From Spirochaetales bacterium (GTDB taxonomy: Bacteria > Spirochaetota > Spirochaetia > DSM-2461): a stretch of 36,527 nucleotides of DNA. Below the pieces are notes generated by a model that worked only from the letters and a program-made list of their open reading frames with translations, did not search any database and was not told the origin of the DNA. Positions 1-36,527 of the stretch are shown here, one piece after another; position 1 is the stretch's first letter, and every line of letters starts with the position of its first letter. The stretch is taken from NCBI GenBank assembly GCA_028532905.1, contig JAQQAM010000192.1, forward strand, positions 1-36,527, written 5' to 3'. The translations under genes were made by a program, and so were the position numbers.

Positions 1-689
1 GCAATACCTTTGGCAGCCATTTCAAATCTGTTCTGGTAAGCACCAAGATCGGCTCTCTGTTTATTAACAGTTTTCAGAGCTGCATCCACGATACCGATAG
101 TACGGTTTGCTTCTTCCACAGAAGAAAGGGTAACAATTCCGCCACCACCCTGCTCATTAGCGAGACCCAGAGCCTCGGCAGTCATAGTACCAATAAAGAT
201 AGATTCTTTCTGATCCATATTGGCTCCAACCTGAAGCTGCATAACATCACCTGTTGCTGATGCTTCTGCAAAACGACCGGTCAGAAGATTCATGCCGTTA
301 AACTGTGCGTGTGATGCAATTCTGTTCATTTCATCAACCAGCTGGCTGACTTCAACCTGAATCTGCATTCTGTCTTCCGCTGAGTAAATACCATTGGAAG
401 CCTGTACGGACAGTTCTCTGACACGATGCAGAATGTCCTGAGTTTCCTGCAGGAATCCTTCAGTAGTCTGGATAAAAGAAACACCGTTCTGGATATTTCT
501 TTCAGCCTGGTTCAGACCGCGGATCTGAGATCTCATTTTCTCAGAAACTGCCAGACCTGACGCATCGTCTGCTGCCTTGTTAATTCTCAGTCCTGAAGAA
601 AGTTTTTCCATGTTGTTAGCTGTTTCAGCCTGAGAAATTCCGAGCTGCCTGTTAGAATTGATGGCGCTCATGTTATGATTAATAATCAT
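1..689 (-). CDS. flaB: FlaB-type flagellin, C-terminus cut by window edge
   Basis: Core subunit of the spirochaete periplasmic flagellar filament. The reading frame starts at 689 with MIINHN and stays open to the left edge, giving about 229 residues of an expected 285 or so. The N-terminal helical D0/D1 segment is typical of flagellins ([20 protein letters not shown]), and the start of the C-terminal D1 segment ([15 protein letters not shown]) is present. There is no large variable D2/D3 domain, as usual for spirochaete FlaB. An AAGGAGGG ribosome binding site lies 1 base upstream of TATATG. The intact paralogue at 1032-1892 is upstream on the same strand and very similar, so this is a tandem duplication. 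The gap between them is unusually long (342 bases) and structured. Confidence 0.95.
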
Positions 690-711
690 ATACCCTCCTT
701 GAGATGTTGTT

Positions 712-723
712 GGCATCCTTGCC
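712..723 (-). promoter_or_regulatory. CsrA-type hairpin in leader of downstream flaB
   Basis: On the minus strand the leader reads GGCAAGGATGCC, a 4-bp hairpin (GGCA/TGCC) with AGGA as the loop, 22 bases before the start codon and just before the ribosome binding site. CAAGGATG is the core of the known CsrA/RsmA site, which favours a GGA in a hairpin loop. The same element occurs before the other flaB. The match is seen in the sequence; binding is inferred. Confidence 0.6.
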
Positions 724-804
724 GCAAACCTGTATGCACCTGACTACGGATAAAGCTTCAATCGCGCCGCTTAACCATCGACAGCTGAACAGGGAGATAT
801 ACAC

Positions 805-937
805 GATTACCCCCTCTCCGAAAGAGTAGGGGAATCGGATAATCTCCCTGGCCTGTGCATACACAGGAGGGGTATTTCAAAGAACTCATATCCAATAGAG
901 GCGATGAACCCGACCGAAAAGACCAGAATCATCGCCT
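805..937 (-). promoter_or_regulatory. Structured leader/intergenic region between the two flaB genes
   Basis: The 690-1031 gap holds no convincing gene. It has three inverted repeats. The arms 899-907 and 929-937 form a perfect 9-bp stem with a 21-base loop. The sequence 852-867 forms a 6-bp stem with a 4-base loop. The sequence 805-836 forms a long stem closing a UUCG-like inner loop. GTGCATAC at 855-862 can also pair with GTATGCAC at 732-739, so alternative folds are possible. None is followed by a clear T-tract, so this looks more like an mRNA processing or regulatory leader than a terminator. Confidence 0.45.
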
Positions 938-1031
938 TTACTGTAACTTCAGACTGCTGCCTGAAGAATCAACAGCAAAGGTCTGCCAGGTAAAATAAAC
1001 CGGACATAACTCTACTGAAGATTATATTACA

Positions 1032-1892
1032 CTATTGGAGAAGCTGCAAGACAGACTGTGTTCTCTGGTTAGCCTGTGCAAGCATTGCGTTGCTGGCCTG
1101 AGTCAGGATCTGGTTCTTTGTGTAGTCAACAGTTTCTTTTGCCATGTCCAGGTCTCTGATTCTGGATTCAGACGCCTGCAGGTTTTCTGCACCAACGTCG
1201 ATTCCCTTGATAGCCATTTCGAGTCTGTTCTGGTAGGCACCGAGGTCAGCTCTCTGTTTGTTGACTCTCTTGAGAGCCGCGTCCAGAACACCGATGTTTC
1301 TGTTGGACTGCTCAGGAGTGGAGATAGACATAATCTCGCCGCTGCCAACCTGACGGAGTCCCAGGGCTTCTGCAGTCATGGTTCCGATATACACCTGTTC
1401 TCTCTGGTCCATATTGGCACCGATGTGGAACCACATGGAAGATGTAACAGTGTTGTATCCGTTGTCTGCTGCGAAACGGCCTGTGAGCATGTTCATTCCG
1501 TTGAACTGTGCATGAGATGCCACTCTGTCCAGTTCGTCAACCAGCTGGGATACTTCAACCTGGATCTGCATTCTGTCTTCGGAAGAGTAGATACCGTTGG
1601 AAGCCTGGATGGCCAGTTCTCTTACTCTCTGGATGATATCTGTTGTTTCCTGCAGATATCCTTCAGATGTCTGGATAAAAGAGATACCGTCCGCAGCATT
1701 CCGTGATGCCTGATTCAGACCGCGGATCTGAGATCTCATTTTCTCGGATACAGCCAGTCCTGAAGCGTCATCACCGGCTTTGTTAATCCGCATACCGGAT
1801 GACAGTTTAGCCATGTTTGAAGCTGAGTTGTTGTTGGCAATGTTCAGATTTCTCTGTGAACTCATTGCACTGATGTTGTGATTAATAATCAT
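1032..1892 (-). CDS. flaB: FlaB-type flagellin, complete
   Basis: Flagellar filament core protein of 286 residues, the normal FlaB size. The start at 1892 (MIINHN) is chosen because GGAGGA lies directly upstream and all FlaB proteins begin this way; an in-frame ATG at 1925 would overlap the regulatory hairpin. N-terminal D0/D1 helices ([20 protein letters not shown]) and C-terminal D1/D0 helices ending in [18 protein letters not shown] are intact. There is no signal peptide, as expected for export through the flagellar type III apparatus. A sigma-28-like promoter and a CsrA-type hairpin lie upstream. The second copy at 1-689 follows downstream on the same strand. Confidence 0.97.
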
Positions 1893-1919
1893 ATATTCCT
1901 CCATGAATAATGAGTGTCT

Positions 1920-1933
1920 GGGCATCCTTGCCC
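1920..1933 (-). promoter_or_regulatory. CsrA-type hairpin in leader of upstream flaB
   Basis: The minus-strand leader contains GGGCAAGGATGCCC, a perfect 5-bp stem with an AGGA loop, ending 27 bases before the flaB start. It repeats the 12-base core found before the other flaB although the flanking leaders differ, which argues for selection. The ribosome binding site GGAGGA offers a second GGA, as in two-site CsrA repression. CsrA control of flagellin is known in Bacillus (hag) and Borrelia (flaB); here it is inferred. Confidence 0.65.
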
Positions 1934-1961
1934 GAAGAGGGATAATTCCTCTCTAAAATTC

Positions 1962-1990
1962 ATATCGTCACGGAGTTTCCAAAAACTTGA
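1962..1990 (-). promoter_or_regulatory. Possible sigma-28 (FliA-type) promoter of flaB
   Basis: On the minus strand TCAAGTTT (1990-1983) resembles the flagellar -35 TAAAGTTT, and GACGATAT (1969-1962) resembles the -10 GCCGATAA. The spacer is 13 bases rather than the usual 11, so the match is imperfect. The site lies about 70 bases upstream of the flaB start and would put the CsrA-type hairpin inside the transcript. Confidence 0.35.
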
Positions 1991-2067
1991 AAAAAAAATA
2001 AAGTTTTATTAATTATTTCCGATTATTCGGTCACCGCTGAAGCGACTTTACCCTTTATGGTGAAAAA

Positions 2068-3177
2068 TCAGGAATTTTCTATATGATCCAGGTAACCCGC
2101 AGCCATACTGTCTTCCGGGTCAATAAGAAGTACGGTGCGGAAGAATCCGGCGGCTTCTTCTTTTTTCCCTTCCTTCAGGGCCAGTATTCCCATATTGGAT
2201 ATGATTTTAAGGTTCTCCGGTTCCATGCCCAGAGCCTCCTCAAGTGCCGCTCTGCTTTCCTCGAACCGGTCCAGCTCCAGATGGCAGATCGCTTTCTCAT
2301 TCAGTATGTCCACATGGGGGCCTTTCAGAGAAGCCGCCTTATTAAAGGCTTCGAGTCCTTCTTCGAAGCGGGAGAGCTTGCGAAACGCCCATCCCTGAAG
2401 AAACCAGCCGTTCCAGACATCGGGATTGTCTGTAAGGAAATCTGTAATAATCTGAAGACCTTCTTCGTTTTTATCTTCGCTGATCAGTCTGTACGCTTCT
2501 CTGTAGTTTTCGTTTGTGTCCTTCAGTTCGGCGCATTCCCTCATCAGTTTTTCGGCTTCACTCCGTTTGGTGTCATCCTCTCCCAGGGTGAGGTAGCTCT
2601 CGCAAAGCTCAAAGGCCCGTTTGAAATCCTGACGGCTGTAGTAATACCAGGCGGCATTGAAATAGATGTCGGGAAGCTCTTCGGCTTCCTGCAGAAGGGA
2701 TGCATACAGTTCTCCGATGTTCCTGTCCAGGGTCATCCGTTCCGTCTCTTTGTCAGGGGCGGTGGCATTGAGTTTATTTTCATAAAGGAGTACCAGGTTC
2801 AGACGGCTTCTCAGATCAGACGTATCCAGTCCCGTAAGGGCCAGGAATATTTCTTCAGCCAGATCATATTCAGCGCCCTGCGCTTTGATGACGGCAGACT
2901 GGGTCAGTTCGGCAGCAATTTCGGGACGAACAGCCTTGATGAACTCCCGGAAGTAATCGCTGTCCTTGTGTTCCCGGTCATAGGCCAGCACTTTCAGCAT
3001 TCCGGATATAATCATTTCCCAGCTCAGGTTATCCAGTTTCCATGTATCGGGACTCTGTCCTTCGGGTACTTCTACGGGCAGCAGGATAGAGGGATTGAGT
3101 TGGAGGGATCCCAGGGTATGCTGCATGTCCTCGGGAATGGAAATATATAATATCTGTTTGAGTTTTTCTGAATTCAT
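2068..3177 (-). CDS. Tetratricopeptide repeat protein
   Basis: A 369-residue soluble protein with TPR repeats, which generally act as protein-protein docking surfaces. Clear units lie at roughly residues 250-285 (WNGWFLQGWAFRKLSRFEEG) and 290-365 (AICHLELDRFEESRAALEEA, then MGILALKEGKKEEAAGFF). A weaker unit around 165-205 contains AAWYYYSRQDFKRAFEL. No signal peptide or membrane segment is visible, so it should be cytoplasmic. AGGAGA precedes the ATG at 3177. It follows the PilZ gene by 35 bases on the same strand, so the two may be cotranscribed. Its partner and role are not recognisable from sequence. Confidence 0.85.
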   Translation of the reverse strand: MNSEKLKQILYISIPEDMQHTLGSLQLNPSILLPVEVPEGQSPDTWKLDNLSWEMIISGMLKVLAYDREHKDSDYFREFIKAVRPEIAAELTQSAVIKAQGAEYDLAEEIFLALTGLDTSDLRSRLNLVLLYENKLNATAPDKETERMTLDRNIGELYASLLQEAEELPDIYFNAAWYYYSRQDFKRAFELCESYLTLGEDDTKRSEAEKLMRECAELKDTNENYREAYRLISEDKNEEGLQIITDFLTDNPDVWNGWFLQGWAFRKLSRFEEGLEAFNKAASLKGPHVDILNEKAICHLELDRFEESRAALEEALGMEPENLKIISNMGILALKEGKKEEAAGFFRTVLLIDPEDSMAAGYLDHIENS

Positions 3178-3212
3178 ATTCTGTCTCCTGAATGTTTTTT
3201 ATTCCGGACAGA

Positions 3213-4013
3213 TCAGTGATTCAGAAGGAAATTGTTGATCATGACTTTATAGCTGAGAGGGAGAGCTTCCAGTGTGAAATGCAAGGCTATGGCAGCCAGA
3301 TCCCTTCGACCCTGAACTTCTTCAAATCTGAGAATGGTTCCGGAAATATTGATATACTCGCCTTTGCTGTTCAGTATTCTGAGAATAGCCGTCTTGTTGA
3401 CAAGGAATTTTGCATTTCCCTGAATGATGACTTTAGAACCTGAAAAGGAGAGATCTCTGAGAATACCCTTTCTGGGCAGGTTGTCTACAATGACAATACA
3501 GTTTTTGGATCCGAGATCCAGTTTCTTCAGACTGTCTGCGGTGACCAGAGCCCGTTCTTCTTTTCTTTTTGTCGCATTGACATTGGCTTCCAGAAGAAAA
3601 CCGAGAATCTCGATCAGGTCATCAGGGGGTCTGGTTGAAAAATTGATAACACAGAAGTAGACATCCGGCTGTTCCACAGAATACTTGTTGAAACTGGCCA
3701 GTCTGCCCTGTACAAAAAAATTCAATTCCACCGGCTTTGGCTGATCATCTTTCACAAAAGACAGCTTCAAAGCTACATTGGTCTCGTTTTCACTCAACTC
3801 CTGGAGCACTGCACTGGGTAGTGAAACAATAACCCGGGCTGACTCCATGCTGCTGGCATACAGCACACAGGGTCTGGCGGTTTCTTTGAATTTCAGGGAG
3901 ATCTTCTTCGGCTGAAGACCGGTGGCCTTGCTCACTTCCTTGTTGAAAGTGACTTCAATGCCTTTATATCTTGTGAAGAGATCCTTGATTGTCTGGTTTG
4001 TTACAATGGCCAT
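3213..4013 (-). CDS. PilZ domain protein (c-di-GMP binding)
   Basis: Predicted cyclic-di-GMP receptor of 266 residues. The PilZ domain is C-terminal: an RxxxR motif (RKEER, about residues 150-154) is followed by DxSxxG (DLSFSG, about 187-192), the two elements that grip c-di-GMP. The N-terminal 140 residues form a separate domain of the kind seen in spirochaete PilZ proteins. In spirochaetes such proteins influence motility. The start at 4013 (MAIVTN) is chosen because the longer frame from 4112 would run through the 3' end of the 6S RNA gene. No good ribosome binding site is seen before 4013, so the start is uncertain. The TPR gene follows 35 bases downstream. Confidence 0.8.
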   Translation of the reverse strand: MAIVTNQTIKDLFTRYKGIEVTFNKEVSKATGLQPKKISLKFKETARPCVLYASSMESARVIVSLPSAVLQELSENETNVALKLSFVKDDQPKPVELNFFVQGRLASFNKYSVEQPDVYFCVINFSTRPPDDLIEILGFLLEANVNATKRKEERALVTADSLKKLDLGSKNCIVIVDNLPRKGILRDLSFSGSKVIIQGNAKFLVNKTAILRILNSKGEYINISGTILRFEEVQGRRDLAAIALHFTLEALPLSYKVMINNFLLNH

Positions 4014-4085
4014 AAAACTGTTTGGAATTCTACCTTCTAAAATCAGGAAGGTCAATTCTATCTTTTTTATTTTATAATTAAATAA

Positions 4086-4262
4086 ACCCGCGATGCCGTT
4101 TAGGGAACTCATCCTCTTGAACTCTACTGTTCAAGTGGGGTTCCGTTCCCGGACGTCCTGTTTCTCCGCTAATGGGATAACAATTCAGTCCAAAGCATTT
4201 AGGAGCCCCATGGATATGACTTGTCGCAAGAGAAATATCCCTATAAACACGCACACCGCAGG
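4086..4262 (-). ncRNA. ssrS: 6S RNA
   Basis: 6S RNA mimics an open promoter and sequesters sigma-70 RNA polymerase in stationary phase. The region starts 4 bases after the zapA stop, the classic location of ssrS in many bacteria. The ends pair as a 9-bp closing stem: CCTGCGGTG (4262-4254) with CATCGCGGG (4095-4087). Near the 3' end the sequence CTTGAACAGTAGAGTTCAAG forms the hairpin that matches the E. coli 6S CUUGAAC...GUUCAAG element, followed by CGGCATC as in E. coli. The size is about 177 nt. A T-rich tail (TTTATTTA) follows. No protein in either strand here is convincing. Confidence 0.85.
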
Positions 4263-4266
4263 TCAG

Positions 4267-4590
4267 TTATTCATTTACAGTTGAATCAAGTACATCCAGC
4301 ACTCTCTGAAAAGCGCGATCCACTTCCTCGGTTATAACTATATCCGACTGGGGGAGGGCACTGTCAATATCAGTTTGTCTGGAATTCTTGAGTGTGATCA
4401 GTTCATCTACAATGTAGATGCTGGAAAGAATGGAAAGCTTCAGCTGATCAACTGATTTATGCTTGTCCCTGGTTTCTTCAATTTTTTTGTTAAGAAACCA
4501 GATGACCTGCTTTAACTGAGTGGCGTCTTCCTTTGTTTTCAAAGTCAGATTGACACCCAGTACATTTACTTTAAGCAGGTCATCTTTCAT
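4267..4590 (-). CDS. zapA: Cell division protein ZapA
   Basis: FtsZ-ring-associated protein of 107 residues, the normal ZapA length. The N-terminal beta-rich globular part (VNVLGVNLTLKTKEDATQLK) and the following helix match the family; the C-terminal half is the coiled coil used for tetramer formation. It bundles FtsZ filaments at midcell. The ATG lies 2 bases after the stop of the ZapB-like gene, so translation is probably coupled. The 6S RNA gene begins 4 bases after the stop. The operon runs infC-rpmI-rplT-zapB-like-zapA. Confidence 0.85.
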   Translation of the reverse strand: MKDDLLKVNVLGVNLTLKTKEDATQLKQVIWFLNKKIEETRDKHKSVDQLKLSILSSIYIVDELITLKNSRQTDIDSALPQSDIVITEEVDRAFQRVLDVLDSTVNE

Positions 4591-4592
4591 TT

Positions 4593-5288
4593 TCAGAATA
4601 TTTCCAGGTTCTGTGGATATCCTGAGTTTTTATCTTCCTCTGTTTCCAGAGAAGCGGATTCATCAGTTTCCTCTTCAGTAACTGCATCCTCAAAAGAAGA
4701 CTCAACCACTGCCGGAGTTTCTTCCTCGACAGGGGCTTCATCCTGAGAATCTTCTGATTCAATTTCCAGCTGTTCCGATTGATTGCCTGTTTCATTACTT
4801 ACAGCCTCTGAATCATCTTCCGCTTCCACTTCGGTTTCAACGCTGTCGGCTTCAGCTTCTGTTGCTTCGGCGTCCTTGTTTTCTTCCTCTGTGTCTACGA
4901 TGACGGGTTCACTGCTTTCCTCTTCAGAATCAAATGCTTCAGGTTCTTCCTGAACAGTTTCATCTTCAAGGTCGGCTTCAGGCTGTGCAATTTCAGTATC
5001 TTCACTGTCTGAAATCGTTTCAGAATCTGTATTTTCTGAAGTCTCTTCTGTGCTTCCGCTTTCTTCGCTCAGTTCGTCAAGCTGGCTGAGAGCATCAATA
5101 AATCCCTTTTCAATCTGTTCCTGTTCACTGGTCAGTGCAGAGGCTCTGCTTTCAAGCTCTGCAATCTGTTCTTCAAGAAGAGAAATTTCCTCTTTCAGAT
5201 CACTGTTTTCATTTTTCAGCTTTTTAATCAATTGAACTGCATCGCTGACTTTTTTTTCCAGTAACTGAACCTGATCGAAAGTTATCAT
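4593..5288 (-). CDS. ZapB-like coiled-coil protein with long acidic tail
   Basis: A 231-residue protein in two parts. Residues 1-75 are an uninterrupted coiled coil (LLEKKVSDAVQLIKKLKNEN onward) resembling ZapB, a short coiled-coil FtsZ-ring protein that binds ZapA. Residues 80-225 are low-complexity and dominated by Glu, Asp, Ser and Thr, hence probably disordered and strongly negative. E. coli ZapB is only about 80 residues, so the tail is an extension. Direct linkage to zapA (2-base gap) supports a division role. A general acidic coiled-coil protein of another function cannot be ruled out. It follows rplT by 6 bases. Confidence 0.6.
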   Translation of the reverse strand: MITFDQVQLLEKKVSDAVQLIKKLKNENSDLKEEISLLEEQIAELESRASALTSEQEQIEKGFIDALSQLDELSEESGSTEETSENTDSETISDSEDTEIAQPEADLEDETVQEEPEAFDSEEESSEPVIVDTEEENKDAEATEAEADSVETEVEAEDDSEAVSNETGNQSEQLEIESEDSQDEAPVEEETPAVVESSFEDAVTEEETDESASLETEEDKNSGYPQNLEIF

Positions 5289-5294
5289 TGAATA

Positions 5295-5654
5295 TTACGC
5301 TCCTAAGGAAGTTTTTGCTTTTTCTACGAGGGCAGAAAAGGCTTTGGGATCTTCAATTGCCATGTTGGAAAGAGATTTTCTGTTGATCTCGATTCCGGCA
5401 ATGTTCAGACCGTTGATAAATCTGGAGTAGCTGATTCCTTCGGCTCTACAGGCTGCAGAGATTCTGGCAATCCAGAGCTGGCGAAAGTCTCTTTTTTTGA
5501 CTTTTCTGTCTCTGTATGCGTACTGTCCGGCTTTTGTTACGGCATCTTTGGCAACGCGGTGCAGTTTACTGCGGCGTCCCCAGTAACCTTTGGCTTCTTT
5601 CAGGATCTTTTTTCTGTGATCCTTTCTTTTTTTTCCATCTACTGCTCTAGGCAT
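5295..5654 (-). CDS. rplT: 50S ribosomal protein L20
   Basis: Ribosomal protein bL20, 119 residues, needed early in 50S assembly. The basic N-terminal extension ([20 protein letters not shown]) and the globular C-terminal part ([20 protein letters not shown]) are intact and collinear with the family. It lies in the conserved order infC-rpmI-rplT, with 18 bases to rpmI. In other bacteria L20 represses this operon by binding its leader; whether that applies here is not visible. Confidence 0.97.
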
Positions 5655-5672
5655 TCTAGGTTCCTTCTATTA

Positions 5673-5870
5673 TTAACCGTAAGGCAATAATTTTTTGAGT
5701 CTGGGAATCTCAGCAGAACTGATTACATCAGGATGTCTGAGTTTTCTTTTTCTTTTGGCTGACTTTTTGGTCAGGATGTGGCGGGTGGCCTGTTTTTTGT
5801 ACTTGGCTTTACCCGTGCCGGTCATCTTAAACCGTTTAGCAGCACTTCTACGTGTCTTCATCTTAGGCAT
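5673..5870 (-). CDS. rpmI: 50S ribosomal protein L35
   Basis: Ribosomal protein bL35, 65 residues, beginning [20 protein letters not shown], which is the family signature. It is highly basic and ends in the conserved [10 protein letters not shown]. It sits 14 bases after infC and 18 bases before rplT, the standard operon. Confidence 0.97.
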
Positions 5871-5884
5871 ATGAATCCCTCATG

Positions 5885-6409
5885 TTATTTTTTCGCTTTC
5901 GAGCTCAACATCATAGACATGAACCGGCCTTCCTGACGGGGAGGGCTGTCTATGTTGAATGAACCTTCTTCCAGCAGTTCAAGCAATTTATCGAGAACAA
6001 CTCTACCGAGTTCGGTATGAGCCATTTCCCGTCCGCGGAAACGAATGGTCACTTTGACTTTGTTTCCGGCATCCAGGAATTCCTGGACATGTTTTGTTTT
6101 GAAGGCAAGATCGTGTTTTTCGATCTTGGGCTGCATGCGGACTTCTTTAAGTTTCACCAAAGTCTGTTTCTTTTTCTGTTCACGGTTCTTTTTTTCAAGA
6201 TCAAACTTGTATTTTCCGTAATCAAGAATCTTACAAACTGGCGGTTTGGATTGAGGAGCGACTTCCACAAGATCAGCGCCGGCTTCTCTTGCCATTTCCA
6301 GTGCATCTCTAGTTGCTACAATACCTTTCTGGTTACCCTCATCATCGATGAGTCTAACTTCTCTCACACGGATCTGCTCATTAATCCTTAAATCTTTAAC
6401 AGCCAACAT
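5885..6409 (-). CDS. infC: Translation initiation factor IF-3
   Basis: IF-3 (about 174 residues) binds the 30S subunit, blocks premature 50S joining and proofreads the start codon. The N-terminal domain ([20 protein letters not shown]) and C-terminal domain ([17 protein letters not shown]) are both present. The start is unclear: AAGGAGG at 6417-6411 is only one base from the ATG at 6409, while the next codon, TTG at 6406, has a more usual spacing. infC often uses a rare start codon for autoregulation, so TTG is a real option. A good sigma-70 promoter lies about 55 bases upstream. Confidence 0.95.
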
Positions 6410-6463
6410 TCCTCCTTGGAATTATTCATTTGAATAACACTCTTCCTTTCAAATTTAAGAGAA

Positions 6464-6493
6464 AATATAACATATTCACCCTAGAAGAGTCAA
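6464..6493 (-). promoter_or_regulatory. Sigma-70 promoter of the infC operon
   Basis: On the minus strand TTGACT (6493-6488) and TATATT (6469-6464) are separated by 18 bases. A transcript would begin near 6457 and leave a leader of about 45-50 bases before infC. The region also separates the divergent plus-strand gene. Confidence 0.6.
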
Positions 6494-6629
6494 AGGGCAT
6501 ACCTTCTTCTAACCTGTGGGAATATAAAGGAATATTTGAATTGTGTCCAGAGCATATGGAACACTACTTTAAATACTCTTTCTCTCATTCTTGTTTAATC
6601 CCGGCGAACATGCTAATAATAGCTTTCAT

Positions 6630-7268
6630 ATGGTAGTTTTTTTATTGACATTAATGCCCCTGTCCTACTGGGCAGTACAGTATCTGTTTGATCAGGATAA
6701 TGTCCGTATGACCGACAGAATACTCCCTTTTTTCTACGGACTGGTGGTCGCGGTTCCGGTTATCCTCTTTCAGTGGGGTCTGGATGTGTATTTCCCCCTG
6801 AACTGGTCTCCCATGGGAATCTACAGCTATACCTTCTTTAATAAAGAGGGGATTATTCTTTATCCGGTATTACTCTTTCTGTTTCTCATATTCAGAAAAA
6901 AATCTTATACCGGAATTCCTCTCAGAGAACTGACGGCATGGCTGTGCGGTTATTACTTTATGTTTTCAATCAGTGAAGCTCTTGTGCTCAAAGCAGCTGT
7001 CACACCCTACACGGCGGTACTGCTTCCTCTGATCAGGCTTTTCACGGTACTCCTGGCTGCGGTTCTGCTTTGCAGGTCTTTCCTTTCAGAGGGAAATGTA
7101 AAAAAAACAGTTTTTACGGTTCTTCTGTTTGTTCTGCCCCTGTTTCTCAATGCTCTTCCGGTTATGAATATTGTAAACAGGATGGTTCTTTTTTATATAA
7201 CCCTCATCATACTGGGAGGAGCTTCCAAGGTCCTCTACTATCTTGAGTCACGAGGCGCTCTGGGCTGA
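6630..7268 (+). CDS. Multi-pass membrane protein, function unknown
   Basis: About 212 residues from the ATG at 6630, with some six hydrophobic segments (for example FLLTLMPLSYWAVQYLF, FYGLVVAVPVILF, YPVLLFLFLIF, TVFTVLLFVLPLFLNALPV), so it is an integral inner-membrane protein. An upstream in-frame TTG at 6591 would add 13 polar residues; neither start has a strong ribosome binding site. The family is not recognised. The next gene, a lipoprotein, starts 11 bases after its stop on the same strand, so the pair probably works at the envelope. Confidence 0.7.
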   Translation: MVVFLLTLMPLSYWAVQYLFDQDNVRMTDRILPFFYGLVVAVPVILFQWGLDVYFPLNWSPMGIYSYTFFNKEGIILYPVLLFLFLIFRKKSYTGIPLRELTAWLCGYYFMFSISEALVLKAAVTPYTAVLLPLIRLFTVLLAAVLLCRSFLSEGNVKKTVFTVLLFVLPLFLNALPVMNIVNRMVLFYITLIILGGASKVLYYLESRGALG

Positions 7269-7278
7269 TTCAAAGTAT

Positions 7279-8139
7279 ATGAAGCAGATGAAACTATTTT
7301 CCCGCAGACTGATACTGGTGTTGTTTGCTGTAATGACGCTTTCCTGCTCCGGGAAAAGAGTTCTCATTATTGAAGATCCCTACTTTGATCATTTTGCCTC
7401 TTCGGATGTCCGTTTTTATCACATCAGAAAAAGAGTGCTGTTCCTCACATCCGGCTTGAGGATCGAAACTGTCAATCCTGTGGAAAATCCATCTTCCATC
7501 AAAGAGGCGGAAGAAGCTCTTAACAGCGGTCGTTACAAAGGTTTTATCAATTTTTACCAATACCACCAGGCCATTCAGGTTCCCCCTAATGTCAGAACTG
7601 TTCTGATCGGCGGCAGCAGGGAGCTGGATTATCCTGAAATCACACAGATTATCAGTTCCGGTACCGAGGCTCTCAGTCTTGTGGGTCAGGAGCTGCTGAA
7701 TCTCTGGAATAATGAGGGGATTGTTCCTCTCACAGTGTTCTGGGAAAAGCAGTCCGCCGGCGAACAGGAAAAGAAGGCGCTCCTCGGCCCGTGGGGAGAT
7801 AATCCGGTACTGAATGATAACATCCTTGTATTGAATGAAAATACGGCAGATGTACAGTTGAAGATCGAATCCTTCTTCTCCCGTTATGATTTCCAGACGG
7901 AGAATTACATCATTCTGGCCTATTCCCCTGAGGTCTATAAAGAATTCTTCCGTTCACTTCCCGAAGGGGAGGATATCCCGGCCATCTATGTCCTGCCTGA
8001 TAATCCGGTTCTTCCCGAATCCGCTTACGGTATCATAACCGAAGACTATACAGGACAGTTAAAAGCGGCATTATCTGCAGTTAAAAGCGGTTCTAAAGGG
8101 AAAAAAATAAAAGTGGAAAATAAATTTATCCGGAAGTAA
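7279..8139 (+). CDS. Putative lipoprotein, function unknown
   Basis: About 286 residues. A basic start (MKQMKLFSRR) is followed by a hydrophobic stretch and a lipobox TLSC, with the cysteine near residue 24, so the mature protein should be lipid-anchored. The remainder is soluble alpha/beta sequence with some resemblance to periplasmic substrate-binding folds (regular strand-helix alternation, FINFYQYHQAI, VRTVLIGGSREL), but no motif allows a firm family call. The longer frame from GTG 7243 overlaps the upstream gene and would bury the signal peptide. Cotranscribed with the membrane protein. Confidence 0.72.
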   Translation: MKQMKLFSRRLILVLFAVMTLSCSGKRVLIIEDPYFDHFASSDVRFYHIRKRVLFLTSGLRIETVNPVENPSSIKEAEEALNSGRYKGFINFYQYHQAIQVPPNVRTVLIGGSRELDYPEITQIISSGTEALSLVGQELLNLWNNEGIVPLTVFWEKQSAGEQEKKALLGPWGDNPVLNDNILVLNENTADVQLKIESFFSRYDFQTENYIILAYSPEVYKEFFRSLPEGEDIPAIYVLPDNPVLPESAYGIITEDYTGQLKAALSAVKSGSKGKKIKVENKFIRK

Positions 8140-8198
8140 ATGTTTATTTTATGAAGATTAATAGCCTCTTCCGGGAGTTATAAAAACCAAAAAATGGT

Positions 8199-8227
8199 TT
8201 GACATGAAATCGCCAGAGAAATATAAT
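8199..8227 (+). promoter_or_regulatory. Consensus sigma-70 promoter of the flaA operon
   Basis: TTGACA (8199-8204), a 17-base spacer and TATAAT (8222-8227) match both hexamers and the spacing perfectly. The predicted transcript starts near 8234 and leaves a leader of about 47 bases before the first flaA gene. This suggests housekeeping-sigma control of the outer filament layer. Confidence 0.85.
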
Positions 8228-8280
8228 TCATTTTGAATAAATAATAAATTGTTTCTTTGAAAATTAATAAGGAGTATAGA

Positions 8281-9069
8281 ATGAGACGTGGCTGCCTGTT
8301 GATTTCAGGCTTGTTAGTGTTCACTCTAAGCACAGGTTTTCTGTTTGCTGACGAGAAAACACTGAAGCTGGAAGCTGTTGTTGTCGAAAGTTTTGATGGT
8401 CCAGGTGTTTCTACATTTGCTGACGGATCTGCTGTTAACTGGCAGGTACAGGGCAGTAAGTTCTCCACCGAGGGGTATCCCCGAATGACCTACGTCCCCA
8501 ATACATGGCCCGATGATCTTTTTGGTCCCAATCCCGAAAATGCAGAGGAACTGCAGGTTCTGGGTATTAACACCAAGTATGACCGTATGGGATACAATCA
8601 GGTTGAAATCGTTCCCGGTGTCGGTGAAGGTGATGACTGGGTTGCCAAACCTCTTGATCTTCCCGGACGTGTAAGAATGGTTGATCTGTGGGTTTGGGGT
8701 TCCAATTACAACTACAGTATTGAAGCGCATTTCATAGATTATGAAGGACTTTCCTTTAGACTGGACCTGATTCAGTCTGATAACAAAAGAGTTCCCGGAA
8801 GTATAAAGTTTGTGGGATGGAAGAACATGTATCTGGATATTCCCAGCTACATCAGACAGTCTGTTGTCTACAAACCAGAATACAGAGGATTGAGACTGAC
8901 AAAATTTGTCATCCACACACACCCTTCAGAAAATGTTAATGATTTTTATGTCTATCTTGACAACCTGAAGATCATTACTGACAAGCATGAAACTTTCTAC
9001 GACGGATTTGGCCTGACTTCTCCTGATAGGATTGCCGAGATCTGGGGCAGTGAAGAAGCTGGAGAGTGA
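8281..9069 (+). CDS. flaA: FlaA-type flagellar filament outer layer protein (first copy)
   Basis: A 262-residue exported protein of the spirochaete FlaA family, which decorates the FlaB core in the periplasm. A signal peptide (residues about 1-22) ends at LFA before DEK. Family features include the jelly-roll-like body with VRMVDLWVWGSNYNYSIEA, IKFVGWKNMYLDIPSYIRQS and the terminal YVYLDNLKIITD. The start at 8281 has AAGGAG at ideal distance; the longer frame from 8257 would spoil the signal peptide. The second flaA follows 11 bases later, giving a flaA pair as in Treponema and Leptospira. Confidence 0.92.
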   Translation: MRRGCLLISGLLVFTLSTGFLFADEKTLKLEAVVVESFDGPGVSTFADGSAVNWQVQGSKFSTEGYPRMTYVPNTWPDDLFGPNPENAEELQVLGINTKYDRMGYNQVEIVPGVGEGDDWVAKPLDLPGRVRMVDLWVWGSNYNYSIEAHFIDYEGLSFRLDLIQSDNKRVPGSIKFVGWKNMYLDIPSYIRQSVVYKPEYRGLRLTKFVIHTHPSENVNDFYVYLDNLKIITDKHETFYDGFGLTSPDRIAEIWGSEEAGE

Positions 9070-9080
9070 GGAGAAATAAA

Positions 9081-9788
9081 ATGAAAAAAACATTATTGCT
9101 TAGCCTTGTCATGACTATAGCCCTGGGAGGACTTGTTTTTGCCCAGGATGCGGGAGATCCCAATCCTGAAGAGATTGGTATTACTTCTGCGCAGCAGAAA
9201 CTGAAAGAAGTTTCTGTATCCAAGATGGAAGATGCCGGACTCTGGTACGGTATCATGGCTTCTGATGAAGGACTTATTCAGCTCAGACGTTTTGAGGGAT
9301 CTCCTCTGGACAAGGAGCCCATTGAAGGTGAAGAAGAAGCTGGCATAGATGAGCCGGATGATTTTGTTCTTGGTGCGAAGGTCTCTTTCTACAAGAGAGG
9401 CGCCAGCACATTCTCTATCCGTCCTGTAAGACCTCTTCCCATTGAAGGTATAACAAAGACTATCTCTGTATGGGTTGCCGGTAGAAATACCAACCATGTG
9501 CTTCAGCTGGAAATCTCCGATCACTTCGGAAACACAGCATTTATCAATATGGGTAAACTCAACTTTGTAGGCTGGAAAAAAGTTACTGTATCAGTACCCC
9601 CTTCCATCGTACAGAGGGATTATCACTACAACAACAAAATGGGTATAACCATTCAGGGATTCAATATTCTTTGTGATCTGGATGAAACCTACGGTAACTA
9701 CTATATCTATCTGGATGATATCAGAGCCGTTACTGACCTCTTCGCAGAAGAGAGCAGAGACGAAGATGACATCATTGATGCTTGGTGA
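9081..9788 (+). CDS. flaA: FlaA-type flagellar filament outer layer protein (second copy)
   Basis: A 235-residue paralogue of the preceding gene. The start at 9081 (MKKTLLLSLVMTIALGGLVF) follows GGAGA; the signal peptide is cut after VFA. The body shares the same layout: ITKTISVWVAGRNTNHVLQL, LNFVGWKKVTVSVPPSIVQ and YYIYLDDIRAVTD. The C-terminus is acidic (EESRDEDDIIDAW). The two FlaA proteins probably form a mixed sheath on the periplasmic filament. A strong intrinsic terminator follows 25 bases after the stop, closing the operon. Confidence 0.92.
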   Translation: MKKTLLLSLVMTIALGGLVFAQDAGDPNPEEIGITSAQQKLKEVSVSKMEDAGLWYGIMASDEGLIQLRRFEGSPLDKEPIEGEEEAGIDEPDDFVLGAKVSFYKRGASTFSIRPVRPLPIEGITKTISVWVAGRNTNHVLQLEISDHFGNTAFINMGKLNFVGWKKVTVSVPPSIVQRDYHYNNKMGITIQGFNILCDLDETYGNYYIYLDDIRAVTDLFAEESRDEDDIIDAW

Positions 9789-9813
9789 TTAACACGTCTT
9801 TTTAGATAAATGG

Positions 9814-9842
9814 GCTGACCCGGAGCGGGTCAGCTTTTTTTT
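9814..9842 (+). terminator. Intrinsic terminator of the flaA operon
   Basis: GCTGACCC and GGGTCAGC form a perfect 8-bp stem around the loop GGAGC, followed by eight T residues. Confidence 0.95.
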
Positions 9843-9893
9843 GCTAAAAAACTCTTTGCAGTTCAGATAATTCCCCTTACGTCAGTAGGAGAG

Positions 9894-10673
9894 TCAGGGC
9901 AGGGAGGCCTGGATTCTGAGCAGGTTTTTGAGGTTTGTGTCTACAGTTTCTGTCAGCTGTTGCAGGGAGATTTTCTTTTCTGATGCAATGCATTCATAAC
10001 TGTATCCGATAAGTCCCGGATGATTATTCCTTCCCCGTTTCGGGTGGGGAGCCAGGTAGGGGGCATCTGTTTCGATCAGCAATCTTTCCAGGGGAATGAT
10101 TTGCAGGGCGTCTCTGAGGGGTTGTGCATTTTTAAAGGTCACATTCCCGGCAAAGGAGATGTAGAATCCCTTTTCCAGTGCAGTTTCTGCCAGGGACAGG
10201 TCTCCCGGAAAGCAGTGGAGGACGGCACCCATGGGGAAGTCTCTTGCTGAGATCCACTCCTGCATTTCAGCTTCCGCATTCCGGATGTGAAAGATAAGAG
10301 GCTTATCTGAAAGGCCTGCCAGCTTGTAATGAAGATTCAGGAGACGGTACTGATCCTCTAATGATGAAAACTCTCTGAAGAAATCGAGACCTGTTTCACC
10401 AACGGCTTTGACCAGAGGGTGGGTTATCTGGGTTTCAAGAGTCGTTTCATAATTTTCGGGCCACTGTTCTGCAGGGATATTGGGATGGATGCCCGCAGCA
10501 AAAAAGAGTTTTTCATAGTTCTTTTTCCAGACCAGGCGTTCTTCAAAATCATCGAGAATGACACCCGCGTCCAGAAGGTAACCGGCTCCGGCATTCTTCA
10601 ATGCTTCAAAGACAGATTCCGGCTCCAACCCTTTTCTGATCATCTCCATAATATGGAAATGACTGTCGCTCAT
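9894..10673 (-). CDS. tatD: TatD family metal-dependent hydrolase (DNase)
   Basis: A 259-residue TIM-barrel metallohydrolase, normal TatD size. The first metal-binding motif HFH is in MSDSHFHI at the N-terminus; further motifs are GETGLD with the bridging Glu, HIRNAEAE, HCFPG and LIETDAPYLAP near the C-terminus. TatD enzymes act as magnesium-dependent 3'-5' DNases in DNA repair. The start at 10673 is chosen because the motif begins there; in-frame ATGs at 10694 and 10739 add a tail not seen in the family. It lies downstream of fba on the same strand but is separated from it by a terminator. Confidence 0.88.
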   Translation of the reverse strand: MSDSHFHIMEMIRKGLEPESVFEALKNAGAGYLLDAGVILDDFEERLVWKKNYEKLFFAAGIHPNIPAEQWPENYETTLETQITHPLVKAVGETGLDFFREFSSLEDQYRLLNLHYKLAGLSDKPLIFHIRNAEAEMQEWISARDFPMGAVLHCFPGDLSLAETALEKGFYISFAGNVTFKNAQPLRDALQIIPLERLLIETDAPYLAPHPKRGRNNHPGLIGYSYECIASEKKISLQQLTETVDTNLKNLLRIQASLP

Positions 10674-10737
10674 ATTTTCTCTGATATTTATATCCATCCG
10701 ATAAAGCAGCCTTTTATTCTGTTTTATTTTCCAGGCC

Positions 10738-10765
10738 AAAAAAATCCCTGCCTCAGCAGGGATTT
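10738..10765 (-). terminator. Intrinsic terminator of fba
   Basis: On the minus strand AAATCCCTGC and GCAGGGATTT form a 10-bp stem with a TGAG loop, and a run of T residues follows. It lies 25 bases after the fba stop. Confidence 0.92.
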
Positions 10766-10789
10766 ATCAGGCTTATTTCTAAGCAGGAA

Positions 10790-11782
10790 TTATGCCTTAC
10801 CGGCAGATCCCAGTACGTTTTCGTTTTTAGCCTTGTACAGTTCTTTCAGAGCGTCTCTGGCAGGACCAAGATATTTTCTGGGGTCGAACTCACCGGGATT
10901 TTCAGCGAAAACTTTTCTAACGGCAGCTGTCATAGCCAGACGTCCGTCAGAGTCAATATTGATCTTACATACGGCAGATTTAGCTGCTTTTCTGAGCTGC
11001 TCTTCGGGAATACCTACAGCATCTTTCAGTTTACCGCCGTTGTTATTGATTGTGTCAACTTCCTTCTGGGGTACAGAAGAGGAACCGTGAAGAACGATGG
11101 GGAATCCGGGGATTCTTTTTTCGATTTCTTCAAGGATGTCGAAACGGAGGGGAGGGGGTACAAGAACGCCGTCGGCATGTCTGGTACACTGTTCGGGAGT
11201 GAACTTATTGGCTCCGTGAGAAGTACCAATTGAAATAGCCAGTGAGTCAACACCGGTTTTCTTAACAAAGTCTTCCACTTCTTCGGGTTTTGTATAAGTA
11301 GATGTTTCTGCTACAACGTCGTCTTCAACACCTGCGAGAACTCCGAGTTCTCCTTCAACTGTTACGTCGAACTGGTGAGCATACTCTACTACCTTCTTGG
11401 TGAGAGCAACATTTTCTTCGTAAGAGTGGTGGGATCCGTCGATCATAACAGAAGAGAATCCGTTGTCGATACAGTCCTTACACAGTTCAAAGGTATCGCC
11501 GTGGTCCAGGTGAAGAGCGATAGGAATCTCATATCCCAGTTCTTTGGCATACTCTACAGCACCCTTGGCCATGTTTCTCAGCAGAGTGGCGTTGGCGTAC
11601 TTACGGGCACCGGAGGATACCTGAAGAATAACGGGTGATTTTGATTCAACACAGGCCTGGATAATGGCCTGCAGCTGCTCAAGATTGTTGAAGTTGTAAG
11701 CGGGGATTGCATATCCGCCGTCTACAGCTTTTTTAAAGACTTCTTTTGTATTTGATAAACCAAGGTCTTTATAGCTTGTCAT
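10790..11782 (-). CDS. fba: Class II fructose-bisphosphate aldolase
   Basis: Glycolytic and gluconeogenic enzyme that reversibly splits fructose-1,6-bisphosphate into DHAP and glyceraldehyde-3-phosphate; zinc dependent. Length about 330 residues. Motifs: AYNFNNLEQ, LHLDHGD (catalytic Asp and zinc His), VMIDGSHHSYEEN, VEGELG, the phosphate and metal site ISIGTSHGANKF, and VLHGSSSV. Two ATGs stand in tandem (11785 and 11782); AAGGAG is better spaced for the second. It has a good promoter at 11822-11850 and its own terminator, so it is monocistronic. Confidence 0.97.
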   Translation of the reverse strand: MTSYKDLGLSNTKEVFKKAVDGGYAIPAYNFNNLEQLQAIIQACVESKSPVILQVSSGARKYANATLLRNMAKGAVEYAKELGYEIPIALHLDHGDTFELCKDCIDNGFSSVMIDGSHHSYEENVALTKKVVEYAHQFDVTVEGELGVLAGVEDDVVAETSTYTKPEEVEDFVKKTGVDSLAISIGTSHGANKFTPEQCTRHADGVLVPPPLRFDILEEIEKRIPGFPIVLHGSSSVPQKEVDTINNNGGKLKDAVGIPEEQLRKAAKSAVCKINIDSDGRLAMTAAVRKVFAENPGEFDPRKYLGPARDALKELYKAKNENVLGSAGKA

Positions 11783-11821
11783 CATTTACTCCTTAAAGCA
11801 AAGGTCTATTTGTATTGGTAA

Positions 11822-11850
11822 AATATAGGCATCAGCCAATATACTGTCAA
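11822..11850 (-). promoter_or_regulatory. Sigma-70 promoter of fba
   Basis: Minus strand TTGACA (11850-11845), 17-base spacer, TATATT (11827-11822). One mismatch from consensus, about 40 bases before the start codon. Confidence 0.8.
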
Positions 11851-11941
11851 GAGAAGTGAAAAATAAATCCTTATTGTTTCAAAAAATGCAATGAAATTGA
11901 TGTAAGTGAAACAGCTTGTCTAAATCTCATTGAAAAACTGA

Positions 11942-11970
11942 TTGACCAAGGCAGAAGAGACATGTAATAT
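11942..11970 (+). promoter_or_regulatory. Promoter of tRNA-Leu
   Basis: TTGACC (11942-11947), 17-base spacer, TAATAT (11965-11970), ending 12 bases before the tRNA. Confidence 0.65.
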
Positions 11971-11982
11971 AGCGATGGTGTT

Positions 11983-12066
11983 GCCGGTGTGGTGGAATTG
12001 GTAGACACCCGAGACTTAAAATCTCGTGGGCTTAGGCCCGTACCGGTTCAAGTCCGGTCACCGGCA
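11983..12066 (+). tRNA. tRNA-Leu (anticodon UAA)
   Basis: An 84-base class II tRNA. Acceptor GCCGGTG pairs with CACCGGC (12059-12065), with discriminator A at 12066. The anticodon arm is CGAGA-CTTAAAA-TCTCG with anticodon TAA. A long variable arm follows, and the T loop is GTTCAAGTC. CCA is not encoded. The phage integrase lies immediately downstream, so the 3' end is the likely integration site. Confidence 0.95.
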
Positions 12067-12068
12067 CA
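12050..12068 (+). other. Probable attL core within the tRNA-Leu 3' end
   Basis: Tyrosine integrases of temperate phages usually recombine at tRNA 3' ends. The integrase gene starts about 110 bases from this tRNA and everything to its right is phage-like. The exact core needs the attR copy, which lies beyond the window, so these limits are only nominal. Confidence 0.5.
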
Positions 12069-12074
12069 ATTTTT

Positions 12075-12114
12075 AAAGGCTAAGTTATTGCTATGCAGTG
12101 ATTTAGCCTTTTTT
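12075..12114 (+). terminator. Intrinsic terminator after tRNA-Leu
   Basis: AAAGGCTAA (12075-12083) pairs with TTAGCCTTT (12103-12111), with more T residues following to 12114; the loop is 19 bases. It lies on the phage side of the presumed junction, so the prophage may supply the terminator and insulate the integrase from tRNA transcription. Confidence 0.7.
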
Positions 12115-12175
12115 AATGCCCTTGTGGTTGATAAATTGGTTGACTGTAAGCCTTATTCAGGTTCTAATTTTAGGT

Positions 12176-13321
12176 ATGAAGCCCTATAAATTGTGGTGCC
12201 GGAAGGACCGAAAAGGTGTATTTTATATTCAGTTTGCCCATACACCGGGCAAGTGGATTACAACAAATTGTACAGACCGGGATGATGCCATCCGCTGGGC
12301 AGAAGCGAACCGGGAAGCGGCCGGACAGATACGGAAGAAGATTCCCACCCTGAAGCAATTTGCCGACGGCTTTTTTGTTCCAGGGAATGAGTTCTGGATG
12401 AAGCGATTAATGCGGAAAAAGAAGAGCTTTGCTTCTGACTATTTCCGTGCCCACCAGGGGCGTCTGGATAATTATATTATCCCTGAGTTCGGCAGCCGGT
12501 TGATCAGCAGCATTACCACCGTTGAGATTGATAACTGGTTTCTGGATCTTGAGTCTGTCCGGACAAAGAATGAACTTTCTGATAATGCCAAGAACAAGGT
12601 TCTGCATGTCTTCCGGATCATCCTGGAGGAAGCCAAGTACCAGGGGTATGTGAAAGAGAATGCTGCATCTGCAGTAGAAGAGATCAGTGAAGAGAATCAG
12701 GAACGAAAGCACTTCACAGATATAGAAATGAGAAAACTGTTTCCAGATGACAGGGATGAACTCCTCCGGATCTGGCAGGGGCTTAAGTGGACTGTGTTTT
12801 TTATGATCATGAAAGATACTGGCTTCCGCCCTGGAGAAGTCGCAGGATTAACCAGAAGAGCTTATTACAGCTCTGTGGGGGGAATCTATACCACAGGCTC
12901 TATCGATACTGTGACGGGCCAGTATAAGGATTCTATTAAGACTACAAAGAAAGGGAAGGGGTATAAACTCGGGCTTCTTGAAGATCTTACTCTGCAGCTG
13001 CTGGATGATTACCTGGAAGAAACAGATCCGGAAATTGATGAACTGATTTTCCCCGCTGCAAATACGGAAGGCATTAAGGTTGAAACTTCATTGAAGCATT
13101 TTAAGCTTTCCGCCAGAAGGGCAAAGGTTGATCTGCAGGGACGGACTCAGTATTGTCTCCGTCACTCTTTTGAAACACGGAAATTGATGGATCTGGATCT
13201 TGAAACTGTTAAGGAGTTGATGGGTCATACCAGATATAGAAAAGAATATGATCATAGAAGTGGGGAAGATAGGTTAACTAAGTTGAAATCCGTATTACTT
13301 GAAAATTCTAGTTCATTATAA
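12176..13321 (+). CDS. int: Tyrosine-type phage integrase
   Basis: Site-specific recombinase of 381 residues that integrates and excises the prophage at tRNA-Leu. An N-terminal arm-binding part is followed by a SAM-like core-binding domain (residues about 80-180) and a catalytic domain. Catalytic residues: Arg in DTGFRPGE, the box II segment YCLRHSFET (Tyr replaces the usual first His), His in LMGHTRYR, and a Tyr near the C-terminus (EYDHR). The start at 12176 follows a weak AGGT. The 3' end overlaps the tail of the converging minus-strand gene by 14 bases. Confidence 0.92.
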   Translation: MKPYKLWCRKDRKGVFYIQFAHTPGKWITTNCTDRDDAIRWAEANREAAGQIRKKIPTLKQFADGFFVPGNEFWMKRLMRKKKSFASDYFRAHQGRLDNYIIPEFGSRLISSITTVEIDNWFLDLESVRTKNELSDNAKNKVLHVFRIILEEAKYQGYVKENAASAVEEISEENQERKHFTDIEMRKLFPDDRDELLRIWQGLKWTVFFMIMKDTGFRPGEVAGLTRRAYYSSVGGIYTTGSIDTVTGQYKDSIKTTKKGKGYKLGLLEDLTLQLLDDYLEETDPEIDELIFPAANTEGIKVETSLKHFKLSARRAKVDLQGRTQYCLRHSFETRKLMDLDLETVKELMGHTRYRKEYDHRSGEDRLTKLKSVLLENSSSL

Positions 13322-14318
13322 AGTCATCCAAAATATAGGGGATTTCACTTTCTGTTCTTGTATATGATGGCATAGCATTGTGTTTAACTAAGTGCTGCTT
13401 TTGCTTGTCAAGCTTCTTGAATAATCCAATATTGTAAAAAGTGTCTTCTGTCTCTGATACAATGATATGATTGATAAATTTGAGAATATTGTCTTTTTCA
13501 CGTATTAATAATTTTTTCATAAGTATAGACCAACCCTTTCTCCATATAATATTGAAAGCTGAACCATCTTCATGTGGGAAAAAGGATACGCCAAAATAAT
13601 CAAAGTTGTTAGCTATTGGGAGAATGCTTTTAAAAAACGATCTTCTATTGATAACTGTACTCAATGCTATTCCATATTTCTTAGAAGTAGTGATAGAAGC
13701 AAAGCCAAACTGGTTTTCAAGTTTATTACTTTTAATTGCTTCATATAGTAAAGTAAAGTCACTATATAGTTTTCTTAGTAATTTCTTGTGTTTTCTTGAT
13801 TCTCTTTTAGCTAATTTATTTCTACCTTTCTTTATTAAGCCCATTTCTATAAAATCAAACATTTCTTCTTTCATTCTTATTTCATAAGAGATACTCCTAA
13901 GAAAAAGAAGACAATTATGCCTAAGAGATCTTTCATCAAGATCCTCATCTTCTATCTCTTTAAATATTTCATTGTCATGTTTTTGACAAAAACCATTGAA
14001 AACAGAAGCTTGTTTAATACCCATCTCTTTAAATTTCAGCTCCCCATCAATGAATGATTCAATCTCTATCTGATTCATAGATTTTCCATAGACCTTTCCG
14101 GCTTCAGAAATGCTTTTTAAATGTTTACTTTTCTGGATAGAATGAGATTTAATAGGCTTACAAATGCAATCCGGGACAATGCAGACTTTTTCAATTTCTC
14201 GTAATTCTTTTATTACAGATCCAAGATCTTTTTTGTATTCACTAATCAGTTTCTTTTTTTCATCATTATTGAAACTGTAAAGTTTATTTCCATAACGAAA
14301 TTGATTTTGGGTTTTCAT
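13308..14318 (-). CDS. Cys/His-rich accessory protein, function unknown
   Basis: A 336-residue lysine-rich protein in an AT-rich island between integrase and repressor. The N-terminal third holds a possible zinc site: CIVPDC (about residues 46-51), then KSHSIQ (about 58-63), and about 50 residues later GFCQKHD. This C..C/H...C..H spacing recalls a treble-clef or HNH-like finger, but no full nuclease motif is seen. The remainder is mainly helical. The position suits a lysogenic accessory gene such as phage defence or superinfection exclusion; that is inference. A short palindrome sits just upstream. It is transcribed toward, and overlaps, the integrase 3' end. Confidence 0.7.
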   Translation of the reverse strand: MKTQNQFRYGNKLYSFNNDEKKKLISEYKKDLGSVIKELREIEKVCIVPDCICKPIKSHSIQKSKHLKSISEAGKVYGKSMNQIEIESFIDGELKFKEMGIKQASVFNGFCQKHDNEIFKEIEDEDLDERSLRHNCLLFLRSISYEIRMKEEMFDFIEMGLIKKGRNKLAKRESRKHKKLLRKLYSDFTLLYEAIKSNKLENQFGFASITTSKKYGIALSTVINRRSFFKSILPIANNFDYFGVSFFPHEDGSAFNIIWRKGWSILMKKLLIREKDNILKFINHIIVSETEDTFYNIGLFKKLDKQKQHLVKHNAMPSYTRTESEIPYILDDFIMN

Positions 14319-14340
14319 GGTCTTAAGTATCCTTATGGTA

Positions 14341-14357
14341 AGAGATATGATATCTCT
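14341..14357. promoter_or_regulatory. Palindrome AGAGATA-TGA-TATCTCT
   Basis: A perfect 7-bp inverted repeat with a 3-base centre, in the 79-base gap between the four-gene operon and the Cys/His-rich gene. It lacks a T-tract, so an operator is more likely than a terminator. Confidence 0.45.
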
Positions 14358-14397
14358 GTCTAATGCTGTGTGAAAATAATATCTTATTACAGAATGA

Positions 14398-15135
14398 TTA
14401 CGAGAAGTATCTTAGTACAGTAAATATGTAAGTATTCACCCCATTGGCAATTCCCAGGAATTGTTTTAGTTCAAGAAATGATGTGATGCTGGCATATACG
14501 CTATCTTTTGTCAAAGTGATATTCAGTTCCTGTTTACGTTTTTGTACAGTGAAATTGAAGGACCCGTAATTTATTTCCTTAACTTTTACATGATTGAACA
14601 TAGCAGAAAATGTCGGGTTTAGATTCTGGTATTGAGAAAGGATAAAATAAGTGGGCTTTTTTCTTATGATGACTGATAGTTTATCTTCAATAATTTTTAG
14701 ATCTTCCTCGAAGTCATTGTATTCTCTATTGTTCACTTTTAGGTCTTCAATATACAAACAGAGAGAATTCCCATCTTGGTTAATAGTCATATTGTAATTA
14801 AAGCTTTCAGTTTTAAGATCAAAAGCAATTTTAGATAAACTATTTTGAGCAATTCTCTTGATATCGAAGTGGTTGAACATGTAATCGACAACTTCTTGGG
14901 GTGAGGGTGGTTCATTAATCTCATCGTATTCAAACCGGAATTCAATAAAATTTGAAAATCTATTTAATAGCTTATCAATCCATATTTTTCCAATTATCAG
15001 TAGAGATTTATAATTGAAAACTGCTAAAAGAACAGATGCAAGTAAGCTTATCAATCCAGTTATTGGAAAGCTTTCACCTTTGGTGATAAAGAGATCAATT
15101 ACTGTGATACCTAGCAGTACTAATAGAGGAGCCAT
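14398..15135 (-). CDS. Membrane-anchored protein, last gene of accessory operon
   Basis: A 245-residue protein not matched to a known family. The N-terminus has two hydrophobic segments (APLLVLLGITVIDLFI and ITGLISLLASVLLAVF), followed by a soluble domain of about 190 residues that probably faces the cytoplasm. That domain alternates strands and helices and has no recognisable catalytic motif. The start ATG lies 2 bases after the stop of the preceding gene with no ribosome binding site, so translation appears coupled. Together with its neighbours it may form a membrane-linked complex, for instance in superinfection exclusion; this is inference. Confidence 0.65.
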   Translation of the reverse strand: MAPLLVLLGITVIDLFITKGESFPITGLISLLASVLLAVFNYKSLLIIGKIWIDKLLNRFSNFIEFRFEYDEINEPPSPQEVVDYMFNHFDIKRIAQNSLSKIAFDLKTESFNYNMTINQDGNSLCLYIEDLKVNNREYNDFEEDLKIIEDKLSVIIRKKPTYFILSQYQNLNPTFSAMFNHVKVKEINYGSFNFTVQKRKQELNITLTKDSVYASITSFLELKQFLGIANGVNTYIFTVLRYFS

Positions 15136-15137
15136 AA

Positions 15138-15821
15138 TTATTTAAGAATATTATCATATATATATTCAACCAATTTTAACTGTTTCTCAAGTGTATCAGG
15201 TTCTGAATAAAGAATTATTCCACCTATTTCAGTTATACCAACAGTATATTCAACTTCATCTACAGTTATTTTAAACATTACTATTGAAATTGTGCCTCCT
15301 ATTCTTAAATTCCTTTTGTAATCATCGCTACTAATTACGTTATCTGAAAAGATAGCTTCAGCTTTCAAACCGAGTTTTTTCATTCCTGATCCTGAAAACC
15401 ATACGCCAGAAGCTGCTAAGCTTTTTTTCACAATAATTTCTTCAAGCTTGTAATTTTTCATTGAGAAGGATAGATATTTTTTTATTTCTGTATTTGTTTG
15501 AATTTGAGCATTTAATGCCTTAAATATTTCTCTTTTAGTGTCAAGAATACAAATCCCATCAGTTCGAGTGAATACATTTACATTATAGATTTCAAAAACA
15601 TCATCAATACCAAGTCTATTTTGTTCACCACTTTCTGAAATAGTCACATATACCTTTTTGTCTAAATCCTTTGACTTGACTCCAAATGATATTGCTGAAT
15701 GAGCAAACTCAGCATAAGTTTCATAATTTTTGATCCTCATTGCTGGAGCATGTTTAATAATTATCTCTTCTTCTTTATTTGTTGTGTTAAACTTCATCTC
15801 ATTAATGTAAAATGCTTTCAC
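15138..15821 (-). CDS. Unknown protein, third gene of accessory operon
   Basis: A 227-residue soluble protein with no recognised family. The start is a GTG at 15821 with AAGGAG six bases upstream; it overlaps the end of the preceding gene by 20 bases. The sequence is rich in beta strands (KKVYVTISESG, ISIVMFKITVDEVEYTVGIT) and contains a Gly/Ser-rich stretch GVWFSGSGMKKLG near residue 140. No signal peptide or membrane segment is evident. The close packing with its neighbours implies that the four products act together. Confidence 0.65.
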   Translation of the reverse strand: MKAFYINEMKFNTTNKEEEIIIKHAPAMRIKNYETYAEFAHSAISFGVKSKDLDKKVYVTISESGEQNRLGIDDVFEIYNVNVFTRTDGICILDTKREIFKALNAQIQTNTEIKKYLSFSMKNYKLEEIIVKKSLAASGVWFSGSGMKKLGLKAEAIFSDNVISSDDYKRNLRIGGTISIVMFKITVDEVEYTVGITEIGGIILYSEPDTLEKQLKLVEYIYDNILK

Positions 15822-16095
15822 TTGAATCTCCTTGAAATGTATCTACTGTAATTGAATTATGTTGACTGCTTGAGCTGGATAGTAAGCCTTCAGATTCCTT
15901 GATCTTGTTATAAACCCAACCATCTGTCATATCGTTCATGCATGAAGGAGTAATTCCTATTACTTTTCTGACTCCATGGTTATTATAAAAGCCAAACTTA
16001 TATAAGCCATTTTCATAGGTGTCTTCTATGGCATTTTTCTCAACACCTAGTGCAGTTTCGATAACATCATATACATCATCAGAATTAAGTGACAC
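15802..16095 (-). CDS. Small unknown protein, second gene of accessory operon
   Basis: A 97-residue acidic protein starting with GTG at 16095, preceded by AAGGAG at good distance. It overlaps the first gene by 11 bases and the third by 20, with different frames at each step. Residues 1-70 look folded (DDVYDVIETALGVEKNAI, GLYKFGFYNNHGVRKVIGIT); the tail is Ser-rich (LLSSSSSQHNS). No family recognised. The small size and overlaps suggest an adaptor or an antitoxin-like partner, but nothing in the sequence proves this. Confidence 0.6.
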   Translation of the reverse strand: MSLNSDDVYDVIETALGVEKNAIEDTYENGLYKFGFYNNHGVRKVIGITPSCMNDMTDGWVYNKIKESEGLLSSSSSQHNSITVDTFQGDSSESILH

Positions 16096-16537
16096 TTATT
16101 ACTCCTTCCAGGAAAAAGTTTAATGGATCTATGATTGGCTGGTCTCCTAGCCAAAGTTCTTTGATTCGGTCAACTCTGAAACTTTTTACAGCTCGCTCTC
16201 CCTTTTTGATAGCTTTGATGTAATGGATATCATTTTTCCTGTATATTTCCTTAATCCGTAGCTCATATGATACAGGCTCTGGCGAGCTTGATTTTTTATA
16301 CATCATTGTCATTTCAATAAAATCAAGATCTTTTTGGAATTCGGGAGGAGCGGTTTCTTTTCTCGGTTTTTTCTTGGGCTTCGGATTTGATAACTCTGTA
16401 AAAGCCTCGAATCCCATTTGTATAAGATAGTTGATAGCTTCATTTTGAGAAGTGTTTGTCTGTTTTTGGAATTGATTGACAATATCTAAAACCGATGGCA
16501 TTAGATTAATTTCACTCTTTTTCTTTCCGAACAGCAT
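16085..16537 (-). CDS. Putative DNA-binding regulator, first gene of accessory operon
   Basis: A 150-residue protein. The N-terminal segment PSVLDIVNQFQKQTNTSQNE and the following AINYLIQMGFEAF resemble a ribbon-helix-helix or related small DNA-binding fold. The C-terminal part (YELRIKEIYRKNDIHYIKAI, then RAVKSFRVDRIKELW) resembles the WYL-type beta module found in regulators of prokaryotic defence loci. The ATG at 16537 has AGGAG seven bases upstream; the longer frame to 16627 runs through the promoter and operators. The palindromes just upstream suggest that it represses its own operon. Family assignment is tentative. Confidence 0.6.
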   Translation of the reverse strand: MLFGKKKSEINLMPSVLDIVNQFQKQTNTSQNEAINYLIQMGFEAFTELSNPKPKKKPRKETAPPEFQKDLDFIEMTMMYKKSSSPEPVSYELRIKEIYRKNDIHYIKAIKKGERAVKSFRVDRIKELWLGDQPIIDPLNFFLEGVISVT

Positions 16538-16569
16538 TGAGAGGCTCCTGAAGGATGAAATCAAAGATA

Positions 16570-16679
16570 TTAACTTTAAAATTATATCAGCTATATTACA
16601 CAATGGAAGGCTAACTTTAGTTAGCAATGGTTTTCTGACTGTTTAGGTGGTCTTTTGAATGAACACTAACTAAAGTTAT
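16570..16679 (-). promoter_or_regulatory. Operator palindromes and extended -10 promoter of accessory operon
   Basis: CTAACTTTAGTTAG (16611-16624) is a near-perfect palindrome. CTAACTAAAGTTAT (16666-16679) matches its reverse complement at 13 of 14 positions. A half-like copy TTAACTTTAA lies at 16570-16579. On the minus strand TGATATAAT (16589-16581) is an extended -10 element. One site would cover the start region, one the -35 region and one lies 55 bases further up, a layout suited to cooperative repression. Confidence 0.6.
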
Positions 16680-16740
16680 ATAAAATAGCCCTATTGTCTG
16701 ATTCATTATTTTCCTGTTTAATTTCAGGTGGGGAAGTCAA

Positions 16741-17118
16741 TTATCCGGCAGACTGCCCTTCTTTCTTATCAGCATCCAGATTATAGCCATGTGACTCCAT
16801 ATATCCTTCCAGATAAGCATCTACCCTGGGTATCAGCTCCGGATGAAGTCCAAGTTTAATGACCAGGGAACGTAATTCAGGATCTTTTTTCATATACATC
16901 TCTGCTGGATCAAAGCTTGTTTCCCCTGTCAGTAATGCTTCTACAGAAGTTTTAAGTATTCTTGAAATCGTTAAAGCAGCATCAGCTTTAGGGATTGCAC
17001 CTTTCTTGTCCCATTGCTGAATTGTAGATTTTGATATTCCAGACATTCTTGAGAGTTCTGCTTTTGTAATACCTGTGAGCTTTAATTGTTTTTCAAGGTT
17101 CTGACTAAAATTTCCCAT
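16741..17118 (-). CDS. CI-like phage repressor (XRE family)
   Basis: A 125-residue protein with an N-terminal helix-turn-helix of the Cro/CI (XRE) type at about residues 8-60 (ITKAELSRMSGISKSTIQQW). The C-terminal 60 residues are short and lack the Ser/Lys self-cleavage domain of LexA-like repressors, so induction may need an antirepressor or another signal. It is divergent from the early operon and faces operators in the shared control region. It is most likely the lysogeny repressor. The ribosome binding site is weak (AGAG), and the putative -10 lies about 18 bases upstream. Confidence 0.8.
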   Translation of the reverse strand: MGNFSQNLEKQLKLTGITKAELSRMSGISKSTIQQWDKKGAIPKADAALTISRILKTSVEALLTGETSFDPAEMYMKKDPELRSLVIKLGLHPELIPRVDAYLEGYMESHGYNLDADKKEGQSAG

Positions 17119-17135
17119 ACTCTACTATTCGTCTC

Positions 17136-17211
17136 ATAATACGGTTTTACGCACTGTTTTTCTATAAAAATGTAGAAATGTATTGACAGGTGCGTAATAA
17201 CGTACTATTAA
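17136..17211. promoter_or_regulatory. Divergent repressor/early control region with mirrored operators
   Basis: Rightward promoter: TTGACA (17183-17188), 17-base spacer, TATTAA (17206-17211). Its spacer contains GTGCGTAATAACGTA (17190-17204), part of an imperfect palindrome. Leftward: -10 TATTAT at 17141-17136 with a weak -35 17 bases upstream; its spacer contains GTGCGTAAAACCGTA (17154-17140, minus strand), which matches the first site at 13 of 15 positions. A repressor bound at both would block both promoters, as in lambda-like switches. Confidence 0.7.
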
Positions 17212-17218
17212 TGTCCGT

Positions 17219-17398
17219 ATGAGTGCTGAAAAACGAACTTATAAAAATATCCCTATACCAACAGAACTACATCGAAAACTGAAAGCTCTTTCAGTATTTC
17301 AGGAAAGGAAGCTACAGGACATCACTGAAGAAGCCCTTTCTGGGTACCTGGATCAGAGAGCCGGTGATTCGGGTGAAGTCATTGTTATCAGGAAATAG
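17219..17398 (+). CDS. Ribbon-helix-helix protein, first early gene
   Basis: A 59-residue protein beginning MSAEKRTYKNIPIPTELHRK. The core (IPIPTELHRKLKALS, then LQDITEEALSGYLD) is a typical CopG/Arc ribbon-helix-helix, so a dimeric DNA-binding regulator is likely, playing a Cro- or Arc-like role. The ATG lies 7 bases after the -10 element, at or next to the expected transcription start, so the message appears leaderless. The TAG stop lies inside the first copy of the 16-bp palindrome. Confidence 0.75.
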   Translation: MSAEKRTYKNIPIPTELHRKLKALSVFQERKLQDITEEALSGYLDQRAGDSGEVIVIRK

Positions 17399-17412
17399 CG
17401 CAACATTGCGCT
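17397..17412. repeat. 16-bp palindrome, copy 1
   Basis: AGCGCAACATTGCGCT, palindromic except for its two central bases. The 20-base unit 17396-17415 is identical to that at 17657-17676. The TAG stop of the ribbon-helix-helix gene is embedded in it. Candidate parS-type site for the ParAB system, or an operator. Confidence 0.8.
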
Positions 17413-17431
17413 TTCTGAATAGGAGCAACCC

Positions 17432-17659
17432 ATGACCCTTGAAAGAAAAGATAAACAAGATCTCTACAATTTGATCCAGCAATGGGCAGAAGCAGAGAGA
17501 AGGTACTATATGGCAGTTGCTTCAGATGGGGATTTATCCGTTGTGGTAGAGGAATGCTTTAAAGCTATGTGTGATTCCAGAGATAAAGTTTTGATGAAAT
17601 CACAGATTTTAAATGAGACTGAGTCTTACGATGATCTCGTTATTGAGTTGAGGAGTTAG
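17432..17659 (+). CDS. Small early phage protein, unknown
   Basis: A 75-residue charged, mostly helical protein (LERKDKQDLYNLIQQWAEAE) with AGGAG before the ATG. No family recognised. It lies exactly between two identical 20-base repeats, with its TAG stop inside the second, as though the gene were an insertable cassette. It is the second gene of the rightward early operon. Confidence 0.65.
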   Translation: MTLERKDKQDLYNLIQQWAEAERRYYMAVASDGDLSVVVEECFKAMCDSRDKVLMKSQILNETESYDDLVIELRS

Positions 17660-17673
17660 CGCAACATTGCGCT
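17658..17673. repeat. 16-bp palindrome, copy 2
   Basis: Second copy of AGCGCAACATTGCGCT, again overlapping a TAG stop codon and again followed by TTC and a ribosome binding site. It lies 261 bases after copy 1. Confidence 0.8.
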
Positions 17674-17687
17674 TTCAAGAGGGAGTT

Positions 17688-18020
17688 ATGGAAATAGCAT
17701 CAATGGAAGATTTCCGGCGTTTAGAAAAGAAGGTCTCTGTTACTCAGAATCTTCTGTCTGATCTGATTGCCATCATCGGTGAACCTGTTCTGACTATTGG
17801 AGATATTGCTGATAGGGAAGGGATCAGTAAATCAATGCTCTATAAAGAGCCCTGGCGAATGCCGAATTATGGACAGTCTGATTTTGTGACTGGTCGCCGC
17901 CGCTGGAAGTTGCAGTCCTATCGTGAATGGGCAGAGCGTGATGAAGAAGATCGGGAAAGGGAATGGAACATGATGTCCCTGGAAGATCGTGAAAAGATCG
18001 TTATGGGAGATTTCTCCTGA
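17688..18020 (+). CDS. Excisionase/MerR-like helix-turn-helix protein
   Basis: A 110-residue protein starting at 17688 with GAGGGAG upstream; a longer frame from TTG 17667 would run through the palindrome. A short N-terminal coiled coil precedes a helix-turn-helix around residues 38-60 (LTIGDIADREGISKSMLYKE), followed by a winged stretch (FVTGRRRWKLQSYREW), as in excisionases and MerR-like phage DNA-binding proteins. The C-terminal tail is very acidic and basic (ERDEEDREREW). It probably acts in excision or early regulation. The tRNA-like element starts 9 bases after its stop. Confidence 0.65.
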   Translation: MEIASMEDFRRLEKKVSVTQNLLSDLIAIIGEPVLTIGDIADREGISKSMLYKEPWRMPNYGQSDFVTGRRRWKLQSYREWAERDEEDREREWNMMSLEDREKIVMGDFS

Positions 18021-18029
18021 TATTAAATC

Positions 18030-18106
18030 GGACTGGTTGTGTAATTGGTAGCACCCTCGGAGATTGAGAGGCCTCCGGCGTTCGGGTTCGAGTCCCGGTC
18101 AGTCCA
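18030..18106 (+). tRNA. tRNA-like element 1 with enlarged anticodon loop
   Basis: Seven-base acceptor GGACTGG pairs with TCAGTCC (18099-18105), discriminator A. The D arm GTGT-AATTGGTA-GCAC carries the conserved GG, and the T arm TCGGG-TTCGAGT-CCCGG is normal. The anticodon region is abnormal: CGGAG (18058-18062) pairs with CTCCG (18073-18077) around a 10-base loop (ATTGAGAGGC) instead of 7, and three bases instead of one precede the stem. No single anticodon fits. Either a decayed phage tRNA or a tRNA mimic. Confidence 0.6.
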
Positions 18107-18245
18107 TAGGGAAAGGAAAATCCCGTTGATAAACCCCGGTGTGACGTCCTAACGATCGTCAAATACTGAGACCGGATAAAAACTTTCATGGTGAAATGCC
18201 TGGATGGTGAGTTAGGCCCTGACTGTCAGGAAAGACTGACGCCTT
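18107..18245. other. Noncoding spacer between tRNA-like elements
   Basis: No credible protein. Short inverted repeats are present, including CCTGA-CTG-TCAGG and an ACCGG/CCGGT pair, but no third tRNA T-loop. It may be part of one processed transcript that includes both tRNA-like elements. Confidence 0.4.
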
Positions 18246-18315
18246 GGGTAAGAATGGCGATTCGGGTAGGTATCCAGCTATCCCTCCCGAGAAGGTTCAA
18301 TCCCTTCCTTACCCA
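18246..18315 (+). tRNA. tRNA-like element 2 lacking a normal D arm
   Basis: Acceptor GGGTAAG pairs perfectly with CTTACCC (18308-18314), discriminator A, and the T arm GAAGG-TTCAATC-CCTTC is canonical. The 38 bases between them do not form a D arm. They fold instead as GGGTAG/CTATCC with an 8-base loop, or as TCGGG/CCCGA enclosing it. At 70 bases it is short. A truncated tRNA or a tRNA mimic; amino acid identity cannot be assigned. Confidence 0.5.
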
Positions 18316-18432
18316 TTAAGCCTGACCAGCTTGTTATTTTTGCGACACATGCCCTGCGGCCGCAGGAGATCTGGTTAAAGTTGTGTGACGGGTGGAGAGA
18401 GTGCCACTTATTTTAATCATGTGAGGTCAAAC

Positions 18433-18663
18433 ATGGAAAAAGTTAATTTTCTCACCTGCGGGTTTCATCTCGTTAGAAATGGTGAGTTTAAAAGATGTGG
18501 AGAAAAAGCAACTCACCATTTTCATGGGAAATGCCTTTGTCCTGAATGTGCAAAATACATGAAAATGCGGGGATTGCCGGTATTCAAGATGCAGAAATCT
18601 ACAGTTGAAAAAAAACTGAAAGATCTGAACAAGGCTGAACAGAAGGAGGCTGTGGCTGTATGA
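18433..18663 (+). CDS. Small zinc-finger protein
   Basis: A 76-residue protein with a dense Cys/His cluster: CGFHLVRNGEFKRC, then HHFHGKCLCPEC, suggesting one or two bound zinc ions. The C-terminal 25 residues are a charged helix. The ATG at 18433 has GAGGT upstream; a longer frame from GTG 18385 has no such signal. Its stop overlaps the parA start (ATGA), so it is translationally linked to the partition genes and may modulate them. The region 18316-18432 upstream holds nothing else recognisable. Confidence 0.65.
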   Translation: MEKVNFLTCGFHLVRNGEFKRCGEKATHHFHGKCLCPECAKYMKMRGLPVFKMQKSTVEKKLKDLNKAEQKEAVAV

Positions 18664-19427
18664 AAACTATTGTCTTTCCTTCAATCAAGGGTGGGTCTGG
18701 TAAATCTTCCAATTCCATCATGCTCTCCAATTTTCTGGGACAGGCTGGAATGCGGGTACTGTGTATCGATATGGATATAAATAACTCCATGTCATTCTAC
18801 TATGTAAGTGATGCTGAATTGATGGATACCCACTCCATAGCGGATGCACTGCATTCAGGTGATCTTTCCGGAAATGTAATTCCAACGGATCAGCTGGATA
18901 ATATCCACATTATTCCGTCTTCATTTCACCTGGTGAATCTCAGAGCCATCAGTCATATGACCCTGAAAAGAATGCTTCCTCAGGTATCAGAATCCTACGA
19001 TTACTGCATCATCGATTCCCCACCCACCTGGGACAATATTGTTTTGAATGCGCTCTATGCAGCAGACCTGGTAATCACTCCTGTCAGCCTGGCACAGTGG
19101 GACTGGAAAGGGGCAAGCTTCTTCCGTGATCAGATTGTCCAGGATCTTGGCCCTGAATTTCTTGAACGCTGGTATCTTCTGATCAACTACTTTGTGAGGC
19201 CCAGAACAGACAATCCGGAAAACTTCACAAATCAGCTGATTCAGCTGTTCAATGATTCCTTCGAAAATATCCTTCCTTTCAGGATTCCGGAGACTACTCT
19301 GGTAGAACGGTATATCGATCTTGATGAAGGGATCTCAAAATCAAAACGGAAAATCAAGCTGTTTTCTGCTGTCCAGGAACTGGTCCAGTTTGTGACTGGC
19401 AGCCCTCTTGATGTAGAGGTTTTCTGA
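18660..19427 (+). CDS. parA: ParA-family partition ATPase
   Basis: A 255-residue ParA/MinD-type ATPase. The deviant Walker A motif KGGSGKSSN is at residues about 10-18, Walker A' is LCIDMDIN, and Walker B lies in YDYCIIDSPPTWDN. No N-terminal helix-turn-helix, so it is the short (type Ib or chromosomal-like) form, in which ParB rather than ParA usually regulates. Such ATPases move plasmids or low-copy prophages on the nucleoid. It overlaps the zinc-finger gene upstream and parB downstream (TGATG), forming one operon. Confidence 0.9.
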   Translation: MKTIVFPSIKGGSGKSSNSIMLSNFLGQAGMRVLCIDMDINNSMSFYYVSDAELMDTHSIADALHSGDLSGNVIPTDQLDNIHIIPSSFHLVNLRAISHMTLKRMLPQVSESYDYCIIDSPPTWDNIVLNALYAADLVITPVSLAQWDWKGASFFRDQIVQDLGPEFLERWYLLINYFVRPRTDNPENFTNQLIQLFNDSFENILPFRIPETTLVERYIDLDEGISKSKRKIKLFSAVQELVQFVTGSPLDVEVF

Positions 19428-20284
19428 TGGGAAAGACTCTATCTGTAAATAAGAATCCTGGGAAAAAGGATATTACTGGAGGACTGAGCATAGCCCAATT
19501 AGGTGATGAAATCAGGGATTTGAAGACCCGTGTACCAGTGATGATACCTGTGGCTTCCATCCCGAAAATGCCGGAATTTGAAAATCTCTTTCCTATCAAG
19601 GAAGGAAACCTGGAATCAATTTCTGATTCCATCAGAGTAAATGGTTTTGACGGGAAATTTGCTGTCATTATCGGGACTTTCCCTGATGGAACCCGGTCCC
19701 TTGTGGCCGGTTTTACAAGAACAAAGGCTGCGGGCATCAATGGTCTTTCTGAAATTCCCGCCTGGACTCAGGGTTTCCCTTCTGTAGATGCTGCTTTGGA
19801 CTGGGCAATTCATGAACAGTTGGACCGGCGGAATCTCACTGAATCTGAGATTTATGAGTATGTCAAAAAGATTGACCAGATAACTGGTAAAGGAAGGCAA
19901 TCAGATGGTTTCAAAGGAAAGTCATCCCAGAGAACTGCAAATATTGTTGGTGTCTCTGCACGGAAAGTGGAGCAGATCAGGACTGTTGAAAAGGATGGGT
20001 CTGATCAGCAGAAGGAAGCTATCCGTACAGGTCAGAAATCTGTTAATCAGGCCTACAGGGAGATAAAGGATCAAAAGAATGAGAAAGCGCAACATTGCGC
20101 TAACTCATCCCCGCCGGAAAGAAAGTGGTCTGTTGAGATTGGAAAATCTGATATTCGCCTGGTGCAGGGTGAGGAAATAATCAGTCTTGTGAATTGTTCC
20201 GCTATGGATCTGATGTACAACGGTGCCCCCTACAAGGCGATTCGGAAAGCTGTAGAGGAGTATATGGAGAAGGTTCTTGGCTAA
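19427..20284 (+). CDS. parB: ParB-like partition protein
   Basis: A 285-residue protein with the ParB/sulfiredoxin N-terminal fold at about residues 40-125 (FPIKEGNLESISDSIRVNGF, then DGTRSLVAGFTRTKAA). A helix-turn-helix-like segment follows at about 165-190 (SSQRTANIVGVSARKVEQIR). The usual GERR motif is replaced by GFTR, so CTPase activity is uncertain. The C-terminus has a helical part for dimerisation. The third 16-bp palindrome lies inside this gene. It should load on a centromere and be moved by ParA. Confidence 0.82.
   Translation: MGKTLSVNKNPGKKDITGGLSIAQLGDEIRDLKTRVPVMIPVASIPKMPEFENLFPIKEGNLESISDSIRVNGFDGKFAVIIGTFPDGTRSLVAGFTRTKAAGINGLSEIPAWTQGFPSVDAALDWAIHEQLDRRNLTESEIYEYVKKIDQITGKGRQSDGFKGKSSQRTANIVGVSARKVEQIRTVEKDGSDQQKEAIRTGQKSVNQAYREIKDQKNEKAQHCANSSPPERKWSVEIGKSDIRLVQGEEIISLVNCSAMDLMYNGAPYKAIRKAVEEYMEKVLG
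20086..20101. repeat. 16-bp palindrome, copy 3 (inside parB)
   Basis: Third exact copy of AGCGCAACATTGCGCT, here coding within parB. Conservation inside a reading frame supports a DNA-level role such as a ParB loading site. Confidence 0.75.
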
Positions 20285-20510
20285 TCGGTCCCGGATATCC
20301 AAGGCTGAGTTTATTCACAAAGCTGAGCTTTCGTATCACTGGGAGTTGGTTGAGAAAGAGATAACGATTCTCATTGACCTGGCACGTATCCATTCAGGAA
20401 GTGTTGTCCTGGGTCAATGGGATATTTTTCAAAGGCGATTCCCTGGGCATCCTGCCTGGGAGTTTGCCGAGTGGTTTGAAATGGTAATGGGAGAAGAAAA
20501 TGAATCCTGA
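20277..20510 (+). CDS. Small phage protein, unknown
   Basis: A 77-residue protein starting with TTG at 20277 inside the end of parB, with GGAGAAGG just upstream. It is mostly helical and has aromatic residues (SYHWELVEKEITILID, HPAWEFAEWFEMV). No family recognised. It overlaps the next gene by 11 bases. Confidence 0.55.
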   Translation: MANRSRISKAEFIHKAELSYHWELVEKEITILIDLARIHSGSVVLGQWDIFQRRFPGHPAWEFAEWFEMVMGEENES

Positions 20511-20745
20511 CCTTGAATTGATATGTGGGCCCATACGATTGCTGATACGGCTTGATTATGACCATCAGGATATCCTGGACTTTATTTACAGCTATACACA
20601 GACACGGAATGGAGGAGGGCGGATTGGTCCTATAATGCGATTGGCAGAGGCTCTTGATAAATTGCTTGAGGCAGGTATTCCAGGCACTGAGATTTCCGAC
20701 TATGCCTATGAGTATGTTGAAGGGGTAGTTTCATGTTCTGTATAA
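20500..20745 (+). CDS. Small phage protein, unknown
   Basis: An 81-residue acidic, helical protein (LDYDHQDILDFIYSYTQTRN, LAEALDKLLEAGIPGTEISD). No recognised family or motif. GGGAGAAG precedes the start, and both ends overlap its neighbours, as expected in a packed early operon. Confidence 0.6.
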   Translation: MNPDLELICGPIRLLIRLDYDHQDILDFIYSYTQTRNGGGRIGPIMRLAEALDKLLEAGIPGTEISDYAYEYVEGVVSCSV

Positions 20746-21326
20746 GCTGTCAAAACTATATTGATGATAAATGTTCAATAGAAAAAATCTATGCATCAGG
20801 GATGCTCAAAACCTGTCCGGCTTTTCTCTCTGGTGAAGATGTCATCACAGCTAACGGGGCCAATTTCCAGATTTGTGAAGAGACGATCACTCTACCTGGG
20901 CCGGTAGGATCTCCCCATATTGTAGTGACGCCTTTCCGTGTTCCTGGAGGATCGGGATGGAAAGGGAAGAGCATGATCTGTTTTGAGGGAGTCGGGAGCA
21001 TCAGGACTGGTGATACTGAGTCACTACCTTTGGGGTCTGTATGGAATGTCTGGCAGGATGTAAGAACGGTGCTGATTGAGAGGAATCACCCTAAATTGAA
21101 TGAACTGATCCCTCTGGTGCAGAGAAGGATTGAGTTTGACTATTCTGTTGTGACTTACTCACATGTTCCAGATGTGGAACCAGCCCCTTCAGAGACTTCC
21201 TCTGAGCCGGTTAAGCAAAAGAAAATTGTTATCCCTTCGTTTGAAGGAAAAGACATGCTTGAGGTTTCTGCTGCTGATAATACCTGCAAAGAACATGGTG
21301 ATCAGATGGATCTCTTTGCGGTGTAG
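20733..21326 (+). CDS. Phage protein with N-terminal Cys cluster, unknown
   Basis: A 197-residue protein. The N-terminus MFCISCQNYIDDKC with a further Cys at about residue 28 suggests a small zinc-binding module. The middle (VVTPFRVPGGSGWKGKSMIC) looks beta-rich, and a Pro/Ser-rich linker near residue 150 leads to a short tail ending QMDLFAV. That tail resembles a short clamp-binding or partner-docking peptide, but this is speculative. No family recognised. Confidence 0.6.
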   Translation: MFCISCQNYIDDKCSIEKIYASGMLKTCPAFLSGEDVITANGANFQICEETITLPGPVGSPHIVVTPFRVPGGSGWKGKSMICFEGVGSIRTGDTESLPLGSVWNVWQDVRTVLIERNHPKLNELIPLVQRRIEFDYSVVTYSHVPDVEPAPSETSSEPVKQKKIVIPSFEGKDMLEVSAADNTCKEHGDQMDLFAV

Positions 21327-21334
21327 GGGGGCTT

Positions 21335-21622
21335 ATGTTGTATAGGACAATTCTACATTTACCAGTTGTTGATCCTGAACATGTCCCTGTCCATATTCGG
21401 ATTGATAAGTTTACAACAGATGCTGCTGCCAGGGGGATACAGATCCGGGGGAAGAGAACTCCCAGAGCTTACTATCAGCTTTGGAAAGAGGATGTTTGCA
21501 TAATGATCGGTAGTGCTGATGAAATTGCAAACGAATTGGGAACTCAGAGAAGCATGATCAGTCAATATGCACAGCGTAAGGCAGTTTATGACAAGGAGTT
21601 CAGAATTGTTAAAGTCAATTAA
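21335..21622 (+). CDS. Putative helix-turn-helix protein
   Basis: A 95-residue protein with a probable helix-turn-helix in the C-terminal half (ADEIANELGTQRSMISQYAQ). The N-terminal half contains a basic patch (RGIQIRGKRTPRAYYQLWKE). A G-rich ribosome binding site (AGGGGGG) precedes the ATG. It could be an early regulator or could bind the nearby origin; no family is recognised with confidence. Confidence 0.6.
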   Translation: MLYRTILHLPVVDPEHVPVHIRIDKFTTDAAARGIQIRGKRTPRAYYQLWKEDVCIMIGSADEIANELGTQRSMISQYAQRKAVYDKEFRIVKVN

Positions 21623-21633
21623 AGGAGGTCTGA

Positions 21634-21834
21634 GTGATAAAAGGAGATTACGAATACTTCAAAGGAATCCAGAATCCGAGTCAGGATGATTATCTGGATC
21701 TTTTGAAGTTCACAAATCGTTTAATACGGATACTCCGTAGAGAGCGGAAGCAGAAAGCTGCCGCCAATAAAAAAAATCGAATATTATCCGCTAAAGCGGC
21801 AAATAGAATGAAAGAGGTTAATGACAATGCATAG
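21634..21834 (+). CDS. Small basic phage protein, unknown
   Basis: A 66-residue, very basic protein (LIRILRRERKQKAAANKKNR) starting with GTG at 21634 after the strong site AAAGGAGGT. Its charge suggests nucleic acid binding. It lies just before the replication gene. Confidence 0.55.
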   Translation: MIKGDYEYFKGIQNPSQDDYLDLLKFTNRLIRILRRERKQKAAANKKNRILSAKAANRMKEVNDNA

Positions 21835-21846
21835 GATGCTCAATAC

Positions 21847-23037
21847 ATGAGTCCCGTTAAGGGACAAACCGCAGAAAACCCCCTTGATCAATCCGGGGGT
21901 ACTGCATTTTTCGACAACCAGTTTGAACTGGATTGTGATAATGATTTTTTGATAGTTTCTGTCAAAATGTATAAGTTTTTTATGGCCCATGGGAAGGATG
22001 GTCTGGAGGCAAAACAGCTCTATGACCATCTTCTTTTTGCGTCCAGGGTACAGGGCTCAAAGGCTGTAAAAGCCAATGTGAATTACATCAAAAATGGACT
22101 TGGATGGGGAGTTGCCAAGGTGAAAAAAGCCAAGGCTTTTCTCTCAGCTGCAGGGCTTATTCAGTACTCTCAGAATCAGGGTAAAGATGGTCAATTTGGC
22201 GATCATAAGATTATCCTGAAGTCCACTTGGGATGCAGAATCTTTGATGGCATGGATACAGAAAAAGGCTGAAAGGAGTGGTCAGAATGATACCGGTGGTA
22301 CGGAAATTGACCCACCGGAAAATCAGGTTTTGCCTGTGGATAACTCCGGTGGTTCAGAAATTGAACCTACGGCAGATATAGCGTCCCCAGAATTAGAGAC
22401 ACTAAATAGCCGGTGGGTCAATTCACCGCCCATCGGGTCCACCGCCCCACCGGTGACAGAACACAATTATAAAGGAAGTTATAAAAAAGAAATCTCTCCG
22501 CAAGAGGGAAAACAGGAGGTTGTGGATAACTCAGCTGAAAATGAAGAATCCCTTCCGCCTGCGGCGTCCTCTCCACCTACGGCGGGTTTTTCTTTGGCAG
22601 AGTTGAAAGAGGAGATGATCCGTCTGGTGAAGACCAGGACAAAGGATTCCATGTTCTACTTCACTCCACTTGAAAACAAGATCCTCCTGGAATGTTTCAA
22701 CAAGTATGGTCCAGAGTGGGTTCTCAAGAGATTTGAGTCATACATGAAATCCAAGACTCCTTCCCAGATAGATCGGTTTCATTCAACTGATTTCCCGAAG
22801 GTTCTCAAGAGAGCATCAGAGAAAAGCTTCCGGCAAGCTGCACCGGCAAAACCTGATGAAGCTGTGTTCCATCAGTGCCCTGTCTGTGAAAAGACCTGGT
22901 CAGCTTCCTCGACGCTCTCTTCCTGCCCTGGCTGCGGGATGGAGGTGAAGGACTTCAATGATCCTGATGAGGTGAATGCTCACCGCCAGTGGTTTGAAGA
23001 GTTCCAGGAGGCTCGGCAGAAGAGGGCTATGGGATGA
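21847..23037 (+). CDS. Phage replication initiator/organiser-like protein
   Basis: A 396-residue protein in three parts. Residues about 25-115 form a winged helix of the replication-initiator type (FLIVSVKMYKFFMAHGKDG onward). Residues 140-260 are a low-complexity linker rich in Pro, Ser and Glu. The C-terminal part has a helical domain (about 260-330, DnaD- or DnaT-like position) and ends in a zinc ribbon CPVCEK...CPGCG. The linker DNA carries iteron-like repeats, as in lambda O, where the origin lies in the initiator gene. The start ATG has no strong ribosome binding site. The role is inferred from architecture. Confidence 0.65.
   Translation: MSPVKGQTAENPLDQSGGTAFFDNQFELDCDNDFLIVSVKMYKFFMAHGKDGLEAKQLYDHLLFASRVQGSKAVKANVNYIKNGLGWGVAKVKKAKAFLSAAGLIQYSQNQGKDGQFGDHKIILKSTWDAESLMAWIQKKAERSGQNDTGGTEIDPPENQVLPVDNSGGSEIEPTADIASPELETLNSRWVNSPPIGSTAPPVTEHNYKGSYKKEISPQEGKQEVVDNSAENEESLPPAASSPPTAGFSLAELKEEMIRLVKTRTKDSMFYFTPLENKILLECFNKYGPEWVLKRFESYMKSKTPSQIDRFHSTDFPKVLKRASEKSFRQAAPAKPDEAVFHQCPVCEKTWSASSTLSSCPGCGMEVKDFNDPDEVNAHRQWFEEFQEARQKRAMG
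22291..22455. repeat. Iteron-like cluster, candidate phage origin
   Basis: AATTGACCCACCGG (22305-22318) recurs as its exact reverse complement at 22410-22423. The unit beginning CCGGTGGT and containing GAAATTGA occurs at 22292 and again 54 bases later at 22346. Palindromic CACCGGTG is at 22448-22455, with ACCGGT at 22291. All lie in the linker of the replication gene. Confidence 0.55.
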
Positions 23038-23228
23038 ATCAGCAGTCAGGTGAACAAGATATCATGACTCCTGAGGTTCAGAGACATATCAGCCAACTGA
23101 TTGAGAGAATGAAAGATACACCCTATGGCGATGTAGGGCTTGTATTCACAATGAGCGGAGGTAAGGTGTCTCTAATTAAGCCCATTAACCTTCCAGTTAT
23201 TAAGGCCTTAAAGCATGAAAAACCTTGA
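23034..23228 (+). CDS. Small phage protein, unknown
   Basis: A 64-residue protein that overlaps the replication gene stop (ATGA) and the recombinase start. Contains EVQRHISQLIERMKDTPYGD and a possible strand-rich end. No family recognised. Confidence 0.5.
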   Translation: MNQQSGEQDIMTPEVQRHISQLIERMKDTPYGDVGLVFTMSGGKVSLIKPINLPVIKALKHEKP

Positions 23229-24114
23229 AGAAAATCTAATTTCCGCTCATTCGCGAAATTTGTACAGAAATGGCAAATATATGCAGATATGCAAGAGATT
23301 TAGCGTTTGGTGCCTTGATCAGGGAATTCCGGAAAATATAGGGAATGAAATTGAGTGGCTGGAATCTCTGGTTGATCAGGGAATGGCTGCGGCAACAATC
23401 AAGACCTATGCTTTTGCCGTAAAGGCCTATCTGATTGACAATCTTGACTGCTCTGATATGACTGAGGATGAGAAGATTTTGACTCACTACAGAATGGAGT
23501 CCGAGTTCCGTTCTTTCCGCTTGCCCAGAGATGCGAAGAAAAAAAACCGGGATATTGAGATCACCTTTGAGGACATTGTCCAGATCCTTCAGGCCTCGAA
23601 ACCAAGAAGTAGAGTGATTATAGAGTTCCTGGCAAATACGGGAGTCCGGGTTTCTGAACTGACTGGTGTGAGACTATCTCATGTGAGAAAGCGGAGGGAG
23701 TCAGAGTTCCATGTCAGGATCATGGGGAAAGGCAGGAAACAGAGAGTCGTCAGAATCAAGGGAGGTCTTCGGAAGCGGATTGCAAAGGAGTTCCCGGATA
23801 CTCTCAGCTTCCTGTTTGAATCATCTCCCGGACAACCTTATTCCAGTCAGGGGATTCATGATCTGGTGAAAAGAGCAGGGGAAAGGGTTGGGATCTATGG
23901 TCTTCACCCCCACAGCTTCCGTCACTACTTTGCCACAACACTCCTGAAGAAGACCTGGAAGCTGAAAGCAATCTCTGAATATTTGGGTCACAGTGATGAG
24001 GCCACAACATTGATCTACATCGGAAAGGACTGTTTGACCATGGATGATCTTGATCAGGGATTCTATGGGAACCGTGGGAAGAATGGGAGGAAAGGCAATG
24101 CCGTACAAAGCTAA
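23215..24114 (+). CDS. Second tyrosine recombinase (XerC/XerD-like)
   Basis: A 299-residue recombinase of Xer size. The N-terminal SAM-like domain (residues 1-90) is followed by a complete catalytic set: Arg in TGVRVSELTG, Lys in MGKGRKQR, HxxR in HPHSFRHYFATTLL, His in YLGHSDE and Tyr in TTLIYIG. Unlike the integrase at 12176, every key residue is canonical. It lies in the replication region, not beside an att site, so resolution of multimers of a circular phage genome is more likely than integration. It overlaps the HNH gene by 17 bases. Confidence 0.88.
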   Translation: MKNLEENLISAHSRNLYRNGKYMQICKRFSVWCLDQGIPENIGNEIEWLESLVDQGMAAATIKTYAFAVKAYLIDNLDCSDMTEDEKILTHYRMESEFRSFRLPRDAKKKNRDIEITFEDIVQILQASKPRSRVIIEFLANTGVRVSELTGVRLSHVRKRRESEFHVRIMGKGRKQRVVRIKGGLRKRIAKEFPDTLSFLFESSPGQPYSSQGIHDLVKRAGERVGIYGLHPHSFRHYFATTLLKKTWKLKAISEYLGHSDEATTLIYIGKDCLTMDDLDQGFYGNRGKNGRKGNAVQS

Positions 24115-24481
24115 GAGACCGTGCAGTCATGTGGGTTGTCCCCGCTATGCAGTGGAAGGCAACTCCCGGTGTGTGCTGCACCAGGGAGATTTGAAGTATC
24201 CGAGACGGAAGCCAAGGCCCAGTTACCAAAAGGGACAGGACAGAGGGTGGAAGAAGCTCAGAATAAAAGTTCTGAGGGATCACGGCATACCTGAAGCGGA
24301 ATGGCATAACTATGTGATTGATCACAATCCTCCCTATGATCCTACCGTTGAACCAGATCACAGTAAGTACACATTGATTCCTATGACTCGATCAGAACAC
24401 TCGAAGAAAACGAACAGGTTTGACGGTGGATGGGGTAACCCGAAGCGGTCCTATGGGGGAGGGGGAGGTAAATCTCTATGA
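24098..24481 (+). CDS. HNH-type endonuclease-like protein
   Basis: A 127-residue protein of the kind encoded just before phage terminases. An N-terminal zinc motif C..H..C....C..H (CSHVGCPRYAVEGNSRCVLH) is followed by GWKKLRIKVLRDHG, the HNH region VIDHNPPYD and the end SEHSKKTN. The second Cys pair of classical HNH proteins is missing. In HK97-like phages the HNH protein assists terminase cutting. The start at 24098 has GGAGG/AAGG upstream; an earlier in-frame start at 24044 lies deep in the recombinase gene. Confidence 0.8.
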   Translation: MPYKAKRPCSHVGCPRYAVEGNSRCVLHQGDLKYPRRKPRPSYQKGQDRGWKKLRIKVLRDHGIPEAEWHNYVIDHNPPYDPTVEPDHSKYTLIPMTRSEHSKKTNRFDGGWGNPKRSYGGGGGKSL

Positions 24482-24560
24482 GGTATTTCAGAGAAAGCCA
24501 CAGCCACAGTAAAAATCTCACAATGTCAGTTGAGGGGGATCTGAATAGGGGGGTGAGGGA

Positions 24561-25091
24561 ATGAATTATCGGAAGCCCCAGGACTTGAAAGTGCTGACTG
24601 GAACCTTCCGGCCAGACCGAGATCATGCCAATCCTCTGTTAGAATCGGATCTGCCTGAGAAAGTAGAGACTCCTTCCCACTTGGGATCTGCAGGGAAGCG
24701 CCAGTGGCGGAAGCTGGTGAAGCTGCTCAGAGATGAAGACCTGTTGAAGAAGGTTGACCTGGGCTGTTTGGAGGCGTGTTGCCTGGCGTATGATGAAATG
24801 GTCCAGAGCAGCTACGATATGAAAACTCATCGAAAAAAACAGGAAGAGGCTGAGCAGGCACTTACCTGCGTTGACGGCCCAGACGATTTGAAGGCCCAGC
24901 TTGCACTGATTCGACATCACTCCGGAATGGTAGATAAATCACGATCAGCAAAGAATAAAGCTATGCAGCTATACCATAAATTCATGAACGAGTTCGGATT
25001 ATCTCCTGGCAGCCGGATCAGATTAGATCTTAACACTGAAAAAGAGGAACCATCAGAGTTTGAGCAGATGTTCTCAGTAAAATCTTCATAA
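24561..25091 (+). CDS. terS: Terminase small subunit (P27 family)
   Basis: A 176-residue protein matching P27-type small terminases: N-terminal KVLTGTFRPDR, the central conserved SAGKRQWRKLVKLLRDEDLL and a helical stretch ending MNEFGLSPGSRIRLDL. It recognises phage DNA for packaging. The start is preceded by GGGGTGAGGGA. The gap 24482-24560 has no gene and might hold the packaging site. Unusually, a short unrelated gene with its own promoter separates it from the large subunit. Confidence 0.85.
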   Translation: MNYRKPQDLKVLTGTFRPDRDHANPLLESDLPEKVETPSHLGSAGKRQWRKLVKLLRDEDLLKKVDLGCLEACCLAYDEMVQSSYDMKTHRKKQEEAEQALTCVDGPDDLKAQLALIRHHSGMVDKSRSAKNKAMQLYHKFMNEFGLSPGSRIRLDLNTEKEEPSEFEQMFSVKSS

Positions 25092-25095
25092 ATGT

Positions 25096-25124
25096 TTGAC
25101 TGTTTACTATATGTTGATTATTTT
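25096..25124 (+). promoter_or_regulatory. Promoter of the DUF2188 moron
   Basis: TTGACT (25096-25101), 17-base spacer, TATTTT (25119-25124). Together with the terminator at 25518-25558 it makes an independent transcription unit inside the packaging genes. Confidence 0.65.
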
Positions 25125-25153
25125 AAGTACAAAACTTTATTGAGAGGTGATTT

Positions 25154-25381
25154 ATGTCAAATCAAACAATTGTTCAGTACGATAAAGAAGCTGGAGACTG
25201 GGAAGTTACTCATCCAGGAGCTGAAAGGGCCTCCGGCAGGTTCTCGACTAAAGCTGATGCAGAGGCCAGAGCAAGGGAAATCAGCAGAAATCAAGGAACC
25301 GAACTTGTGATCAAAAATATGGATGGAAAGATTGGAAGAAAAGATTCTCATGGGAATGATCCAAGAAATATTCCTGGATAA
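25154..25381 (+). CDS. DUF2188 domain protein (moron)
   Basis: A 75-residue protein matching the DUF2188 pattern: a strand with W (DWEVTHPGAERASGRFSTKA), the helix AEARAREISRNQGTELVI and the ending DGKIGRKDSHGNDP. The biochemical role of the family is unknown; it is scattered in bacterial and phage genomes. GAGAGGTG precedes the ATG. It sits between the terminase subunits with its own promoter and a downstream terminator, so it is probably expressed in the lysogen. The following 130 bases contain no clear gene. Confidence 0.8.
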   Translation: MSNQTIVQYDKEAGDWEVTHPGAERASGRFSTKADAEARAREISRNQGTELVIKNMDGKIGRKDSHGNDPRNIPG

Positions 25382-25517
25382 ACTTGACAAATATTTGCTG
25401 GTGGGCTTAAGGTAAGGGCAAGAATATGTTTCCGGGACGACAAAGGAAAGACCTGATTCCGGTAACAGCTTAGACAGTTCAATCATCGATTTCGATGTGT
25501 TAAATGGAAAGACCAAC
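25382..25517 (+). other. Noncoding stretch between moron and terminator
   Basis: No supported protein beyond a 15-codon frame. TTGACA at 25384 is followed about 17-18 bases later by a weak -10 (TTAAGG), so a short terminated RNA is possible. Confidence 0.3.
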
Positions 25518-25558
25518 GACGCATCAAACCTATTTTAGGTTTGGTGCGTCTTTTTTTT
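25518..25558 (+). terminator. Strong intrinsic terminator before terL
   Basis: A 15-bp stem with one G-T pair (25518-25532 with 25536-25550), a TTT loop and eight T residues. It ends only about 20 bases before the likely terL start. Confidence 0.95.
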
Positions 25559-25579
25559 GGCCCGGGGAGTAAACCTGAA

Positions 25580-27262
25580 TTGGAAAAGACGTACCAAATC
25601 TACATTGATGATGTGTTGAGCGGTCGGGAAGTTGCCTGTAAATGGGTGAAGCTTTCCGTTCAGCGCCATGTGGATGACCTGGTCAAAGCTGAGTCAGAGG
25701 ATTTCCCTTATCGCTTCGATGATACCCGAGCTGCTCGGATCATCGACTTTGTCGGATTCTGTAAGCACGTGAAAGGAGAGCTAAAGGGCAAGCCCATCTT
25801 TCTTGAGCCAGCGCAGCAATTTGTTCTGGCAATGGTATTCGGCTGGGTGTCGAAAGTCACCGGCCACCGCCGCTTCCGCTACGTGTACGAAGAGAAAGCC
25901 CGTAAGAATGCCAAGTCAACGATTCTGGCCGCTATCGGGCTGTACATGCTTTTCCTGGACGGAGAAGGAGGTAGTGAAGTTTACTCCGCTGCCGTCGATA
26001 AAGATCAGGCACGGATTGTCTGGGGTGTTGCTCGGGAAATGGTTCTTCAGTCTCCCGATTTCAAGAAGATGCTGAAGGATTACTCCGGCTCTCTTGTTCA
26101 TCAGAAATCCGCCAGCGCTTTCAAGCCTCTTTCCCGTGATAACAAAAACAAGGACGGCTTGAATGTTCATTGCGCTCTAGTGGATGAGTATCACGCCCAC
26201 CCGGACGATCAGATTCTTGAGCTGCTTAAGGGTGGTACAGGAAGCCGGATTCAACCGCTTCTCTGGGTAATCACCACAGCCGGATTCAATCGGAACTGTG
26301 CCTGTAAGCGGGAACGGGACCGGGTCGAGCGCATCCTCGATGGAGTGGAGCAGGATGAAGAGTACTTCGGAATCATCTATACCCTCGATGAGGGAGATGA
26401 TTGGAAAGATCCTACAGTCTGGAAGAAATCAAATCCTCTTCTGGATGTGGCTGTCAGTACGGAATTCCTAGAAGGACTCCTCCGTGACGCCCGTGTGCGT
26501 CCTGAGAAGGAAAACAACTTCAAGGTTAAACACCTAAACCTTTGGGTGGATGCCCATACCAGATGGGTGAATCACGAGTTTTGGAAGAAGTGCCGAATTT
26601 CCATGGAGGAAGAAGAGCTGATCGGTCGCCGGTGTATTGCTGCTTTTGACCTGTCCACTACGACAGACCTTTCCGGCTATGGCCTCTGCTTCCTGCCATT
26701 GGAGCAGGATGAGCCGTACAAAATGCTCTGGCGCTTCTTTATCCCGGAAGACAATATCGATAACCGGAGTGAAGATGTTCCGTACCGTGCCTGGATAAAC
26801 CAGGGATTCATACAAACGACCTACGGTAACGTTATCGATTACGGAGAGATTGAAGCCTCTGTGATCAAGGATGCTGAAAAGTTCAACATTGAAGAATTGA
26901 ACTTTGACCCATGGGGTGCCCAGGGGCTTATGAACAGCCTGCAGGCTCAGGATCTCAACTGCATTCGCTTCAGCCAGGGGATGAAAGACATGTCTCCGGC
27001 TGTAAAACATACAGAGCGGGGAATTCTTTCAAGGGAAATCGCCTATACAGGAAATCCTGTTATGGATTATATGATCTCCTGTGCTGAGATCTACCGGGAT
27101 GTAAATGACAATGTGAAGTTGGTGAAACCGAAGCGGGAAGAGACTTCCTCCCGAATAGACGGCGTCATCATGATGGTAATGGCTTATTACCGGGCTTATC
27201 TGATTCAGGGGGAGGCGCCTCAGTCTTCCGTCTATGAAGAGCGGGGGATGAGATGGATATAG
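25580..27262 (+). CDS. terL: Terminase large subunit
   Basis: ATP-driven packaging motor and nuclease of the HK97-type family, about 560 residues. ATPase part: a Walker A variant ARKNAKST near residue 110 and Walker B CALVDEYHAH near 200. Nuclease part: Asp residues in AAFDLSTTTDLSG, NFDPWGAQG and SRIDGVIMM. The start is uncertain: the frame is open back to 25541, inside the terminator stem, while TTG at 25580 has GGGGAG ten bases upstream and is preferred. The family usually has a slightly longer N-terminus, so moron insertion may have trimmed it. Confidence 0.93.
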   Translation: MEKTYQIYIDDVLSGREVACKWVKLSVQRHVDDLVKAESEDFPYRFDDTRAARIIDFVGFCKHVKGELKGKPIFLEPAQQFVLAMVFGWVSKVTGHRRFRYVYEEKARKNAKSTILAAIGLYMLFLDGEGGSEVYSAAVDKDQARIVWGVAREMVLQSPDFKKMLKDYSGSLVHQKSASAFKPLSRDNKNKDGLNVHCALVDEYHAHPDDQILELLKGGTGSRIQPLLWVITTAGFNRNCACKRERDRVERILDGVEQDEEYFGIIYTLDEGDDWKDPTVWKKSNPLLDVAVSTEFLEGLLRDARVRPEKENNFKVKHLNLWVDAHTRWVNHEFWKKCRISMEEEELIGRRCIAAFDLSTTTDLSGYGLCFLPLEQDEPYKMLWRFFIPEDNIDNRSEDVPYRAWINQGFIQTTYGNVIDYGEIEASVIKDAEKFNIEELNFDPWGAQGLMNSLQAQDLNCIRFSQGMKDMSPAVKHTERGILSREIAYTGNPVMDYMISCAEIYRDVNDNVKLVKPKREETSSRIDGVIMMVMAYYRAYLIQGEAPQSSVYEERGMRWI

Positions 27263-29241
27263 TCATTGACCTGAATAAGATCCGCCGGATCCCGACGGCT
27301 TTGAAGTCATGGGGCAGCCGTATGATCCCGCAGAAGCGTGATCTTGTTGGTGGGTTTCCGTTCTTCAATATGGTTTCCAAGGATGCCTTGCCGGAAATGA
27401 CGGAGACCGCCGCATTGAATCTCTCAGCGGTATGGAATGCTGTGGATCTGCTCTCCAGCCATATTGCCATGCTGCCCCTGATCCTCTACCGCCGTACAGC
27501 GGATGGCGGAAAGGAGCGGGCAACTGAGCATCCCCTTTACCGGGTGTTGGAGATTGAGCCCAATGAAATGATGACCAGCTTTCAGATGCGGCAGGCTTCC
27601 GCACTCCATCAGGAGCTTTGGGGAGATACATATATCTGGATCTGCCGCCCTGGTAACGGATCAATTGAGCTGTGGCCTCTGAATCCTGGTGTCACGTATC
27701 GGACAAGGAAAAACGGGAAGATCATTTACAGGACTCAGGTGGATGGACAAGCCTTTGAGATCCCTCAGGAGCAGATGATCCATATTCCCATCATGACCTT
27801 GAACGGAATTGATGGGATCAATCCGATTGCCAAGCGGCGCAGGTCTTTCTCCTTGATGCTGGCAGCAGAGGAGCAGGCTGAAAGTTATTACACAAATAGT
27901 TCCAAGCCTGCAGGCGTGCTTCAGCTGAAGAAAGCCCTGACGGATGAAGCATTTAAAAGGCTTCGGGAGTCCTGGTCTGAGATGTACGGTGGCGGAGCCG
28001 GGAATCATCATCGGACAGCCATCCTGGAGGAAGAAGGAGAGTTTAAACCGATCCAGTTCAATGCAGAGGAAGTTCAGATGCTGGGAAGCCGGGAATTCTC
28101 GGTCACAGAAGTGTCCCGCTGGTTCAATATCCCACCTCATAAAATCAAGGATCTGACCAGGTCAACTTTCAGTAATATCGAGCATCAAAACATCGACTAT
28201 GTTCAGGATTCCCTGCTTCCCCGGCTAATTCGGATCGAGCAGGCTCTGACAAAGATGCTACTGACCAAAGGGGAGCAGAAGGAGTACTTCATAGAGTTCC
28301 TGGTGGATGGTCTTCTAAGGGGAGATATCAAGACCAGGTATGAAGCTTACCAGATTGCCAGGCAGAACGGAGCCATGAGCGCCAATGAATGGCGGAAAAA
28401 AGAGAACATGAATCCAATTGCTGATCCTTCAGGGAATGCTTATCACATGCAGTTGAATATGATCGATATGAAGGATCTTTCAACTGAATCTGGTGAGAAA
28501 GATCCTGATGGCAGTGAAGAAAAAAACAGATCGATCCGGCCTATTCAGGAACGGAGCGTTGAAAAGCGGCGGACCATTACAAACCGCTTTCAGTCCCGGT
28601 ATAAATCCCTGGCAAAAGCCATCCTGAAGGAAGAGATCCCCGCTGTAAGGGAGATCATCACCGAATCGGGATCTGATAAAGCTGACTTCCGTGAAGCTCT
28701 GGAAGCTTTCTATAAGCGTTTTCAGGAGCATATTGAGCTTCGGGCGGCCGGTGTTATCCAGGGAAATGCGGATCAGATCCGTTACCTGGCGGAAGATGAG
28801 ATAGGAAAGGCTATGGCAGATGCTGAGTTTGAAGCTTTTGCCCGCAAGCTGATCCAGAACTTTGCGCTCCGTTACACCATCAAGAGCAAGGAAGACCTGA
28901 AGAAACGGGAAACTCTTGAAGAGATGGAAGAGCAGGTGGATCACTGGAAAGATTCCCGCCCGGAGATTGTAAAGGCTGAACGGATCAAGGTGGAAAGCGC
29001 CGTGGCTCGGGCTGTCTGGTCTTCCGCAGGCGTTGTGAAAATAAAGTCTGTTGCTCATGGAGACAGCTGTCCTTTCTGCAGCGCTTTGAACGGGAAAACT
29101 ATCGGGATACAGGAGAGTTTCCTGGAGCCCGGTCAGTTTCAGCCGGAAGGAGCTACAGAACCGCTAACTGTTTCCAGTCGGAAAAACCATCCGCCGTACC
29201 ATGACGGCTGTGAATGCGGCATTGCGCCGGTAAGGGAGTGA
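27253..29241 (+). CDS. Portal protein fused to MuF-like head protein
   Basis: A 662-residue fusion. Residues about 1-410 are an HK97-type portal (LNLSAVWNAVDLLSSHIAML, QELWGDTYIWICRPG, FNIPPHKIKDLTRSTFSNIE), which forms the DNA channel at one capsid vertex. Residues about 430-662 are a Mu gpF-like minor head domain, ending in the zinc-like pattern CPFCSALNGKTIG ... HPPYHDGCECGI. A charged linker around 405-425 (ESGEKDPDGSEEKNRS) joins them. It overlaps the terL stop by 10 bases. Normally these are two genes; fusion fixes their stoichiometry. Confidence 0.88.
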   Translation: MDIVIDLNKIRRIPTALKSWGSRMIPQKRDLVGGFPFFNMVSKDALPEMTETAALNLSAVWNAVDLLSSHIAMLPLILYRRTADGGKERATEHPLYRVLEIEPNEMMTSFQMRQASALHQELWGDTYIWICRPGNGSIELWPLNPGVTYRTRKNGKIIYRTQVDGQAFEIPQEQMIHIPIMTLNGIDGINPIAKRRRSFSLMLAAEEQAESYYTNSSKPAGVLQLKKALTDEAFKRLRESWSEMYGGGAGNHHRTAILEEEGEFKPIQFNAEEVQMLGSREFSVTEVSRWFNIPPHKIKDLTRSTFSNIEHQNIDYVQDSLLPRLIRIEQALTKMLLTKGEQKEYFIEFLVDGLLRGDIKTRYEAYQIARQNGAMSANEWRKKENMNPIADPSGNAYHMQLNMIDMKDLSTESGEKDPDGSEEKNRSIRPIQERSVEKRRTITNRFQSRYKSLAKAILKEEIPAVREIITESGSDKADFREALEAFYKRFQEHIELRAAGVIQGNADQIRYLAEDEIGKAMADAEFEAFARKLIQNFALRYTIKSKEDLKKRETLEEMEEQVDHWKDSRPEIVKAERIKVESAVARAVWSSAGVVKIKSVAHGDSCPFCSALNGKTIGIQESFLEPGQFQPEGATEPLTVSSRKNHPPYHDGCECGIAPVRE

Positions 29242-29244
29242 TTT

Positions 29245-29877
29245 ATGGATGCTATGCAGAAAAGAAGCCTGCCCTGTGAGTTCAGGACTGAGAAGCAGGA
29301 AGACGGCAAAATGCACGCAGAGGGCGTTGCCATCCTCTACGAAGAGACCACCGTGCTTTATGAGGATGCTAACTATCGTTATGAAGAAGTTATTGCACAG
29401 GGCGCTGCTTCAGAAAGTCTGGTCGAAGATGATGTCCGGGCCGTCTGGAATCACAATTATGACATTGTCCTGGGGCGGCAGTCTGCCAAAACACTTTCCC
29501 TGGAAGAGAAAGAGGATGGCGTACATGTGGACATTGACTTCCCCGATTCTCAGGAGGGACGGGACAAATTTACCTCTGTTGAAAGAGGTGATGTCTCTCA
29601 AATGTCTTTTGGTTTTGACATCCTGAAGGAAACAGTGACCGAAGACAATTCAGGGGAGAAGCGGATTGTCCGCAGCCGTGTAGAGAAGGTGAAGCTGTAT
29701 GAAGTTTCTCCCGTTACTTTTCCGGCCTATGAGAATACCAAATTGAATGCCAGAGACAGGGTGAACACTCTCAGGGAGAAGGCAGCGGCCTTAACCTCAA
29801 CGGAGGACCATGAAAGTGATGTCCGGTCCAGGGAAATAGAAATCATGAAATTGAGGAGTGAATCATGGAAGAACTGA
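29245..29877 (+). CDS. HK97-type prohead protease
   Basis: A 210-residue serine protease that cleaves the capsid delta domain during maturation. The catalytic His is in VWNHNYDIVLGRQ, the Ser in GDVSQMSFGFDI; EVSPVTFPAYENT near residue 160 is the conserved family end. It overlaps the capsid gene by 13 bases. Confidence 0.9.
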   Translation: MDAMQKRSLPCEFRTEKQEDGKMHAEGVAILYEETTVLYEDANYRYEEVIAQGAASESLVEDDVRAVWNHNYDIVLGRQSAKTLSLEEKEDGVHVDIDFPDSQEGRDKFTSVERGDVSQMSFGFDILKETVTEDNSGEKRIVRSRVEKVKLYEVSPVTFPAYENTKLNARDRVNTLREKAAALTSTEDHESDVRSREIEIMKLRSESWKN

Positions 29878-31100
29878 TTCGTGAAATGGAAGAGTGCATC
29901 GCCACAATGGAGCGGATTCATGGTCTGGTATCCAGTGAGAAACGCGGGTACAAGGATGAAGAGAAAACCGAATATGAGCGCTGCAAGAAGCGTCACGGTG
30001 AAATTCAGGAGATCCTGAAGGAAAGAAAATACCTGGATGAGCAGAAGAATCTCCGGGATGCTCTGGGTGGACAGGACCCCGAAGGCTCTCAGGGTGGAGA
30101 AGGAGAAGAGCGCTCTTTTGAATCCCTCGGAGACTTTGCATCTGCAGCATACTCCATGGTATCCCAGAGGGGATTTGCTCATCCGAGAAGAGACCTGCTG
30201 ACCAGCTCCGATGCTGCCGGTGGATATCTCGTTCCGGACAAGCAGCTTGAAACCATTCTGAATGTGAAGGCCGATAAATCCATTGTCCGGCCCCTGGCTC
30301 TTGCCATACCCGGAGATCCCTCTTCTCCCGATCAGGAAATCAAGATGCCCGCTCTGAAAACCGGAGCCCTGGGTGAATTCGGTGGATGGGCCTTTGAGGG
30401 ACTGGCCGACGGTGTCGCCCCCACACAGGATAATGATCTTTCCTTTGATCAGATCACTCTGAACCCCAAAGAGCAGGTCGGAACCATCAAGGTTTCTGAA
30501 CGCCTTATGCGGAATGCCCGTGGCCTGGATGCCTTCCTGCGGAAAACCATCATGGAAGCCAAAGGGGCAATTGAGGACTATCAGTTCTTCAATGGAGATG
30601 GAGCCACTGGTCCTACCGGTATTCTCAATTCCTCGGCCCTTCTGTCCTTGGCTCGTGCTACAACCGGCGTTGTCGGTTTTGCAGATGTGAAAGGCATCAT
30701 TGCCCGCCAGCTGGATCTGAACGGAGCCGTCTGGACCGTTACCCGCTCCGCCATGCCCCAGATTATGAGCCTGGCCGATGACAACGGAAATTCCATCTTC
30801 ATCGCTGGAGATGCCACAAAAGGCATAGCTGACAGGCTTATGGGATTCCCCATCAAGTGGAATACCCACACACCCGCAGTGGGAGCTCCCGGTGATATCC
30901 TCCTGAACAATATGGGCTACTACCTGATCGGTGACGGTACCAGCTTCAGGATCGATGTCGGTTACTCCGGTGACGATTTCAAGAAAAGACTGGTTACCCT
31001 CCGTGCACTCTGGGATGTGGACGGAAGTTCCTGGGTTCTGGCACCTGTTAAGCGGATGGATAACATCACTTATTCACCCTTTGTAGGTTTAGCAGCTTAA
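29865..31100 (+). CDS. Major capsid protein (HK97 fold)
   Basis: A 411-residue HK97-type capsid protein. Residues about 1-100 are the coiled-coil delta (scaffold) domain, expected to be cleaved by the protease. The mature shell starts near TSSDAAGGYLVPDKQLETIL; later elements include ALKTGALGEFGGWAFEG (E-loop region), QITLNPKEQVGTIKVSERLM, AIEDYQFFNGDGATGPTGIL and the C-terminal IDVGYSGDDFKKRLVTLRAL. The order protease then capsid is standard for HK97-type phages. Confidence 0.94.
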   Translation: MEELIREMEECIATMERIHGLVSSEKRGYKDEEKTEYERCKKRHGEIQEILKERKYLDEQKNLRDALGGQDPEGSQGGEGEERSFESLGDFASAAYSMVSQRGFAHPRRDLLTSSDAAGGYLVPDKQLETILNVKADKSIVRPLALAIPGDPSSPDQEIKMPALKTGALGEFGGWAFEGLADGVAPTQDNDLSFDQITLNPKEQVGTIKVSERLMRNARGLDAFLRKTIMEAKGAIEDYQFFNGDGATGPTGILNSSALLSLARATTGVVGFADVKGIIARQLDLNGAVWTVTRSAMPQIMSLADDNGNSIFIAGDATKGIADRLMGFPIKWNTHTPAVGAPGDILLNNMGYYLIGDGTSFRIDVGYSGDDFKKRLVTLRALWDVDGSSWVLAPVKRMDNITYSPFVGLAA

Positions 31101-31114
31101 AAAAGGAGATCGAT

Positions 31115-31432
31115 TTGAAGATTATCGTTGATGTCGAAGATATGAGGCTGGATCATGAGCCCCTGGAAAAAGGGGCAGAAGTGGAAGTTCCTGCATACAT
31201 TGCAGAGGTCTGGATAACTACAGGAAGAGCCCACCGGGTAGGCGGGGCTGCGAAAAAAGAAGACTCCGGAACCGGAGGGAAAGGCGGGAAGGCAGGAGGA
31301 AAGAAAAAAGCTCAGTCCACGGCGGATAAAACCGCATCCAGTGAACGTGAGGGAGCTTCTGCAACTGGTGGATCTGACCAGGCTGAATCCTCTGACGGTT
31401 CTGACAAGGGTGCCGACCAGGAGAAGAAGTAA
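31115..31432 (+). CDS. Small virion-region protein with low-complexity tail
   Basis: A 105-residue protein starting with TTG at 31115 after AAAGGAG. The first 45 residues fold (IVDVEDMRLDHEPLEKGAEV, EVPAYIAEVWITTGRAHRV), resembling short head proteins found after capsid genes. The rest is Gly/Lys-rich, then Ser/Asp/Glu-rich, and probably disordered. Possibly a capsid accessory or fibre-like protein; not firmly identified. Confidence 0.6.
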   Translation: MKIIVDVEDMRLDHEPLEKGAEVEVPAYIAEVWITTGRAHRVGGAAKKEDSGTGGKGGKAGGKKKAQSTADKTASSEREGASATGGSDQAESSDGSDKGADQEKK

Positions 31433-31435
31433 TAA

Positions 31436-32002
31436 ATGGCGGGAACGGATTTGATCACCTGGGAACAGGTTAAAAGCATCCTCTCCATGCAGGATGAAGA
31501 TCAGACGACAACACAGTTCATCATCTCTTCGGTCTCTGAACAGGCCAGGGGAATCATGGGCCGAAACATCGTTCTGGATTCGTTGGAAGAAGTACGGCAT
31601 GGAACCGGTCTTTCAACGCTTCTCCTGGAGGAATATCCGGTCAAAACCGTTTCCGCCCTCTATATCGACACTGGTTATCAGTACGGCGCTGAATCACTGA
31701 TCGATCAGACCGATTATTTTGTGAATAAAAAGATCGGGCAGATCGAGCTGTTCTGGCGGACTTTCCCGAAACGGAATTTCGGAAGGTCGGTGAAGATTGT
31801 TTATGAAGCTGGTTTCGATACCGTGCCGGCAGATATCCAGCAGGCCGCCCTGGAGTCTGTCCGCTGGAATTATGACCGGATTCTATATGACGGAATCGGT
31901 GTGAAGAATGAGAAGGCGGAAGGAGTCAGTAAATCCTTTGAAGTGAGGATACCAACGAATGCCAGGGAAATTTTCCAGTCTTACAAGAGGCCCAATGTAT
32001 GA
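31436..32002 (+). CDS. Head-tail connector protein (gp6-like)
   Basis: A 188-residue protein of the gp6/DNA-packaging adaptor type: LITWEQVKSILSMQDEDQTT, then VLDSLEEVRHGTGLSTLLLE, EYPVKTVSALYIDTGY and PADIQQAALESVRWNYDRIL. It forms a ring below the portal. It starts 3 bases after the preceding gene and overlaps the next by 4. Confidence 0.75.
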   Translation: MAGTDLITWEQVKSILSMQDEDQTTTQFIISSVSEQARGIMGRNIVLDSLEEVRHGTGLSTLLLEEYPVKTVSALYIDTGYQYGAESLIDQTDYFVNKKIGQIELFWRTFPKRNFGRSVKIVYEAGFDTVPADIQQAALESVRWNYDRILYDGIGVKNEKAEGVSKSFEVRIPTNAREIFQSYKRPNV

Positions 32003-32508
32003 GTGATGAAGGTGTCAAAATCATTGATCATAACTACCTCCGTTACAGGAAGGCTCTCAAAGCTTTGAACGGCAGTTATATCCGTTTCGGATTCTTTGCA
32101 GGGAGCAATGTGGGTTTTGCCAAGATCATGCACTCCAATGAGTTCGGTGATGTGAGAAAGATGTCAAGGAAGCAGAGAGGGTATCTCAAGCGGATCGGTG
32201 TTGTATCTGGGGATTCCATCATTATTCCGGAGAGATCCTTTGTCCGGTCAACTTTTGATGAAGGCATCGACCGGATTCAAAAGCTCTGCATAAAAACATT
32301 CCAGGGGATTGAAGAGGGGCGGGAAAAAACAGCTGCGCTAAAAGAACTGGGGAAGTCCTGCGCTGATATGGTGCGGAAGAAACTGGATTCTGGGGATTTT
32401 CTTCCCAATGATCCCTTTACCAGAGAGCAGAAAGGGATGAACAAGAAACCGCTCGAAGACAGAGGGGCTTTGATGGACGGAATAGATCATGTGGTGGTAA
32501 CGAACTGA
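31999..32508 (+). CDS. Phage neck/morphogenesis protein
   Basis: A 169-residue protein with IRFGFFAGSNVGFAKIMHSN and the signature IIIPERSFVRSTFDEGIDRI, as in virion morphogenesis and tail-completion proteins of Mu-like and HK97 gp10-like types. Its place between adaptor and tail genes agrees. Overlaps both neighbours (ATGA and a shared base). Confidence 0.65.
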   Translation: MSDEGVKIIDHNYLRYRKALKALNGSYIRFGFFAGSNVGFAKIMHSNEFGDVRKMSRKQRGYLKRIGVVSGDSIIIPERSFVRSTFDEGIDRIQKLCIKTFQGIEEGREKTAALKELGKSCADMVRKKLDSGDFLPNDPFTREQKGMNKKPLEDRGALMDGIDHVVVTN

Positions 32509-32855
32509 TGTTGTTGAAACAGGCTGTACAGGTCACCAGGAGAACCAGGCACTGGGAAGAGGATGACTGGATTCAGGATGAGATTGAACCTTTTCCTGTG
32601 AAGTGTTCAGTACAGACCACCCCTGGAGAAAGTCATGATTCAGATGAAGAGGGCCGCCGGAAAAAGAGTTCCCTTCTGATTGTCTCCAAAGAAAGGCTTT
32701 TTGCAGCTTCCGGAGAGCAGGATGCGGACATTATCGATTGGCAGGGAGAGCAATTTGAAGTGGTCAGTGTTAAGCCTGCAGGGCAGGGAACCCGTCTGGC
32801 TCATTACAAAACAACGGCTGAGTCCGTAAAGGATCATACAGATGCAGCTCTCTGA
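32508..32855 (+). CDS. Head-tail adaptor-like protein
   Basis: A 115-residue beta-rich protein (VTRRTRHWEEDDWIQDEIEP, KSSLLIVSKERLFAAS, DWQGEQFEVVSVKP). The length and position fit a head-closure or stopper protein; the sequence alone is not decisive. Confidence 0.55.
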   Translation: MLLKQAVQVTRRTRHWEEDDWIQDEIEPFPVKCSVQTTPGESHDSDEEGRRKKSSLLIVSKERLFAASGEQDADIIDWQGEQFEVVSVKPAGQGTRLAHYKTTAESVKDHTDAAL

Positions 32856-33330
32856 GATAAAAAAAGCCCTAAAAACCTGGGTGAAAAGTCAGTATGGCGG
32901 GAAAGTCATCTGGATGAAGTCTGATAATCCTGTACCGCCCCGTCCTTTTATCGCCCTGGATATGAAAACACCCGGCCCCCTTCATCATCCTTATGAAACC
33001 GGAGCAGACGACCAGGGGATTGTGCAGAGGAAAACGACACAGCAGTTCAGCGTCACCCTGCAGGCGTATGGAGAGGGAGCAAATCAAAGCCTTTTCGATT
33101 TGAGAGAGAGTTTTGACTTGCTTTCCGTGAGAAAGCTTCTCCATGATGCCGGAATCTACTACCTGAGGGATCAGATGGAAGTGAAAGACATCACTGCGAA
33201 GACGGGAACCAAGCATGAAGAACGGTCGGTGTATGAGCCGCTGTTCATAGCTCAATCGGTCCAGACTGAAGAAGTCGGATTCATTGAAGAAGTGACATTC
33301 AAGGAGGAAATCCATGGGCGAAATGGATAG
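32842..33330 (+). CDS. Phage neck terminator protein
   Basis: A 162-residue protein resembling the neck-terminator family noted in Leptospira prophages: VKSQYGGKVIWMKSDNPVPP, RPFIALDMKTPGPL, FSVTLQAYGEGANQSLFDLR. It caps the tail at the head joint. It overlaps the previous gene by 14 bases and the sheath gene by 17. Confidence 0.7.
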   Translation: MQLSEIKKALKTWVKSQYGGKVIWMKSDNPVPPRPFIALDMKTPGPLHHPYETGADDQGIVQRKTTQQFSVTLQAYGEGANQSLFDLRESFDLLSVRKLLHDAGIYYLRDQMEVKDITAKTGTKHEERSVYEPLFIAQSVQTEEVGFIEEVTFKEEIHGRNG

Positions 33331-34384
33331 AACAGTTGAGCTGAGCATCAGCAAAGCCACATCTGTTGTAAGCCAGAAGGGCTTCGGAATCATTGCTGTA
33401 TTCGATGAGTTCGCAGCGGCGAAGACCACAACGGCTTTTAATGAGAGAGTGAGAGCGTACTCTGGCATTGATGAGATGGTTTCCGACGGCTGGACAGATG
33501 AAGACCTGGCTAAAAATGCTGCAGGTGTAATCTTCAGTCAGGAACCCTCTCCTTCAGAGATTGTGATCTGCAGGAAAGATGCGGCAGAAACCTGGGCGGA
33601 AGCTGCAGCAGCAGCCAAACTGGAAAATGATTCCTGGTACGGTATGATCATTACGACCAGGACAGAAGCAGACCAGAAAGCAATAGCCGATTGGGCTGAA
33701 GCAAACGGGAAATTGCTTGGGCTCTCATCCTCTGATTCAAAAATCAAGGATGCCGGTGATGATACGGATGTCGGCAGTTACATCAAGTCAAAAAACTATG
33801 AACGCTCCTTCATGATCTATCACCCGGATGCCGGTGGTGATGATGAATGTTTTGCAGATGCCGCATGGCTGGCAAACCGCTTCCCATACACGCCGGGTAA
33901 AACAACCTGGAAGTTCGTAACCCTTAAGGGTGTGTCTGTCTACACACTTACCACATCCGAGATCAATGCGATTCTGGGTAAGAATGTCAATTTCTATACC
34001 ACCGTCAACGGTCTATCCTGCACAGAAGAAGGTACGGTCGGTAGTGGTGAGTACATCGATGTAACCAGGGGAATCGACTGGCTCCATGCCCGTATGCAGG
34101 AGGGAGTCTTTCAGCTTAAAAAGTCGGCCACTGACCGGGGTGAGAAAGTCGCTATGACAGATCCGGGGATCACGCAGGTGGATAGTGTCATGAAGGAAGT
34201 GCTGGAAACAGGAGTCGAGAATCAGTTACTGGCCGCTGATCCGGAGCCGACCACTTCCGTTCCCCTGGCAGAGGACGTTTCGGTTGCTAATAAAGGGGCC
34301 CGGACTCTGCCTGATGCCACATTTGAAGCCTATCTGGCTGGAGCAATTCACAAAACAAAAATCATGGGTGTGGTGACACTCTAG
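33314..34384 (+). CDS. Tail sheath protein (DUF3383 type)
   Basis: A 356-residue protein matching DUF3383-type contractile sheath subunits: VELSISKATSVVSQKGFGII, FAAAKTTTAFNERVRAYSGI, RFPYTPGKTTWKFVTLKGVS, then INAILGKNVNFYTTVNG and ITQVDSVMKEVLETGVENQL. A sheath means that the phage is a myovirus with a contractile tail. It starts at 33314 with AGGAGG upstream and is followed by the tube gene. Confidence 0.85.
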   Translation: MGEMDRTVELSISKATSVVSQKGFGIIAVFDEFAAAKTTTAFNERVRAYSGIDEMVSDGWTDEDLAKNAAGVIFSQEPSPSEIVICRKDAAETWAEAAAAAKLENDSWYGMIITTRTEADQKAIADWAEANGKLLGLSSSDSKIKDAGDDTDVGSYIKSKNYERSFMIYHPDAGGDDECFADAAWLANRFPYTPGKTTWKFVTLKGVSVYTLTTSEINAILGKNVNFYTTVNGLSCTEEGTVGSGEYIDVTRGIDWLHARMQEGVFQLKKSATDRGEKVAMTDPGITQVDSVMKEVLETGVENQLLAADPEPTTSVPLAEDVSVANKGARTLPDATFEAYLAGAIHKTKIMGVVTL

Positions 34385-34394
34385 GAGGTTATTC

Positions 34395-34817
34395 ATGGAT
34401 TACGATCCTAAAGCTGTTGTGATGACATTCTGTGGTGTTCCCGTGACAGGTTATGCCAAAGGTTCATTCATTAAGGTCGAGCCTGCAGAGGACAGCTTCA
34501 AAAAGTATGTCGGAGCAGACGGAGAAACGTCCAGGACAAGAGTGGCGGATGAGACCGTCAATGTGACGCTGAACCTGTCTCAGACCAGCCCTTCCAATGC
34601 CGTTCTTTCTGCTCAGCACAAACTGGACAGGAAAAGCGGGACGGGTAAAGGGCCTCTCATGATCAAGGATTTGAAGGGAACCACTCTGGTCTATGCGAAA
34701 AATGCCTGGATCAGAAAAATGGCCACTGCTGATTTCGGGGATGAGATCAATGCAAAAGAGTGGGCTTTCGACACTGGAAAGGCTGAATACGTCAACGGCG
34801 GGAATGAGGTCGTTTGA
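34395..34817 (+). CDS. Tail tube protein (DUF3277 type)
   Basis: A 140-residue protein of the DUF3277 tube family: VVMTFCGVPVTGYAKGSFIK, VGADGETSRTRVADETVNVT, LNLSQTSPSNAVLSAQHKLD, and the conserved end of the beta barrel. It polymerises as the inner tube of the contractile tail. AGGAGG precedes the ATG. Confidence 0.85.
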   Translation: MDYDPKAVVMTFCGVPVTGYAKGSFIKVEPAEDSFKKYVGADGETSRTRVADETVNVTLNLSQTSPSNAVLSAQHKLDRKSGTGKGPLMIKDLKGTTLVYAKNAWIRKMATADFGDEINAKEWAFDTGKAEYVNGGNEVV

Positions 34818-35278
34818 TGAGTAGACAGAAGAAACGAATAGACGGTGAAGTTTATCAGGTCACTCCCTTCCAGGGGCGGGAGGCTTTCAAGATTCAGATG
34901 AAGCTTGCCCGGTTGATTGCTCCGCTCGTAGGCCTCATGGCCGGGATGTTTTCCGGTATGGACCTGAAGAAGATTGAGAAGCTCAGCGAACTGGATATCG
35001 ACATCGATGGTGAGTCTCTGTCAAAAGTCCTGGATGCACTGTTTTCCAAGTACTCGGATGAAGAGCTTCTGGATCTTCTCATCCTGCTTTTTGAAAAGGT
35101 TGAGAAGGGTGAAGATGACAAAAAGATATTCATCACGGCGGAAGCCTTCGATACTATTTTTGCTCAGAATCTGGTGACGGCTTTCAAGGTTGCCTTTTTC
35201 GTTATCCAGGTGAATTACCCTGATTTTTTCGGACTGGCGGCCCTTATTGGAAAAGAAACGACGGAAATAAATGGTTAA
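34817..35278 (+). CDS. Tail assembly chaperone, frame-0 product
   Basis: A 153-residue protein in the place of lambda gpG or P2 E, between tube and tape measure. The helical core (REAFKIQMKLARLIAPLVGL, ESLSKVLDALFSKYSDEELL) fits tail assembly chaperones that coat the tape measure during tail polymerisation. The ATG at 34817 overlaps the tube stop (TGATG) and has GAGGT upstream. Near the end TTTTTTC (35224-35230) is a slippery heptamer in the correct frame, allowing a -1 shift into the extension described next. Confidence 0.8.
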   Translation: MSRQKKRIDGEVYQVTPFQGREAFKIQMKLARLIAPLVGLMAGMFSGMDLKKIEKLSELDIDIDGESLSKVLDALFSKYSDEELLDLLILLFEKVEKGEDDKKIFITAEAFDTIFAQNLVTAFKVAFFVIQVNYPDFFGLAALIGKETTEING

Positions 35279-35499
35279 GGGTCGCTGAAAGCAAGAAGCC
35301 GAACCTGGGAGAGGTCGGCTGGCTTGCTGGTGGAGCAGAAGAGGAGTTCCCTGTCTGGCGGATCGTGCTGGAAGGGTATCCGCTTCAGGATGTTGATTCC
35401 TGGTGTTATGAGGACATCCGGAAGATGAATGATCTTCTGGATATGCGGCGGGATTACGAAATGGCTGTAGAAGCTTGGCGTAACAAGGACGATGGATGA
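35224..35499 (+). CDS. Frameshift extension of tail assembly chaperone (-1 frame)
   Basis: The -1 frame is open from 35224, directly after a TGA, to the TGA at 35497-35499. It encodes about 91 residues (FFRTGGPYWKRNDGNKWLRV, then LGEVGWLAGGAEEEFPVW, YEDIRKMNDLLDMRRDYEMA). It has no proper start or ribosome binding site of its own, yet reads like protein and ends exactly at the tape-measure start. This is the G/G-T arrangement of long-tailed phages. The fusion product would be about 227 residues. A hairpin at 35297-35320 (9 bp with one bulge) lies downstream. Confidence 0.75.
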   Translation, partial: FFRTGGPYWKRNDGNKWLRVAESKKPNLGEVGWLAGGAEEEFPVWRIVLEGYPLQDVDSWCYEDIRKMNDLLDMRRDYEMAVEAWRNKDDG

Positions 35500-36527
35500 T
35501 CTTAAGAGAACTGATCAACAAAATCGGCTTTCAGGTTGATGAAAAGGCCTTTGAAAAAGCTGAGAAAAAGTTTGTCTCTCTTGCCAACAAGGCAAAGTAC
35601 GTCTCCGCTGCAGCCGGTGGGATTGCCTTCGGTATGGTGAAAGGCGCTGCCAAGATCCAGTCCATGACTGCCCAGTGGGAAACCTTTCTTGGGTCAGAAG
35701 AAAAGGCGGCTGCCATGCTGAAAAGAATCCAGGAGTTTTCCGCCAGCACTCCCTTTCAGCTTGATGATTTGAATGAAGGATCTCAACGTCTGAAGGCCTT
35801 CGGTGTGGAAGAAGAAAATATCATCGAAACCATGAGGATGCTCGGGGATACCGCTGGCGGTAATGCCCAGAAGCTCGACTCCCTTACCAGGGGATACGGG
35901 AAAACCACAGCCAAGGGTAAGGCATCCATGGAAGAGCTGAATATGATGATTGATGCCGGTGTCCCCATTCTGGGAACTCTGGCGGATATGTATGGAAAAA
36001 CAGAGTCTGAAATCATCAAGATGGCTTCTCAGGGAAAGATCTCTTCCGTCATGATTACGGATGCTTTCAAGAAGATGACCTCTGAAGGCGGCCAGTTCTA
36101 CAAAGGTATGGAACGGCAGAGCCAAACTCTGGAAGGGAAGATCTCCACCATGAAGGATAATTTTTTCCTCCTGGGGGCTGAGATCGGACAGACTCTCCTT
36201 CCGGCAGTCAGCCACCTGGCTGATAAGGTCACCGGTTTTGTACAGAAATTCCAGGGGATGAATGAGACCGCCAAAAAGGCAATTGTCTTCTTTCTGTTGC
36301 TGACGGCCAGTATTGCTCCGGTGCTTCTGGTTATAGGGAAACTCATCGGTACTTTTGGAACCATGGTTGTTGTGGTGAAGAAGTTGAAGGCCGGATTTAT
36401 TGCCTTGCAAGCTGTAATGGCCGCAAACCCAATTATTCTGATTACCATGGCTGTGATTGCTCTCATCGCTATTCTGGTGAAGCTCATCAGAAACTTTGAT
36501 GCAGTAAAAGCCAAAGCAAGGGAGATC
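35496..36527 (+). CDS. Tail tape measure protein, N-terminal part
   Basis: The frame starts at 35496 (MILRELINKIGFQV), overlaps the frameshift product stop, and runs off the right edge after 344 residues. The tape-measure N-terminal domain is clear: WETFLGSEEKAAAMLKRIQE, FSASTPFQLDDLNEGSQRL, and DAGVPILGTLADMYGK. Hydrophobic segments follow (VFFLLLTASIAPVLLVIG and ILITMAVIALIAILV), typical of the membrane-spanning portion. The protein sets tail length and helps DNA entry. The full gene is expected to be much longer. Confidence 0.93.
   Translation, partial: MILRELINKIGFQVDEKAFEKAEKKFVSLANKAKYVSAAAGGIAFGMVKGAAKIQSMTAQWETFLGSEEKAAAMLKRIQEFSASTPFQLDDLNEGSQRLKAFGVEEENIIETMRMLGDTAGGNAQKLDSLTRGYGKTTAKGKASMEELNMMIDAGVPILGTLADMYGKTESEIIKMASQGKISSVMITDAFKKMTSEGGQFYKGMERQSQTLEGKISTMKDNFFLLGAEIGQTLLPAVSHLADKVTGFVQKFQGMNETAKKAIVFFLLLTASIAPVLLVIGKLIGTFGTMVVVVKKLKAGFIALQAVMAANPIILITMAVIALIAILVKLIRNFDAVKAKAREI

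Follow-up and report, generated by a model that had tools for sequence, protein, structure and literature searches.

The window analysed here, a stretch of 36,527 nucleotides from a Spirochaetales bacterium, carries spirochaete chromosomal genes on its left side (encoding flagellin, FlaA, PilZN3, L20 and an aldolase), followed by a prophage that is inserted adjoining a tRNA-Leu(taa) gene (Table 1). Starting from this tRNA gene, the order is an integrase gene on the plus strand and then, on the minus strand, a gene encoding a 336-residue protein, an operon of four genes and the gene of a CI-type repressor. Rightward past the repressor, genes encoding ParA, ParB, a DnaD-like replication protein, a second tyrosine recombinase, the terminase and the portal protein are found. 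Another genome of the same genus (G002) shares the tRNA gene and the left flank but continues from there with different sequence that has no integrase, which is in line with an insertion at the tRNA-Leu gene here. The right attachment site of the prophage was looked for and not found.

Table 1. Positions of the operon, its candidate control elements and the flanking prophage genes in the window.
Feature	Position	Strand	Remarks
tRNA-Leu(taa)	11983..12067	+	presumed integration site; same site without integrase in same-genus genome G002
Tyrosine integrase	12116..13321	+	convergent with cargo block; PHROG integrase E 5e-31
Fifth cargo gene, 336 aa	13308..14318	-	putative zinc-binding family; C46, C51, H59, C111, H114 and D115 invariant in six sequences
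Palindrome AGAGATATGATATCTCT, 17 nt	14341..14357	.	possible separate operator, between gene 4 and fifth gene
Gene 4, 245 aa, ATG	14398..15135	-	hydrophobic hairpin at N-terminus, soluble domain at C-terminus; relatives searched, none found
Gene 3, 227 aa, soluble protein, GTG	15138..15821	-	SD CAAGGAG; relatives searched, none found
Gene 2, 97 aa, acidic protein (pI 4.4), GTG	15802..16095	-	SD GAAGGAG; relatives searched, none found
Gene 1, 150 aa, basic regulator (pI 9.3), ATG	16085..16537	-	RHH-like N-terminal half by eye; WYL-like C-terminal half; SD CAGGAG
Extended -10 promoter element TGATATAAT, putative	16581..16589	-	44 nt before gene 1 start
Operator A (candidate), GCTAACTTTAGTTAGC	16610..16625	.	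7-nt arms; at -35 position of putative promoter
Operator B (candidate), TAACTAAAGTTA	16667..16678	.	55 bp centre to centre from operator A
CI-type prophage repressor	16741..17118	-	upstream of operon, same strand; Pfam Phage_CI_repr E 8e-8

The early region of the prophage shows further features. The ParA, ParB-like, DnaD-like and second tyrosine recombinase genes occupy positions 18660–24114, and a related order occurs at a further locus (L047), which suggests a phage that can be maintained as a plasmid or that is descended from one. Moreover, a tRNA-Ile(gat) gene lies within the early region of the prophage (18030–18106), and a 59-residue open reading frame on the plus strand (17219–17398), divergent from the repressor gene and located where a Cro-like gene would be, has a ribbon-helix-helix look by eye.

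The four genes of the operon had been described in an initial annotation of the same DNA, and open reading frame calls reproduced their span (14398–16537), strand and lengths, the overlaps of 11 and 20 nucleotides and the last gap of 2 nucleotides. The longest stop-free run comprises 247 codons, whereas shuffling the same bases 500 times gave longest runs that averaged 82 codons and never exceeded 157, so that the reading frames are not due to chance. The strong ribosome binding sites before GTG starts, claimed in the same annotation, apply to genes 2 and 3, whereas genes 1 and 4 begin with ATG. Good Shine-Dalgarno sequences precede genes 1, 2 and 3; none is present upstream of gene 4, the translation of which probably relies on translational coupling.

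The AT-richness of the operon compared with the rest of the phage was confirmed: its genes have a GC content of 29–36%, compared to 44% for the integrase gene, 45% for the early region and 50% for the structural genes. The block with this composition spans the 336-residue gene through gene 1, meaning that the cargo of foreign composition comprises five genes and not four. The description as a compact accessory operon with its own WYL-like regulator, its own candidate operators and a foreign composition is thus sustained; the neighbor at 13308–14318 had been missed.

Candidate operators and the WYL-like regulator

The gap upstream of gene 1 has a length of 203 nucleotides and holds two palindromes and an extended -10 element. 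Exact copies of the TAACTNNAGTTA palindrome occur at 16612 and 16667 and nowhere else in the window, and with one mismatch allowed four copies are found compared to 0.64 expected. When the intergenic gap was shuffled 3000 times, two palindromes with a common arm and spacer arose in 8 cases. The "private operator set" of the initial annotation is thereby borne out as a window-unique pair of candidate operators 5' of gene 1. The motif TGNTATAAT occurs once in the window, at 16581–16589 on the operon strand and 5' of gene 1; as 0.9 occurrences are expected in the whole window, its position is informative and not its presence. With TGNTATAAT at this site, operator A falls at the -35 position, and a private promoter for the operon is likely. 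A generic promoter scan returned 21 promoters versus 20.8 expected and is uninformative alone.

No minus-strand terminator-like site was found between the repressor gene and gene 1, and repressor transcripts could therefore also extend into the operon. This arrangement, with the operon directly downstream of the repressor gene on the same strand, would suit a circuit of phage immunity or induction, in which gene 1 acts as an additional regulator that feeds on the CI-type switch, while genes 2–4 modulate lysogeny or induction. However, the operon has its own putative promoter and candidate operators, its composition is unlike that of the phage core and a set of three proteins including a membrane protein would be unusual for a switch, making such a circuit improbable.

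For gene 1, the WYL-like module proposed in the initial annotation found support in its C-terminal half. Residues 66–150 match the Pfam WYL family (PF13280) with an E-value of 0.00068 and 20.0 bits, and the whole protein matches with an E-value of 0.0024 and 18.2 bits, scores that lie 1.8–3.6 bits under the curated cut-off of 21.8 bits. The PADLOC WYL model gives a weak match (E 0.006), and by eye a likeness to the WYL core is seen in the segment NDIHYIKAIKKGERAVKSFRVDRIKEL. In the N-terminal half, the segment SEINLMPSVLDIVNQFQKQTNTSQNEAINYLIQMG is reminiscent of a ribbon-helix-helix (RHH), and by this visual comparison that half may form such a fold; neither a helix-turn-helix (HTH) nor an RHH was detected in gene 1 by a Pfam scan (HMMER) or a genome search with PF01402. 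A possible second copy of gene 1 or of the operon was rejected: 103 bases at a contig end, adjoining a phosphate-binding transport gene (G000:C256:1-103, L025), are identical to 16261–16363 within gene 1 and probably represent an assembly overlap.

WYL domains have repeatedly been tied to the regulation of defense and of the DNA-damage response (PMC9122588, PMC10693628). As an example, the WYL repressor CapW controls a defense operon via promoter palindromes (PMC9122588), resembling gene 1 and its upstream gap in combining a regulator of the WYL type (WYL-like in gene 1) with palindromes in the promoter region. However, CapW has an N-terminal winged helix-turn-helix, whereas gene 1 encodes only 150 residues with no detectable winged helix-turn-helix, and CapW acts in CBASS, no gene of which was found here with PADLOC. 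The second comparison is RspWYL1 of type VI-D CRISPR-Cas systems, in which an N-terminal RHH is followed by the WYL domain, an order that gene 1 may share. In contrast to gene 1, whose RHH is seen by eye only, RspWYL1 carries RHH motifs in tandem together with a dimerization domain at its C-terminus, and it binds single-stranded RNA; no Cas gene is present here.

Orphan proteins of the operon and the neighboring fifth gene

Gene 2 encodes an acidic protein, as originally described, and hydropathy places a hydrophobic hairpin at about residues 1–53 of the gene 4 protein, which is predicted to be membrane-associated. Genes 2–4 gave no above-chance match in Pfam, PADLOC, PHROGs and NCBIfam, including searches with domain halves at loose E-values, and no relatives in samples of about 300–400 genomes of the class and phylum (spirochaetes). 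Likewise, no match was found for genes 2–4 in phage and plasmid records or in IMG/VR, nor for genes 3 and 4 among solved structures or in GTDB contigs, the contig scans requiring near-identical eight-residue stretches and hence capturing close relatives, while distant ones can escape. Low-scoring genome matches (E 0.004–0.09 per genome over 300–400 genomes) were rejected, being of about the number expected by chance. The structure predictions proposed in the initial annotation (AlphaFold without alignments) yielded unusable models with a pLDDT of 32 for gene 3 and 43 for gene 4.

The initial annotation had expected a defense system to be found as the same gene set in other prophages and defense islands. 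No second copy of genes 2–4 was detected in the collections searched, which weakens its case for defense on its own terms and leaves co-occurrence and conservation without support from relatives. As genes 2–4 were searched with single sequences only, the missing matches are weak evidence. Orphan prophage cargo is common. The missing relatives would also suit decaying or orphan phage genes without selected function, a reading that is very improbable given intact frames far beyond chance length, Shine-Dalgarno sequences, coupled overlaps and paired candidate operators. Overall, the operon is real, well-built and unfamiliar, and it lies in a credible place.

Overlapping genes, a small acidic partner ahead of a larger protein and palindromes of the autoregulation type are also what an addiction cassette in the style of toxin-antitoxin systems would present, in which the product of gene 1 or 2 neutralizes that of gene 3 or 4 and gene 1 autoregulates. 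We consider this unlikely, as no toxin or antitoxin family was matched in the operon (Pfam, NCBIfam, PADLOC) and as it consists of four genes and not two.

In contrast to genes 2–4, the fifth cargo gene has true relatives, with E-values down to 5e-36. No library gives the family a name; it carries the motif AHSIQ...GFC.KHD with invariant cysteine and histidine residues, and the invariant Cys/His/Asp set across six sequences suggests a metal site. Some relatives contain a SEC-C motif at the N-terminus. The relatives' loci (L041–L045 and L061–L075) include 15 further relatives in viral contigs. Among the chromosomal loci, two of five adjoin known defense genes: in one genome (G054, L042) the relative follows BrxL and PglZ of a BREX system, and in another (G246, L043) it is flanked by HEC-05 and TmtA genes. 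The family is thus a defense candidate in its own right. Using the fifth gene as a bridge, genes 1–4 were found to be absent from all 20 loci of its relatives that were read, and the gene is set apart from the operon by a gap of 79 nucleotides and its own palindrome. At least one gene of the slot therefore has a defense-type neighborhood, an association that holds for the slot and not for the operon.

The integrase–repressor slot and a possible role against other phages

The spot between integrase and repressor often holds prophage genes that protect the host from other viruses. The operon lies in this interval, as do exclusion genes of the lysogeny module, and the assignment to a superinfection-exclusion-type place agrees with other temperate phages (PMC7693887, PMC3952083). 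In lactococcal phages, genes between integrase and repressor give superinfection exclusion and the characterized Sie proteins are commonly membrane-associated (PMC7693887); similarly, Ltp of the Streptococcus thermophilus phage TP-J34 is encoded in the lysogeny module in the same interval (PMC3952083). Sie2009, SieF7/2AB and Ltp thus share with the operon the location of accessory genes, and their membrane-associated product corresponds to the one predicted for gene 4. However, no sequence relation between these cassettes and the operon was found. To our knowledge, the lactococcal Sie and Ltp cassettes have neither a WYL-like regulator nor private operators. Three sister prophages, with an 80% identical terminase (G003), a 73–75% identical integrase region (G006) and a related early region (G012), lie on contigs that end before the slot.

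Position in the slot does not by itself confer resistance, since for phage Dub35A all genes of the integrase–repressor slot were cloned with no resistance effect (PMC7693887). Genes 2–4 might be non-defensive cargo of lysogenic conversion that changes host physiology or the cell envelope, with gene 1 merely sensing a metabolite. The result for Dub35A is in agreement with such cargo, as are the missing match of the operon to a defense family in PADLOC and the combination of a membrane protein with a soluble partner, which suits many roles. The recurrence of the neighboring gene family at defense loci and the repeated ties of WYL domains to the regulation of defense and DNA damage (PMC9122588, PMC10693628) point in the other direction, and we regard the non-defensive reading as a serious alternative that is nevertheless rather unlikely.

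The explanation that we favor, if tentatively and short of an even chance, is that of an autorepressed lysogenic-conversion cassette in the prophage lysogeny module, most likely directed against other phages, the anti-phage part being drawn from the context. As an insertion into this module of the spirochaete prophage, the cassette would be expressed in the prophage state under the control of its first gene. The gene 1 protein, probably a dimer, would bind both TAACTNNAGTTA candidate operators, and as operator A occupies the place where the extended -10 promoter would be contacted at -35, this binding would repress the operon. Repression would then be relieved by a ligand of the WYL-like domain. 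The translation of genes 2–4 would be coupled; the gene 2 protein, small and acidic, probably partners the 227-residue gene 3 protein, and both may act with or through the hairpin-anchored gene 4 protein, most likely blocking or aborting the infection by other phages. The superinfection-exclusion or anti-phage role suggested in the initial annotation accordingly draws support from the accessory operon, its regulator, its slot and the defense-linked neighbor family, whereas a second copy and a match to a defense effector are missing: in PADLOC 2.0, genes 2–4 have no matches and gene 1 matches WYL only (E 0.006). It is possible, yet doubtful, that genes 2–4 represent three new families forming a new anti-phage system with a WYL-like regulator, beside a second, independent new defense gene, that of the putative zinc-binding family, in a prophage defense slot.

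If the operon is defensive, it would add a WYL-regulated, membrane-linked system from the prophages of spirochaetes, a poorly sampled group. With a single regulator over three orphan genes that are intact, it offers a clean and small target for phage challenge. Moreover, the family of the fifth gene, with its 15 relatives in viral contigs and others beside BREX or HEC-05/TmtA genes, is an independently testable defense candidate and the most testable by-product of this analysis.
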